Shown: positions 1 through 64,000 of the stretch, piece by piece
Layout of the letters: the number at the start of each line of letters is the position of its first letter
Numbering within the stretch: position 1 is the stretch's first letter
Assembly (NCBI GenBank): GCA_023954745.1
Contig: JAGSHC010000002.1
Location: 49,526 to 113,525 of the forward strand
DNA from: Deltaproteobacteria bacterium
GTDB taxonomy: Bacteria > Myxococcota_A > UBA796 > UBA9615
Direction of reading: 5' to 3'
Length of the DNA stretch: 64,000 bases
Program-made: the position numbers and the translations under genes
Notes under the pieces: generated by a model
Database searches by the model: none
What the model was told of the DNA's origin: nothing
The model's input: the letters and a program-made list of their open reading frames with translations, nothing else

Positions 1-311
1 GCAGCGAGGGCCAGCAAGAGCAGGAGAACCAAGAACAGCAGGAGCAGCAGGAAGGTGGCGCCGCCGAAGCCGCGGACATCGACCGCAGCTCGGAGGCCGG
101 CGACGACACACCCGCCGACGGCGCCGTATCCTCCTCCACCGAAGAGGCCGAAGGCGATGACCGCCCCAGGGCCGTGGTGGAGGGTGCCCTGACCGAAGAA
201 CAGGCCGAGCAGCTCCTCAAGGCGCTGGAAGCGGACCAGTCGAACCGACGCGAAGAGCGCACGGAGCGCGAAGCGAAGCGTGGTCGGCGCGCGGCGGGCA
301 AGGACTGGTGA
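1..311 (+). CDS. BatB/BatC-type VWA/TPR protein, C-terminal fragment (truncated by window start)
   Basis: Open frame from base 3 (SEGQQEQENQEQQEQQEGG...ALTEEQAEQLLKALEADQSNRREERTEREAKRGRRAAGKDW*); Q/E-rich tail followed by batD and batE. Confidence 0.7.
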   Translation, partial: SEGQQEQENQEQQEQQEGGAAEAADIDRSSEAGDDTPADGAVSSSTEEAEGDDRPRAVVEGALTEEQAEQLLKALEADQSNRREERTEREAKRGRRAAGKDW

Positions 312-2032
312 TGGTTCGTACTCTCATCGTCAGCTTCGTCGTCGCCGTGTGCATCGGGCTCCCTGGCCTGGCGAGGGCCCAGAGCGTCACGCTCGTGTGT
401 GACCGGCCCATCGTCGCGCTCAACGGGTCAGCCACGGTCGAGGTGGTGGTGCAGGGCGGCACGAACATCACGGGCAACCCGAGCTTTCCCCGCAGCAACG
501 GATTCGCGCTGGCGTTCGCCGGGCAGTCCAGCTCCTTCCAGATGGCGCGGGGCAGCGTCTCCCAGTCGGTCACCTACAGCTACCGCCTCACTGCCAAGAC
601 GGTGGGCGACTGGACCCTCGGGCCGGCCGAGGTGAGCATGGGGGGCAAGAAGCTGAAGAGCGCCCAGCTCGAGCTGAAGGTGGTGAAGGGCAACGCCAAC
701 GCCAACAGCGCCGCCGCCGCGCCCCCCGCCGGGGCCGAGCACTACGCCCGCGCCAGAGTCAGCAACCCAACCCCCTACGTGGGTGAGGCCTTCACGTGGT
801 TCCTCGAGGTGGGTAGCTCGGGCAGAGTGCGCCAGCCGAGCTTGCCGGGGCTGCCCGACTTCGACGGCCTGAGCTCCGAGCCCGGCATCGAGCCACAGTG
901 GACCAACACGCGGGTGATGCGGGATGGGCGGCGCCTCGAAGTGTTTACCGCGGGACTGCCCGTCTTCGCGGTGGAGTCGGGGACGACCACCATCGGGCGA
1001 GCGGCCGTGACCCTCCCGGAGGTGCTGCGCGGACAAGGGCTCTTCGCCCGGGTGCGCGACCTTCAGTTGGAAGCGAAGGCCGTGCCGGTCAGCGTCCGAG
1101 CGCTGCCGGCCCGCAAGCCCAAGGACTTCAGCGGCGCAGTGGGACGCTTTACCTTGCGGGCTACCCCCGACACGACCGAGGTGAACGCAGGAGAGACCCT
1201 GACGTTGACGGTGCGGCTGAGCGGGACCGGGGCGCTCCGAGCACCCGAGCTCGTCACGAACCTGCCCGACACGTTGCGCGTGTACGACGAAGACCCGGAC
1301 GTGCAGGTCTCGCTCGTCGATGGCGAGGTCCACAGTCGCGCGATCTTCCGCAAGGCCATCGTGCCCCTGGAGCCAGGCACGTTCACCGTGCCGCCCCTGC
1401 GATTCACCTACTTCGACCCCACGTCCGGGAGCTACCAGACCGCCGCCAGCACCCCCATCGTGGTGCAGGTGACGGGAGCCGCCGTCGCCGAGCCCACGGT
1501 GGCTCGCAGCGAGGGCATCGCAGCGGGCAAGGAGGGCGTGGAGATCCTGGCGTCGGACATCCTCCCCCTTCGCACCGGAGACCGCCTGATGGGGCGTCAG
1601 GGGGTCGGCCTGGGCAGCCCAATCATTCTCGCCCTGCTGCTGCTTCCGTTGTTGGGATTCGGAGGCGCCGCGGCGCTGCGGGCCCGGGATCAGGCCGCGG
1701 GATCCGACCGGGGGCGACGCGCCGCGCTGGGCAAGGAGGCGAAGGCCGCCCTGAAGCGCGCCGGAGACGCAGCGAAGAGTGGGAGTCACGAGGAGGCCGA
1801 GAAGGCAGTCCGCGATTGGCTCACGACCCGCATGGAGCGGTCGGGCGCGAGCCTGTCCGCTGGGGAGGCCGCGGCCGCCCTCACCTCGGCTGGATGCCCC
1901 GCCGCGCTCGCCCAGGGACTGTCCGCGCTCCTGGAGCGGTCGGAGGGCGTGCGCTACGGCGGCGAGTCGCCGGGGACCCTCGCCGACGACTACGCGACCT
2001 GGGTCGCTGCGGCCCAAGGAGGCTGGCGATGA
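308..2032 (+). CDS. BatD-family (oxygen tolerance) protein
   Basis: Signal peptide, Ig-like repeats (TLVCDRPIVALNGSATVEVVVQGG), one TM helix then cytosolic tail; GTG/ATG start overlaps the upstream stop. Confidence 0.85.
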   Translation: MMVRTLIVSFVVAVCIGLPGLARAQSVTLVCDRPIVALNGSATVEVVVQGGTNITGNPSFPRSNGFALAFAGQSSSFQMARGSVSQSVTYSYRLTAKTVGDWTLGPAEVSMGGKKLKSAQLELKVVKGNANANSAAAAPPAGAEHYARARVSNPTPYVGEAFTWFLEVGSSGRVRQPSLPGLPDFDGLSSEPGIEPQWTNTRVMRDGRRLEVFTAGLPVFAVESGTTTIGRAAVTLPEVLRGQGLFARVRDLQLEAKAVPVSVRALPARKPKDFSGAVGRFTLRATPDTTEVNAGETLTLTVRLSGTGALRAPELVTNLPDTLRVYDEDPDVQVSLVDGEVHSRAIFRKAIVPLEPGTFTVPPLRFTYFDPTSGSYQTAASTPIVVQVTGAAVAEPTVARSEGIAAGKEGVEILASDILPLRTGDRLMGRQGVGLGSPIILALLLLPLLGFGGAAALRARDQAAGSDRGRRAALGKEAKAALKRAGDAAKSGSHEEAEKAVRDWLTTRMERSGASLSAGEAAAALTSAGCPAALAQGLSALLERSEGVRYGGESPGTLADDYATWVAAAQGGWR

Positions 2033-2802
2033 AGACTCCCCTGCTCCTCCTCCTGGTCACGGCGCTCCTCCTGCCGAGCCTCGGGTCGGCCACGCCCCAG
2101 TCCGACGGCTGCGTCACCCAATACAACGAGGGCGCCTACGCCGACGCTGCGGCGTGTTTCCAGGGACTCGAGGCCGAGGGCCACCTCACGGGAGACCTGC
2201 TCTACGACCAGGGCAACGCCTGGTACCGGGCGGGCGAGCTCGGGCAGTCCATCCTCGCGTGGCGCCGGGCGATGCTCCTCATGCCCCGGGACGGCGATCT
2301 CATCGCGAACCTCGACGCGGCACAGGAACGCACCCGCGACGAGATTCCGACTCCACGTGCCCGGGGCTTCGTTCTCGGTGCCCTGCTGCTTCCGGTGGAC
2401 CGGATGTCTGCGAGCGAGCTGTTGCTCCTCGGCGCACTCGGCTGGGCCCTGCTCTTTGGCGTGGGGGCGGTGCGCCTGCGGCGCGAGTTCCCGGGGGCGG
2501 CCGGACTGATGGCTCTGGGCGCGCTGTGCGCGGTCCTTGGTCTCGGAGGCTGGCTCTTCACCACTTGGGAAGAAGCCAACCACCCCGTGGCCGTCGTCCT
2601 CCTCGATGAAGTGACCGTGCGGTCGGGACGGGATCTGGGCAGCCGAGACCTCCTCGTCCTGCACGAGGGTGCGCAGGTCATCGTGGCCGAGGCCGACGCC
2701 GAGTGGGTGCAGGTCGGAATCGTCGACGGGCCGCGAGGGTGGGTCCCAGCAGAGTCGGTCGGCGTCGTTGAGTTATCCTCCGCCGACCGTGAGACCCGGT
2801 AG
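2029..2802 (+). CDS. BatE-like TPR protein with C-terminal SH3-like domain
   Basis: ATGA overlap with batD; NEGAYADAAACFQGLEAEGHLTGDLLYDQGNAWYRAGELGQSILAWRRA TPR, two TM helices, VRSGRDLGSRDLLVLHEGAQVIVAEADAEWVQV SH3b. Confidence 0.85.
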   Translation: MKTPLLLLLVTALLLPSLGSATPQSDGCVTQYNEGAYADAAACFQGLEAEGHLTGDLLYDQGNAWYRAGELGQSILAWRRAMLLMPRDGDLIANLDAAQERTRDEIPTPRARGFVLGALLLPVDRMSASELLLLGALGWALLFGVGAVRLRREFPGAAGLMALGALCAVLGLGGWLFTTWEEANHPVAVVLLDEVTVRSGRDLGSRDLLVLHEGAQVIVAEADAEWVQVGIVDGPRGWVPAESVGVVELSSADRETR

Positions 2803-2835
2803 GCCCGGTCCTACTTCGCGGACTGAACCGGACGC

Positions 2836-3582
2836 ATGACGTCCAGCCCGAGGACACCGATGAAGCGTTGGCTCTCCCCCCTGATTCTCCTGCTCTGCAT
2901 GGCTGTCGCCACCCCCGCCCTGGCGGGCCAGGTGAACATGAAGAAGCTCAAGAAGTGGCCCGACTCCGACAAGGTGTTGGCGCGCTCCTTCGACGTCTGG
3001 ATGACGGACGACGAGGTGAAGGTCTTCGAGAAGCTCACCTCGACTGAGGAGCGCCAGCAGTTCCTCGAGCAGGCGGGCTACTGGCAGATGTGGAAGGGCA
3101 TCGAGGACGAGATGATGCCGCTCGTCGTCAAGGGGGACGTCGTCAAGGGGATGAACCAGGACGAGGTCTACATGTGCTGGGACAAGCCCGTGAAGATCCG
3201 GAAGGACTTCAAGAAGGACGCCTACGTCGACATCCTCTACTACACCTTCGAGATCGACCGAAAGGGCAACGAGTTCCTCCTCGTCGAGGGCTCTCCCACC
3301 GCCTACAAGAACGACGAGGTCACCTACTACGTCTACATGGACAACGGCACCGTCTTCGCGGTGGTCGAGGCTGGTCAGGAGGAGGGCGTCCTCGACGACT
3401 TGCTCGAGGAGAAGAAGAAGGCCGCCGAGGAGAAGGACGCCGCGCGCCCCGTGGTCTCCGAGGACGACGCTCCCTCCTGGGACGACGCCGGGGAAGCCAA
3501 GGAAGGCGACGCCAAGGAAGGCGACGCCAAGGAAGGCGACGCCAAGGAAGGCGACGCCAAGGCGAAGGAAGCCTCTGACTAG
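2836..3582 (+). CDS. Hypothetical secreted protein with C-terminal AKEGD repeats
   Basis: Signal peptide MKRWLSPLILLLCMAVATPALA; GC3-rich codons; C-terminal repeat. Confidence 0.75.
   Translation: MTSSPRTPMKRWLSPLILLLCMAVATPALAGQVNMKKLKKWPDSDKVLARSFDVWMTDDEVKVFEKLTSTEERQQFLEQAGYWQMWKGIEDEMMPLVVKGDVVKGMNQDEVYMCWDKPVKIRKDFKKDAYVDILYYTFEIDRKGNEFLLVEGSPTAYKNDEVTYYVYMDNGTVFAVVEAGQEEGVLDDLLEEKKKAAEEKDAARPVVSEDDAPSWDDAGEAKEGDAKEGDAKEGDAKEGDAKAKEASD
3496..3555 (+). repeat. Coding tandem repeat, 15-bp unit gccaaggaaggcgac x4
   Basis: Four identical units read directly, encoding AKEGD. Confidence 0.95.
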
Positions 3583-3653
3583 ATCAGGAGGCGGGTTCCC
3601 ACCCGTGAGTCGCGCCGCCCCGCGCCCCCCGGACTGCTAGGCTCGCCCAGTCG

Positions 3654-5732
<2,079 letters not shown>

Positions 5733-5771
5733 TCAAGGGCGCTGCTCGCCAGGGTCTCTGGTGGGACCCAC

Positions 5772-7775
5772 TCACGCGCCGGCGACGACCACCAGGACCA
5801 GCTCCCAGGACGCGAGCACCGAGCCCCCATCGCTCACGATCTGCATGGGGAACACGAACACCTGGTCCTGCGGAATCAGCGACACCCCTGGGAACAGAGT
5901 CAAATCGAAGGTCACTGTGGTGCCCACCGTGACGTTCGGGGCCACCGCAGGCTGGATGTCCACGACGAAGTCCAGCGGGTCGTCATCCACTTCGAGGGTC
6001 AGATCGAACTGCCCCGAGTCGGTCAGGGCCTCGATGCCGTCGATGACGAAGGTGGTGACCTGACTGTCGAGCCCCACGAACACCATGGGCTCGACGGTGC
6101 CGTTGCCGTCGAGGTCCGCCAGTGAGCCGGTCTGATTCGCGAGGCCGTTCATCTGAGCCTGGGGCGTGGGGTCGGTGCCGATGCCGATGAACTTCGCGCC
6201 CAGGCTGTCCGCGGCGGTGACCACTGAGCTGAGCCCCGCGGCCGGAGAGCCCCCGGTCGGGTAGGAGAAGGTGGCGGGCTGATCCGCGTCACGCATCAGG
6301 TTGTCGGTCGTGTACACGAGAATGGGCACCGACCCGGCCCGGAACCCGGCGCCACCGATGGTGCCCGTTCCGGGGGTCCCCGGCGCGTTGGAGCCGGTGG
6401 CCGAGCCGCCGAAAGCGTCGCTGGCGCTGGCGATGAACGGGGGCACGTCGCTGTTGTCGGCGGTGCCGAAGGTCTGGTCGAGGACGTTGTCCCCATCCAT
6501 GTCGTACCCGACTCCCGTCAGAGACTGGTAGAGCGCTTCCAGGCTCGACTCCGGGAAGTCGCCCCCGTCGTGGTAGATGGGCGTCAGCCCGTCCAGAGCC
6601 TGCTGTACGAGCGCCGTGCTGGTGGTGATCTGCTGGTTCAGGGTGAAGGGCTTGTCGTTGAACCACCAGAACCCGAACGGGTCCAGCGCGTAGTCCTGGA
6701 ACTCCGCGACGCCAAACGCCAGGTCCGGGATGGTGATGTCCGAGACCACGTCGCTGAAGTTGTCCGCCATGCCCTCGAGTTCGTCCGTCATCGAGCACGT
6801 CGAGTCCAACACGAACAACACGTCCGCCTGGATGATCTCGGGCGTGAAGGGCACCTGCAGCGTGGTGTTCGCGCGGGGAGTGAGCTCGGCGTAGTACCCG
6901 GTGATGACGGAGGCAGCGTTGGTGGGGTTGGTGCCCGCGGCGATCTCGGCGAGGTCCGTGAAACCGTCGCCGTCGGTGTCCCGGTTGAAGGGGTCGGTGC
7001 CGTGGCTGGGCTCGATGTTGTCGTTGATCCCGTCGTTGTCCGAGTCGGCGTCCTCGAAGTCGTAGAAGCCGTCGTTGTCGGAGTCCAGCGGGTTGGAGGG
7101 ATCCGGGCCGATCTCGTCGGGGTCCAGGATTCCGTCGCCGTCCGCGTCGTCGTCGAGGTACGAGGGGACGCCGTCCCCGTCGGGGTCATCGTAGCCCTCG
7201 AGCTCGTCGGAGACTCCATCGCCGTCGCTGTCGAGGTCTTCGTGGTCGGGAAGCCCGTCCCCGTCGCTGTCCGGAGGGTCTCCGTCGGTGCCCGCCTCGA
7301 TGGAGTCCGGGATGCCGTCGCCGTCGTTGTCCGTGTCCGCGGCGTCGTGCACGCCGTCGCCGTCGAGGTCTCCCGCCCCCTCGGTGCTGTCCGGAATGCC
7401 GTTGCCGTCGCTGTCCGCGTCGAGGAAGTCCGGGATGTCGTCGCTGTCGCTGTCGATGGGCGAGGTGTTGGGGTCGCTGTCCCCCGCCTCGAGGCTGTCC
7501 GGCAGGCCGTCATCGTCGCTGTCGAGGTCGTCCGCGTTCGCGGCGCCGTCCCCATCGGCGTCGTCCTCGCCCTCGTGGATGTCGAGGATCGTGTCGCCGT
7601 CACGGTCCCCGGGGGCGGACGCGTCGTCGTCATCCCCGGAGGCGTCGTCGTCGTCGCTCCCGACGAGGTCGTCATCGTCGCCCGAGGGGTTCCAGCCGTC
7701 GCCGCCCCACGGGTTCTGACAGCCGGTCAGGGCGAGGAGCAAGACGAAGGGCAGACACCGGAGGGCGAAAAGCAT
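5772..7775 (-). CDS. Lipoprotein with Asp-rich linker, thrombospondin type 3-like repeats and VWA-like domain
   Basis: Lipobox LALTGC; DDDDASGDDDDAS; DxDxDGxxD repeats; VLFVLDSTCSMTDELEGM MIDAS-like motif. Confidence 0.88.
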   Translation of the reverse strand: MLFALRCLPFVLLLALTGCQNPWGGDGWNPSGDDDDLVGSDDDDASGDDDDASAPGDRDGDTILDIHEGEDDADGDGAANADDLDSDDDGLPDSLEAGDSDPNTSPIDSDSDDIPDFLDADSDGNGIPDSTEGAGDLDGDGVHDAADTDNDGDGIPDSIEAGTDGDPPDSDGDGLPDHEDLDSDGDGVSDELEGYDDPDGDGVPSYLDDDADGDGILDPDEIGPDPSNPLDSDNDGFYDFEDADSDNDGINDNIEPSHGTDPFNRDTDGDGFTDLAEIAAGTNPTNAASVITGYYAELTPRANTTLQVPFTPEIIQADVLFVLDSTCSMTDELEGMADNFSDVVSDITIPDLAFGVAEFQDYALDPFGFWWFNDKPFTLNQQITTSTALVQQALDGLTPIYHDGGDFPESSLEALYQSLTGVGYDMDGDNVLDQTFGTADNSDVPPFIASASDAFGGSATGSNAPGTPGTGTIGGAGFRAGSVPILVYTTDNLMRDADQPATFSYPTGGSPAAGLSSVVTAADSLGAKFIGIGTDPTPQAQMNGLANQTGSLADLDGNGTVEPMVFVGLDSQVTTFVIDGIEALTDSGQFDLTLEVDDDPLDFVVDIQPAVAPNVTVGTTVTFDLTLFPGVSLIPQDQVFVFPMQIVSDGGSVLASWELVLVVVAGA

Positions 7776-7807
7776 GAATCGAGGCTAGAAGCGGGCCTCG
7801 ACAACCG

Positions 7808-9424
7808 TCAAGGCTCAGTGAATGGGCTCAGTTCGGGAACAGTGGAAGCGCCCGGCGCAGAGGCGAATGGCTCCAGAGCGAGACGAAATTGTTCCATCGA
7901 TGAGTACCGACGATCCGGGTCCTTGGAGAGCGCTCGGATGAGGATTCCATCCAGTCCCTTGGGCACCTTGCCCGGCTCGAGAGCAAGGGAGGGCGGCTCC
8001 GGCGGCTCCTCCATGGTCTTCCAGAGCAACTCCTCCATCGTGGACGCCAGGAACACCGGCCGCCCGGTCAGCAGGTGATACGCCGAAGCTGCCAGCGAGT
8101 ACTGGTCTGCGCGGTGGTCGGCGCCCCCTCCTTCCAGAACCTCGGGCGCCACATAGAGGGGCGTCCCCATCACCGTGCCCACCGCGGTGAGGTTGGCGTC
8201 GGAGTTGCTCATCCTGGCGGCGGTCTTGCCGAGGCGGCGGCCACGGTCTCCGCGCTGGGTGTTGCCGTCGGTGACCTTACGGGCGATGCCGAAGTCGAGG
8301 ACCTTCACGACCTCGCGGCCGTCGGCGGTGCTCGCCAAGAACAGGTTGTCCGGCTTGATGTCGCGGTGGATGAGGTCCCGGGTGTGGGCTTCGGCGAGCG
8401 ACTCGCAGGCGTAGCAGACCCACCGGCACACCCGAGAGAACTCCTGGGGCCCCATCTTGTCGAGTTGTTCCTGAAGTGAGAGGCCCTCGAGGTACTCCAT
8501 CACGTAGAAGAGCTGACCCTGCTGGGTGACGCCGAAGTCGAAGACCTGCACGGTGTAGGGGGACCGAAGGAGCGAGGTCTCTCGCGCTTCGCGCTCGAAG
8601 CGTCGGCGCAACGCGCCGGAGGTGTCCCGGTCGGGATTGACGATCTTGATGACGCAGGGACGCCCCAGGTCCCGGTGCCAGGCCAGGTAGACGACCCCCA
8701 TGGCACCGCGACCCAGCTCCTTCTTGATCTTGTAGCGGCCCAGCGACCGCGCCGAGATCAAGCGCTGGTGCATGGCGTGGATCATGTCCGACGCCACGAG
8801 CCCCACGCCGGCGATGGCGAACAGCGGAAACAGGTTGGCTGCGAGGTACCCCATGGTGTCGGCGTTGCCGAACCAGGCGCGGTAGTCCCCTCCCGCGGGT
8901 CCGAACAGGAAACAGGTGATCGGATAGGAGAGGACCAGGAAGGACACCACGGGGATGTGCTTCATGGCGGGGCCCGGGACCAGGATGGTGCGGGCCATGA
9001 CGAGCAAGGTCGTGCCCGCGACGTACGGGCTCGCAGTGCCGCCCGTGGCCGCGGTCATGTATCCCAGAGCGAGACCCGGGGGCGCGAAGATGAGCCAGTC
9101 CATGGCCGCCACCGGCAAGCGGCGAGCGGCTCGCAGGAACACCCACAAGGCCACGAACCACAGCGTGATGCCGAAGCGGAGCACCAGGAACCCGGCGAGG
9201 GGGAGCTCGGGACGCCAGCTCTGCGCCGCAAGGAAGTCCACGACTCCGAACAGGGGCGACAGGATTGCGCCGAACATGGCAGCGGTGAGGAGGCGGGTGC
9301 GGAACAGCTCGTCGGTCTCGCGACGGTGCCGAGCTCCGAGGTTCTCTCGGATCTGAGTCTGACCCGCAGCACCGGCGCTCGAGGAAGCGCGCCTCGCGAG
9401 GTTCGGCGCTTTGCCCCGAGCCAT
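7808..9424 (-). CDS. Ser/Thr protein kinase with N-terminal multi-TM sensor region
   Basis: GRGAMGVVYLA, VIKIV, HRDIKPDN, DFGIA; about six hydrophobic segments precede the kinase. Start trimmed to MARGKAPN because the upstream ORF extension is antisense-frame noise over the next gene. Confidence 0.9.
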   Translation of the reverse strand: MARGKAPNLARRASSSAGAAGQTQIRENLGARHRRETDELFRTRLLTAAMFGAILSPLFGVVDFLAAQSWRPELPLAGFLVLRFGITLWFVALWVFLRAARRLPVAAMDWLIFAPPGLALGYMTAATGGTASPYVAGTTLLVMARTILVPGPAMKHIPVVSFLVLSYPITCFLFGPAGGDYRAWFGNADTMGYLAANLFPLFAIAGVGLVASDMIHAMHQRLISARSLGRYKIKKELGRGAMGVVYLAWHRDLGRPCVIKIVNPDRDTSGALRRRFEREARETSLLRSPYTVQVFDFGVTQQGQLFYVMEYLEGLSLQEQLDKMGPQEFSRVCRWVCYACESLAEAHTRDLIHRDIKPDNLFLASTADGREVVKVLDFGIARKVTDGNTQRGDRGRRLGKTAARMSNSDANLTAVGTVMGTPLYVAPEVLEGGGADHRADQYSLAASAYHLLTGRPVFLASTMEELLWKTMEEPPEPPSLALEPGKVPKGLDGILIRALSKDPDRRYSSMEQFRLALEPFASAPGASTVPELSPFTEP

Positions 9425-9425
9425 C

Positions 9426-11270
9426 TCAGGGGTCCCCGAAGCGCACGATCTTCTTGACCGTCTCTCCGTCGCGGACCTTGAAGCTGACGCTCTTCTTCTC
9501 TGCGGGTACGCAGCTTCCGCAATGGAACTCGAGCTTGTGCGACCCGGCGGAGACCTCCAGGCCGATCTTCGGGGTCTGGCCGATGTACGCCCCGTCGAGA
9601 TACAGGTTGGACCAGGGCTTGCTGTTGGCGTCGAGCTTCCCGCTGCCCGTCGCTGCCACCGGTGCCGGGGTCGGCTCCGGGGTCGGATCTGGCTTTGGCG
9701 CAGGTGTGGGGTCCGGCCTGGGCGCGGGCGTGGGGTCTGGCTTCGGCGCGGGCGTGGGGTCTGGCTTCGGCGCAGGCGCAGGCGTGGAGTCCGGGATCGG
9801 GGCCGGGGTCGGATCGGGGAGCGGAGGCGTGGGGTCGGTCTCCACGACCCCATCCCCGGCGAGATCAGCTCGGAGAACGGGCGAGTCCCCGGGATCGACC
9901 GTGGGACTGGTGACCTCCGGGCCGGGGGCGTCGTCGCTCGGGATGAGCAGGAACGCCACCAAGGCGAGCAGGAGGGCCGCGGTGACCAGGAGGATCGGCA
10001 GCGGCGACTTCTTCCGCTTGATCGTCTTCTGAATCCTGGTGGCGTCGATGGGGGCCGGGCGGGCGGCCCCCTCTCCCTCCGTCGCAAAGAAGTCCGCGGT
10101 CATGGGCCCAATGGGCGGCGGTGGACTGGAGCCCGCCACGGCGAGGGTCTCCGCGTAGGCCCCAGCGGACCCGGCCGAGGCGACGGGAGCCGGGGATCCC
10201 GGGGTAGAGCCGCCGAGGTACTGGACGTCCCCCGTGTCCAGGGTCTCGATGCCCCCGGTCTCGCCCTGGGACGACCCCGCGCCGAGCACCACGAGGGGCG
10301 CCGGCGGGCCATCCGGGCCCCAGGTGTCGTTGGCGGTGGGCGCCGGGAGAATCGACTCCCCTTCCTCTTCGAGCCACTCACTGAGGGTCGGTCCGGGCGG
10401 GAGCCCGCGCTTCACCTCCCGCAGAGCCTTCTCGATCGCTCCTGCAGACTCGAAGCGCCCCTCGCGGTCCTGAGACATGCACTTCTCCACCAAGGGGGCG
10501 AGAGGCGGGAGGCGCTTGGCGACCTCCGCCACGGCGGACTCGGAGTTGGCGTTGAGCACCGCGTGCATGATGGCGAGGAGGTTGTCGCCCTTGAACGGCA
10601 CATCGAGCGTGACCAGCTCGACCATGATGCTGCCGAGCGAGAAGAGGTCGGAGCGGGCGTCGAGCTTCTCGCCGGTCACCTGCTCGGGCGACATGTAGAC
10701 CGGAGTGCCCTTGGTCACGTCCGCCGCCGTGGTCTTGTAGAGGTTGCTGTCCGCCTTCGCGATGCCGAAGTCCAGGACCTTGACGTCCCCGCCCCGGCTG
10801 ACGATGACGTTGCCCGGCTTCAGATCACGGTGCACCAGATTCATGGGCTGGCCGTCGCGGCTCGACAGTGTGTGGGCGAAGTGCAGCCCCCTGCAGATGC
10901 CCGCGAGGATCTCGACGATGACCGAGGGTGGAAGCTCGATCCGTTGGCGGCGCGCCCTCTCGAGGAGCGCGTCCAGGGTCCACCCATCCACGAACTCCAT
11001 GGCCATGAAGTAATGGTTCTGGACCGAGTTGAACTCGTAGATCTCGACGATGTTCTTGTGGCGGAGCTGGCCACCGAGGCGGGCCTCGTTGATGAGGCTG
11101 CGCACCATCCGCTCGTCCTCCGTGAGGCGAGGATCGAGCCGCTTGAGCGCCACGTCCTTCTCGAAGCCCATGGGACCCGAGAGCACCGCGCGATACACCT
11201 TGGCCATGCCGCCCTCACCGAGGAGGCACATGAGGCGATAGCGACCGAAGGGGATCCCTTCAGAAATCAA
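9426..11270 (-). CDS. Ser/Thr protein kinase with TM helix, Pro-rich KPDPTPAP linker and PEGA-like C-terminus
   Basis: GEGGMAKVYRA, HRDLKPGN, DFGIAK; linker PAPKPDPTPAPKPDPTPAP; NLYLDGAYIGQTPKIGLEVSAGSHKLEF. Confidence 0.92.
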   Translation of the reverse strand: MISEGIPFGRYRLMCLLGEGGMAKVYRAVLSGPMGFEKDVALKRLDPRLTEDERMVRSLINEARLGGQLRHKNIVEIYEFNSVQNHYFMAMEFVDGWTLDALLERARRQRIELPPSVIVEILAGICRGLHFAHTLSSRDGQPMNLVHRDLKPGNVIVSRGGDVKVLDFGIAKADSNLYKTTAADVTKGTPVYMSPEQVTGEKLDARSDLFSLGSIMVELVTLDVPFKGDNLLAIMHAVLNANSESAVAEVAKRLPPLAPLVEKCMSQDREGRFESAGAIEKALREVKRGLPPGPTLSEWLEEEGESILPAPTANDTWGPDGPPAPLVVLGAGSSQGETGGIETLDTGDVQYLGGSTPGSPAPVASAGSAGAYAETLAVAGSSPPPPIGPMTADFFATEGEGAARPAPIDATRIQKTIKRKKSPLPILLVTAALLLALVAFLLIPSDDAPGPEVTSPTVDPGDSPVLRADLAGDGVVETDPTPPLPDPTPAPIPDSTPAPAPKPDPTPAPKPDPTPAPRPDPTPAPKPDPTPEPTPAPVAATGSGKLDANSKPWSNLYLDGAYIGQTPKIGLEVSAGSHKLEFHCGSCVPAEKKSVSFKVRDGETVKKIVRFGDP

Positions 11271-11352
11271 ACTGGTAGCGCTCCCCTCGGTCCATCAGCA
11301 ACGTCGCATTCTACGTGCGCAACCCGCCGGCGGCCACCGGGCCCGACAGCGT

Positions 11353-14300
11353 TCAACCGCCAGCGAGGGCTCTGGCAATGGCTCCCGCTGCGCTCCGCGC
11401 CTCCTTGGCGCTCACCACTTCGTCGGACGCCTCCCAGCGTTCCGCGAGTGCGTCGAGGATTTCGATGGCGCCATACCGCGCATCAGCTGACGGCGGAAGC
11501 GCCCGGAGGCCTTCACGGAGGTGCGCCCGGGCGGCCGCGTCGTCGTGTCCCGCCTCGCACAGCGCCAGGGTCAGGGAGAAGGGACCGCGCAACCAGACAG
11601 GGGGGGCTCCGTCACCATCCTCCAGGGCCCGCAGCTGCTCGCGACCCTGCAGACCGCGACCTCGTTCAGCCTCGAGTCGCGCCAGATTCAGGACCGCGAG
11701 GCGAGGCCCGGGGCCCGGGACCAGGTGGAGGAGCGCGGCGCTCTCCCCGTAGTGATGGGCAGCGGCTTCCAGGGCTCCGCGTCCGCGGTACAGCTCGCCC
11801 AACTCGTTGTGGGCCCGGGCGACCATCGGGTGACGCCCCAGAGCGCTCGCGAGGCGGGTGCACTCGGTGAGATGGGTCAAGGCGTCCTCGGTGCGACCCG
11901 CCCGACGCTCGGCCCATCCGAGGTCATAGAGCGCGGTGACGATGGCCGACCGGTGATGGGCCGCCCTCGCGCTGTTGACGGCCTCTCGATGGTGGGCCAT
12001 CGCTCCCGTCATGTCCCCCGCCCTCGCTGCCAGGACCCCGAGGCTGCCTGCGATTGCGTACCGGTCCTGGGGGCGCGTCGCCACGCGCAGCGACTCTGCA
12101 GACCAATCCGGCAGCTCGATGTCCGTGAGGCTCTGGGCTGCTTCCTGGAGGGCAGCGAGCCCCCGGCTGGTCTCTCTCGCCGCCGCCGGGTGTGGCAGAT
12201 GACTCGTCAGGACCTCGATGCCCTCGACCAGCCGTTGCGCCGCGTCCCGGGGTCGCCGGGCTCCCAGCAAGGCGCGGCCCCAGCCGATGAGCAGCCGCCC
12301 GTGAGGGAGGCCATCGGCGACGAGCCCGCCATCGGCAAGGCCCTCGTAGAACCCAATCGCTTCCTCGTATCGCGCCCGAAGTCTCGCAACCTCGGCCCCC
12401 GCCTCGAGGGCCGCGCGACGCGTGCGATCGGGGGCGGACGCAACAGAGGACAGCGCCAGCAGACGCGCCGCGTCCCCGAGCCGTCCGGCGTCCCGCGCCC
12501 GCAGACCGGCCACGAGGGCGGGGCCGGGCAACTCGTCGTCGGCTCCGCTCAACTCCAACAGACGCACCGTGCTCTCCGCCAGTCGATCGCGCGCCGGGGC
12601 CTCCCACCCCAGGATGAAACGAGCCAGCTCCCGCGCGCGGCGTCGCCCGCGACGGCTGGCTCCGAGTCGCGCCAAGACCAGGTCCCTCAGCGAGGGGTGC
12701 TCCCAGGCCAGCTGATCACCGACGACGTGCGGCGGTTCGGCGAACACGCCCGCCGCGATGAGTTCATCGAGCGCTTCGTCCACCGCCGAAGACGCGGCGT
12801 CCGTGCCCAGGACCGTGAGGCCCTCCACGGCGTCGTCCACCAGGAACTGAAGCCCGAGACCGGCCGCCACGTCGAGCAAACGCTCGGCCAGGTCCGGGGC
12901 CGACGCCGCGCGGGTGGCGGCGTCGATGCGATGACCCCAGAGCTCTCGGAGACTTCCCGGCAGAGCGTCCCGCAAGTCCATCCCCCCGACGATCCCCATC
13001 CGAGAGCCGACGGGGACGAGCTGTTCGCCGGCCTCGAGGTGACGAATGAGCTGGAGCGCGACCAGCGGGAGTCCGGCGGCCTTCGCCGCGACGGCCCCCG
13101 ACGCTTGAGGGGTCAGTGGGAGGTTCGCCTCGACGATGGCCACGATGGACGGGTCGGGCAGCCGCTTGAGGGGAAGCTGAACCACGACGTCCGAGACGGC
13201 CAGGCCCGCGCCGGCCACAGTGCTCCACTCCCCCGAGGACTCCCCGCGCCGCGCCCGGGTGACCATCACCCAGACCGGATACGGGTCCAGACGCTGCGCC
13301 GCGGCGAAGCTGGCGAGCCAGCCCTGCGCGGCGGGCCCCCCGCTCTCGAAGTCATCGAGGGACAACACGACGGGGCGCTCGCGGGAGACGAGACGGAGAA
13401 ACCGCTCCACGAGGGCATCGGACCAACCGGCCTCACTGTGTGAGTGCCCCGCGTCACTCTCGGGGCGCAGCCAGGCGATGAGCGCGGCGCGCTCCTCGTC
13501 CGAGAGGGTGGCGCCGGCCCCGGACAGCGTGCCCGCGAGGCGCTGGCGGAGGTGGTCGAGGCCAAGGCTGCGGCTCCCGAGAAGGTCTTCGATCGACTGC
13601 CTCAGCGGGGCCAGAGAGGCGACTCCGGCGACCGCCGCCCCCCGACCGACGTGAGCGCGGGCGGTCTCAGCGAGGCCGGCGACGAACTCGGCCACCAGCC
13701 GCGAGCAGCCGACTCCTTCGACTCCCTCGACGAACACAATCCCGCCTCGCCCCCCGGCGACGTCGTTGAAGTGTCCGTGCAGACGAGAGAGCTCTTCGTC
13801 ACGGCCCAGAAAGGGCTCACGGGGAACCAATTGACCGGTCGCGATGGTCGGCGGAAGCTCAACAACCGCCGCGCTGGGCAGGGTGGGAACCGCCGCGCGC
13901 GGAGACCTCGAAGGGGCGCCCTGCGCCTTCCGGAGAGCATCCCGCATGGCGGCCGCCGAGGGATAGCGGTCGCGGGGGTGCTTCGCGAGGGACCTCTGGA
14001 CCACGTCGATGACCAACGCGGGGACCTCCAGGTGGGCGGCGGGGCTCAGGCGGGGCGCGACCCGGAACGCGTGACTGCGCATCACCTCCATCACGGGTCC
14101 CGTGAACGGAGGACGGCCCGAGAACCACTCGTACAGGATGATGCCGACCGCATAGACGTCCGACTCGGGGCGCACGGGCTGGCCGAGGGCCTGCTCCGGG
14201 GACATGTACAGCGGGGTCCCGACGACGGTGCCCTCGCGGGTGAGCGGGTCGTCGCCGTCGTCCTCGCCGGAGAGCACGGCCGCGATTCCGAAGTCCACCA

Positions 14301-14763
14301 GCACCAATTGGGTTGGGTCGCCATCCCGAATGAGCATGTTGGCGGGCTTGAGATCGCGGTGGAGCACGTCCCGCGCATGGGCCGCGGCCAGACCGGTGAG
14401 CATCCCATCGGCTGCATCGAGGAACGCGCCGACCGGTGGAGAGGTTCGTGCCCACGCGCCCACAGTCGGCCCCGGGACCAACTCCATGACGAGGAAGGGA
14501 TCCCCGTCCTCGGTCTCGCCGTAGTCGTGCACCTGAACAACATGCGGGTTACGAATTCGAGCGACGGCCCGCGCCTCCCGGTGCAGGCGCCGCCGCGCCC
14601 GACCGTCGACGTCTTCGCCCCGCAAGACCTTGATGGCCACATCGCGGTCCAGGAGGCGCTGGCGACCGCGATACACGCTCCCCATGACGCCGCCGCCGAC
14701 GTGGTTCACCACTTCGTAGCGGCCCGCGAGGATGGTGTTCAGGAACGGATCAACCCCCTCCAC
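11353..14763 (-). CDS. PknK-like Ser/Thr kinase fused to AAA-like and TPR regions
   Basis: VGGGVMGSVYRG, HRDLKPANML, DFGIA; P-loop-like GVEGVGCSR lacking the canonical Lys; long helical-repeat C-terminus. Confidence 0.9.
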   Translation of the reverse strand: MEGVDPFLNTILAGRYEVVNHVGGGVMGSVYRGRQRLLDRDVAIKVLRGEDVDGRARRRLHREARAVARIRNPHVVQVHDYGETEDGDPFLVMELVPGPTVGAWARTSPPVGAFLDAADGMLTGLAAAHARDVLHRDLKPANMLIRDGDPTQLVLVDFGIAAVLSGEDDGDDPLTREGTVVGTPLYMSPEQALGQPVRPESDVYAVGIILYEWFSGRPPFTGPVMEVMRSHAFRVAPRLSPAAHLEVPALVIDVVQRSLAKHPRDRYPSAAAMRDALRKAQGAPSRSPRAAVPTLPSAAVVELPPTIATGQLVPREPFLGRDEELSRLHGHFNDVAGGRGGIVFVEGVEGVGCSRLVAEFVAGLAETARAHVGRGAAVAGVASLAPLRQSIEDLLGSRSLGLDHLRQRLAGTLSGAGATLSDEERAALIAWLRPESDAGHSHSEAGWSDALVERFLRLVSRERPVVLSLDDFESGGPAAQGWLASFAAAQRLDPYPVWVMVTRARRGESSGEWSTVAGAGLAVSDVVVQLPLKRLPDPSIVAIVEANLPLTPQASGAVAAKAAGLPLVALQLIRHLEAGEQLVPVGSRMGIVGGMDLRDALPGSLRELWGHRIDAATRAASAPDLAERLLDVAAGLGLQFLVDDAVEGLTVLGTDAASSAVDEALDELIAAGVFAEPPHVVGDQLAWEHPSLRDLVLARLGASRRGRRRARELARFILGWEAPARDRLAESTVRLLELSGADDELPGPALVAGLRARDAGRLGDAARLLALSSVASAPDRTRRAALEAGAEVARLRARYEEAIGFYEGLADGGLVADGLPHGRLLIGWGRALLGARRPRDAAQRLVEGIEVLTSHLPHPAAARETSRGLAALQEAAQSLTDIELPDWSAESLRVATRPQDRYAIAGSLGVLAARAGDMTGAMAHHREAVNSARAAHHRSAIVTALYDLGWAERRAGRTEDALTHLTECTRLASALGRHPMVARAHNELGELYRGRGALEAAAHHYGESAALLHLVPGPGPRLAVLNLARLEAERGRGLQGREQLRALEDGDGAPPVWLRGPFSLTLALCEAGHDDAAARAHLREGLRALPPSADARYGAIEILDALAERWEASDEVVSAKEARSAAGAIARALAGG

Positions 14764-14765
14764 GA

Positions 14766-15518
14766 CTATCGGCAGCCCCCTCCGCGCTCGCGGCGCTCCT
14801 CGGCGGGGCGCTTTGCGAACACCCCCAGCGCAATGGGCACAGGCGTGCCGCCCGGTTCATCCACCTGAAGACCGCCACTTCGCACGACCAGCTGCGAACT
14901 GGGTCCACCGTCCAGATTGAGTGCGTTCTTGCAGCCCAGGCCGGTCAGGTACTTCGCGAGGTCCGCGGCACCGACGGAGTCCGCGGTCACCAGGGCGACC
15001 ACCTTTCCGCTCGACTTCGTGCAAACCGCGGTGCGACGCGCGGACTGCGGCTTGAGCGCGAGGGGCTGACTGTCGACGACGAGCCGCGGCCCCACCTGGA
15101 AGGCCTGCTTCGTTCCGCTTCCGCCGCCGTAGTCGCTGGTGTGCACGATGTGGGCACCCGCCCCGTCGGTGTAGAACACCCCCCAGTCGGCCCGGCGAAG
15201 CGCTTGACGCTGCGCGCCGTCCACAACCAGAAGCCCCATGGGCGAGCCGTCGACGTCGAAGAAGGGTCCGTTGAGCACGGCGGCGGCTCCGGTGGCCTCG
15301 ACGAACTCCTGAGCCGTCATGGCTTCGCGCTCGTGGTCGCGAGAGTCGAGGACGCGGAGCTCGGCGGACAGCAAATCGATCTCGAGTTGGTGCGCCTGAC
15401 CCGCTCCCGGAATCGTCACGCGCTGATAGACGAGGTCGGCGTCGCCAGCGTCGCCTCCAGCCTCTCCGAAACAGAGCAGAGAGAGCACGCCGAGCATCCA
15501 GGCGGAGCGGCGTGGCAC
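14766..15518 (-). CDS. Phosphodiester glycosidase (NAGPA-like) family protein
   Basis: VLNGPFFDVDGSPMGLLV and ALNLDGGPSSQLV motifs; GTG start next to upstream stop at 15521 (Met start at 15497 also possible). Confidence 0.8.
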   Translation of the reverse strand: MPRRSAWMLGVLSLLCFGEAGGDAGDADLVYQRVTIPGAGQAHQLEIDLLSAELRVLDSRDHEREAMTAQEFVEATGAAAVLNGPFFDVDGSPMGLLVVDGAQRQALRRADWGVFYTDGAGAHIVHTSDYGGGSGTKQAFQVGPRLVVDSQPLALKPQSARRTAVCTKSSGKVVALVTADSVGAADLAKYLTGLGCKNALNLDGGPSSQLVVRSGGLQVDEPGGTPVPIALGVFAKRPAEERRERGGGCR

Positions 15519-15520
15519 CG

Positions 15521-16465
15521 TCAAGGAGCCGCGCCTCGCGTTGCTTCGAGGGCAGCCCGAGCGCGCTCCAGCCCCTCCTCCCAACGGTTGAGGCGCGCGA
15601 TGCTCTCGACGAGCCGGCTCCATCCGGCGGGGTCGCGGTCCCGGTTGATCTCCTCTACGTCAGCCTTCACTGCGTCGAGCTCCTCCTGCCGCTGACTGGC
15701 TTGGCCCGCAATGTCGTGCCAGGGGCCCGACTCTTCCTCGGGGCGCGCAGCCTCCAGCTCCCGGAGGAAGCTTCGCAGGGCGCTCCCGCCCTCCTCGATG
15801 CGGCGACGATGGTTCTCGAGGAGTCGTCCGAGATCGAGGCCGTGGCGACGGCCGGGGGGCTGAAAGATGGTCACCCGAGGGGTCCGGTGGCCTGCTGCGT
15901 CGGTGACGGCGCGGGCGAGAGGCCAGTCGTGCAGGATCCGCTCGAAGAGAGTCTCCACGAAGGTGTCGGCGTCCCCCTCGGCCCACCCCTGAGGAACCAC
16001 CACCGCGGGGGGCGAGCCCCGGTCCGCCAGACGCAGACACAGGGCATCCCGACGGTCCACGGCGCCCCCGGACGGGGGCTGCAGCACGATGAACCTCGTC
16101 TCTGAGTCGGCGAGCAGGAGGAACAGCGCGTCGAGCAAGCCATCGGCGGGCTCACTCGGGTCGTCGTACGCCCCAGGAAGGTCTGTGTCGCTGAAGAAGA
16201 CGGCGTCGTACCGCCCTGGCTCGAGGCCCTCCCCGAGATGCGCCCAGTCCGTGAAGGAATGCGCAGCGACGCGCACGCCCGCGCCCACACCCAGTTCGTC
16301 GGCGAGACGCGCCAGGCGCGACGCCAGTCTCCGGCGCTCCTCCCCCTGATCTCCTTCGCGGCTGAGGACCAGCACACGCACAGGAAGCTTCGGGAGACGC
16401 GCCAGGGGAGGACATGGTGCCGAGGTCTCGATGAGCCGCGGGCCGGGGTACTCTTCTTCCGTCAT
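15521..16465 (-). CDS. Hypothetical protein, possible degenerate CHAT/caspase-like domain
   Basis: AVVVPQGWAEGDADTFVETLFERILHDWPLARAVTDA resembles the CHAT C-terminal segment; catalytic His/Cys not apparent. Confidence 0.6.
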   Translation of the reverse strand: MTEEEYPGPRLIETSAPCPPLARLPKLPVRVLVLSREGDQGEERRRLASRLARLADELGVGAGVRVAAHSFTDWAHLGEGLEPGRYDAVFFSDTDLPGAYDDPSEPADGLLDALFLLLADSETRFIVLQPPSGGAVDRRDALCLRLADRGSPPAVVVPQGWAEGDADTFVETLFERILHDWPLARAVTDAAGHRTPRVTIFQPPGRRHGLDLGRLLENHRRRIEEGGSALRSFLRELEAARPEEESGPWHDIAGQASQRQEELDAVKADVEEINRDRDPAGWSRLVESIARLNRWEEGLERARAALEATRGAAP

Positions 16466-16537
16466 GAATATGAGCGACGCGAGTATACCGGTGCGGGATC
16501 GACGGAGGTCCCGCGTTGAAGCGAGAGGGGTCCTGGA

Positions 16538-17335
16538 TTGGCTCTCGACCCCGTGATCGTCGGCCTCGCCGCCATGCTCGTCACCTTCGCTGCGGTCGTG
16601 TGGATTGCGGTTCTCACGGCGCGACAGCCCGGCGAGGGTTCGGTACCGGACCCGGGGGTGAGCTGGGGGAGCCTCAACTCGGGGACGATCGAGAGTGCGG
16701 TCCGCAGCAGCCTAGGAGAGCCCGACGACGACCCCGCGCTGAGGGAGCTCGCGCGCCACCACGCGTTTGCGATGGCCGCCCGCGGCTTCGCTGGCGAACG
16801 CTCTCCCGAGGGGGAGGACCACGCGGACCGACGGGCGCGGCTGGCGCCTCTCTTCGTGGGCATCACCCGGGAACGTCAGGTCAGCTTCGCGCGGGAAAAG
16901 GGCGCGAGAGAGGATGCGGTCGCGTCGAAGGCCTCCGCACTCCTGGAGGCCTCGGGCTTGGTGGTGACGCCCAACGACTGCCTCGGCCTCGGCGCCGCCG
17001 TCGAAGGGGGCCGGTGCGCAGTCGTCGCGGTCGTGGGGCGCCGCATCGCCACCCTCGAGGCGCCCCCGACCCGTGGAGTCGACGCTGGGCACTGGTCTGT
17101 GGTCGGACGCATGGAGAAGGGACCCGGGGACGCCCCCATCCGAGCAGAGGTCCGGCGTGGTGGGGGTCCTTGGGAGGGGAGCGGCACCAGCGCGGAGAAG
17201 GAGACCCGGCTCGGAAGCCCAGACCCTGGCCGTTTCGAGCTGGAGCTGGACCTGCCCGGAGGCGCCGAGCGCCTCGATGTCCGCCTGCTCCAGGGCGCGG
17301 ACGAAGTCCTCATCGTGACCGTGCGCGAGGGCTGA
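16538..17335 (+). CDS. Hypothetical membrane-anchored protein, possible CAP/SCP-like domain
   Basis: N-terminal TM; ALRELARHHAFAMAARGFAGERSPEGEDHADR resembles CAP spacing; weak. Confidence 0.6.
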   Translation: MALDPVIVGLAAMLVTFAAVVWIAVLTARQPGEGSVPDPGVSWGSLNSGTIESAVRSSLGEPDDDPALRELARHHAFAMAARGFAGERSPEGEDHADRRARLAPLFVGITRERQVSFAREKGAREDAVASKASALLEASGLVVTPNDCLGLGAAVEGGRCAVVAVVGRRIATLEAPPTRGVDAGHWSVVGRMEKGPGDAPIRAEVRRGGGPWEGSGTSAEKETRLGSPDPGRFELELDLPGGAERLDVRLLQGADEVLIVTVREG

Positions 17336-17482
17336 CCTCCGGGACCCGGTGCCAGTCAGGGGGTGGTGGGAGTCCCGATCACCGTCACTCCCCTCGCCCC
17401 CTGTGGCTGGCGTGGGTCCCACGGACCAGCCAGCGCTGCTTCGCACGGCAGCGGCCGTCGGCCGAGGGCCGCCGAACGAGCG

Positions 17483-17749
17483 CTACTTGCGACCCGTCGG
17501 GTTGGGCTTCGCGAGGTCGATGACCAGGTTCCGGTTCCCGATGCTGGCGCCAGTCAGCTTGTTGCGGGACATCACCGCCAGCTCGTGAGTCTCGAGCTCG
17601 ACGAAGCCAAAGCCCTTCGAGAGACCCGTACCGCGGTCCATGATCACGCGCACGCTCGTGGGCTCGATGTTCACGGTTTTGAAGAGCTCACGTACATCGT
17701 CGTCGGTGCAGGAGTAGGGCAAGTTGCCGACGTAGAGTCGTGCGGACAT
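17483..17749 (-). CDS. Small RRM-type RNA-binding protein
   Basis: RNP2 RLYVGNLPYS and RNP1 LSKGFGFVE. Confidence 0.95.
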   Translation of the reverse strand: MSARLYVGNLPYSCTDDDVRELFKTVNIEPTSVRVIMDRGTGLSKGFGFVELETHELAVMSRNKLTGASIGNRNLVIDLAKPNPTGRK

Positions 17750-17809
17750 CAGAGATCCTTTCCGGCGCAGGGATGCGCTCGGGTCGGGCGTGGAGAAGGA
17801 GCTAGGGGA

Positions 17810-18028
17810 TCAGCGCTGGCGGTAGGTGATACGGCCGCGCGTGAGGTCGTAGGGCGAGACTGCGACAATCACGCGGTCGCCTCGCAGAACTCGGATGCGG
17901 AACTTGCGCATCTTGCCGCCCAGGTGGGCCAGAATCTCATGTTCCTCATCAGTCACGACACGGAAGGTCCCTCCAGGGAACACCTCAGTGACGGTGCCTT
18001 CCATCTCGATGGAATCGTCGTTCGCCAT
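17810..18028 (-). CDS. infA: Translation initiation factor IF-1
   Basis: [16 protein letters not shown]...[35 protein letters not shown]. Confidence 0.96.
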
Positions 18029-18164
18029 CCAGTCCTCTCTTTGGGCCACACGTAGAAAAGCCCGAGCCGAAAATGGCGCGGGCAGCGGGAACCCATCAGC
18101 GGCGGAAAGCTAACCATGCTCGGGGGCCCCGTCAAGCAAGGCCCACGTGTGCCATCGTCCCTTG

Positions 18165-19526
18165 ATGGCGATGCAGGGACCCATGCCCGGAGACCGGATC
18201 CAGCTGAGCGCCGGCCCATGGAACCTCCGGGGCGAGGCCTGCTCTCCGATCGACGGCATCGAAGTGCGTGTGCCGGGACTGATTCCCGACGAGCAGGCCC
18301 TCGTGACCATCACGGGCCGGAGTCGAGGCGGGCCGGTGGCTTGGGGGACAGCGGAGGTGCCCCCTCCCACCTCACGACGACGCGCTCCCCCGTGCCAGAT
18401 CCATGGGTCGTGTGGAGGGTGCGGGCTTCAGTACGCCACGGAGGAGGCGCGCTTCGCTGCTCTCGTGGCAGGCCGCACCGCCCTCCTGCCCCCCAGCGTC
18501 GCCGCGACGCTCGCGCCTGAGAACCAGTGGGTCCGGTCGCCCGGGTTCGGGTGGCGACACAAGGCGGTCCTGCTTCCTTCGTGGCGCCGGGGGCAACTGC
18601 TCCTCGGTGGGTACGGCCGGGGCACGCACGAGGTGGTTGACCAGCCCGACTGTCGGGTCCTCAGCGACGCGCTGCGCCAGGCGCGACGGACCGTGGGCGA
18701 TTCCCTGTCCGAGCTCGTGCGGGCCGGGCTCCGCCTCGCACCTCCGGGAGGTCGGTCCTCCCGCGGACTCCGGGCAATGGTCCTTCGCGCAAACCGGACC
18801 GGCGCAGTGCTCCTCACGGCGGTGGTCCGAGGTCCTGAGGACGTCGAACTGGTCCGGCCGTGGCTCGAGGACCTCGTCTCGTCCGGCGATCTGGCGGGAG
18901 CCTTCCACCAGGTCTTCGCTGCCCCCTCGGACGCAGTGCACGGGCGCACTCCACCTCAATGGGTGGCAGGCGTGCGGTCTCTCACCGAGACCGTGGGAGG
19001 AGTGCCCCTCCCGGTGCAGCCCCTGGCCTTCTTTCAGGTCAACCCCGGGGTGCTCGAGGGCATCGTCGATGTGCTGCGTGGCCTCGCCTTGCCCACCGAA
19101 ACCCTGCTCGACGCCTACTGCGGGGTGGGCGCCCTCGGACTCGCCATCGTCGGTCAGGAGGAGGTGCGCCCTCGCATCGTGGGGTGTGACGTCGTCCCTG
19201 GAGCCATCGCGGCAGCAGAGAAGGCGGCCCAGGCGCTGGGGCTCGACGCTCGCTACGTGCTCGGCTCTCCCTCCGACATCCAAGAGGCAGTGGGCGTCGC
19301 CGTCGTCGATCCGCCGCGGAAGGGTTGCTCGGCAAAGGAGCTGGCGGCGCTCGTGGCCTGCGCTCCGGAGCGCATCCTCTACGTGAGCTGCTCGGCACCG
19401 TCCCTCGCCCGGGACACTGCGCGCCTGCTCGAGTCCGGCTATCGGGCCACGGGGCTCTGGCCCGCCGACATGCTTCCTCAGACTGCGCACCTCGAGATGG
19501 TGGCCTCGTTCGAGCGGGTTCCCTGA
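18165..19526 (+). CDS. TrmA/RlmD-family RNA (uracil-5-)-methyltransferase
   Basis: FeS motif CQIHGSCGGC, SAM motif LLDAYCGVGALGLAI, catalytic ILYVSCSAPSLARD; exact start among several Met uncertain. Confidence 0.9.
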   Translation: MAMQGPMPGDRIQLSAGPWNLRGEACSPIDGIEVRVPGLIPDEQALVTITGRSRGGPVAWGTAEVPPPTSRRRAPPCQIHGSCGGCGLQYATEEARFAALVAGRTALLPPSVAATLAPENQWVRSPGFGWRHKAVLLPSWRRGQLLLGGYGRGTHEVVDQPDCRVLSDALRQARRTVGDSLSELVRAGLRLAPPGGRSSRGLRAMVLRANRTGAVLLTAVVRGPEDVELVRPWLEDLVSSGDLAGAFHQVFAAPSDAVHGRTPPQWVAGVRSLTETVGGVPLPVQPLAFFQVNPGVLEGIVDVLRGLALPTETLLDAYCGVGALGLAIVGQEEVRPRIVGCDVVPGAIAAAEKAAQALGLDARYVLGSPSDIQEAVGVAVVDPPRKGCSAKELAALVACAPERILYVSCSAPSLARDTARLLESGYRATGLWPADMLPQTAHLEMVASFERVP

Positions 19527-19563
19527 CCAGGGGAGGTGACGAAAGGCGGCTCTGCCGCCGAGC

Positions 19564-20589
19564 TCAGCTCGCGTCGTCGCCAGGGGGCCCCTCGTAGGTC
19601 AGGCCGGCCTTCACCTCGAGCTCCGTCTCGAACATCGGCCCGTCGGTCCTGACGCCCTCCGCTCCTGGCGCCGAGGGCGAAGCGATGTGCACCCGGTCGC
19701 GGCCGCCGCTCTTGGCGGTGTAGAGGGCCGAGTCTGCGCGCTCGATCCAGTCGTCGACACCCTCGTTCCGGCCACGCAGCGCGATGCCCTGAGAGGCAGT
19801 GACGCAGAGCTGCGGAACCAGGTCGGCGAAGTCGATGCCTCGGATGGTGATGCGGAGGCGTCCCGCCGTCTCGGCCGCCTCGGTCAGGGAGGCGTTCATG
19901 AGCACGACGAGGAATTCCTCGCCGCCATACCGCACCGCGAGGTCGGTGGTGCGCAACGCCTCGGAGATGGCCTTGCTGGCCCGTCGGATCACGGCGTCAC
20001 CCACGAGATGACCGTGGTCGTCGTTGATCCTCTTGAAGTGGTCGAGGTCGAGGAGAATGCAGCAGACGCTCTGACGGCGTCGCTCGGCTTCGTAGAGCCG
20101 TGAGGGAAGTCGGTCCTGGACGAAGGCGCGGGTGAGCAGCCCGGTCAGGGGGTCCCGCGCGGCTTGCATCAGCTTCGACGAAACGCCTGACGCGTACTGG
20201 ATCTCATCGTCGCTCATCCACTGGAACCGGAGGAGTACGTCCCCAAGTCGCAGCTTGTCGCCGCTGTCCAGCCAGGCCTCCTTCAGGCTCTCGCCGTTGA
20301 CCTTGATGCCGTTGGTGGAGCCGTTGTCATCGATGCGGACGCGCCGCTGGTTGCCGTCAGACTGCACGACCGCAATGGCGTGATAGCGGGACACGGAGGG
20401 CGCTTGAATCTGCACGTCGGCCTTCTCGCCGCGCCCGAGACGGTGCGCCCGGCGGCTCGAGTCCAACACGTGCAGGACCCCAATGCCGGGGCCCTCGATC
20501 ATGGTGAAGGTAGGCGTGAGGACACGGTCGCCTCGGCGGCGGAGCCGCCTGGCATCGAGCACCTGAGTACTTGGCTCGTCGTGGCTCAT
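19564..20589 (-). CDS. FHA-GGDEF diguanylate cyclase
   Basis: FHA SRYHAIAVVQSDGNQRRVRIDDNGSTNGIKVNG; active site YGGEEF; I-site-like RTTD five residues upstream. Confidence 0.93.
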   Translation of the reverse strand: MSHDEPSTQVLDARRLRRRGDRVLTPTFTMIEGPGIGVLHVLDSSRRAHRLGRGEKADVQIQAPSVSRYHAIAVVQSDGNQRRVRIDDNGSTNGIKVNGESLKEAWLDSGDKLRLGDVLLRFQWMSDDEIQYASGVSSKLMQAARDPLTGLLTRAFVQDRLPSRLYEAERRRQSVCCILLDLDHFKRINDDHGHLVGDAVIRRASKAISEALRTTDLAVRYGGEEFLVVLMNASLTEAAETAGRLRITIRGIDFADLVPQLCVTASQGIALRGRNEGVDDWIERADSALYTAKSGGRDRVHIASPSAPGAEGVRTDGPMFETELEVKAGLTYEGPPGDDAS

Positions 20590-20667
20590 CGAGTCGGATG
20601 CCTCTACGAGAACGGCCGGCAGCCCGGAACCCCGGACCGCCGGCCGCTCAGTCGAAGAACAGTGCGA

Positions 20668-21777
20668 TCAGAGGTTCTTGCGCTTCAGCTCGTCATCGAT
20701 CACATCGGCGAACGCCTCGAAGGGGCGCGCACCGTTGATGAACACGCCGTTCACGAAGAACGCCGGGGTGCCGGAGACGCCAGCAGCCTCGCCGGACTTC
20801 TTGTCGTCGGCGACGCGGTCGGCGTACTTGTTGGAGGCAAGGCACTCGTCGAACTTGGCGGCGTCGAGACCGACCTCACCAGCGTACTTCTTGAGGTCCT
20901 CGTCCTTTTGGGCACGCTGGTTCTCGAAGAGCACGTCGTGGTACTCCCAGAACTTGCCCTGGTCCTGGGCGCAGTAGCTGGCCTCGCCGGCGCGGGGCGC
21001 CTCCTTGTGCATGGGCAGCGGGAAGTTGCGGAAGGCGACGGCCACCTTGTCTCCGTACTTCTCGGCGACCTGCTCGAGGGTCGGGTTGACCCGGCTGCAG
21101 TAGGGGCACTGGAAGTCGGAGTACTCGACGATCTGGATGGGAGCCGCGTTGGCACCCTTGATGGGGTCGGCCTCGGAGAAGGTCACGTCGAACCGCATGG
21201 GCTCGAGGAAGATCTCGACGCCAGCGGCCTCACGCAGGGAGCCGATGAAGGCGGTGCGCGCGTCCTGGGTGTTCTTCTTGCCGAGGTAGTCCTTGATGCG
21301 GTCCTTCATGCGGTCGAAGTCGACATTGCCGCGCGGAGGGTTCTTCTCGAAGAAGGCGCGAGCCTCCTCGTCGGTGATCTCGGGAGCCTTGGCCTCGACC
21401 TCGGTCTTGACCAGGTCATCGACGGAGACGCCGCGCTTCTTGGCTTCGGCCTCCAGCAGGCGGGTGTCGATGAGCTCATCGAGGGTCTGCTTGCGGATCT
21501 CGTAGGCCTGGGTGCGGAGGCGGACGAGCTTGGCGGACGCCTTCTCGTCGAGTTGTGCGTAGGTGATCTCCTCGCCGTTGACCTTGGCCGCGGCGCCGCT
21601 CAGGGCGGGAATGAGGTCGTCGCTCGAGCCACCTTGAGCGGTGACCGCCGAGGTGGTGCTCGTTGCGGCCGCCGGAGCGTCCGCCGAGGGAGAGTCAGAG
21701 TCGGTGGAAGAGCCGCCGCAACCGACCGACAGAGCGAGCAGAAGGGACAGAGGGAGTCGAAGATCAGGAAGTCGCAT
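20668..21777 (-). CDS. Lipoprotein with SurA-N-like region and DsbA/thioredoxin-like domain
   Basis: Lipobox LSVGC; NGEEITYAQLDEKASAKLVRLRTQAYEIRKQTLDELIDTRLLEAEAKKRG; FQCPYCSRVNP. Confidence 0.88.
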   Translation of the reverse strand: MRLPDLRLPLSLLLALSVGCGGSSTDSDSPSADAPAAATSTTSAVTAQGGSSDDLIPALSGAAAKVNGEEITYAQLDEKASAKLVRLRTQAYEIRKQTLDELIDTRLLEAEAKKRGVSVDDLVKTEVEAKAPEITDEEARAFFEKNPPRGNVDFDRMKDRIKDYLGKKNTQDARTAFIGSLREAAGVEIFLEPMRFDVTFSEADPIKGANAAPIQIVEYSDFQCPYCSRVNPTLEQVAEKYGDKVAVAFRNFPLPMHKEAPRAGEASYCAQDQGKFWEYHDVLFENQRAQKDEDLKKYAGEVGLDAAKFDECLASNKYADRVADDKKSGEAAGVSGTPAFFVNGVFINGARPFEAFADVIDDELKRKNL

Positions 21778-21915
21778 GGGGCCTCGTTTGGGGTGTCTTT
21801 GCGAAAGGCGCGGCATGCTAACATCGAGCCTTCGCATGGTCATCCGGTTTCCTCCGCCGAGACGGGGATGGCTGGAACAGGCGACTTAGACCCCCCAGAG
21901 CATTCGAGGATTCCC

Positions 21916-22323
21916 ATGACCCCACGGGCACTCAAGGACCACGGCCGCGAAATCATCGAGACCGCCAAGGACCACCTGGTCGCGGCGCTCGCGAGCGCGC
22001 CCGCCGCTGGCTGGACCGCCGCGGAGTGGGCCGATGCGGCTGGGGTGCTCATCGATGGCGCAAAGTTCCCAGCTGTGTTGGCGCACCACGTGGCACCCGT
22101 GCTGGTGTCCGAGGGTCGGATCTTGTTGGCCTCAGAGGATGGTGGGATCGCTCGATACGGTGCTGCGGCGCCGCGAAGCACCCCTCACGGCACCGGCCGC
22201 GTCGCCTCTGCGACCGCCGCCCCGCAGGTGTGGGCCCCGGCCACCGACCCCACCGACGAGACAGGCGAGAGCGAGATCGTCCTCAGCCCACCCGTCGTGA
22301 GCTCGGGCCACGGCCCAACCTGA
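21916..22323 (+). CDS. Hypothetical protein
   Basis: ORF with coding-like GC3, downstream of promoter-sized gap. Confidence 0.6.
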   Translation: MTPRALKDHGREIIETAKDHLVAALASAPAAGWTAAEWADAAGVLIDGAKFPAVLAHHVAPVLVSEGRILLASEDGGIARYGAAAPRSTPHGTGRVASATAAPQVWAPATDPTDETGESEIVLSPPVVSSGHGPT

Positions 22324-22416
22324 GGCCGCAAAGACACGGGTCGTCTGTTGACGACTTCGGGGACGTGCCTTAAGGTCCCGCTCCGCCTCCAAGGGGGCAC
22401 TGAATACATAGGTTTT

Positions 22417-22493
22417 GCACCCGTGGCTCAGCTGGATAGAGCACCGGACTACGAATCCGGGGGTCGCAGGTTCGAATCCTGCCGGGTGTACCA
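22417..22493 (+). tRNA. tRNA-Arg(ACG), encoded CCA
   Basis: Acceptor gcacccg/cgggtgt, anticodon loop ctACGaa between ccgga/tccgg, T-loop ttcgaat, 3' CCA. Confidence 0.97.
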
Positions 22494-22499
22494 CCTCTG

Positions 22500-22525
22500 A
22501 AACGGCGACCTTCGGGTCGCCGTTT
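22500..22525 (+). terminator. Hairpin after tRNA-Arg
   Basis: aaacggcgacc-ttcg-ggtcgccgttt, 11-bp perfect stem with UUCG tetraloop. Confidence 0.8.
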
Positions 22526-22668
22526 CCACTTGGGGCCGGCAGGTCGTCCGCTTCGCCCCGGTGCGAGCCCCTTGAGCCTTCTCCGGCGTTGGGAGGCGCG
22601 GCCCACGAGGATTCGCTCCTCCGCTCCGCTCTGGTGGCCGTCCGCACCCGGCCGACTACACTGCCGCC

Positions 22669-24180
22669 GTGCACGTCGTTGTCTGCAACCGTCTGACCGA
22701 GTACCAGGGCATCGAGATCATCTCGGCGGTCCTGAAGAACGCTGGTCACCGAGTCGATCTGGTCTTCGAGCCCGACCTCCTGACGGCGGCCTTCCTGCGC
22801 AGCCTGCCGGGCCCCCTCGCCAAGCGCGTGGACTCGGTGCGACGTGCCGCCCGCCGCGTCCTCGAGCTTTCACCCGACGTCGTCCTCTTTCCCAGCGAGA
22901 TCAACAGCTTCGACTGGTGCTCACGCGTGGGCGCGCGCGTGAAGCAGGACAGCCCCGAGACCTTCATGGTCCATGGAGGCTTCCACGTGACCTCGAGCCC
23001 CGAGCAGTGCATCGCGCGAGACGGCGTCGACGTGCTCTGCATCGGCGAAGGAGACCACGCCCTCCCCGAGTTCGTGCAGGCCCTCGCGGAGGGCGACGAC
23101 CATCGAGCGATCGCGAACCTGTGGGTCAAGGACCCCGACGGCACCGTCCATCGGAACAAGCCGCGGCCCTTGATCGCGGACCTGGATTCGCTGCCGTTTC
23201 CCGACAAGGCGCTCTACTACGACGAGCTCCCCGGGCTCGCCAAGGAGTACGTCTGCGTCGCCTCGCGCGGCTGTCACTGGGCGTGCAGCTTCTGCTTCTA
23301 CACCACGCTCTACGACATCTATGGGCGCAACGGATTCGTGCGCGCCCGCTCCCCACAGCACGTCCTCGGTGAGCTCATGGAGGCCAAGCGCCGCTGGAGC
23401 CCGGAGTACATCGTCTTCCACGACGACATCTTCCCCACGTCCCTGAAGTGGCTGAAAGAGTTCGCGCCCCTGTACATCGAGCACATCGGGCTTCCCTTCT
23501 CGTGCATCACCCACCCACAGCTGGTGCGACAAGAGACGGCCGACCTGCTCGGGGCCATGGGCTGCAAGTACGTGATCATGGGGAGCCAGACGGCCAACGA
23601 GGACTCCCGCCACGAGGACGTACTCAACCGCACGGAGTCGAGTGAGGAGATCGCGGTGGCTACGAAGCGTCTCCGCGCCCACGGGATCTTCGTGTTGCTC
23701 GATCACATCTTCGGGGTGCCCGGCGAGACGGAAGAGGACCAGGAAACGGCGCTGCGCTTCTACCTGGATGCGTCTCCCGACGTCGTGAAGCCGTTCTTCA
23801 TGAGCTACTTCCCGGGGACGGACCTCACGAAGCGGGCCGAGGAGGCTGCGTCGGTCGCGAAGGACGAGCTCGACCGGAACGTGGACGGCGGCTGGGACCA
23901 CTTCATGTTCGAGGGGGCCATCCACGGCAACGACTACCGGCCGTACAACCTCGCGTACGCCATGTGGCCGATGCTGGGCACGCGCGGACGCCGCGCGATG
24001 ATCGACCTGCAGCTCCACAAGAAACTCGCACCCATCGGCGGCCTCCCCGGCCTGGGAAACATCATTCTCTTTCCGCGACTGTTCACGGGATTGATGACCG
24101 ACCGCGACATCCGCCCGAAGCTCTACCTGAACTACCTGAAGACGATCCTCAGCTATCAGGTCAAGCAGGGCCTGCGGTAG
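22669..24180 (+). CDS. B12-binding-domain radical SAM enzyme (paralogue A)
   Basis: Cobalamin-binding-like N-terminus MHVVVCNRLTEYQGIEIISAVLKNAGH; radical SAM SRGCHWACSFCFY. Confidence 0.9.
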   Translation: MHVVVCNRLTEYQGIEIISAVLKNAGHRVDLVFEPDLLTAAFLRSLPGPLAKRVDSVRRAARRVLELSPDVVLFPSEINSFDWCSRVGARVKQDSPETFMVHGGFHVTSSPEQCIARDGVDVLCIGEGDHALPEFVQALAEGDDHRAIANLWVKDPDGTVHRNKPRPLIADLDSLPFPDKALYYDELPGLAKEYVCVASRGCHWACSFCFYTTLYDIYGRNGFVRARSPQHVLGELMEAKRRWSPEYIVFHDDIFPTSLKWLKEFAPLYIEHIGLPFSCITHPQLVRQETADLLGAMGCKYVIMGSQTANEDSRHEDVLNRTESSEEIAVATKRLRAHGIFVLLDHIFGVPGETEEDQETALRFYLDASPDVVKPFFMSYFPGTDLTKRAEEAASVAKDELDRNVDGGWDHFMFEGAIHGNDYRPYNLAYAMWPMLGTRGRRAMIDLQLHKKLAPIGGLPGLGNIILFPRLFTGLMTDRDIRPKLYLNYLKTILSYQVKQGLR

Positions 24181-24187
24181 CGAGGCG

Positions 24188-24733
24188 TCAGTCGGGCTGG
24201 CTGTCCGAGTCGCTGTCGCTGTCCGAGTCGCTGTCGCTGTCCGAGTCGCTGTCCGCCCGGGCCCGCCCGTCTCCACCCACCGGTCGGCTCCCCGCCCCCT
24301 CATCCTCGGTCGACGAGCCGAGGGTGGCGTCGAGGCCGGCAACCAACGCAGCGGTCTCTTCGGGATTCAGCCGGGCACCCCGGTGCATCGCCAGATAGTA
24401 GAGAGGTGGCATCTCCCCCTCCAGGACCTCTTCGCCAGCCTCGTGCGCTTCGTGCTGGGGACGGTGCATCTCAGAGAAGTTGAGTGCGTGGCGACCCTCG
24501 TCCACATGGCGACGCACGAGCCAGGCGCTCGGAGCGACCCGGCCGTACCAGGGAACGATGACCTCGTTCGAGTGACAGTCGAAGCAGGCGCGACGGGCGA
24601 GGGCCTCGGTCTCGGCAGAGTCCCACTGAGGCTCCTGCTCGACCGGGGGGTTGTGCACTCGGTAGGGGATCAGCTGAATCGTCCCGAAGAGGATCGCAGC
24701 CAAAGCAAGGGACACTGAGATTGCGCGGTTCAT
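24188..24733 (-). CDS. Haem-binding-domain protein with c-type haem motif and (DS)n tail
   Basis: CFDCH motif (CxxCH) with NEVIVPWYGRVAPSAWLVRRHVDEGRHALNFSE; C-terminal DSDSDSDS. Confidence 0.85.
   Translation of the reverse strand: MNRAISVSLALAAILFGTIQLIPYRVHNPPVEQEPQWDSAETEALARRACFDCHSNEVIVPWYGRVAPSAWLVRRHVDEGRHALNFSEMHRPQHEAHEAGEEVLEGEMPPLYYLAMHRGARLNPEETAALVAGLDATLGSSTEDEGAGSRPVGGDGRARADSDSDSDSDSDSDSDSDSQPD
24201..24254 (-). repeat. Coding tandem repeat, 18-bp unit x3 encoding (DS)n
   Basis: ctgtccgagtcgctgtcg repeated three times, last unit one mismatch. Confidence 0.93.
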
Positions 24734-24789
24734 GGGGCCTCCTTGCCTCGTACCCTGCCCCCCAAACCTCCCCGGAGACCATCCGGCAA

Positions 24790-25248
24790 ATGACAGGTGC
24801 AGACGAGAACACCGTTGCGGCCGGGCTCTTCGCCGCGATCGCCGTCCTGGTTGGGGCGGACCTTCTGGCGGATGCCGGGTCCGGTGCGGGAGCAGTTCAC
24901 CTCGGAGCGGAGGGGCTGGCCACCTTCGTGGCCCTGGCCGGCGCGGGGTGGTTCCTTGTTCGGTTTCGGAAGCAGAGGGCGGAGACTCGGCAGCTTCGCG
25001 CCCGGGCCGATGAGCTCCTCGGAGGAGTCGGAGGCACCATCGAGAAGCAGTTTGCTGCCTGGCGGCTCACGCCCGCCGAAGCCGAGGTCGCGCTGCTACT
25101 CCTCAAGGGGCTCGCCTTCAAGGAGATCGCAGGCGTGCGTGGGACCGGCGAGCGCACAGCCCGTGAACAGGCACGCACCGTCTACAAGAAGGCGGCCGTC
25201 GGTGGGAGGGCTGAGCTCTCCGCGTGGTTCATCGAGGACCTGCTCTGA
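24790..25248 (+). CDS. Membrane-anchored LuxR-type HTH protein
   Basis: Two hydrophobic segments then WRLTPAEAEVALLLLKGLAFKEIAGVRGTGERTAREQARTVYKKAAVGGRAEL. Confidence 0.8.
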   Translation: MTGADENTVAAGLFAAIAVLVGADLLADAGSGAGAVHLGAEGLATFVALAGAGWFLVRFRKQRAETRQLRARADELLGGVGGTIEKQFAAWRLTPAEAEVALLLLKGLAFKEIAGVRGTGERTAREQARTVYKKAAVGGRAELSAWFIEDLL

Positions 25249-25284
25249 GCGGAGCCGCCCGAGGTCAAGGAGGCAAGGAAGGAG

Positions 25285-25325
25285 AGGAACCCGTCGGGTT
25301 CCTTCGGAGTTCGCCAGCGAACTCC
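25285..25325 (+). terminator. Two adjacent hairpins downstream of the HTH gene
   Basis: aggaaccc-gtc-gggttcct (285-303) and ggagttcgc-ca-gcgaactcc (306-325). Confidence 0.55.
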
Positions 25326-25393
25326 TGGGTCAGCGGTTTGGCACCACCGACGCCCGCAGCCGACACTGAGATCGGGTGCCCCCCGCGCTCCCT

Positions 25394-26662
25394 TCAGCGC
25401 TTGAAGGCGAAGGTCCAGGTCACCTCGGCGTCCTCGCCGTCGTCAGTCTCCGGCAACTCCAGGTCCTCGACCGCGTCGGCGATGTCGTCCTCGAAGTCGT
25501 CGGCGTCGCGGGACTTCACGATGTCGACCTCTTCGACCTCTCCGTCACCGTTCACGGTCACGCGCACCTTGACCATGGCGTGGAACGCCTTCGCGGGGCG
25601 CCAGGCCTTGTCGACCTTGCCCACGATGGCCTCGAAGGCCTTGGCGACATCGCGACGATCGAGCTCGCCGTCGATGTCCCCAGCGATGTAGCCGACGCGT
25701 GAGTTCTGCCACTCGGGTCCCTTGCGGTCCCCGTCGTCGTCGCGGTCGCGGTCGCGGTCGCGTTCAGCGCGGTCACGGCGCTCCTCCTCACGACGGCGCT
25801 CGGCCTTGGCTTCCTCGCGCTCGCGCCGCTCGGCGTCGCGACGAGCGTCCTCCTTCTTGCGGCGCTCGTACTCGCGGCGCGCTTCCTCGCGCTCCTGCTC
25901 CTCCTCGCGACGCTCCTCTTCCGCCCGAGCCTCCTCGGCGCGACGACGCTCCATCTCGCGGCGGCGCTGCTTCTCGCGCTTCGCGTCGTCCTTGCTCTGC
26001 TTGCTGCTGCCGCGGTCGTCTTCGTCGTCGAGGTCCAGGTCGTCGTCCTCGTACTCGTCGTCCTCGTACTCGTCGTCCTCGTACTCATCCTCGTCTTCGT
26101 ACTCGTCGTCCTCGTACTCGTCCTCGTCGTCGAGGTCGACGTCCTCATCGAGGTCGATGTCGTCCTCCACGTCGTCCTCATCGAGGTCCACCGAGTCGTC
26201 ATCGGACGCAGCCTCCTTCTTCGGCTTGGCCTTCTTCTTCGGCGGCGGCTGGCTGGATGCCTTCTCGCCGGTGGGGGCGAGGATCAACACGAGGGTGACT
26301 TCGATGTCCTCGGACGGCGTCGGCCACTTCACTCCGGCGAGGGCGCGCCCGACGCACTGAACCTCCACCCGCTTTGCGTCGCGGGCGGTGTCGGGAAGGA
26401 GCGTGGCCTTCTCCGGGGTCATCTCGAGGATCAACTTCACGATGGCCGGCTTCTTGGGCCGGGTATCCATGAAGTCCTTGCCGCACTGGTCAGCCCGGTA
26501 GAGCTCCTTGCCGAGGATCTTCTGGATCAGGGCCGCAGCGTCGTCGTTCTCAGCGGTGACCTCGGAGATGCTGACAAAGGCAGCAGCGTCGGCCTGACTC
26601 GGCAGAGCCAGAACAGCGAGGACGGACAGCATCAGGGTCCACAGGGCAATCACACGCGACAT
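25394..26662 (-). CDS. Secreted protein with acidic (DDEYE) and charged K/R/E regions and TonB-C/AgmX-like C-terminus
   Basis: Signal peptide; DEDEYEDDEYEDDEYEDDD; MVKVRVTVNGDGEVEEVDIVKSRDADDFEDDIADAVEDLELP. Confidence 0.8.
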   Translation of the reverse strand: MSRVIALWTLMLSVLAVLALPSQADAAAFVSISEVTAENDDAAALIQKILGKELYRADQCGKDFMDTRPKKPAIVKLILEMTPEKATLLPDTARDAKRVEVQCVGRALAGVKWPTPSEDIEVTLVLILAPTGEKASSQPPPKKKAKPKKEAASDDDSVDLDEDDVEDDIDLDEDVDLDDEDEYEDDEYEDEDEYEDDEYEDDEYEDDDLDLDDEDDRGSSKQSKDDAKREKQRRREMERRRAEEARAEEERREEEQEREEARREYERRKKEDARRDAERREREEAKAERRREEERRDRAERDRDRDRDDDGDRKGPEWQNSRVGYIAGDIDGELDRRDVAKAFEAIVGKVDKAWRPAKAFHAMVKVRVTVNGDGEVEEVDIVKSRDADDFEDDIADAVEDLELPETDDGEDAEVTWTFAFKR

Positions 26663-26804
26663 GGCAGTCTCCAGCGGGCCTACTCGCCCGAAGCGGCGCA
26701 GACCATAATCCCACTTGCTCGCACACGCGAGACACAGGATGTAACGACCGGTTTTCTGCGGCAGATGGGATCAAGGCTTCGGGGCACCTTCGTGCCAGAT
26801 GTCC

Positions 26805-27653
26805 CTACCGCGCCGCGCAGACGATGCTTCGGTCGTCGAGCTCCAGGGTCTTGATCACCGTGTTGGCCCCCGCAGCCTCGGACTGAGCGCAGATGTCATC
26901 GATGTCGACGCTCCGCCCCGCGTCCTGCCACTCCGACGGGTACTCGACATTGAAGACGGGCTTGCCCGAGGGCAGGAACGCCGCTCCCCGGTCGCACTCC
27001 TCATGGAGCACGCAGCTCTCCAGCAGGAGCGCCTCCATGGACGGCTCGAGATCGTCGACGAGCTCCACCGCGTTCTTGTGGATGACGCTCAGGCCGCGGT
27101 CCTGCGCCTCCGACACCAGGGCGGCCGCGTACGCGCGCGCGTCCTGCTCGGTGATGCCCAGGCCCGTCGGGTTGGCGTAGGCATCCATGTTGTCGAACTC
27201 CACCAGGGTGAAGCCCTTGTCGACGCAGGTGCGAAAACGCTCCGACATGAGATCCAGGAAGACGGGGTACCGGGCGATGTCGAGCCAGCGCTCCCCAGGC
27301 CACGCGGCCAGATCGTCGCCGAGGATCGAGGGGTTCCCTCCATCCCGTTCGGCGTTGTCCAGAGCCACGAATGCCGCCCAATCGTCGCGCCAGTCCTCGG
27401 CGGTCCCCACGGACACGTAGCACCAGGCCCGGGTCCCATTCGCGACGGCTTCGTCCACGTACCGCGCGTCCGTGTCGAACGCGTCCAGGCCCAGATAGTC
27501 CACTGCGGGTGGCGACGACGGGATCGCGCCTTCGTCGAGGATCCACTCCCAGGACGGAATCCCGGCGGGGACCCCACTCCACTGGGACGCATCGCCCCAG
27601 GGAAGGCATCCCGTCAGCAGGGCGAACCCGAGCAGCAGCGACAAAGCTCTCAT
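26805..27653 (-). CDS. GH114-like (endo-alpha-1,4-polygalactosaminidase family) lipoprotein
   Basis: WCYVSVGTAEDWRDDW...FTLVEFDNMDAYANPTGLGIT...IHKNAVEL; lipobox LLTGC. Confidence 0.85.
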   Translation of the reverse strand: MRALSLLLGFALLTGCLPWGDASQWSGVPAGIPSWEWILDEGAIPSSPPAVDYLGLDAFDTDARYVDEAVANGTRAWCYVSVGTAEDWRDDWAAFVALDNAERDGGNPSILGDDLAAWPGERWLDIARYPVFLDLMSERFRTCVDKGFTLVEFDNMDAYANPTGLGITEQDARAYAAALVSEAQDRGLSVIHKNAVELVDDLEPSMEALLLESCVLHEECDRGAAFLPSGKPVFNVEYPSEWQDAGRSVDIDDICAQSEAAGANTVIKTLELDDRSIVCAAR

Positions 27654-27771
27654 GGTCAGAAGAATCGCCCGGGGCGGGCCTCAGGGCCAGCAAGGTTTCA
27701 GGGCGCAATCGACCTGTCGCCGGGACTCAGACCCGGTGCTACGTTGCCTCCATCCACTTCCCGGAGAGTGC

Positions 27772-28896
27772 ATGCCCGCCTTGAATGATGGACCGTTCGC
27801 TGAAGCCCGCCAGTTCGTGGGCCTTGTTCGCAACCACCTCGGTACCGTGCTGAAGCGAAAGCCCCAGCTGATTCCGAAGCTGGCGGTGAACTACGCGCGC
27901 ATGAACCTGATGGACCAGGACGTGCTCCGCACCGCGTCGGTGAACATCGAGTCCGCATGCAACGCCACGTGCGACCACTGCTCGGCCGACGACATCATGG
28001 ACGAGACGGCTCGGAACGAGAATCAGCTCTCGCTCGACGAGTACCGTCGGGCCATCGACGGCTTCCTCCGCGCCGGCGCGGTCTCCGTGAACCTCACGGG
28101 CGGTGAGCCGCTGCTCAACCCGAACATCTACGAGATCATCAAGATGGTCCCGCCCTGGCGCGGCGTCGTGAACGTGCAGACCAACGGTCTGAGCCTCGAT
28201 GACGCCACGGCGCGCAAGCTGCGCGAGGCCGGCCTCTACATCGTGATGATCTCGCTGCACAGCCACCGGGCCGAGTATCACGACGACCTGCTGAATGTGC
28301 CCGGCGCCTTCGACAAGGTCATGGACGCCATCGACAACTGCCATCGCTACGGCATGGACGTCATCCTCAACTGCACCATGACCCACGAGAAGGTCCAGGA
28401 CGGCACGTTGTGGGAGATGGTCCGCCTCGCCCGCGACAAGGACGTCACCGTGAACTTCGTGCAGCCCTGCACCACCGGGAAGTGGGCCGACAACAAGGGC
28501 ATCCGCATGCAGCCGGACGACTACGAGGAGTTCGACAAGGCGATGAAGCTCCCCTGGGTCGTGTGGGAGGGCAAGTCGAACTACAAGGAGAACGGCTGCC
28601 GCCCCGGCCTCGAGCGCATGTACATGAGCAACGCGGGCGACGTGATCCCCTGCGCGTTCATCCACCTGAACTTCGGCAACGTGCGCAAGGAGACCGTGGG
28701 CACCATCTGGGAGCGCATGAAGAGCTTCGAGTACTTCCAGGAGACGAAGGAGCGTTGCATCGCCAGCAACGACGAGACCTTCTACAACGAGTACATCGAG
28801 CCCATCATCGAGCACGACAACGCGCTGTTCCCCATCGAGGAGCACCCCAAGTACCAGCAGACGAATCCTGAGGAAGCCGCCACGGTCATCCGCTGA
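27772..28896 (+). CDS. Radical SAM enzyme with SPASM-like C-terminus
   Basis: ESACNATCDHCSADD (CxxxCxxC), NLTGGEPLLNP, C-terminal CRPGLERMYMSNAGDVIPCAF. Confidence 0.92.
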   Translation: MPALNDGPFAEARQFVGLVRNHLGTVLKRKPQLIPKLAVNYARMNLMDQDVLRTASVNIESACNATCDHCSADDIMDETARNENQLSLDEYRRAIDGFLRAGAVSVNLTGGEPLLNPNIYEIIKMVPPWRGVVNVQTNGLSLDDATARKLREAGLYIVMISLHSHRAEYHDDLLNVPGAFDKVMDAIDNCHRYGMDVILNCTMTHEKVQDGTLWEMVRLARDKDVTVNFVQPCTTGKWADNKGIRMQPDDYEEFDKAMKLPWVVWEGKSNYKENGCRPGLERMYMSNAGDVIPCAFIHLNFGNVRKETVGTIWERMKSFEYFQETKERCIASNDETFYNEYIEPIIEHDNALFPIEEHPKYQQTNPEEAATVIR

Positions 28897-28936
28897 GTCG
28901 GGTGATCCCAGCGCGCCGCTCCGTAGCCGAGGTCCC

Positions 28937-30634
28937 ATGAAGGTCGTCTTCTGCAATCAGCTGACTGAGATGCTGGGCGTCCAGCTGCTCTCGGCCGTGT
29001 TGAAGAAGGCCGGCCACGAGACCGCGCTCGTCTTCGAGCCGAACCTCTTCGCCACCGGAGCCATCAAGGATCCGAAGCTCGTCGAGTTCCTGAGCAACGA
29101 CGACCTCGTGGTGGAGGACATCCTCGCTGAGGAGCCCGACCTCGTCGGCTTCCCCATCGAGATCAACGGCTTCCACTGGGCCTGCGAGATCGCCGGGCGA
29201 CTCAAGTCCCGCCGGCCCGATCTGCCCATCATCATGGGCGGCATCCACGCCACCATGTGCCCCGAGAACGTCATCGACCGCCCCGAGGTGGACTACGTCG
29301 CCGTGGGCGAGGCCGAGGTGACCCTGCTGGAGCTGGCCGACATCCTCGACGGTCGCAAGGAGGGGGATCCCACCGCGATCCGCGGCATCTGGGCGCGCGA
29401 CGGCGAAGGCAACGTCATCGACAACGGCGTCGCCGCCGAGCCCCGCGACCTCGACCAGTTCCCCTACTACGACAAGTCGATCTACTACGACAAGCTGCCG
29501 GGCCTCGGCTGCGAGTACATGACGACGATCTCGCGGGGCTGTCCGTACAACTGCACGTTCTGCTTCTACAACGCGGTGCACGACATCGTGGGCAACCGAA
29601 AGGTGCGCCTGCGCACGCCCCAGCACGTGGTCGACGAGCTCGTGGCGGCGAAGAAGCTGTACCCCCAGATGGAGTCGGTGCTCTTCCACGACGACATCTT
29701 CCCCGTGAGGGTCCGCTGGCTTCAGGAGTTCGCGCCCCTCTACAAGGAGCAGGTGGGCCTGCCCTTCGCCTGCATCACCTATCCCCTGCTCGTGACCGAG
29801 TACATGGCGGATCTGCTGGCCGACGCCGGCTGCGTCAGCGTCATCATGGGCGTGCAGAGCCTCAGCGAGGAGAGCCGCGCCAACACCATGGCGCGCTACG
29901 AGAAGAACGTGGACATCTTCAACGCCATCCGGCGACTGAGGGAGCGGGACATCTTCGTCACGTGCGACCACATCCTCGGCACGCCCGGTGAGACCCTCAA
30001 GGACCAGGACGACGCCCTGCTGTTCTACAGCGACGCCGACCCCAGCGTGGTGAAGCCGCTGCCGCTCACCTACCTGCCGAAGACGGGCATGACGCGCATC
30101 GCCATCGAGCAGGGCGTCATCTCGGAGCAGGACGAAGCGGACGCCGCGGACGGCTACCTGAACTCCCTGATGTTCAAGGGCTCCGGCTACGAGAAGGAGT
30201 TCCGCCCCTACTTCATGATGTACGGGCTCAAGCCGATTCTCCCGAAGTCGCTCTTCGTGAAGATCGTGCAGAACGGATGGCACCGGCATCTGGGCAAGGT
30301 GCCCAACGTCTCGGGGATCGACCCAGTGGTGTTCTTCGTGCCCCGTCTGCTCAGCGGCGTGGTGCGCGGCTACGACGTGCGCAGCAAGTTCTTGGCCTGG
30401 CGCTTCTTCGAGATGTTCCAGTACTCCATGGCGCGCAAGCTCCGAGCCCAGGTCATGGGGCTCGACGGCGAGGCGCGCAAGGCGAAGACCGAGCCCACCC
30501 CGGCCAGCCGGTTGGCGAGCAAGTTGCTCAAGCGCCGCCGCTTCTTCGGGCGGTTCCGCGACCACCATCCGGTGCACTACGCGCCCGGTGGAGGAGCGGC
30601 CGCTCACCCTGGAGGGGCGACTCCTCGGACCTGA
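28937..30634 (+). CDS. B12-binding-domain radical SAM enzyme (paralogue B)
   Basis: MKVVFCNQLTEMLGVQLLSAVLKKAGHETALVFEPNLF; SRGCPYNCTFCFYNAVHDI; clear paralogue of 22669-24180. Confidence 0.92.
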   Translation: MKVVFCNQLTEMLGVQLLSAVLKKAGHETALVFEPNLFATGAIKDPKLVEFLSNDDLVVEDILAEEPDLVGFPIEINGFHWACEIAGRLKSRRPDLPIIMGGIHATMCPENVIDRPEVDYVAVGEAEVTLLELADILDGRKEGDPTAIRGIWARDGEGNVIDNGVAAEPRDLDQFPYYDKSIYYDKLPGLGCEYMTTISRGCPYNCTFCFYNAVHDIVGNRKVRLRTPQHVVDELVAAKKLYPQMESVLFHDDIFPVRVRWLQEFAPLYKEQVGLPFACITYPLLVTEYMADLLADAGCVSVIMGVQSLSEESRANTMARYEKNVDIFNAIRRLRERDIFVTCDHILGTPGETLKDQDDALLFYSDADPSVVKPLPLTYLPKTGMTRIAIEQGVISEQDEADAADGYLNSLMFKGSGYEKEFRPYFMMYGLKPILPKSLFVKIVQNGWHRHLGKVPNVSGIDPVVFFVPRLLSGVVRGYDVRSKFLAWRFFEMFQYSMARKLRAQVMGLDGEARKAKTEPTPASRLASKLLKRRRFFGRFRDHHPVHYAPGGGAAAHPGGATPRT

Positions 30635-30720
30635 GCGAGGCAAGTCCGCCAGGTCAGTCGTTCTCCCGGCCCCTTCTCCCCTGACTCCCTCTGGCTCGTG
30701 ACGGGAGCTGGGACGGAGAT

Positions 30721-30825
30721 GTGCGCGGCGGGTCGCTGGACTCCCTCCAGGTGGAGCCCGCGGTCATGGGCGCCGAGCTCGAGACCGCCTGGGGGATCGA
30801 CGCGGACGCCGTCCTCGCCCTGTAG
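30721..30825 (+). CDS. Candidate small ORF or gene remnant (34 codons)
   Basis: GTG start; VRGGSLDSLQVEPAVMGAELETAWGIDADAVLAL*; all 34 codons end in G or C. Confidence 0.3.
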   Translation: MRGGSLDSLQVEPAVMGAELETAWGIDADAVLAL

Positions 30826-31021
30826 GCGTCCTCCCTCGGCGGTGCGCCCCAGGGCTGGTCTCCGGACTGACCAGTCCCCTCCCGCCACAACCGCACTTGT
30901 GGAGGCGATGAACACGAGCGCAACAAACAAACCACCTCGCGATCGATCGTCTCGCAACACGCCCGGAGGAAAAAGGGGCCGCTCCGCAAGGAACCTCCCC
31001 CGAAGCGAACGGTCTGCCCCC

Positions 31022-32965
31022 ATGAAGCGACACCAGCTCCTCGCCCTCCTCCTCCTCGCCCTGCCCACGCTCGGAAACGATGACTGTGGCGGCGTCGAAG
31101 CCGAGCTCCCGGGCGACACCGAGGTGGACCTTCCCGGCGGCATCACCGACGGCGCAGAGCTGAGCGACCTGGCTGGAGAGTGCGCGCCGGCTTCCTTCCT
31201 CTACTGCGGCAACACGGTGGAGGGCGACACCACCGACTGGAACACCGGCATCACCGACGTCATCGACGGGTACCCCGTCAGCGTCGGCAGCTACGCCGGT
31301 GGCGAGATCGCCTGGGCCTTCCGCGCCACGGTCACTGAGACGGCGAGCTTCTCTCTCATCGACCCCGAGCCCACGGTCATCAACCACGACATCTTCATCC
31401 TCGAGGCGGGCAGCGAAGGCACCTGCCAGTCGGCCGATGCGGTGGCGCGGGGCTTCAACTCCATCGACTTCGACGTGGTCGCCGGGAACACCTACTTCGT
31501 CGTGCTCGACAGCTTCGAGGGTGAAGGCGGCGCTTTCTCCGCCGAGCTCAGCTGCACCGGCGAGGCCGGAGAGGTCACCCCTCCCCCGACGGCCGACCTG
31601 CCCAGCACTGAGGTCTACTTCTCTCCCCTCGCCGAGGAGGACAGCCACCTCGCCCGCACCGCCGAGCTCATCGACGGCGCGCAGTCGACCCTCGACATCG
31701 CGATGTACAGCTTCAGCTACACGCCCATGATGGACGCCCTGCAGCGGGCCCAGGACCGCGGGGTCTCCATCCGGATCATGACCTTCGACTCGGCGAAGCA
31801 CCGCAAGAGCCCCGAGGACACGCGCTCGGCAGCGCTCGAGGACATGGGTATCGAGGTCCGATGGGTCAACAAGATCCAGCATCACAAGTTCGTCATCGTC
31901 GACGGCCCACGGGACGACCTCAGCAAGGCCGACGACGCCTGGCTCGTCACCGGCTCGGGCAACTGGTCCTGGTCGGCGGGCACTCGCTACGACGAGAACA
32001 CGGTGGTCGTGCAAGGAGACGAGGCCCTGGTGCTCTCCTTCCAGCAGGAGTTCGACCTGCTGTGGGACAACAGCCGCGATCTCGTCTGGAACGAGAGCAT
32101 CGGCCACATCGACAGCGCCGGTGTCACCGATGCCGACATCGACGCCGCCGACAGCTTCGCCGAGCCGACCTTCACGTCGGCGAACATGACGACCTTCGTG
32201 CACTCCACCCACGGCCCGGGGTTCCGCACCACCAGCGGGAGCGGCGCCGCCCGCAACGAGATCGCAGACGTCATCCTCAGCGCCGAGGACAGCATCTGGA
32301 TCGCCTCGGGCCACCTGCGCAGCCGTCAGATCGTGGATGCCCTGACGAAGGCCGTGGACGAGCGTCCCTCCCTCGATGTGCGGGTGTACCTCGATGGGCA
32401 GGAGTACACGAGCACGGAGCGCCACACGGTGGAGGTGGAGAAGTTCGACGCCTGCATGGCGAACGCGTCGACCCCCACGCAGCGGAACAACTGCAACGAC
32501 ATGGGCGTGCACTTCGGATACGACCTCGCTGAGGCGAACATTCCGCTCCGCTACAAGCACTACAGCTACCGCTGGCACTACAGCTACGCGGTCCAGATGC
32601 ACCACAAGTACGTCATCGTCGACGGAACGCGGGTGGCGTCGGGCTCCTACAACTTCAGCAACAACGCCGAGCACGACACCATGGAGAACGTGGTGGTCTA
32701 CGAGGCCGTGGACTACCCCGCCCTGGTGGCCGGCTTCGTCGAGAACTTCGAGACCATCTGGGTCACCGGCCTCGACGGTCGCTACGACGCCCTGCTGGAC
32801 GAGGTGAGCAACGGCACCGGCGAGATCCCGCTGGTCTACGACTCCATGGCGCTGACGCACCAGCAGGTGAAGGCCCTCAAGGACGCCATCGCCGCCGCCT
32901 GCGCGGACATCGACACCGAGGACTTCCGGCGCTTTCCCCGCCGTCACACCACCTGCGCCCGCTGA
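31022..32965 (+). CDS. Secreted phospholipase D-like protein with two HKD-type motifs
   Basis: Signal peptide; HHKFVIVDGPRDD...TGSGNWS and HHKYVIVDGTRVASGSYNFS. Confidence 0.92.
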   Translation: MKRHQLLALLLLALPTLGNDDCGGVEAELPGDTEVDLPGGITDGAELSDLAGECAPASFLYCGNTVEGDTTDWNTGITDVIDGYPVSVGSYAGGEIAWAFRATVTETASFSLIDPEPTVINHDIFILEAGSEGTCQSADAVARGFNSIDFDVVAGNTYFVVLDSFEGEGGAFSAELSCTGEAGEVTPPPTADLPSTEVYFSPLAEEDSHLARTAELIDGAQSTLDIAMYSFSYTPMMDALQRAQDRGVSIRIMTFDSAKHRKSPEDTRSAALEDMGIEVRWVNKIQHHKFVIVDGPRDDLSKADDAWLVTGSGNWSWSAGTRYDENTVVVQGDEALVLSFQQEFDLLWDNSRDLVWNESIGHIDSAGVTDADIDAADSFAEPTFTSANMTTFVHSTHGPGFRTTSGSGAARNEIADVILSAEDSIWIASGHLRSRQIVDALTKAVDERPSLDVRVYLDGQEYTSTERHTVEVEKFDACMANASTPTQRNNCNDMGVHFGYDLAEANIPLRYKHYSYRWHYSYAVQMHHKYVIVDGTRVASGSYNFSNNAEHDTMENVVVYEAVDYPALVAGFVENFETIWVTGLDGRYDALLDEVSNGTGEIPLVYDSMALTHQQVKALKDAIAAACADIDTEDFRRFPRRHTTCAR

Positions 32966-32996
32966 GGTCAGGGGGCAGCAGCCCCTCGCTCGCGGC

Positions 32997-33446
32997 TCAG
33001 CCCTTCGGGTACCGCTCGGCCATCACGGACAGCGAGTCCGTCACGAGCTCTCGGAGCACCGTGGCGTCGACGTCGGTGAGACGCTTGATGTAGAGGCAGG
33101 ACTTGCCGAGCTTGTGCTTGCCCAACCGGGTGAGAAGCTCGGCTCGCTCTTCGTAGCCATCCATGATGTAGAGCGTCAGGTCACGCTTGCGCGGGGCGAA
33201 CCCGATCCGCATCCACTCGCCCTCGCGCCCCGAGGCGTAGCGGTAGTGGTAGTGCCCGAACCCAACAATGGTCTTGCCCCACATGCGCGGCGGCGCGCCG
33301 GAGACCTCCTCCATCAGCGCGGCGATGGCGACACAATCGGCGCGCTTTGCGTCGTCCTCGATGGAGTCGAGGAACGACTGCACGCTTGCGTCGTTCTCCT
33401 TGGTCTTGAGCTCGGCCATCACTGCCTCCGGTCGCGGGTACGCCAT
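32997..33446 (-). CDS. DUF1801-like domain protein
   Basis: VVSGAPPRMWGKTIVGFGHYHYRYASGREGEWMRIGFAPRKRDLTLYI-type sequence. Confidence 0.85.
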   Translation of the reverse strand: MAYPRPEAVMAELKTKENDASVQSFLDSIEDDAKRADCVAIAALMEEVSGAPPRMWGKTIVGFGHYHYRYASGREGEWMRIGFAPRKRDLTLYIMDGYEERAELLTRLGKHKLGKSCLYIKRLTDVDATVLRELVTDSLSVMAERYPKG

Positions 33447-33469
33447 CGTACTCACTAGACTGCCCCCCG

Positions 33470-34405
33470 ATGAACACCGACCCGACCGAAGGGGTGCGAT
33501 CGCGGGGCATGGCTCCAGGAGGCACCCCGCGCACCAGCTGCCCCCTGTGTGAGGGCACGAGTCTGAAGCCCACCCTCCGCCTGCGCGACCGCCAGCTGCT
33601 CACCTGCAGCGAGTGTGGGGTGCGGGTCACGGACACCTACGCCGATGGCGACGCGGTCGCCGACTACTACACCGAGATCGAGGCCCACCACGGCAAGCTC
33701 GGGACGAGTCTCGCGGACCGCGACGGAGCCTTGCGGGCCATCGCTCGGGACCAGGCAGACCGCATGGAGTCCCTGTGCGGCCCTCGACGGTTCGGCACCT
33801 TCCTCGAGATTGGATGTTCTCGCGGGCATCTGCTGGAAGAGATGCAGAACCGTGGCTGGCGCGTGCAAGGGATCGAGGTGTCACGCCGCTCCGCCGCCGA
33901 GGCGGCCGGCCGAATCGACGGGAGCGTGCACTGCGGCACGCCGGAGGACGCGCCCTTCGCGCCCGGGAGCATGCAACGCATCGCCATGTTCGACGTGCTT
34001 GCGCACCTTCCGGAGCCGCGGCGCACGCTGGCTGCGGTCGAGCGGCTCCTCGCCCCGGGTGGCGAGCTGTTGCTGAGCACCGTCAACGAAGACTGGCGTC
34101 TGGTGCCCGCGTTCCTCGCGGCCTTCAAGCTCGCCCCGGCGCGCACGGCGGGCATGCGGGACGAGATGTACGAGGGGCAGCACTACTGCTACTTCCGGGC
34201 GAGCAACGTAGGTCAGCTGCTGGAGTCAGTGGGCCTGACCCTGCACGCCGTGCGACCCATCGAGCCCCTCAGCACACGGTTCTTCGTGCACCAGTACGGC
34301 TGGAAGCGGAGGCTGGCGCTGCTGGGGATGGTGCAGGCAGACCGCCTGCTGCGGTCGAGCCGCAAGATGATCGTGCTGGCGAAGAAACCAGCGCCGAAGT
34401 TCTAG
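33470..34405 (+). CDS. Class I SAM methyltransferase with N-terminal zinc-ribbon-like motif
   Basis: CPLCEG...CSECG; FLEIGCSRGHLLEEM; MFDVLAHLPEPRRTL. Confidence 0.9.
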   Translation: MNTDPTEGVRSRGMAPGGTPRTSCPLCEGTSLKPTLRLRDRQLLTCSECGVRVTDTYADGDAVADYYTEIEAHHGKLGTSLADRDGALRAIARDQADRMESLCGPRRFGTFLEIGCSRGHLLEEMQNRGWRVQGIEVSRRSAAEAAGRIDGSVHCGTPEDAPFAPGSMQRIAMFDVLAHLPEPRRTLAAVERLLAPGGELLLSTVNEDWRLVPAFLAAFKLAPARTAGMRDEMYEGQHYCYFRASNVGQLLESVGLTLHAVRPIEPLSTRFFVHQYGWKRRLALLGMVQADRLLRSSRKMIVLAKKPAPKF

Positions 34406-34422
34406 TCGGGCCGCAGCGCGGG

Positions 34423-35220
34423 CTACTCGCCCTGCACCTTGTCCATGGCCTTCTCGGCGCCCTCTTCGACGGCTTCCTTGGCGTCCTCGGCGGTGTCCTC
34501 CGCCTTCTCGCCAGCGTCTTCTGCCGTGTCCTCGGCGTCGGCAGCGGTGTCCTCGGCCACCTCCTTCGCGTCGGCGGCGGTCTCCTCGACGGCCTCCTTG
34601 GCGTCGGCAGCGGTGTCGGCGGCCTCGGCGGCCTCCTTGCGCTCGACCTTGCGGTCACGGACCTTCGTCTCCTCGACGGGGGCCCCCGGCGCAGCGGCGG
34701 TCATCGTGGCGGCGGTGAAGGAGCTCGTCAGCGCCGCGCTCATGGCGTCGAGGTTCTCCATGCGAGCCTTCTTCTTGCCGTAGGCCACGGCCCGCATGAT
34801 GAGGTTGCGCCCCTCCCAGTGGAACACCCAGCTGCGCGACGAGGTCCGCATCTTGTGCTCGAGCACGACGCGGGCCTCTTGGCCGGCCACGGTCGTCTCC
34901 TGGATTCCACCGGGCGAACGACGCTCCGTGTAGTAGCGCCCCAGGTTGCTCATGATCAGGTCGATCTGCCCCGGGTCCTGCTTGTAGGGCGAGGGCACCT
35001 CGATGATGTTCACCTGGCCCCAGTCCCCGCCCAGCCACATGCGCTTCTGCTCGTTTCCGAGGTTGCTGTGGTCCTTGAGCCCCACACAGTCGACCTTGAC
35101 CTCGAAGGTTCCGAGGAGATCGGTGTAGGTGCAGTCCTCGGCGGCGGCGGGCGTGGCCAGGAGGGCAACTCCGGCGAGGCTGAGGAGCGCGACACACGCG
35201 CGGGAAGACAGAGACGACAT
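34423..35220 (-). CDS. Secreted protein with C-terminal Ala/Glu-rich helical repeat
   Basis: Signal peptide; AADAKEAVEETAADAKEVAEDTAADAEDTAEDAGEKAEDTAEDAKEAVEE. Confidence 0.8.
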   Translation of the reverse strand: MSSLSSRACVALLSLAGVALLATPAAAEDCTYTDLLGTFEVKVDCVGLKDHSNLGNEQKRMWLGGDWGQVNIIEVPSPYKQDPGQIDLIMSNLGRYYTERRSPGGIQETTVAGQEARVVLEHKMRTSSRSWVFHWEGRNLIMRAVAYGKKKARMENLDAMSAALTSSFTAATMTAAAPGAPVEETKVRDRKVERKEAAEAADTAADAKEAVEETAADAKEVAEDTAADAEDTAEDAGEKAEDTAEDAKEAVEEGAEKAMDKVQGE

Positions 35221-35312
35221 GGGCTTCTCCTAGAAGGCGCGGAGGATGCCAGCGGGCAGGGAGGGCGGCAAGTCAAGGCCTCGCAAGGCATTGCGCAGCC
35301 ACGATGCGTCAA

Positions 35313-35396
35313 ACACCCTCGCCAGCCCTGAGCGGGTGTGTTATCCCTCTTGCTGACTCAGGTACCCCGATGCCCGAGAGGGCACCGGGGTTTTTT
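35313..35396 (+). promoter_or_regulatory. infC leader with candidate attenuator (intrinsic terminator 364-396)
   Basis: accccg-a-tgccc-gaga-gggca-c-cggggT followed by tttttt; upstream acaccc/gggtgt stem and cctgag/ctcagg complement. Confidence 0.72.
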
Positions 35397-35421
35397 CGTT
35401 CCAGAACACAGGAGGTGTGAA

Positions 35422-35979
35422 ATTCGTCGCAGGCGTCATTTGCCGCAGATGCCCCAAAACCGGGGCCCGCGGATCAACCGGCAGATCCGTATCAGTCCCA
35501 TTCGACTGATTGACGGTGAGGGAAACCAGGTCGGAATCATCGAGACCTACGAGGCCATGAAGATGGCTGAGGAGTCTGGGCTGGACCTCGTCGAGGTGTC
35601 CCCCCAGGCCCGTCCACCAGTGTGCAAGCTGATGGACTACGGTCGCCACAAGTACGAAAAGAACCGGCAGGAGCGTGCGCAGAACAAGAAAACTGCGGAC
35701 AACACTCCTAAGGAAATCCGGTTCCGTCCCAACACGGACACGCACGATCTCGAAGTGAAGATCGGCAAGGCCCGCAAGTTCCTCGAGAACGGGAGCAAGG
35801 TGCGGATGACCGTGCGCTTCCGTGGCTCCGAGATGCGGCGTCAGGACGTGGGACGCGCAACGCTGCGCAAGGCCACCGAGATGCTCAAGGACATCGGCAA
35901 GCTCGAGAACTCGATTCCCGAGATGAACGGTCGCATGCTCTCGGTCACTATGGCTCCCGCCGCGCCTACGAAGTCGTAG
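35422..35979 (+). CDS. infC: Translation initiation factor IF-3, probable AUU start
   Basis: GPRINRQIRISPIRLIDGEGNQVG...ARPPVCKLMDYGRHKYE; AGGAGG at 35410-35415, 6 nt before in-frame ATT at 35422; first in-frame ATG only at 35449. Confidence 0.9.
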   Translation: MRRRRHLPQMPQNRGPRINRQIRISPIRLIDGEGNQVGIIETYEAMKMAEESGLDLVEVSPQARPPVCKLMDYGRHKYEKNRQERAQNKKTADNTPKEIRFRPNTDTHDLEVKIGKARKFLENGSKVRMTVRFRGSEMRRQDVGRATLRKATEMLKDIGKLENSIPEMNGRMLSVTMAPAAPTKS

Positions 35980-36003
35980 CCGGTCCGCCGTAGCGAACTG
36001 ATC

Positions 36004-36055
36004 GACGCCTCCCGAGGCGTCACCTGTCGAAGAGCCCCCTCCCGAGGGGGCTCTT
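36004..36055 (+). terminator. Double hairpin terminator region after infC
   Basis: gacgcctc-cc-gaggcgtc (36004-36021) and aagagccccctc-cc-gagggggctctt (36030-36055). Confidence 0.75.
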
Positions 36056-36094
36056 CTGCTTGGGGGAGCCCGGTGGCGAGGGCCCCCTTGTGCA

Positions 36095-37193
36095 TCACCC
36101 GGCGGAGGCGTCCTCCTGGAGGGCTCGGCTCGCGAGCATCCCGCAGGCCGCGTGACGCGCCTTGCCCCCCGAGTACCGGCGCACGATGGGCACGCCCAGG
36201 ACTTGTAGCCCGCTGAGGAACCGCGCCCGCTCGGCGTCCGACGGAGGTCTGAAGCCATCCGCGCGGGCATCGTTGACGTCGATGAGGTTCAGGCGGAGGG
36301 GCAGGTCTCCGAGTAGCTCCCGCAGCGCGTCGATCTCGGCCTGGTCCGTGTTGACCCCGGCCATGAGGACCCAGGCAACGGTCAACAGACCCGGTCGGGA
36401 CGCAGCGTGGTCCCGCAGCGTCTGTGCCACCTCCTCGAGCGGGAAGCGCCCCGCCACCGGCAACAGCTCCGCCCGGCGCTCGGCGAGCGCGGATGTCAGC
36501 GAGACGATGAGGCGAAAACGATGCCCCTCCTCGGTGAACCGCCGAATCGCGGGCAGCAAGCCAACCGTGGAGATGGAGATGGACTCGGCGCGAATGCGGC
36601 CGCCGCAGGGATGACTCAGCACCTCGGCGGCGCGGATCACCTCGTCGTAGTTGTGCAGCGGCTCGCCCTGTCCCATGAACACAGCGCCCGTCACCCGACC
36701 TGGCGCCTCGTCGCGCACGGTGAGAAACGCAGAGACCATCTCCCAGGCCTTCAGGTTGCGGGTCAGCCCGAGCCGGCCCGTCGCGCAGAAGACGCACTGC
36801 ATGGCGCAGCCCACCTGGCTGCTGAGGCACACCGTGAAGCGCCCCTCCTTGTGCAAGGGAATGCGCACTGCTTCGGTGAGCGCACCGTCGGGTGAGCGCA
36901 GCAGGTACTTGACGAAGCCATCGGCGGGGTCGGTGACGCGCTCCACGACCTCGAGGCGTTGGGCCTCGGTGTGAGCCAGGACGTCAGCGACGAACGACTT
37001 CGCCAGTGGCTTCCGGGTGGCGTACAGGTCGGACTCGCCATCGCTCAGGAGGTGCGCGAGCGCACGTCGGCATTGGTCGAGCCGAGCGGACACCCCGATG
37101 TCAGCAAGGTGCGCGTACAGGTCGTCGGGCCGCAATCCCAGGAGGGACGGACGGCCGCTGAACGTGTTCGGAGCGTCGTCGTTGCGCTGCATT
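36095..37193 (-). CDS. rlmN: RlmN/Cfr-like 23S rRNA adenine methyltransferase
   Basis: SSQVGCAMQCVFCATGRLGLTRNL, FMGQGEPLHNYDEV, C-terminal KARHAACGML. Confidence 0.88.
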
Positions 37194-37304
37194 GCACCTT
37201 CTATAGCCCCGCAGGACTGCTCATGGGCTGCCGCTGATATCCTCTCCACATCCACCAACCGAGCCGACCGTGCTCGAACCTGGGGAATCGTTGTGGCCGT
37301 GAAC

Positions 37305-38006
37305 ATGGACGTGGTGCTCGCCGAGTGGAAGGCGAGAACGCTCTCGGAATACCGATGCGCGAGCGTCACGGGAGAGTTGCTCCTGTGGCTGATGCGGCTG
37401 GGCTTCAGCTCGGAGGTCATTCAGCAGTGCCACAAGGTGCTGGGGGAGGAGCTCGAGCACAGCGACATCTGCTGGGAGGTCTACGCGACCCTCGGCGGGG
37501 ACGACGACCCGCTCGAGTGCGCCGAAGGCAGCCTCGTGATCCCCCACGCATACGGGGAGGCCAGCTTCGACCGGCTCGTGCTGTTCGTCATCGACCACTT
37601 CTGCATCGGTGAGACCCTCGCCGCGCCCCTCTTCGAGGCCATGACCGACAAGGTCGCCAAGGCGGGCCCGAAGACGGCCGTGAAGCGTCTCGCGAAGGAC
37701 ACGGCCGGGCACAAGGACTTCGGCTGGGCGGTGCTGGACGAGGCCATCGAGCAGGACGACACGTACGTCCTGAATCTCGCGAAGAAGCACCTGCCGACGT
37801 TCCTCACCCGGGTCGAGACGGCGTGGGGATACATCCCGGAGCGTTGGAAGGAGCCCGTCGGCCCCGAAGAGGGCAAGTACGGCCTCATTCCGCGCGCCGT
37901 CTACAAGCGCATCTTCTATCAGGAGATTGCCGAGAGCGTGCTCCCCGAGTTGGACGCCCGGAACCTCCCGGGTCGTCAGGCGTGGAGCAAGCGCAAGAAG
38001 AGGTGA
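37305..38006 (+). CDS. Hypothetical protein
   Basis: Coding-like ORF with Met start; stop overlaps the next GTG. Confidence 0.7.
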   Translation: MDVVLAEWKARTLSEYRCASVTGELLLWLMRLGFSSEVIQQCHKVLGEELEHSDICWEVYATLGGDDDPLECAEGSLVIPHAYGEASFDRLVLFVIDHFCIGETLAAPLFEAMTDKVAKAGPKTAVKRLAKDTAGHKDFGWAVLDEAIEQDDTYVLNLAKKHLPTFLTRVETAWGYIPERWKEPVGPEEGKYGLIPRAVYKRIFYQEIAESVLPELDARNLPGRQAWSKRKKR

Positions 38007-39307
38007 GCGTGCCCGAGTCCGTCCCGCCAGCGACCCACGACCTGCTGGCCTTCGTCGAAGACAGCCCCACCCCCTGGCACGCCGTCGCAGAGGCCCAATC
38101 GCGCCTCGATGCGAAGGGCTACGTGCAGGTTCACGAAGCCGACGCCGAGTGGAACCTCGCACCCGGAACCAAGGCCTACGTCATCCGCGATGGCGGCTCG
38201 ATCGTCGCGTGGACGATGGGACGCAAGGCCGCGGTGGACGCCGGTTTCCGCATCATTGGTGCTCACACCGACTCTCCGAACCTGCGGCTGAAGACCAGGC
38301 CCTCGGTGACCAAGGAGGGCTACGCCCAGCTGGGCCTTCAGACCTACGGCGGCGTGCTGCTGCACACGTGGTTCGACCGCGACCTCAGCCTCGCGGGCCG
38401 GGTGACGGTGCGCACTGGGAGCAATCCCCTCACTCTGGAGACGCGGCTTCTGCGCATCGACCGCCCGCTGTGTCGGATCCCGAACCTCGCGATCCACCTG
38501 AACCGCTCGGTGCGGACCGACGGATTCAAGCCCAACCAGCAGAGCCACTTGCCTGCGGTCTGGGGGATGGCCAGTGATGACCTGAGTGTGGAGGGCTTCC
38601 TGGCCGACGAGCTCGGAGTCGCCACCGAGGAGGTGCTCGCCTGGGACATGTGCCTGTACGACGTGCAGCCGCCCGCGGTGAGCGGGGTAGACAACGCATT
38701 CATCCACTGCCCGCGCCTCGACAACCTCGGCTCCACGCACGCGGCGCTGCTCGCGCTCCTGGACGCCGACCAGGCAGACACCACCGGGGTCGTCACGCTC
38801 TTCGACCACGAGGAGATCGGTAGCCGCACCAGCCGGGGGGCTGCCGGCTCTCTGACGAAGGACGTGCTGCGTCGCCTCGCGGGGGGGACCATGGAGCTCG
38901 CGCGGGCCACGGGCCGCTCGATGATGGTGTCCGCCGACATGGCGCACGGGGTGCACCCAAACTACGCGGACAAGCACGAGCCGGAGCACAAGCCGATGCT
39001 CAACGGCGGGCCGGTCATCAAGGCCCACGCCGACTGGAAGTACGCCACCGAGGCCGAGTCTGCGGCGGCGTTCCGAGGCTTGTGCGAGGACCACGGCGTG
39101 CCCGTGCAGGACTTCGTCACCCGCAGCGACCTCGCCTGCGGCTCCACCATCGGGCCCATCGTGTCGAGCGCTCTGGGGATCCGCACGGTGGATGTGGGCA
39201 ACGCCATGTGGTCGATGCACTCGATCCGCGAGATGGCGGGCAGTGAGGACCAGCCGCACATGGTGGCGGCGATGACGGCCTTCCTCGGCTGGGACCAGTC
39301 CTTCTGA
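38003..39307 (+). CDS. M18-family aminopeptidase
   Basis: DSPTPWHAVAEA, RIIGAHTDSPNLRLK, FDHEEIGS, SADMAHGVHPNY; GTG start in GTGA overlap. Confidence 0.93.
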   Translation: MSVPESVPPATHDLLAFVEDSPTPWHAVAEAQSRLDAKGYVQVHEADAEWNLAPGTKAYVIRDGGSIVAWTMGRKAAVDAGFRIIGAHTDSPNLRLKTRPSVTKEGYAQLGLQTYGGVLLHTWFDRDLSLAGRVTVRTGSNPLTLETRLLRIDRPLCRIPNLAIHLNRSVRTDGFKPNQQSHLPAVWGMASDDLSVEGFLADELGVATEEVLAWDMCLYDVQPPAVSGVDNAFIHCPRLDNLGSTHAALLALLDADQADTTGVVTLFDHEEIGSRTSRGAAGSLTKDVLRRLAGGTMELARATGRSMMVSADMAHGVHPNYADKHEPEHKPMLNGGPVIKAHADWKYATEAESAAAFRGLCEDHGVPVQDFVTRSDLACGSTIGPIVSSALGIRTVDVGNAMWSMHSIREMAGSEDQPHMVAAMTAFLGWDQSF

Positions 39308-39969
39308 CGTACGCGCTCAAGGAGATCTTCTTCACACTGCAGGGCGAGGGAGCGCATGCCGGTCGGGCTGCGGTCTTCGCGCGCTTTGCGGGCTGCAACC
39401 TGTGGTCGGGTCGAGAAGAAGACCGGGCGGAGGCGGCCTGCTGGTTCTGCGACACCGACTTCATCGGAACCGATGGGCCAGGGGGCGGCAAGTTCGCGAC
39501 GCCTGCGGACCTTGCGGCGAAGCTCCGCCGGGTGTGGGACACCGGCGACTCCGAGGGGCGAGTCGGGGTGACCCAGCGGGTCGGCGGGCAGCCGTACGTG
39601 GTGTTCACTGGCGGGGAGCCGATGCTGCAGCTGGACGGCGAGCTCCTGGCGGCGTGCCATGGGGCAGGGCTCGAGGTGGGGGTGGAGACCAACGGCACCC
39701 TCCCCGTGCCCGAGGGCGTGGACTGGATCTGCGTGTCTCCGAAGCCCAACAGCGAGGTGGTGCAGAGGACCGGGCACGAGCTGAAGCTGGTCCACCCGCA
39801 CGAGGTGTCACCGGAGAGCGTGCAGGACTGGGAGTTCGAGCACTTCTTCCTGCAGCCGCGGGACAGCTTCGGGGGCGAGGACTTCACCGCCCAGTGCGTC
39901 GCCTATTGCATGGCCCACCCGCAGTGGCAGCTGTCGATGCAGACCCACAAGATGCTGGGGATTCCTTAG
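39304..39969 (+). CDS. queE: 7-carboxy-7-deazaguanine synthase (QueE), likely non-ATG start
   Basis: KEIFFTLQGEGAHAGRAAVFARFAGCNLWSGREEDRAEAACWFCDTDF (CX14CX2C); FTGGEPMLQ; no in-frame ATG before the conserved N-terminus. Confidence 0.88.
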   Translation: MTYALKEIFFTLQGEGAHAGRAAVFARFAGCNLWSGREEDRAEAACWFCDTDFIGTDGPGGGKFATPADLAAKLRRVWDTGDSEGRVGVTQRVGGQPYVVFTGGEPMLQLDGELLAACHGAGLEVGVETNGTLPVPEGVDWICVSPKPNSEVVQRTGHELKLVHPHEVSPESVQDWEFEHFFLQPRDSFGGEDFTAQCVAYCMAHPQWQLSMQTHKMLGIP

Positions 39970-39980
39970 GGGAACCCGCT

Positions 39981-40136
39981 CGGGGTCAACAGCCGGCGGC
40001 TGCGCCGTAACCCCGCCGCGTTGACGCTCTTTCGGGGTCAACGGCCCCAGGCTGCGCCGCACCCCCCTCCGCGTTGACGCTCTTTCGGGGTCAACCGCCC
40101 CAGGCTGCGCCGCACCCCCGCCGCGTTGACGCTCAG
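39981..40136. repeat. Three-copy ~53-bp tandem repeat, each with gtcaac...gttgac inverted arms
   Basis: Units 39981-40032, 40033-40085, 40086-40136; consensus cggggtcaac-n-gccccaggctgcgccgcacccccgccgcgttgacgctcttt. Confidence 0.9.
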
Positions 40137-40151
40137 TGCAGGTGCGTGCCT

Positions 40152-40545
40152 TCATCCCCACGCTCGGGGCCGTCCGGGTCCGTCTCTTCCTTCAAGCTCC
40201 TGGGCCAGGAGCTTGAAGGCGTAGGCGAGCATCCCCACCGCCGCGGCGAGGAAGCCTCCCCACACGATGCGATCGTGGCCGGTCCAATCGGAGGCGTAGA
40301 GCAGGTAGTGGAGCGGGTAGATGGTAATGCTCACCAGGAGGAGCTGTATCCCCTCCTTCTTCGAGGGGGGGGGCCTTCCGAACTGCGTATCCCAGGCCCA
40401 GGCCAACCCAGAGCCCCGTGGCCAGCCCCGCCCATCTCGCCTCGGGGAAGAAGTTCTTGACCACCGTGAACGCGACGACGCCAACACCAAGGACGGCCAT
40501 CACTCGAACGACTCGGTGGACGTTCGATGACTCGGGGTCCGCCAC
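40152..40545 (-). pseudogene. Small integral membrane protein gene split by frameshift at a C9 tract (G9 at 40365-40373 on + strand)
   Basis: Frame A VADPESSNVHRVVRVMAVLGVGVVAFTVVKNFFPEARWAGLATGLWVGLGLGYAVRKAPP joins frame B SKKEGIQLLLVSITIYPLHYLLYASDWTGHDRIVWGGFLAAAVGMLAYAFKLLAQELE if one C is removed. Confidence 0.75.
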
Positions 40546-40547
40546 TC

Positions 40548-41870
40548 CTAGTTCCCCGCCGTCACGTAGGCGACACACATCTCTTCGTCCTCGGCCCAGT
40601 TCAGGTCGCGCGGGGTCTCGACCGTGCCGTTGACGGTCCGCTGGTTGCGGCCGGTGTTGTCGAAGTGGCACTCGACCAGCAGGCGATCGTCGGGGTCCAG
40701 AGCAATGGTCTGCTCGAGGATGTAGTCCGTCTGCCAGTCGTAGGACCAGCGGTCCACTTGGAGCAGGCAGGTGGTGGAGCCATTGGGGTGCAAGATGGCG
40801 ACCTGACCGTGGCTGCCGCGCTCGTGCATGTGCAGGTTCACCGCCACAAGGTCCCGCGAACCCCCGTCCTCCCGCGGCGCCGGCGTCGAGACGAACGAGT
40901 GCACCACGTCCTCCTCGTTCGCCGGGATACGGAGGTCACCCGAGAGCCAGGCCGGGTCGTAGACGGACAGCGACTCCAGCGTGCCCGGGACCTCGTCAGC
41001 CAGCATCAGGTCAAGGGTCGTCTGGTCGGGTGACGGTTCGGACGAGACCACCGAGTAGTGAATGGAGAGGATGATCTTGCTGCCCGGCAGGACCTCGTGC
41101 CCGCGTCCGCCGGGGTTCTCCTGCCCCTCCCAGCCCGGAGACCACCCGCCAAGCCAGCCAGTTGCTCCCCAAACCACCCCTCCGGGGCAATCCCAGCCCG
41201 GACCCGCGTCGGCCGCATCCAAGGTCTCGAACCCGGACACCACCTCGGGCCCGGCGATGAGGGCGATGGCGTGGTGCACCACCTCGGCGTTTCCGGGGCG
41301 CACCCCGAGACCGGTGACAAAGCGGGTTTGCTCCTCGGGCCAGTCGAGGAGGAAGCACCGCGAGAGATCGGTCTCACCAGGCACGAGCTCCGGTAGATAG
41401 GGGGCGTCCATGGTCAGGGAGAGGTCGACTCGCGGCAGGGCTGTGTCAGGGATGACCGGGGCGACGTAGTCCGTGGGATCGCCTTCGGGGGCATCGCCAT
41501 CGGCCCATGCCTGGATCGCGGCGACGTCGGCGGGACCGAGCCCGAAGTCGTTGGCGTAGCTCTGGCAGCAGTCCGCAGCTGGCCAGGGCGGCATGGTCTT
41601 GTTGGCGACGGCGAGGGAGGCGGGGACTGCCCAGTCGGCGGCGAGAGCGTAGGACGAGAGATCGAAGCCCGCGGGGCCGCCGTCGTAGTGACAGCGCACG
41701 CAGGACGCCTCGTAGATGGGGCGCACGGTTCCATGCCACGTGGGGGTCTCATCGGCGGGGGCGGGGATCGGCGGCTCCTCGCAGGTGGCGTATTCCGGGT
41801 CGCGGCAGCCGGACCCAAAAAGGCCGAAGAGCGAGGCGAGCAGGGCAATCCAGAGTGAGGAGCGGATCAC
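40548..41870 (-). CDS. Copper type II ascorbate-dependent monooxygenase-like lipoprotein with haem-type CxxCH motif
   Basis: CVRCHYDGG; TRFVTGLGVRPGNAEVVHHAIAL; GSKIILSIHYS; VNLHMHERGSHGQV; GTG start chosen to exclude the tRNA antisense extension. Confidence 0.85.
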   Translation of the reverse strand: MIRSSLWIALLASLFGLFGSGCRDPEYATCEEPPIPAPADETPTWHGTVRPIYEASCVRCHYDGGPAGFDLSSYALAADWAVPASLAVANKTMPPWPAADCCQSYANDFGLGPADVAAIQAWADGDAPEGDPTDYVAPVIPDTALPRVDLSLTMDAPYLPELVPGETDLSRCFLLDWPEEQTRFVTGLGVRPGNAEVVHHAIALIAGPEVVSGFETLDAADAGPGWDCPGGVVWGATGWLGGWSPGWEGQENPGGRGHEVLPGSKIILSIHYSVVSSEPSPDQTTLDLMLADEVPGTLESLSVYDPAWLSGDLRIPANEEDVVHSFVSTPAPREDGGSRDLVAVNLHMHERGSHGQVAILHPNGSTTCLLQVDRWSYDWQTDYILEQTIALDPDDRLLVECHFDNTGRNQRTVNGTVETPRDLNWAEDEEMCVAYVTAGN

Positions 41871-41942
41871 GTGTTCCCTCCTTGTCCGCTGGGGGGGTTG
41901 CGGGAGCGGCTCCACTGATTTAGTTTCCGTCACCCTCGTTAC

Positions 41943-42028
<86 letters not shown>

Positions 42029-42064
42029 TAGGGCACCCAGACGAGGGACGACAGACTGACGGTC

Positions 42065-42157
42065 GGAGAGGTGACCGAGAGGCCGATGGTGCTCGCCTGC
42101 TAAGCGAGTGTGGGGTTTATAGCTCCACCGAGGGTTCAAATCCCTCCCTCTCCGCCA
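42065..42157 (+). tRNA. tRNA-Ser(GCT), encoded CCA
   Basis: ggagagg/cctctcc acceptor, loop ctGCTaa between ctcgc/gcgag, long variable arm, ttcaaat T-loop, CCA. Confidence 0.96.
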
Positions 42158-44039
42158 GTCTAGTCCTCGTTTCACTCGAACAAGATGGCGTCGCTCGACC
42201 CCCCTTCCAGCGGGGTCGGCCCCCCACTGCACAGGAGCGCACGCGGCGGGGCCGCCGTCCGATGAGGGCCCCGCCGAGCAAGAGCAAGGCGAACGCCCTG
42301 GGAGGCACGCCGCCCCCACCGGCGACGCTGTTCCCACCGCAGCCACCACCGTCCTGGCCGCCACCACCGGTGGAGTCGTCGTCGTCCGCCGCGTCGTCGT
42401 CGTCCGCCGCGTCGTCGTCGTCCGCCGCGTCGTCGTCGTCCGCTGCATCGTCGTCATCGGCTGCGTCGTCGTCGTCGGCTGCGTCGTCGTCGTCCCCGCT
42501 GGCGCTGCCGTCCTCGTCGTCATCGAGGTAGGCGGGAATCCCGTCGCCGTCCGCGTCGCCCACGCCCTCATCAACGTCGTTGACGCCGTCGTTGTCCGAG
42601 TCCTCGTCCAGATAGTTGGGCACGCCGTCGCCGTCCACATCGGTGTCTGGCTGCCCATCCCCATCGATGTCCGTCTGGTTCTCGGTCGCGGTCTCGATCT
42701 CATCCCCGTCATCGTCCGGGTCGTCCGCGTCGATGAAGCCGTCCCCGTCCTCGTCCGGAGGGTTGCTCGGGTTGCCGTCCACCTCGGTGAAGTCGTCCAC
42801 GCCGTCCCCATCGGTGTCGTCGTTCAGCGGATTGGTCCCAGCCAGAATCTCCTCGGAATCGAGCAACCCGTCGCCATCGTCGTCGTCGTCGACACAGTCC
42901 GCGTCCCCGTCTCCGTCCGTGTCGGTGCTTCCCTCGTCCACGTCGCCGTCACAGTCGTTGTCGACCCCGTCGCAGGTCTCGCTGGACGCAGGGTTCACGC
43001 CACCGTCGCTGTCGTCACAGTCCAGCTCGTTCGTCGCGGTGCCCGGCGGCTGGGCACAGGACTGGCTCCCCGAGCCGGTGGCGCCGTACCCATCCATGTC
43101 GCTGTCGGAGTAGTACGTCGTCTGGCCCACGACTCCCGAGTCGGCGTCGTCGACGAGCCCGTCACAGTCGTTGTCGACCCCGTCGCACACCTCGGCGGCC
43201 CCGGGGTTGATGGCCGCGTTGCTGTCGTTGCAATCGACACCATCGTCGTAGCCGTCTCCGTCCGCGTCGGTCACGGCGGAGGTCGTGGTGCACGACGCGG
43301 TCGGGCCCACGGTCTCGGCGTCGTACAAGTCGATGGAGGTGATTCGGTAGTAGTAGGTCGTGCCGGGGGTGAGGTTGGCGTCGACGCGGTTCTGGAGCCC
43401 CCAGGAGGCCTGGGTGTAGACGGTGGTCCATGGCCCCGACGGACTCGGCGCGCGCTCGAGCACGCTGAGGTTCCAGTCATCCCAGGAACTGAGCGTCAGC
43501 CCCGACCAGTAGACGTAGCACTCGGTCTCGTCGTCCGGGACGTTGGCGTAGGCGCTCAGCGACGGCCAGGCCGGCGGCGCCTGATTGCTGACCGGGATGT
43601 AGTTCGCGGCGCCGGGGTCGTAGGTCGTCAGCCCCAGGCTGGAGACGTAGTAGTTCCCGGAGCTGCTCGTGAACTGGATCCCGCCGGGGCTGTAGACAGT
43701 CACGTTGCCGAGGGTGTCCTCGAAGGTGATCTCGAAGACGTACGTGTATTGCCCGGCGCTGTACTGGTAGAGCCCCGAGATCTGCTGGCAGTACCCCTGC
43801 CCCGGGGTGATGTTCTGGAAGCTGTACTCCGTCAGGAAGTCGGTGATGTCGCCGGCGTTCCAGTCGGAGTTGGCGAGGACGTACAGGTCGCCCTGGCTGA
43901 AGGTCCCCACGCCATCGTTGCGCACACACAGGTTCGCGGAGACCGCCGCCGCGGACGATGTCAGCAAGGTGGTGCAGAGGAAGACAACGAGGCTCAATCG
44001 CAGACGCATGCGCGCTCCAGGAGGGTCCAGATCGACCAT
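42117..44039 (-). CDS. Secreted MopE/TSP3-like repeat protein with (DDDDAA)n tract and C-terminal sorting-like signal
   Basis: DADGDGYDDGVDCNDSNAAINPGAAEVCDGVDNDCDG repeats; DDDDAADDDDAA; GGVPPRAFALLLLGGALIGRRPRR; true 3' end uncertain because the ORF runs into tRNA-Ser. Confidence 0.85.
   Translation of the reverse strand: MVDLDPPGARMRLRLSLVVFLCTTLLTSSAAAVSANLCVRNDGVGTFSQGDLYVLANSDWNAGDITDFLTEYSFQNITPGQGYCQQISGLYQYSAGQYTYVFEITFEDTLGNVTVYSPGGIQFTSSSGNYYVSSLGLTTYDPGAANYIPVSNQAPPAWPSLSAYANVPDDETECYVYWSGLTLSSWDDWNLSVLERAPSPSGPWTTVYTQASWGLQNRVDANLTPGTTYYYRITSIDLYDAETVGPTASCTTTSAVTDADGDGYDDGVDCNDSNAAINPGAAEVCDGVDNDCDGLVDDADSGVVGQTTYYSDSDMDGYGATGSGSQSCAQPPGTATNELDCDDSDGGVNPASSETCDGVDNDCDGDVDEGSTDTDGDGDADCVDDDDDGDGLLDSEEILAGTNPLNDDTDGDGVDDFTEVDGNPSNPPDEDGDGFIDADDPDDDGDEIETATENQTDIDGDGQPDTDVDGDGVPNYLDEDSDNDGVNDVDEGVGDADGDGIPAYLDDDEDGSASGDDDDAADDDDAADDDDAADDDDAADDDDAADDDDAADDDDSTGGGGQDGGGCGGNSVAGGGGVPPRAFALLLLGGALIGRRPRRVRSCAVGGRPRWKGGRATPSCSSETRTRLAEREGFEPSVEL
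42375..42500 (-). repeat. Coding tandem repeat, 18-bp unit encoding DDDDAA
   Basis: gtcgtcgtcgtccgccgc units, slightly degenerate. Confidence 0.9.
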
Positions 44040-44049
44040 ACCCGCGGCC

Positions 44050-44709
44050 TCAGGGGCGGGGCTTCGCCAGCAGCAGCCGATTCTCCGGCGTGATGTCCTC
44101 GGGGATCGTGGCGGTGCGCACCAAGAAGCCGGCGGAGCGCATGCGCGCAGCGCGGGTGGCGTCGACGGCCAACGCCGGAGGCAACCAACCCTCCAGAGAG
44201 CCGAGGTCGCACCGCTCGACGCTGTGGCAGCAGGGCATCACCGCGACGCGAGCTGCTCCGTCGATGGCCCGATCGAGGATCCGGTCGGTGAGTGGCCCGC
44301 AGGCATGCACCCCCACCAACATCGCCTCCTCGGGGACCTCGAAGTCCTCAATGCGCATCTCGGCGTACAGCACCCTCCCCCGCAACCGAGGCCAGACAGC
44401 GCACAGCGCCTCCTCGAGGCGCCCAAACGACGCGGGCCTCCGCTTGTCGACCACCACGGCATGAGGCGACGAGTCGTCCAGGAGAAGCATCGCGAAGGCA
44501 ACGAGACCGTGGCCACCCGCGTAGTCCACGACCGTCCCTCCTCGAAAGCGCCGGCGCACACGCTTCGCGACCTCCCACGCTTCGTACAACTCCTTGCGCG
44601 GCAGACACTCCGCCTCGCACACGGTGCGCGCAAGCCGATCGAAGAGCGTGTCTCCCGGGAACCGGGGAATCTGGTGTCGGGTCAGCCGACTGCGGGAACT
44701 GCGACGCAC
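44050..44709 (-). CDS. Class I SAM methyltransferase-like protein
   Basis: GGTVVDYAGGHGLVAFAMLLLD...LVGVHACGPLTDRILDRAI...VMPCCHS; GTG start. Confidence 0.8.
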   Translation of the reverse strand: MRRSSRSRLTRHQIPRFPGDTLFDRLARTVCEAECLPRKELYEAWEVAKRVRRRFRGGTVVDYAGGHGLVAFAMLLLDDSSPHAVVVDKRRPASFGRLEEALCAVWPRLRGRVLYAEMRIEDFEVPEEAMLVGVHACGPLTDRILDRAIDGAARVAVMPCCHSVERCDLGSLEGWLPPALAVDATRAARMRSAGFLVRTATIPEDITPENRLLLAKPRP

Positions 44710-44710
44710 G

Positions 44711-44947
44711 TCAGGAAGGAGGCGCCTCGGAGGCTGCCGACGCAGCCGCCTCGGCCTCGCGAGCCAGTCGCCGCGTCTTGCGACGCCCCAGCATCGTCGC
44801 CACGAGAGTGGAGGCAACGGTCGCCAACACCGCTTCGTCGATGAAGGGCAGCGCGTCGGGAATCGCCACGTCCAAGCCGAGCATGGCGAAGAAGCCAGCG
44901 GTCATGAAGGCGAGGAGGCGATCAGGGATGCGGTCGAGGAGTTTCAA
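44711..44947 (-). CDS. Small two-TM membrane protein
   Basis: LKLLDRIPDRLLAFMTAGFFAMLGLDVAIPDALPFIDEAVLATVASTLVATMLGRRK; TTG start proposed. Confidence 0.7.
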   Translation of the reverse strand: MKLLDRIPDRLLAFMTAGFFAMLGLDVAIPDALPFIDEAVLATVASTLVATMLGRRKTRRLAREAEAAASAASEAPPS

Positions 44948-45014
44948 GTCGGGCTCTCCGTCTGGTTCACTGTAGCCGCTCGCCACAACCGGCCGGCACA
45001 CCGAGGATGGACCC

Positions 45015-45524
45015 ATGGCAGCCCCAACTCTGGTCGTCGCCGTTGATCTGGCGAACAACAGCGCACACGTCACCGACTTCGCAGTGGAGATGGCGGGGCG
45101 CCTCAAGGCACGGGTGGCCCTGGTGCACGCCATGACTCTCGCTCCAGGCGTGCGGGCCGACACGATCGTCTCCGCACCAGGCAAGGAGGCCATCGGCGCC
45201 CTCGACCTCCTCGAGGCGGACGCCCGCAAGCACACGGCGGCGTTGGTCTCCCTCTTCGAGGGCGCGGGGATCCCCACAGAGCTCGTCCTCGGACACGGCG
45301 CTCCGGCGGAGGTGATCGGGAACGCGGCATCGGAGCAAGGCGCCTTCATGGTGTTGCTCGGTGCCCCGAAGACGAGTCGGATGCCCAAGCTCTGGGGCCA
45401 GGACTTGTGCACGGCCGTCGTCGAGCGATGCTCGGCGCCGGTCCTTCTCGTGAAGCGCACCGAGAAGGCCGAGCAGACCTACAGCACGGCGCAGTTCCAG
45501 ATGATGGCCGAGGTCGACGGGTGA
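45015..45524 (+). CDS. Universal stress protein family
   Basis: TLVVAVDLANNSAHVTDFAVEMAGRLKARVALVHA; VERCSAPVLLVK. Confidence 0.88.
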   Translation: MAAPTLVVAVDLANNSAHVTDFAVEMAGRLKARVALVHAMTLAPGVRADTIVSAPGKEAIGALDLLEADARKHTAALVSLFEGAGIPTELVLGHGAPAEVIGNAASEQGAFMVLLGAPKTSRMPKLWGQDLCTAVVERCSAPVLLVKRTEKAEQTYSTAQFQMMAEVDG

Positions 45525-45559
45525 CTCAGCGTCCCCCGAGTCGCCCCCCGACTGCGCGC

Positions 45560-46270
45560 ATGAGCGCTCCCTGGCTGCCCGGTGTGCACAGCGCCCCGAA
45601 CATCCAGAGCGCCCCTGCCATCTACGAGATTGAGAACCTCGCGCTCGACCGCGAGCGGCTCATCACGGACGCCATGTGGAGCGTCATGCCGTGGGATGAG
45701 GCGGTGGTCTGCGACCTGGGCGCGGGGGCGGGGTTCTGGGCTAGCGAGTTCCAGGCGGCGGCAAAGCACGTCTTCCTGGTGGAGCCCCACGGCCCCTCGC
45801 GCCTGCTCGCGGCGATGCGCGTCGCCAAGCACCGCTGGGAGAACGTCTCAGTGATGGCGGGCTCGGCCTCCAAGAGCCACCTCGCCACCGGCACCGTGGA
45901 CTTCGTGCAGTCCCGCTTCGCCTACTTCTGGGGACCCGGCTGCGAGCCCGGGATCAAGGAAGTCGAGCGCATCCTCCGGCCTGGCGGCGCCTTCGTGATG
46001 ATCGACAACGATCTGCGCGCCGGGACCTTCGCCGAGTGGCTGCGCAAGCTGCCAGAGCGATACCAGCGCGACCCCTACGAGATCGATGCCTTCTGGCGCT
46101 CCCAAGGGTTCCAGCTGAGCACCGTACGCTCGTCCTGGAGGTTCGACCGACGCTCCGACCTCGAGGCCGTCGTGAAGCTCGAACTGCCCTCGATCTGTGA
46201 CGAGGTGCTCGCGCAACACGAAGGACTCGAAGTCGACTACGGCTTCCGAATCATCAGCAAGCGATTCTGA
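45560..46270 (+). CDS. Class I SAM methyltransferase
   Basis: AVVCDLGAGAGFWASEF; VDFVQSRFAYFWGPGCEPGIKEVERILRPGGAFVMID; alternative GTG start at 45521. Confidence 0.87.
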   Translation: MSAPWLPGVHSAPNIQSAPAIYEIENLALDRERLITDAMWSVMPWDEAVVCDLGAGAGFWASEFQAAAKHVFLVEPHGPSRLLAAMRVAKHRWENVSVMAGSASKSHLATGTVDFVQSRFAYFWGPGCEPGIKEVERILRPGGAFVMIDNDLRAGTFAEWLRKLPERYQRDPYEIDAFWRSQGFQLSTVRSSWRFDRRSDLEAVVKLELPSICDEVLAQHEGLEVDYGFRIISKRF

Positions 46271-46276
46271 GCCGGT

Positions 46277-48052
46277 TCAGCGCGCCTTCGTCTCGACCTC
46301 GTCCTTGAGACGCGCGATGAAGTCCTCGACGGAGAATGAGCCCTGGTCGCCGTCCTTGCGCTTGCGCACGCCGACGGTGCCAGCCTCCGCCTCGCGGCCG
46401 CCGAGGATGAGCGCGTAGGGCACCTTCTCCAGCTCCGCCTTGCGGATCTTGTAGCCGAGCTTCTCGTCGGAGTCGTCGAGCTGAACCCGGAGCCCTGCGG
46501 CCCGCAGCTTCTGCTCCACCTCGCGCCCGTAGTCGACGAACTTCGCCGAAAGCGGCAGCACCTTGGCCTGCACCGGCGCCAGCCACGGCGGGAAGTTGCC
46601 CGCGTAGTGCTCGATGAGGATGCCGAAGAAGCGCTCGAGAGACCCGAGCAGCGCCCGGTGGATCATGATGGGGCGATGCCCGGCGTTGTCCGTGCCCACG
46701 TAGCTGAGGTCGAAGCGCTCGGGCTGGGTGAAGTCGAGCTGCACGGTCGTCAGCTGCCAGGTGCGACCGATGGTGTCGACCACCTTGATGTCGATCTTCG
46801 GCCCGTAGAACGCTGCTTCGCCCTCGATGCGCTTGTACTCGATGTCGCGGTCGCCCAGGACCTTGGCGAGCGTGGACTCGCTCAGCTCCCAGATCGCGTC
46901 ATCGCCCAGGTACTTCTCCTTGTTCTCCGGGTCGCGCGCGGACAGCTCCACCTTGTACTCGGGGAAGCCGTAGGTGCTGTACATCAGCTGCGCGATGTCG
47001 AGGCAGGCGCCGAGCTCCTGCTCCAGCGTGTCCTCGGTGCAGAAGATGTGGGCGTCGTCCTGGGTGAAGCCGCGCACGCGCATGAGGCCATGCAGCGCGC
47101 CGCTGCGCTCGTAGCGATAGACCGTGCCGAGCTCCGCGTACCGGATGGGGAGCTCGCGGTAGCTGCGCACGCGGTTCTTGAACGCGCCGATGTGGAACGG
47201 GCAGTTCATGGGCTTGAGCTGATACAGCTCCTCATCCACGGCGATGGCCCCGTACATCGAGTCGGTGTAGTGGTCGGTGTGGCCGGAGCGGTCCCACAGG
47301 GCGCGGGGCGCGATGTGGGGCGTGAAGAGGAACTCGTAGCCGTGGGCGAGGTGCGCCTCGCGCCAGAAGTCCTCGATCTCCTTGCGGATGTAGGCCCCGT
47401 TGGGCAGCCAGATCACCAACCCGCCGCCGTACTCCTGCGTGATGCGGAACAGCTCGAGGTCCTTGCCGATGCGACGGTGATCCCGCTTCTTGGCCTCCTC
47501 GAGCATCTCGAGGTGGGCGTCGAGGTCCTCGCGCTTCTCGAACGCAACGCCGTAGACGCGCGTGAGCATCTTGTTCTTCTCGTCGCCGCGCCAGTAAGCG
47601 CCGGCCACCCGGGTGAGCTTGTAGTGCTTGAGCTTCTTGCTGTAGCGGACGTGCGGGCCAGCGCACATGTCCGTGAAGTCGCCGTGCTTGAAGAAGCTGA
47701 TCTTCGCGTCGTCCAGACCCTCGATGAGCTCGACCTTGTAGGGCTGGTCGTTCTCCTCGGCCCAGGCGATGGCGTCCTCACGGTCGAGCAGCGAGTGCTC
47801 GAACTTGTGGTTGCCCTTGGCGATCTTCTTCATCTCGGCCTCGATGGCCGGAAGGTCCGCCTCGGAGATGCTCTCGGGCATCTCCATGTCGTAGTAGAAG
47901 CCGTGATCGATGTGCGGCCCGATGCCGAACTTCGTGCCGGGGTAGAGATGCGCGATGGCCGACGCCATGAGGTGCGCTGTGCTGTGACGCACCGTCTCGA
48001 CGGGGTTCAGTTCGCGGGGGACGAAGTCGTACTCTTCAGCGGAGTCGGCCAT
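46277..48052 (-). CDS. thrS: Threonyl-tRNA synthetase lacking an N-terminal TGS domain
   Basis: Editing motif RHSTAHLMASAIAHLYP starts near residue 22; catalytic MRVRGFTQDDAHIFC; YGPKIDIKVVDTIGRTWQLTTVQLDF. Confidence 0.96.
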   Translation of the reverse strand: MADSAEEYDFVPRELNPVETVRHSTAHLMASAIAHLYPGTKFGIGPHIDHGFYYDMEMPESISEADLPAIEAEMKKIAKGNHKFEHSLLDREDAIAWAEENDQPYKVELIEGLDDAKISFFKHGDFTDMCAGPHVRYSKKLKHYKLTRVAGAYWRGDEKNKMLTRVYGVAFEKREDLDAHLEMLEEAKKRDHRRIGKDLELFRITQEYGGGLVIWLPNGAYIRKEIEDFWREAHLAHGYEFLFTPHIAPRALWDRSGHTDHYTDSMYGAIAVDEELYQLKPMNCPFHIGAFKNRVRSYRELPIRYAELGTVYRYERSGALHGLMRVRGFTQDDAHIFCTEDTLEQELGACLDIAQLMYSTYGFPEYKVELSARDPENKEKYLGDDAIWELSESTLAKVLGDRDIEYKRIEGEAAFYGPKIDIKVVDTIGRTWQLTTVQLDFTQPERFDLSYVGTDNAGHRPIMIHRALLGSLERFFGILIEHYAGNFPPWLAPVQAKVLPLSAKFVDYGREVEQKLRAAGLRVQLDDSDEKLGYKIRKAELEKVPYALILGGREAEAGTVGVRKRKDGDQGSFSVEDFIARLKDEVETKAR

Positions 48053-48374
48053 TGCAGCCTCCTATGGGGCGAGGGACCGGGAGGGTATGGCTCCTCTGAA
48101 AAGGGGTCAAGGGGACGACGAACCGAGCGGCGCGGCGGCGCGGTCAACCCTGACGAGACCACTGCGCGGCCACCTCAACCCCGGGTAGACTGCGACGCAG
48201 CGACACGGCTGGGCGAGAGGGCGCTCCCAGCCAGTTCTGGAGCCTCCCCATGGCCGTGCACCGGCTGCTGCTGTCCACCATCCATCGCGCCCCCCTCAAG
48301 CGGCCTGCGGACGGCTCGGTTCTCGCGCGCCAGATCCGTGCCATCCTCAGCGACATGGCCTCCCAGGCGACTCG

Positions 48375-49424
48375 ATGAAGCGAAGCAAGCCCCACGCTCC
48401 GGTGCCCACGCGGCCGATGCCCGCCGCAGGCGCGAAGCGGGACCCTCAAGCGACGCGCCCCATGCCTGGCCGTGGCGAGAGCCACCTTCGCGGCGGCACC
48501 CACGGCGCAGGAACGGCGGGAGAGAGCGGAGATTGGTCGCTGCCGGCTGAGTCTCTCGAGTCCCTCCCGGCCATCGCCATCACCAACCTCGACGACACGG
48601 ACGGGCGCATCGGGGAGCGCTACACCATTCTCAGCATGCTCGGTCAGGGGGCGTCGGCGACGGTGTACGAGGTCCGCGACGAGCACACCGGCGACACCCA
48701 CGCCCTGAAGCTGCTCGATCTGGACAGTCAGGTCGAAGTCACTCGCTTTCGGCGCGAGCAAGCCCTGCTGCGCAAGCTCGAGCACCCCAACCTCGTGACG
48801 GTGACCGACTCGGGCGAGTGGGATGGGCGCGAGTTCATGGTGATGACCATTCTGCGAGGCGGCAGTCTCCTGGACTGGCTGCGGGACAGCGGCGGCGGCA
48901 TGGACTACGTCCGCGCCTGCAGGCTGTTCCGCGGGGCGGCGGAGGCTCTGCACCAGGCGCACCTCGCCGGTGTGGTGCACCGGGACATCAAGCCCGGCAA
49001 TCTGGCGCTGGAGCCAGGCTCCGAGGAGAAGCTGCTGGTCCTGGACTTCGGAATCGCCAAGAGCATGAACACCAGCGCGTCACTGACGGACGCGGGCATG
49101 GTCATGGGCTCCCCCGCCTACATGTGCCCCGAGCGCCTGTTCAGCGGAGCCAAGGCCACGGACTCGTGGGACGTGTACTCCCTCGGGGTCGTCATGTACG
49201 AGGTGATCACCGGCACCCCCTTGTTCCGAGGGCGCAGCTGGATGGACACCATGACGAAGATTCAGCGGTTCACGCCGCCCTTCATCAGCACCATTCGGGA
49301 CGACGCGCCGCCCGCTCTCGACTGGCTCATCTCCGAGATGATCGCCAAGGAGCCCCAGGGGCGCCCCAGCGGCTGTGACGTCATCGCGCGGCGGCTGCTG
49401 CGCATCGAGCGCCAGCTCGGCTAG
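48375..49424 (+). CDS. Ser/Thr protein kinase (no TM visible)
   Basis: GQGASATVYEV, ALKLLDL, HRDIKPGN, DFGIAKS. Confidence 0.92.
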   Translation: MKRSKPHAPVPTRPMPAAGAKRDPQATRPMPGRGESHLRGGTHGAGTAGESGDWSLPAESLESLPAIAITNLDDTDGRIGERYTILSMLGQGASATVYEVRDEHTGDTHALKLLDLDSQVEVTRFRREQALLRKLEHPNLVTVTDSGEWDGREFMVMTILRGGSLLDWLRDSGGGMDYVRACRLFRGAAEALHQAHLAGVVHRDIKPGNLALEPGSEEKLLVLDFGIAKSMNTSASLTDAGMVMGSPAYMCPERLFSGAKATDSWDVYSLGVVMYEVITGTPLFRGRSWMDTMTKIQRFTPPFISTIRDDAPPALDWLISEMIAKEPQGRPSGCDVIARRLLRIERQLG

Positions 49425-49462
49425 GGCCTCGAAGACCGACGGCTAGGGCCTCGAAGACCGAC
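49419..49462. repeat. Perfect 22-bp tandem duplication at the end of the kinase gene
   Basis: ggctagggcctcgaagaccgac at 49419-49440 and 49441-49462. Confidence 0.95.
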
Positions 49463-49607
49463 AGCTTGCCCCGCGCGGCAAGTCGGTGTCCTTCACGTGG
49501 GGGCCACCCAGGTTGGCGCCCTCACGAAGCGCGCCTCGCAGCCCAGGCCCTCTGCGTGGTCTGAGCAAGGCGGGCCGTCGCGCGGCGGGCACGGGTACCC
49601 TCGACGG

Positions 49608-50225
49608 GTGGATCGAGCCACCGAACGCGCAGTCCTGACCGCCTATCGAGAGCACTACGCGGAGGGCACACCCATCCCCCGCGCCCTCGCGGCGCAAGTC
49701 GATGGGCTGTTCGCGAGCTGCCAGCGTCGGGTCTACGCGGTGTGCCGGCGCATGTCGGGCAGCGAGGAAGCGGCTCTGGACCTCGCGCAAGACACCTTGC
49801 TCACCGGCTACCGCAAGCTGCACGAGTTCCGCGGAGACTCCGCGTTCGGAACCTGGCTCTACGGCATCGCCCGGGGGCTGTGCATGAACGCCATCCGCCG
49901 CCGACGCGAGGTGCTGAGCGAGGACGGTCTGCTCGAGACCGGTGACGACCGCGCATCGGTGCTCGCTGGTCTTCGGCGGGAGGAGCGTGAGGAGCTGGTG
50001 AGGCAGGCGGCGTCTACGTTGTCGCCTCTGGAGCAAGAAGCCGTCTACCTGCGGTACGTGGAGGACCTCCCCCAGGACCGCATCACGAAGCTGCTCGGAA
50101 TCACCCAGGCGAGTGGGGCCCGCGGGGTCCTCCAGAAGTGCCGACGCACCCTCGCTCGTGAGCTGCGCGCCCGGCTCGACGCCCTGGGCCACGGGACCTC
50201 GTTCTTCCGCGCGTCGATCACCTGA
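49608..50225 (+). CDS. ECF-type RNA polymerase sigma factor
   Basis: sigma2-like LFASCQRRVYAVCRRMSGSEEAALDLAQDTLLTGYRKLHEFRGDSAFGTWLYGIARG; sigma4-like LSPLEQEAVYLRYVEDLPQDRITKLLGITQASGARGVLQKCRRTL. Confidence 0.88.
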   Translation: MDRATERAVLTAYREHYAEGTPIPRALAAQVDGLFASCQRRVYAVCRRMSGSEEAALDLAQDTLLTGYRKLHEFRGDSAFGTWLYGIARGLCMNAIRRRREVLSEDGLLETGDDRASVLAGLRREEREELVRQAASTLSPLEQEAVYLRYVEDLPQDRITKLLGITQASGARGVLQKCRRTLARELRARLDALGHGTSFFRASIT

Positions 50226-52882
50226 TGGAGCACCTGCCCTCCTCTGCCCTCCAGCCCGGAGAGCCGCTCGACGACGCTGCTCTGGCCCATCTCGAGGGAT
50301 GCGCCCGCTGTCGGGTCGAGCAGAGGCTCGTGACGGTGTTCTACGAAGAGCCGGATGTCCCCGAGGTCGAACTGGCGGCTGTGGGCACCATCCTCGACAC
50401 CGTGCGAGGCGAGCTGACCCTCTCGATGCAGGAGCGCTCGCTGCTCTGGGTCGAAGGCCAGACGCCCTCGGAGCTCGTGCCCGACCCCGACGAGCGCTAT
50501 CGAGTGGAGGGACAGCTCGGCGCGGGCGGCATGGGCGAGGTCCTCGCCGTCCACGACCACACCCTCGCCCGGCGCGTGGCGATGAAGGTGGCCAGCGACC
50601 GTCTACAGAGAGACCACCAGTCCCTGGCGCGCTTCGTGGAGGAGGCCCAGGTGGGGGCGCAGCTCCAGCACCCCGGCATCGTCCCCGTGCACGACCTCGG
50701 CCGCCTCCCCGACGGGCGCGCGTACTTCACGATGAAGGAGATCGACGGGGTGACCCTGGGCGAAGCCATCGCCGGGGTGCACGCGGCGAGCAGCGGGGGT
50801 TGGGCGGCCTCATCCTCCGGGTGGACCTTCCGACGGCTGGTGGACGCCCTTCGCAGGGTGGCGGAGACCGTCGGCTACGCGCACTCCCGGGGGGTGGCGC
50901 ACCGCGACCTCAAGCCCGCCAACGTCATGCTCGGCCCGTGGGGCGAGGTGCTGGTGGTGGACTGGGGTCTCGCCAAGATGCTGGGCACCCACTCCCCCGA
51001 GTCGACAGAGGTGGTGAGTCCGCGAGCCGGCGACGACGCCCTCGCCACGCGGCAGGGCTCGGTGGCGGGAACCCCTGGATTCATGGCGCCCGAGCAGGCT
51101 CGAGGCGAGCTCGACCAGGTCGGAGCACCCGCGGATGTCTACGCCCTCGGCGCCATTCTGCGGGTGATTCTCACGGGACGCGCCCCCTACTCAGGCGGCG
51201 GCGCCATGGAGCTGCTCGCCCGCGTCGTCGCCGGGGCCCCTCCGGCGATGGAGCAGCGGTCCGGGCCCCTCCCCGACGACCTCGTGGAGATCTGCGAGCG
51301 AGCCATGCAGCGAGACCCGGCGGCCCGCTTCGCGAGCGCCGGGGAGGTGGCCGAAGCGGTGGGGGCGTGGCTGGACGGGGCGGCGCGCACAGAGCGAGCG
51401 CTGGCCTCCCTCGCCGAGGCCCAGACGCTTCTCCCCCAAGCTGCGCGGGCACGGATGGAGGCGCGCACCCGCGAAGCCGAGGCCTCTTCGGTGCTGTCTC
51501 CGCTGAGCTCCTTCGACTCCGAGGCCGCGAAGCAACGGGGCTGGGCGCTGGAAGACGAGGCGGCGGCCTTGCGCGCCGAGGCGGAGATGCTGGAGCTCCG
51601 ATTCACGGAGGGCGTGCGCTCGGCGTTGGTCCACGACCCCGACCTGCCCGCAGCCCACCGCGCCCTCGCCTCCCACCATCGTCGGGCCCACGAAGCCGCC
51701 GAACATCGTGGGGCCGCGAGTGAAGCCGCCCGAAGCGAGGTGCTGCTGCGCGCCCATGACCGGGGGGAACACGAGGACTACCTGCGGGGAGTGGGCTGGC
51801 TGAGCCTCGCCACCGACGTCCCGGCGCAAGTCACTGCGGTCCGTCTGGAGACCCGGGGACGGCGTCTCGTGGAGGGACCGCCGACGAGACTGGGGACCAC
51901 TCCGCTGGTGAGGGTCGAGCTCGACATCGGCTCCTGGGTGCTCGTCATCGCGGCGCCCGACCGAGCCGAAGTGCGCCTCCCCGTCGTGATTCGCCGCGCC
52001 GAGACGAGCGACCGACTTCGACCGGGCGCTGAGTCTGAAGCCGTTCTGGCGCTCCCCCAGGTCGACGCCATGTCCCCGGGGGATGTGTACGTCCCCGCGG
52101 GCTGGTTCGAGGGCGGCGGCGACCCATCCGCGCCCAGCAGCCTCCCGGCGCGGCGGGTATGGCTCGACGCCTTCGTCATTCAGCGGGACCCGGTCACCCA
52201 CGACGAGTACCTCGCGTTCCTCGACGCCCTCGTGGCGTCCGGTCGCGAAGAGGAGGCCTTTCAGTGGGCTCCTCGGGAGCGCCCCTCGAAGCCCGGCGAG
52301 CCCGGAGCGCTGCTGGTGGAACACGCGCCCGGTGTGGGTTTCGCGCTGCGCGTCGACGCCGAGGGGGACACCTGGGAGCCGGACTGGCCAGCGTGGATGG
52401 TGTCGTGGAGTGGCGCCCGGGCCTACGGGCGATGGCGCGCGGAAGTGGACGGCCTCCCCTGGCGACTCCCCTGGGAGCTCGAGTGGGAGAAGGCGGCGCG
52501 CGGCGTCGATGGCCGGGCGTGGCCGTGGGGCGACTTCGCCGACCCCACCTGGGCCTGTGTGCACGGCAGCCGCGAAGGCCGGCCAATGCCCTCAGCGGTG
52601 GGCGAGCATCCAGTGGACGTCTCGGTCTACGGGATGCGAGGAGCCGGGGGCGGTGTCTGCGACTGGACCCTCGATGTCTTCGACGAGGAGGGCACGCCGG
52701 TCGGTAGCGACGGTCTCTTCGACCCGGACCAGCCCGTTCCTTCCGCTGACGACCGGAGCCGCTGCGTCAAGGGCGGCTCCTGGAGCAACCCCACCTCCCA
52801 TGCGCGGGCGGCCTTCCGGGACGGGCGGCATCCCGGCGACCGACGTTGGGTCATCGGATTCCGGCTGGCGCGCAGCCTCTGA
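50225..52882 (+). CDS. Anti-sigma-like motif / Ser/Thr kinase / PEGA-like / FGE-sulfatase-like fusion protein
   Basis: TGATG overlap with the sigma gene; HLEGCARC; GAGGMGEVLAV, HRDLKPANVML, DWGLAKM; GTTPLVRVELDIGSWVLVI; WRLPWELEWEKAARGVDGRAWPWG. Confidence 0.88.
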   Translation: MEHLPSSALQPGEPLDDAALAHLEGCARCRVEQRLVTVFYEEPDVPEVELAAVGTILDTVRGELTLSMQERSLLWVEGQTPSELVPDPDERYRVEGQLGAGGMGEVLAVHDHTLARRVAMKVASDRLQRDHQSLARFVEEAQVGAQLQHPGIVPVHDLGRLPDGRAYFTMKEIDGVTLGEAIAGVHAASSGGWAASSSGWTFRRLVDALRRVAETVGYAHSRGVAHRDLKPANVMLGPWGEVLVVDWGLAKMLGTHSPESTEVVSPRAGDDALATRQGSVAGTPGFMAPEQARGELDQVGAPADVYALGAILRVILTGRAPYSGGGAMELLARVVAGAPPAMEQRSGPLPDDLVEICERAMQRDPAARFASAGEVAEAVGAWLDGAARTERALASLAEAQTLLPQAARARMEARTREAEASSVLSPLSSFDSEAAKQRGWALEDEAAALRAEAEMLELRFTEGVRSALVHDPDLPAAHRALASHHRRAHEAAEHRGAASEAARSEVLLRAHDRGEHEDYLRGVGWLSLATDVPAQVTAVRLETRGRRLVEGPPTRLGTTPLVRVELDIGSWVLVIAAPDRAEVRLPVVIRRAETSDRLRPGAESEAVLALPQVDAMSPGDVYVPAGWFEGGGDPSAPSSLPARRVWLDAFVIQRDPVTHDEYLAFLDALVASGREEEAFQWAPRERPSKPGEPGALLVEHAPGVGFALRVDAEGDTWEPDWPAWMVSWSGARAYGRWRAEVDGLPWRLPWELEWEKAARGVDGRAWPWGDFADPTWACVHGSREGRPMPSAVGEHPVDVSVYGMRGAGGGVCDWTLDVFDEEGTPVGSDGLFDPDQPVPSADDRSRCVKGGSWSNPTSHARAAFRDGRHPGDRRWVIGFRLARSL

Positions 52883-52909
52883 GCAAGCCTCCTCGGGGGA
52901 AGCGCAGGC

Positions 52910-53710
52910 CTACTGCACCGCGGCGATCCAGGCCCGCATGTCGGTGACCGTCAGATCTTCGAGGTTCGCCCCGCTGAACATGCTGGTCCCGTGCTGCTGG
53001 CCCCGCTCCACGAAGGACCAGGCCCCGGGTGCATCCGGCACGAACGCGTTGGAGTAGGGCTCGTTGGTGGGGTAGAGCCACAAGATGGGGAAGCTGAGGC
53101 TCCACTGGCGGTCATCCTGGTTGGGCTCCAGGGGGTTCTGCGCTTCGGTGTACTGGCCCGGCGACATGAAGATGACCGCCGCCGGGAAGGGCAGGTCGTC
53201 GTCCCCCTCGACTACGTAGTCGTACACGGACGTGGTGCCGTTGCTCGCCCCCACGAGCACGAGGGCATCGGGGTTCACGTCGCAGCCGCGCTCGGAGTCC
53301 AACGCGAACGACACGGCAGCCTCGACGTCCAGGCGCCCACCGTCTCCGAAGTAGGCGTCCTCGGCGTCCCCGCCAGACCCGCCGGCGCCGCGTCGGTCCA
53401 CGTTGAGGATGGCGACGTCCTCTTCGGCGAAGGCGTCGCGCACACGCTCGGGGTAGCCGGTGCGGTCGTTCTGGGGCGGAATCATGTGGAAGAGCACCAG
53501 CACGCCGCGGCCGGGCTCCGACGCAGGGCGCCAGTCGGCTTCGAGGTCGACCCCGTCGCTGGTGGTGAAGCTCACGACCTCCTCGTCCGCCCCGCAGTTG
53601 GCGTCGTTGGTCGCGGCGTCGTCGTCGTTCGAGGCGTCGTCGTCATCGCCGCCCGTCGGGCATCCGACGAGAAAGAGCGAAAGAAATCCGATCCAAAAAA
53701 GCTTATCCAT
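52910..53710 (-). CDS. Alpha/beta hydrolase-like lipoprotein with Asp-rich linker
   Basis: Lipobox LFLVGC, DDDDASNDDDAAT, VLFHMIPPQNDR, LVGASNGTTSVYDY. Confidence 0.85.
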   Translation of the reverse strand: MDKLFWIGFLSLFLVGCPTGGDDDDASNDDDAATNDANCGADEEVVSFTTSDGVDLEADWRPASEPGRGVLVLFHMIPPQNDRTGYPERVRDAFAEEDVAILNVDRRGAGGSGGDAEDAYFGDGGRLDVEAAVSFALDSERGCDVNPDALVLVGASNGTTSVYDYVVEGDDDLPFPAAVIFMSPGQYTEAQNPLEPNQDDRQWSLSFPILWLYPTNEPYSNAFVPDAPGAWSFVERGQQHGTSMFSGANLEDLTVTDMRAWIAAVQ

Positions 53711-53843
53711 GTCGGCACCTTAGAGAGGTTCGTCTCATTTTCTTCGGGTTTTTTCGGGCCCTCCTGTGACTCGCTGGGAGCTCGAGACACAGACCCATTG
53801 AACGGCAGGGATGAACCCGGCCAACCCACCCGGAGATGAGACC

Positions 53844-54452
53844 ATGACCCACGCCATCAAGATTCTGCTTGCCCTCTCTTTTGTCCTGACCGCCGGCTGC
53901 CTCGACGACACCCGCCTGCGCAACAACCCCGGCGGCGCCTACGTCCCCGACGCCCCCGCCGAGGAGGTGATTGAGGATGAGGACATCAACGACGACGAGC
54001 AGGTCGAGGACGAGGACGAGCAGATTGAGGACGAGGAGGAGATCGAGGAGGAGATCGAGACGTCCTTCGAGGACAACGACACCTTCGACGACCCGCTCTT
54101 CACGTACTCGTTCCTCGGCTCCGGCACCCAGGACAACTTCGCTGTCGCCGACGACGTCTCCGCCCCCTTCGGCGACGTGCACGACTGGGTCGGCTTCACG
54201 ACCCCTGCGCCGCAGAACAGCCTCGTGAACGTGACCCTCACCCTGGACTGCGACAGCGACGACCTGCGCGCCCAGCTCTTCGAGGACACCAACAGCGGTC
54301 CCCTTGCCCTGGGAGCCAGCTACCAGGTGAGCTGCGGCGAGACCGACACCTTCCTCATCCCCATCAACAGCGACTACCTGGTGCGGATTCACTTCCCCCA
54401 GGGCACCGACGAGCAGCGCATCGTCGACTGGGAGCTCGCCGTCTCCTGGTAG
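53844..54452 (+). CDS. Lipoprotein with acidic linker
   Basis: Lipobox LTAGC; EDEDINDDEQVEDEDEQIEDEEEIEEEIE; beta-rich C-terminus. Confidence 0.8.
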   Translation: MTHAIKILLALSFVLTAGCLDDTRLRNNPGGAYVPDAPAEEVIEDEDINDDEQVEDEDEQIEDEEEIEEEIETSFEDNDTFDDPLFTYSFLGSGTQDNFAVADDVSAPFGDVHDWVGFTTPAPQNSLVNVTLTLDCDSDDLRAQLFEDTNSGPLALGASYQVSCGETDTFLIPINSDYLVRIHFPQGTDEQRIVDWELAVSW

Positions 54453-54509
54453 TCGACATCGCTCGGCGCAGCGGAGCAATCACTGCGAGCCCGGTTGAGC
54501 ACGACTGCA

Positions 54510-54540
54510 AGCCCCACCCGAAACTCTCGGGTGGGGCTTG
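54510..54540. terminator. Hairpin between convergent genes
   Basis: aagccccacccga-aactc-tcgggtggggctt, 13-bp perfect stem. Confidence 0.75.
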
Positions 54541-54584
54541 GAGCCTTGGGGGTGGTCGCCCGAGAGGGCAAAATGGGGGGACAA

Positions 54585-56768
54585 CTAGCCGAGCTTCTCC
54601 CGCAGCACCGCGGAGACCGCCTTCGGGTCTCCCTTGCCCTGCAGCTCGCGCATCACCTGGCCCATGAAGAAGCCCATGAGCCGTTTCTCACCGCCCCGGT
54701 ACCGGGCCAGCTCGTCGGGGTTGGCCGCGAGGGCCGCATCCACCGCATCGCTCAGCGCCGACGTGTCGGACACCTGAGCCAAACCGAGGGCCGCCACGAC
54801 GTCCGCCGGATTCGCGGGCTGCTCCAGCAACACCTCGAGCACCGGCCGCACCGCGGAGCGGTTGATGGTGCCCTCGTCGAGCAGCCTGATGAGCCCTGCC
54901 AGCTCGTTGCCCTCGATGCGCAGGTTGTCGACGGCGGGTCCGCCCAACTCCCGACGCAGCTCGTTGAGCACGATGGACTTCGCCGTGTCGGCGTGTGCGC
55001 CCGCCGCGTGGGCCGATGCGATGAGGGACTGCTCGACCCCGCTCAACCAGGCTTCCTTGGGGCCCGTAGACACCGCCGGCGCCTTCTTCTCCTTCGGAGC
55101 CGCCTTCACGGGGGCCGGCTTCGCCTTCGCCCAGCCATCCCGCAGCGTGGCGATGCGGTTGAGCACGAGCGCGTCTGCCGTGGAGTCGTCGTCCCGCCAG
55201 AAGTAGCCCATGCGCTGCAGCTGCACGCGCACATCCTCGGCGGTGGAACCAAAGGCAGGCTCCACGTACCCCGAGGTCACGGTGAGCGAGTCAGGGTTGA
55301 GGTTGTCGCGCCAATCGCCAGCGTCCGGGTCCGGCGTCGCGAAGAGCCGATCGTAGAGCCGGAACTCCACCGCCAGCGCGCCGTCGGCGGCCACCCAGTG
55401 GATGGTGCCCTTCGGCTTGCGCCCATCGGGCGAGCTTCCACCCCGCGTGGCCGCGTCGTAGGTCGCTCGCACCCGCACGACCTTGCCGTCGTCGTCCACG
55501 TCGATGCCGGTGCAGGTGACGAAGTAGGCGCCGTAGAGCCGCACTTCCCAGCCCGGGGCGAGCCGCTTCCAGCCCTTGGGGGGCTCCAGCGCGACGTCCT
55601 CCCGCTCGATCCACAGTCGCTTGCCAAAGGGAACCGCGCGGCGCCCGAGATCGGCCTTCGGGTGGTGCGAGAGGTCGAAGGACTCGGCGTGGTCGTCGGG
55701 GAGGTTCTCGATGACCAGCTCGACGGGGTCCACGACGCCCATCACCCGGGGGACGTTCTCCTCGAGGTCCTTGCGGATGAGGCCCTCGAAGAACTCGTAC
55801 TCCACCGTGCTGTTGGCCTTCGCGACCCCCACCTTCTCGACGAACTCGCGCACGGCCTGCGGGCGCACGCCCAGCCGACGAAGCCCCGCGAGGGTCGGCA
55901 TCCGTGGGTCGTCCCAACCGACGACCGCGCCCTCCTCCACCAGAGCGAGCAGCTTGCGCTTGCTCATGACGATGTAGGTGAGTCCGAGGCGCGCGAACTC
56001 CGTCTGCTCGGGACGGTGCTCCTTGCCCAGAGAAGCCAGGTACCAGTTGTACAGCTCCCGGTTGTTCTCGAACTCCAGCGAGCACAGCGACTGCGTCACG
56101 CCCTCGTAGCAATCCTCGAGGCAGTGGGCGTAGTCGTAGAGCGGGTAGGCCTTCCAGCGGTCGCCCACCTGGTGATGCTCGGCGTGCATCACGCGGTAGA
56201 ACGGCGGATCCCGCATCTTCATGTTGGGGTCGGCCATGTCGATCTTGGCGCGCAGGGTCATGGACCCTTCGGCCACATCACCGTTGAGCATCTTGTCGAA
56301 GAGCTCCAGGCTCTCCTCGTAGGGACGGTCGCGGTACGGCGAGTTGGTCCCGGCCTCGGTGACGGTGCCGCGCTGGGCCCTCATCTCCTCCAGCGACAGC
56401 TCATCGACGTAGGCGAGCCCCTTGCGGATCAACGCCCGGGCATCCTCGGCCATCTGCTCGAAGTAGTCCGACGCGAAGTACAGGTGCTCGCCCCAGTCGA
56501 AGCCGAGCCACTTGATGTCGTTCTTGATGCCCTCGACGTACTCGACGTCTTCCTTGGTGGGGTTGGTGTCGTCGAAGCGCAGGTGGCAGCGGCCGCCGTA
56601 CTCCTCGGCGAGGCCGAAGTTGATGCAGAGCGCCTTGGCGTGCCCGATGTGCAGGTATCCGTTGGGTTCCGGAGGGAACCGCGTGATGACCTGGCCGCCG
56701 TACTTGCCCGACGCGTTGTCGGCTTCGATCTTCTGGCGAATGAAGTGACGGACTCGCTCGGTCATCAC
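54585..56768 (-). CDS. glnS: Glutaminyl-tRNA synthetase with C-terminal YqeY/GatB-like extension
   Basis: RFPPEPNGYLHIGHAKALCINF, VMSKRKL; C-terminal GVEQSLIASAHAAGAHADTAKSIVLNELRRELGG...GGEKRLMGFFMGQVMRELQGKGDPKAVSAVLREKL. Confidence 0.95.
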   Translation of the reverse strand: MMTERVRHFIRQKIEADNASGKYGGQVITRFPPEPNGYLHIGHAKALCINFGLAEEYGGRCHLRFDDTNPTKEDVEYVEGIKNDIKWLGFDWGEHLYFASDYFEQMAEDARALIRKGLAYVDELSLEEMRAQRGTVTEAGTNSPYRDRPYEESLELFDKMLNGDVAEGSMTLRAKIDMADPNMKMRDPPFYRVMHAEHHQVGDRWKAYPLYDYAHCLEDCYEGVTQSLCSLEFENNRELYNWYLASLGKEHRPEQTEFARLGLTYIVMSKRKLLALVEEGAVVGWDDPRMPTLAGLRRLGVRPQAVREFVEKVGVAKANSTVEYEFFEGLIRKDLEENVPRVMGVVDPVELVIENLPDDHAESFDLSHHPKADLGRRAVPFGKRLWIEREDVALEPPKGWKRLAPGWEVRLYGAYFVTCTGIDVDDDGKVVRVRATYDAATRGGSSPDGRKPKGTIHWVAADGALAVEFRLYDRLFATPDPDAGDWRDNLNPDSLTVTSGYVEPAFGSTAEDVRVQLQRMGYFWRDDDSTADALVLNRIATLRDGWAKAKPAPVKAAPKEKKAPAVSTGPKEAWLSGVEQSLIASAHAAGAHADTAKSIVLNELRRELGGPAVDNLRIEGNELAGLIRLLDEGTINRSAVRPVLEVLLEQPANPADVVAALGLAQVSDTSALSDAVDAALAANPDELARYRGGEKRLMGFFMGQVMRELQGKGDPKAVSAVLREKLG

Positions 56769-58048
56769 ACACCTCCGATGGTAGTGACGCCTCCCATGTA
56801 GGGGCGCAGCACGTCCGGCACGGTGATGGTGCCGTCCGCCTGCTGGTAGTTCTCCATGACCGCCACCAGCGTGCGACCGAGGGGAAGCGCCGACCCGTTG
56901 AGGGTATGCGCGAACTCGGGCTTCGCCCCCGCCTCACGACGGAAGCGGATGCCGGCGCGGCGGGCCTGGAAGTCGCGGAAGTTGCTGCACGAGCTGATCT
57001 CGCGGTACGCGCCCTGGCCGGGCAGCCACACCTCGAGGTCGTAGCAACGCCAGGCAGCGAAGCTGGTGTCGCCGCTGCTGAGGAGCATCTTGCGGTAGTG
57101 CAGGCCGAGGGCCTGAAGCAGGGCCTCGCTCTGGCCCGTGAGGTCCTCGTGGGCCTGCTCGCTGTCCTCGGGAGCCACGATCTGGACGAGCTCCACCTTC
57201 TCGAACTGGTGCTGGCGAATCAGCCCGCGGGTGTCTCGCCCGTAGCTGCCCGCCTCGGCGCGGAAGCACGGCGTGTAGGCCGTGTAGCGCTTCGGGAGAG
57301 CGCCCGGCGGCAGGATCTCGCCCGCGTGCAGGTTGGTCACCGGCACCTCGGCCGTGGGCACGAGGTAGTAGTTGTCGGGGTTCTGTAGCCGGAAGAGATC
57401 ATCCCCGAACTTCGGGAGCTGGCTCGTTCCCCTGAGCGAGTCGGCGTTGACGATGAATGGCGGCAGCACCTCGCCGTACCCGGCGGCGGTGTTCTGGTCG
57501 AGGAAGTACATCATCAGCGCGCGGCTCAGGCGCGCGGCGCCCCCGTGCAACACCGTGAAGCGCGAGCCCGTGACCTTGGCGCCCTGCTCGAAGTTGAGGA
57601 TCCCGAGCTCCTCGCCCAGGTCGTGGTGGTCCTTCGCCTCGAAGTCGAACTCGGGCACCTCGCCCCAGCTGGCGACCTCGATGTTGCTCTCCTCGTCCCC
57701 GCCGTCGGGCACGTTGTCCGCCAGCAGGTTGGGCAGAGTCAGGAGCAGCCCATCGATCTTGGCCTGCAGATCCTTCGTCTCGCTGTCGAGCTGCGCGATC
57801 TCCTTGCCGAGCAGGGCCAGGCGCTCGCGCTTGGCCTGGGCCTCATCGCGCTTGCCGGCCTTGAAGAGGGCGCCCACTTCCTTGCTGCCGCTGTTCCGCT
57901 CCGCCTGCAGACCCTGCAGGTGCTCGAGCTTGAACTTGCGGTGGTGGAGGAGGCCGAGAATCTCTTCCATGTCCACGTGCGACCGGCGGGCGGCCAGCGT
58001 GGCGGTGATGAGCTCGGCGTTTTCTTCGACAAACCGTGCGGCGAACAT
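56765..58048 (-). CDS. serS: Seryl-tRNA synthetase
   Basis: LSRALMMYFLDQNTAAGYGEVLPP; CFRAEAGSYGRDTRGLIRQHQFEKVELVQ; 4-nt overlap with glnS; start trimmed to MFAARF. Confidence 0.95.
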   Translation of the reverse strand: MFAARFVEENAELITATLAARRSHVDMEEILGLLHHRKFKLEHLQGLQAERNSGSKEVGALFKAGKRDEAQAKRERLALLGKEIAQLDSETKDLQAKIDGLLLTLPNLLADNVPDGGDEESNIEVASWGEVPEFDFEAKDHHDLGEELGILNFEQGAKVTGSRFTVLHGGAARLSRALMMYFLDQNTAAGYGEVLPPFIVNADSLRGTSQLPKFGDDLFRLQNPDNYYLVPTAEVPVTNLHAGEILPPGALPKRYTAYTPCFRAEAGSYGRDTRGLIRQHQFEKVELVQIVAPEDSEQAHEDLTGQSEALLQALGLHYRKMLLSSGDTSFAAWRCYDLEVWLPGQGAYREISSCSNFRDFQARRAGIRFRREAGAKPEFAHTLNGSALPLGRTLVAVMENYQQADGTITVPDVLRPYMGGVTTIGGV

Positions 58049-58195
58049 CGCGCGTTCCTCTGCATGTCCACTCGCGGGCGGGCGCGCCCGTGTGGGGAGG
58101 CGGACGGTAGGGACCCGCCCGGGGGAGGTCAATCCGTGCGGGGTGCAGTACCCTGACAGGCCCGCCGCCCGGCGGTGCAGTACGGAGCCCAACCC

Positions 58196-59263
58196 ATGGC
58201 CCGGCGCGCTCGCGCTCATCTCGTCCGTCTCTTCCCCCCTGCTCCCCACGGCGGAGTGGTCCCTCATGCCTTCGAGGGCGCGAGGATGACGCTGGGAACT
58301 GCCGACGATTGCTCCATTCGTCTCGAGGGCACGGGCATCGCGCCCCACCACGCTCGCCTCGACCGGCTGCGTTCGGGAAGCACGCTGCGCGCGTTTCCCC
58401 TGGGCGAAGCACCGGTGTGGATCAACGGGCGCCGCGTCCCGAAGGGCGGGCAGGACCTGGAGGAGGGCGCAGTCCTCCGTCTGGGCGACGTGGTGCTGCT
58501 GCATCGGCAGTGGCTCGACGAGGAGGCGCAGTCCGCTGCGCTCCCCCCGCTGCCCGGCCCCGTGAACTCCTGCCACCCCACGGTGGTCCGAGGCCTGCTC
58601 CGACTTCAGGGCAAGCGCCACAGCGGCGGGACCTTCTGGCTCACCGGCGAAGAGGGCTGCGGGCGCAGCGTGGTCATCTATCACCTCCGCGCGCTGCTCG
58701 AGGAGAGCTCCGAGCGAGACTGGATCACCGGGGGCCCGAGCTTCGAGTCCGCCGCCGAGGCTCCACCGGACGCCGACCCGTCCCGCACGCTTGCGCTCCC
58801 GCCGCTCCGCAATCGCGGGGAGGACCTGCTGGTGCTCATGGCGTCGATTTGCGGCGGCGCCCTCCCCCACCTCTCGCCCCAGCTCGTCGAAGCGCTGCTG
58901 CTCTACGACTGGCCCGGCAACATCCGTGAGCTGCGCCTCTCCGTCGCTCGCTGTCACGACCCCCGATTCGGCGCCGAGGACATCGAGCGCTGGGATCTGC
59001 CCGACTTCCCGGACGTGCAGCGTCACTACGGCGAGCGCGTCGGGACCCACGACCCCATCACCCTTCAGGCTCCGAAGAGGGACCTGCCGGGAACCGAGCC
59101 CGAGATGAGGCGCCTGCTCGACGCGCACTGGTGGCGCATCCATCCGCTCGCGGCCGCGACGGGGCAGAGCCGAAGCGACGTGCTGGCCCACATCTTCAGC
59201 CTCGGGATTCGCGAACCCTGGTGGCGAGCAGACCCCGGCGCGAGCAACCTCTCGAGGTCGTAG
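58196..59263 (+). CDS. FHA protein with degenerate, internally deleted sigma54-activator-like AAA+ region
   Basis: FHA-like APHHARLDRL...VWINGRRVPKGGQDLEEGAVLRLGD; TGEEGCGRS; LPPLRNRGEDLLVLM; YDWPGNIREL; no GAFTGA. Confidence 0.8.
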   Translation: MARRARAHLVRLFPPAPHGGVVPHAFEGARMTLGTADDCSIRLEGTGIAPHHARLDRLRSGSTLRAFPLGEAPVWINGRRVPKGGQDLEEGAVLRLGDVVLLHRQWLDEEAQSAALPPLPGPVNSCHPTVVRGLLRLQGKRHSGGTFWLTGEEGCGRSVVIYHLRALLEESSERDWITGGPSFESAAEAPPDADPSRTLALPPLRNRGEDLLVLMASICGGALPHLSPQLVEALLLYDWPGNIRELRLSVARCHDPRFGAEDIERWDLPDFPDVQRHYGERVGTHDPITLQAPKRDLPGTEPEMRRLLDAHWWRIHPLAAATGQSRSDVLAHIFSLGIREPWWRADPGASNLSRS

Positions 59264-59293
59264 CTCGCGCGGAGGCCCCCCCGGCCTCAGGGT

Positions 59294-62143
59294 TCAGTTG
59301 GCCAGCGCGGTCTGTCCCGGATTCAGGGCGCCCCAGCTGCTGTTGTTCGCATCGGTCCAGTCGACTCGGCTGTTGGTGTCGGTCTCGTCGACGCGCCCGA
59401 GAGTGGTCCCGCTCGGGGTGGTGCCCGTCGCCGAGGCATCCCGCACCGCGTTGAGGCAGAAGTCCTCGTCGTAGAAGGACGGCGTCGCGCCGGCCGGCGT
59501 CGTCCATCCTCCTCGGTCGGAGATCCAGTCCGCCCGCGCCTCGGTCGAGTTGGCGGTGACGAACCCGGAACAGACGCTCGTGCCCGCGATCAGCACCGCG
59601 TCGATGAGGTCTCCCCCCAGCTCGGTCTTCAGCCAGATGGCGTTGTCGTGCGCGGTCACGTTCTCGCTCGCCGACGTCCAGAAGTCCCAGGCCCCGTCAT
59701 GGTTCTGCGGGTAGGACGACGCGGGGTACTCGTCCTTTGAGGTCGACTCGTTGCCCGAGCCATCCTCGTTGCAGTCCGCTCCGTCCAGGTGAAGGACGAT
59801 GAGGTCGTCGACGGTCACCTCGACCGCCGGGAAGGTGAAGAACTTGTAGGAGCCGCCGAACTGGGTCCCGCGACCTCGGATCTCCATCCCGCCCAAGGAC
59901 CCGGCCTCCACCGCGCGGAGCTCGATGCGGTTGCACTCCTGGCTTGCGCTCGCGCCCACGACCGTGGCCGTGAGCTCGTTGATGACGAGGTTCGCGAGGC
60001 CGAAGAAGCCCTCGAAGGAGCCAGACCGCCCTTCCTCGGGGATCTCCTGCCCCAAGGCATCGACGGCGGTGGCGGCGATGACGAGCTCGTAGGACGCGTT
60101 GGCTTCCTGCGCGCTCGTCGTGAGGGTCGCGAGGGGGCCTGCCACGACCACGTCGGTCACCGTGAGCCCCGCGATGGAGAACATCGAGGCGGTGAGGGCG
60201 GTGCTCCAGTCCCAGCTGAGCTCCACCGTCACGGTGGTGCTGTCGACGGCGATGATCTCGACGATGGAAGGGGGGGCGCCGTCGTTGTCGGCGGCGCAGG
60301 GGTCCTCACCACAGGGAGTGCTGGCGACCCCGGGGCCGCTGGGATCCAGGAACGCCGTCACGAGGTCGAACAGGCCTGACCACTGGAGCGCTCCGTGGGC
60401 CCCGGTCGTGTCAGGCGGGTTGTTGCCGGTCGGGGAGGGCCCGAGCTGCGGGTCGTACTGAAAGAGGATCGGGTCGCCCGGCCCCAGAGGGCCCGACTCC
60501 ACGGGGATACCCCAGGGTGCGGAGTGAGAGGGAGCCAGGAGCGTCAGGCCGCCCGCCCTCGCGAGGTTCTCGGTTGCGATGTTCCACACCGTGTCGTCAC
60601 CCATGTTCTCGACGTACAGGCGGGACCCGGCGATGCTCTCGGGGTAGTTGATTCCATCCACCGCGTCGGTGAAGAGCTGGAAGAGAGCGAACGCTCGCCG
60701 GCGACTCGTCGGTTCAGGGATCGCCTCCGCGAATGCCTCCAGCAGGTCGGCGACCTGGGCGGCTCGGGGGATGACGAAGCCCAGGGGACCTCCCCCCACC
60801 GTCATGACCGCAGCGTCGACGTCGACCCCTTCCTGGGCCAGGAGCGCGGTACCCATGACCGAGCCCACCGACACCCCGAGGTACGAGAGCGAGCTGTTGT
60901 CCACGAGGGCCTGGCCCTGAGCGCCCTGGAACACCTCGTCCTGGAACAGGGCGCCGTCCTCGATGACGTCGACCAGCACCCGCGTGTTCACCATCGCCTG
61001 CACGAGCCGGTTGGCGACCCCGATGAGTCGCTCGGGGTTCTGGTCGAGCGTCAGCAGGTCGTCCAGGTCGTTGAACTCGAGACCCCGCCAGGTGGTCGCG
61101 AGCACGATCATCCCGTTCCGCTCCGCAGCCACGACCGCCGGGTGCCGCCAGTTGGGGGTGTTGAGGTCGTAGGAGGGGTGCGCCGTGGCGCCGTGGCCGT
61201 AGAGGAGCACGGGCACCGACCCCGCCGGAGCGTCGGCTACGGAGCTCGGGATGATCGCGAAGACGTCGATGTCGGTCGTGCCCGTCTGGCTGATCGTCCC
61301 GTCCGGGGCGACGTCGAGGAACATGTCGTCGCGCAGGAAGTCCTGGACCGTCAGCTTCGCGCGGGCGTAGCGCCATGTCTCGTTGTGCAGGGCGTTGCTC
61401 TCACCCAGGTCCCGCACGTCGTAGAAGTCCCATTCTGTGGGCAAGGTCCGCTGGGCGAGGCCCGACTCCAGCTGCGCGTTCCCCATGTCCACGGGGAAGT
61501 CCCAGGCCAACGCGACCCCATCGGAGGAGACCCCTGCCCCGGCCAGGTCCTCCATGAGCGCTCGATAGTGGAGGGCGGCGCCGCCGTAGTCCGCCGGCGG
61601 CGTGCCTGCCACGAGGGCCTCGAACCGCTCGGGGCGGGGGAGCGCGTCCGTCGTCACCACCACTGCAGCCCGCCCAGGGGCTGTCAGCGGCCGCACGGGC
61701 TGGATCAGCAAGGCAGGGCTCCGGCCTGGGACCACGTTCTCGTCGAGCTCCGCGATGACGGGCACCCGGTCGCCGGTGACGAGGTCGACCATGAAGACCG
61801 CGTCGTCGCTCGCGTCCCCGTCCGAGCCGTCGGGCAGACCGTCGCCGGAGAGGCCTTCAATGGTGGCGACGATGGGCTGGTTGCGAGAGAACCCCTGCCG
61901 CCAGGCGATGGCCTCGGTAGGGAGTCCACCGAACCACGCCGGGTCGAGGTCCAGCCGGCCGTCCTCAGCGCCCAGGAACGCGTTGGGGAATGGGTCCTCG
62001 GGCCCCACACCGAAGAGCCCGCCCGACACGTCCGTGCCGAAGTCGACGGGGGCTGGGGTCGGCTCCGCCGGCTCGTCCGGCTCACCGGAGGGGCAAGCGG
62101 CGAGGCCGCAGCAGAGAGTCAGGGCGAGGATGATGCGGGTCAT
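59294..62143 (-). CDS. Large lipoprotein with alpha/beta hydrolase-like region and C-terminal lamin-tail-like domain
   Basis: Lipobox CGLAAC; VLLYGHGATAHP, LGVSVGSVMG; LVINELTATVVGASASQECNRIELRAVEAG. Confidence 0.75.
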   Translation of the reverse strand: MTRIILALTLCCGLAACPSGEPDEPAEPTPAPVDFGTDVSGGLFGVGPEDPFPNAFLGAEDGRLDLDPAWFGGLPTEAIAWRQGFSRNQPIVATIEGLSGDGLPDGSDGDASDDAVFMVDLVTGDRVPVIAELDENVVPGRSPALLIQPVRPLTAPGRAAVVVTTDALPRPERFEALVAGTPPADYGGAALHYRALMEDLAGAGVSSDGVALAWDFPVDMGNAQLESGLAQRTLPTEWDFYDVRDLGESNALHNETWRYARAKLTVQDFLRDDMFLDVAPDGTISQTGTTDIDVFAIIPSSVADAPAGSVPVLLYGHGATAHPSYDLNTPNWRHPAVVAAERNGMIVLATTWRGLEFNDLDDLLTLDQNPERLIGVANRLVQAMVNTRVLVDVIEDGALFQDEVFQGAQGQALVDNSSLSYLGVSVGSVMGTALLAQEGVDVDAAVMTVGGGPLGFVIPRAAQVADLLEAFAEAIPEPTSRRRAFALFQLFTDAVDGINYPESIAGSRLYVENMGDDTVWNIATENLARAGGLTLLAPSHSAPWGIPVESGPLGPGDPILFQYDPQLGPSPTGNNPPDTTGAHGALQWSGLFDLVTAFLDPSGPGVASTPCGEDPCAADNDGAPPSIVEIIAVDSTTVTVELSWDWSTALTASMFSIAGLTVTDVVVAGPLATLTTSAQEANASYELVIAATAVDALGQEIPEEGRSGSFEGFFGLANLVINELTATVVGASASQECNRIELRAVEAGSLGGMEIRGRGTQFGGSYKFFTFPAVEVTVDDLIVLHLDGADCNEDGSGNESTSKDEYPASSYPQNHDGAWDFWTSASENVTAHDNAIWLKTELGGDLIDAVLIAGTSVCSGFVTANSTEARADWISDRGGWTTPAGATPSFYDEDFCLNAVRDASATGTTPSGTTLGRVDETDTNSRVDWTDANNSSWGALNPGQTALAN

Positions 62144-62256
62144 GGAGCGCTCCGTCGACGACGGGGCAGCAAGACCAGCCCACCCCCGAACGGTGTTACC
62201 ACGGGGGCCTCCGGGGGGACGTGGGAGAACACGCCCCAGCCCAGTCTCGGCCGCTC

Positions 62257-63789
62257 CTACTGTTCGCCGGGGGTGCTCTCGGCGTCGAGAAGCGACGGGT
62301 CTTCGAGGAGCAGGACCGAGGTCATCACCATCGGGACGTAGTGGTTCAGGGCTCCGCGCTCGGAGAGGGTGAGCACGTCACGGGTGCCTTCGGTCTCGAT
62401 GGCGGTGCGCACGGCGCGCGCTCCCTGGTTGTAGCCGGCGAGGGCCAGGCCCCAGTCGCCAAACTCCGCGTAGAGGTCGCTGAGCAGACGCATCGCGGCG
62501 TCGGTCTCCTTGACCGGATCGAGGCGCTCGTCCGTGGTGTCGTCCACTTGCAGGCCGTAGCGCCGGGCGGTGGCAGGGATGAACATCCAAAGCCCCTTGC
62601 CAGGCACTCCTGGGGCGGCAGAGAGGCCCTCCTTGTACTCACCCAGGTTCGCGTAGCCCGACTCGACGAGGGGAACCGCGGCCAGCTGCGGCGGCAGGTC
62701 GTAGCGGGCGAGGGCCCCATCCACGAGCTCCGCCCACTCGGCACGCTTGTCGAGGCCCCCCGCGAAGAACGCGGCGGTCTTGGGGCGATTCACGATGCGG
62801 TCGAGGGCGCCCGCGATGGCCGCGTGGTCCCGCACGACGAATGTCTCGTCCGATGCCGCGGCCGAGACCGCAACCCGCTGCTCTGCGTCGACGGTGCGGG
62901 TCTCCACGAGTCCCGAAGCAGCCCACGCCGTCCCGAAGAGGGTGAGGGAGAGCCCGAGGGCGAAGGGAACAGCGAGGAGGCGGCGGGGAGCGGGAGGTGA
63001 GGTCAGCATCTGGATTCTCCGACGGAGCAGCGTGGGGTGGTGAAGGCCGGCGGCCATGGGGAGCGGGGGGGACGCGGCGGCGCGCAAGAGGCAGCCGCCG
63101 TATTCACGGGCGGAGACGTTGGTTCGGGACACCACCGCCTCGTCACAGGCGAGCTCCTCCAGCTCGGCAATCCGTCGGGCGAGGAGATGGGCGAATGGGT
63201 TCCAGAAACAGGTGGTGCGCAGGGCGAGGAGGAACCAGGCGATGCGGGGGTCTCCGTGGCGGTGGTGCTGGAGTTCGTGGGCGAGAGCGAGCCGGTGGTC
63301 TCGGTGTCGAGTGAGAAGCCCGCGCTCGAGCACGATGTAGCGCCGGCCGGGGCGCCAGGCGGCGAAAGACCGGTCACCGAGGCGAAGCTCGAGGCGTCCG
63401 ATGCGTCGGAGGAGGGTGGTGTCCCGCAGCGCGCGGCGCAGGGTCAGGACACACAGGGCGGCCCAGACGGCAGCGAGCGAGAGGAAGGCCGCGAGGGCGA
63501 CGAGCGCGGCGGTGCCGGAGCCGGAAGGCAGGACGAGGGCGGGGGTGTCGGCCGCGAGGCGAAGGGCGACGGCACCGCTGGCGAGGGTCTCCGAGAACAC
63601 CTGGGGCTCCGGGCGCCAGGCCGGCGATTCCGGGACCAGGGTGGCGGCGAGGGGGGCGACGATGGCGGCAGCGAGACCAGCGCGAACCACGGTGAGGGCC
63701 GCTCGACGCGACATGGGAATACGCAGAAGAGCCAACGCCCCGATCCACAGCACGGCCAACAGCAACTGCACGCTGAGGTAGGCGCTCAC
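62257..63789 (-). CDS. BlaR1/M56-type membrane metalloprotease fused to a C-terminal lytic transglycosylase (SLT) domain
   Basis: LALAHELQHHRHGD (HExxH), EELACDEAVV; TM; PLVESGYANL, GLWMFIPATARRYGLQVDDTTDERLDPVKETDAAMRLL, DWGLALAGYNQG. Confidence 0.92.
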   Translation of the reverse strand: MSAYLSVQLLLAVLWIGALALLRIPMSRRAALTVVRAGLAAAIVAPLAATLVPESPAWRPEPQVFSETLASGAVALRLAADTPALVLPSGSGTAALVALAAFLSLAAVWAALCVLTLRRALRDTTLLRRIGRLELRLGDRSFAAWRPGRRYIVLERGLLTRHRDHRLALAHELQHHRHGDPRIAWFLLALRTTCFWNPFAHLLARRIAELEELACDEAVVSRTNVSAREYGGCLLRAAASPPLPMAAGLHHPTLLRRRIQMLTSPPAPRRLLAVPFALGLSLTLFGTAWAASGLVETRTVDAEQRVAVSAAASDETFVVRDHAAIAGALDRIVNRPKTAAFFAGGLDKRAEWAELVDGALARYDLPPQLAAVPLVESGYANLGEYKEGLSAAPGVPGKGLWMFIPATARRYGLQVDDTTDERLDPVKETDAAMRLLSDLYAEFGDWGLALAGYNQGARAVRTAIETEGTRDVLTLSERGALNHYVPMVMTSVLLLEDPSLLDAESTPGEQ

Positions 63790-64000
63790 TGCTCTCTCCC
63801 GAGCTTGTCGTCCAGCAGAGACTGGAGCTCGGCGAGCTCATCGGCCGCTACAGGTTCGCTGTCGATGAGCTGCCGCAGCAGCGCGACGCGGTCTCCGCCG
63901 AACAGCGCACCCAGCATGTGCCGCACCGAGCGCGCTTCGTAGCGGGGCTTCTCCTCCGCCGGGACGTAGACGTGGGAGCGCCCCTCCTTGCGGGTGGTGA
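63786..64000 (-). CDS. BlaI/MecI-family repressor, C-terminal fragment (truncated by window end)
   Basis: TTRKEGRSHVYVPAEEKPRYEARSVRHMLGALFGGDRVALLRQLIDSEPVAADELAELQSLLDDKLGREQ*; stop overlaps GTG start of the M56-SLT gene. Confidence 0.82.
   Translation of the reverse strand, partial: TTRKEGRSHVYVPAEEKPRYEARSVRHMLGALFGGDRVALLRQLIDSEPVAADELAELQSLLDDKLGREQ

Follow-up and report, generated by a model that had tools for sequence, protein, structure and literature searches.

The infC gene of a deltaproteobacterial genome (GCA_023954745.1; here G000) is preceded by a hairpin and T-tract that, with somewhat better than even confidence, can be read as an attenuator or partial terminator close to the promoter, an element of which the initiation-factor units of this genome would have three. 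The element lies in the window, i.e., the whole 64,000-nucleotide stretch of contig JAGSHC010000002.1 that was analyzed. In an 899-kb sample containing 679 called genes, clean compact terminators within the 5′ leader precede infC, infA, and rimP, and no further clean 5′-leader terminators were found in the rest of the sample. The sample represents 12.6% of the genome and included the infA/infC window and the rimP contig on purpose. A fourth compact site, between rplT and pheS (contig C36, locus L106), reads as the rplT terminator. That infA and rimP of this genome have comparable terminators in their leaders strengthens the case for attenuation at infC. As judged from sequence, early termination may serve to tune the output of the initiation factors, since infC, infA, and the presumed rimP-nusA-infB unit each have such a signal. 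By itself, infC would be one more early terminator, and the three-unit pattern is more interesting.

Table 1. Features of the infC and infA regions (positions in the window)
Feature	Position	Strand	Description
infA (IF1)	17810..18028	-	Pfam eIF-1a, E 1e-24
infA leader (approximate limits)	18037..18140	-	TTGACG-N17-TAGCTT promoter, hairpin GCCCGcGCCattttcGGCtCGGGC (18060-18083, estimated), TTTTCT
Predicted infC promoter	35319..35347	+	-35-like TCGCCA, 17-nt spacer, extended -10 TGT-TATCCC (35339-35347)
Predicted transcription start region	35353..35356	+	inferred, 6-9 nt past the -10 element
Promoter-proximal intrinsic terminator	35364..35396	+	two-part hairpin, one A.C mismatch, GAGA loop, T6; -21.6 kcal/mol
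Shine-Dalgarno AGGAGG	35410..35415	+	GGAGG core kept in six genomes
infC (IF3)	35422..35979	+	Pfam IF3_N and IF3_C; ATT start; no rpmI-rplT behind

Hairpin and T-tract before infC

The hairpin (CCCCGaTGCCC-GAGA-GGGCAcCGGGG, 35365-35390) is followed directly by T6 (35391-35396), which stops 13 nt 5′ of the Shine-Dalgarno sequence; the folding energy in Table 1 includes the outer pair (ACCCCG-a-TGCCC-GAGA-GGGCA-c-CGGGGT). A hairpin with T6 ahead of infC had been pointed out in a sequence-only reading of this DNA, and it is present there, of terminator grade, and beyond chance expectation. In 377 kb of this genome, which has a G+C content of 68%, 30 sites with a hairpin and T-rich tail of any quality were found on both strands, the majority being long imperfect stems within genes. 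Strong compact intergenic sites numbered only two, the infC hairpin and one after rplT, versus a mean of 0.035 in 200 dinucleotide shuffles of the intergenic DNA, which indicates that the infC hairpin is not a chance feature. Few terminator-like sites in the 377 kb are as clean. A simple terminator scan did not call it; the A.C mismatch in the stem is the probable reason. No second copy of the infC leader was found in the genome by DNA similarity. A candidate leader peptide, an ATG-TGA frame spanning the hairpin, was rejected, its TGA being absent from the family members G004 and G005.

As expected of a premature terminator, the hairpin and U-tract lie between promoter and gene on the same strand, and at the hairpin there is no same-strand gene upstream for a terminator to end. 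The upstream neighbor (34423-35220) is confirmed to be divergent, so the infC transcript is the likeliest one to meet the hairpin. It is very improbable that the terminator serves to stop upstream transcription, either of a methyltransferase gene (33470-34405) or of an antisense RNA over 34423-35220. No clear terminator was seen after the plus-strand gene ending at 34405, but the hairpin is downstream of the conserved infC promoter, so infC transcripts would be stopped too.

Predicted promoter and start codon of infC

A two-block element, TCG-N17-TGnTATnC, is found at -102 to -114 from the ATT codon in all six family genomes, and the bases between the two blocks differ among the leaders. Its conservation was judged by a hold-out pattern test, with a chance of occurrence in three held-out leaders of ~4e-14, and in the genome of G000 it occurs twice in 1.8 Mb (both strands). 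The element is most simply interpreted as a putative extended -10 promoter; the rimP promoter of G001, a member of the same genus, has the same TGTTATCC as the infC promoter. The position of the -10 element places the predicted start near 35354, which would give a leader of ~70 nt with the hairpin starting ~10 nt into the transcript.

The ATT at 35422 is taken as the infC start codon on the basis of the conserved reading frame downstream and the fitting Shine-Dalgarno spacing. ATT with GGAGG six nucleotides 5′ is common to all six family genomes, and the ATG downstream of the ATT is not conserved in G001. IF3 is known to control its own synthesis through a noncanonical start codon, which is ATT in Escherichia coli and ATC in Streptomyces (PMC5472188). 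The start codon here falls within the set ATT, ATC, and ATA, and the ATT in all six family members resembles those systems; by analogy, infC translation is likely also under IF3 autocontrol. However, such control works on translation, and the hairpin is not needed for it.

Upstream stem and L20-type regulation

The sequence-only reading also proposed that acaccc and gggtgt form an RNA stem whose loop pairs with a downstream segment as a pseudoknot (cctgag/ctcagg), and it mentioned the L20-dependent attenuation of infC leaders in Firmicutes. All four elements exist (ACACCC at 35313, CCTGAG at 35327, GGGTGT at 35334, and CTCAGG at 35357). However, they overlap the promoter motif conserved in six genomes, and their pairing bases are not kept in relatives. 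The stem and loop (35313-35339) correspond to about -41 to -15 from the predicted start; the stem is probably not RNA because it falls within the predicted promoter, 5′ of the start. The stem-plus-pseudoknot pattern also occurred in 43 of 5,000 shuffles and in 210 of 9,074 (2.3%) genome tiles. Over the infC leader, every Rfam family scored below its cutoff. The anti-hemB RNA (RF02837), with 19.8 bits versus a gathering cutoff of 49.5, was rejected, and the L20_leader family had no match in 35200-35560 at the gathering score or at E values up to 10. Consequently, a longer leader RNA in which the stem and pseudoknot control the terminator, possibly in an L20-like manner, has the existence of its elements and the weak anti-hemB match on the same span in its favor, but the overlap with the promoter, the lack of conservation, and the missing L20 match make it highly improbable.

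The L20 leader is known from the Bacillus infC-rpmI-rplT operon (PMC6097659), which is similar to the present case in having an intrinsic terminator ahead of infC and an ATT start. It differs in that the leader here is only ~70 nt long, has no L20-binding structure and no Rfam match, and belongs to an infC gene that is separated from rpmI-rplT. In G000, rplT is located on contig C36 behind rpmI and its own TTGACG promoter, and the next gene downstream of infC is a convergent Radical SAM gene; in G006, from the next family, infC and rplT are still together. On contig C36, rplT is followed by pheS with a strong terminator between them, and this gene order is the same as that in E. coli. Thus, of the earlier idea of an infC attenuator, a real terminator in the leader persists and has gained parallels at infA and rimP, whereas the RNA architecture and the L20 parallel are not supported.

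infC leaders in relatives

The infC leaders of six family members, two of which belong to the genus of G000, were compared and are too divergent to align; a search for relatives by protein returned only one close relative, whose contig is the one already represented by G001. The perfect hairpin with T6 was found in G000 only, i.e., in one of the six family members, which counts against the attenuator reading. At the same place, G001 has a weaker two-part hairpin followed by TCTCTTTT, an interrupted U-tract, and G003 has a hairpin followed by TTCGT, a weak U-tract. The leaders of G002, G004, and G005 contain structures without a T-tract. Compared with shuffles, the combined folding p value was 0.005 for the six leaders and 0.03 without G000, and the family leaders without G000 thus fold only marginally better than shuffles.

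These comparisons bear on two other explanations. The hairpin may be a 5′-end stabilizer of the mRNA, the U-rich stretch being a single-stranded landing site (e.g., for ribosomal protein S1) that aids the weak ATT start, with little termination. It would fit this explanation that most relatives have a hairpin close to the 5′ end, whether or not a U-tract follows, and that G001 and G003, with their weaker stems, also have U-rich sequence before the Shine-Dalgarno. However, T6 directly after the G000 hairpin is rare in this genome of 68% G+C, and terminators of the same layout occur at the other two initiation-factor units, so that stabilization is considered unlikely. The second explanation is that the terminator is partial, unregulated, and specific to the lineage and does no more than hold infC mRNA at a lower constant level, or else that it was acquired by chance. 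In its favor, even the congener G001 does not keep the element as a terminator. Against it, the element coincides with its counterparts at infA and rimP of G000, and shuffles rarely produce such a hairpin; this explanation is judged quite improbable.

Leader terminators of infA and rimP

In five of the six family members (G000, G001, G003, G004, and G005), the infA leader contains a hairpin with a U-rich tail. The hairpin is located at a near-constant distance from the TTGACG-N17 promoter, ~20 bases past the -10 box, and its stem sequence turns over between family members. The combined folding p value over the six infA leaders was 7.5e-5. Throughout the order, infA is preceded by a promoter of the form TTGACG-N17-TAnnnT. 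The letters CCCG...CGGG common to the infC and infA stems were not used as evidence, as they are expected in G+C-rich stems. In the region 17483-18140 (minus strand), infA with its leader is followed by a gene for an RRM RNA-binding protein, and all seven genomes of the order have these two genes together.

The rimP leader of G000 (contig C297, locus L216) contains a clean terminator, and 25 of 31 genomes of the class have a terminator in this leader. The examined gene was rimP itself, the presumed first gene of rimP-nusA-infB, which encodes IF2. The terminator in G000 corresponds to the known rimP-leader, a 5′ terminator of rimP-nusA-infB that was described without an antiterminator and for which NusA was proposed (Naville and Gautheret 2010, PMC2965389). 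Rfam searches of the rimP leaders (L216 of G000 and L119-L124) gave no match at E values up to 0.05. The infC leader resembles the rimP-leader (PMC2965389) in being a short intrinsic terminator without a visible antiterminator on an initiation-factor unit. However, it is found before infC rather than rimP, is not conserved across the class, and has a C-rich 5′ arm. Its stem (CCCCG...CGGGG) has the inverse orientation of the rimP-leader motif GGGc(...)gCCC, which is weak evidence because the motif is short and G+C rich.

For E. coli, it has been stated as an open question how the three initiation factors stay in step although their genes are scattered; IF1, IF2, and IF3 go up together there in the cold, and how this is coordinated is not understood (PMC6511841). 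An early-terminator layout common to all three units would offer a simple, testable way to coordinate them. In its strongest form, infA, rimP-nusA-infB, and infC would make up an attenuation regulon in this family, with terminators ending ~40 to 55 nt from the start and one shared factor setting the read-through so that IF1, IF2, and IF3 stay in step; this extension is speculative and, on balance, unlikely. The shared factor in such a regulon may be NusA, a cold-shock protein, or an RRM RNA-binding protein, for example the product of the gene next to infA.

Proposed mechanism at infC

From the computed hairpin, promoter motif, ATT start, and infA and rimP terminators, we infer a transcription start, termination in vivo, its regulation, and a factor as follows. 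Transcription would begin near 35354, and the polymerase would reach the intrinsic terminator within ~40 nt. A fraction of the polymerases would release an RNA of 40 to 44 nt, and infC would be reached by read-through alone; termination so close to the start (~40 nt) may be inefficient. Regulation, if any, would act through a protein that alters termination efficiency, since the ten bases upstream of the hairpin leave no room for an antiterminator.

NusA would be the best candidate for this protein: in Bacillus subtilis, it is established that NusA stimulates termination in the leader of its own gene, and NusA has been proposed for the rimP-leader. By this termination in the 5′ leader, NusA autoregulates its B. 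subtilis operon (Mondal et al. 2016, cited in PMC12288461). The nusA leader is similar to that of infC in having, between promoter and gene, a terminator on which a general elongation factor could act to change its efficiency; it is NusA stimulated, whereas NusA dependence at infC is a proposal. Cold-shock proteins would be second, because the three initiation factors rise together in cold E. coli. The Csp proteins are antiterminators at the E. coli nusA-infB operon.

infC neighborhoods in the class

In the class outside this family (f1), 41 of the 49 infC loci have tRNA-Val(GAC) immediately upstream of the gene. Family f1 has infC without both of the usual neighbors, with tRNA-Val(GAC) absent and rpmI-rplT elsewhere. 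A terminator is often found between tRNA-Val(GAC) and infC in the class loci outside f1 (L002-L055). In G032, G033, and G045 (L012, L030, and L032), TTGACG occurs in the 3′ arm of the hairpin behind tRNA-Val and resembles the -35 element of an infC promoter farther downstream, so that the terminator and promoter would overlap. In G008 (L003), which has a second infC, a strong T6 terminator lies between tRNA-Val and the infC Shine-Dalgarno sequence and leaves no room for a promoter.
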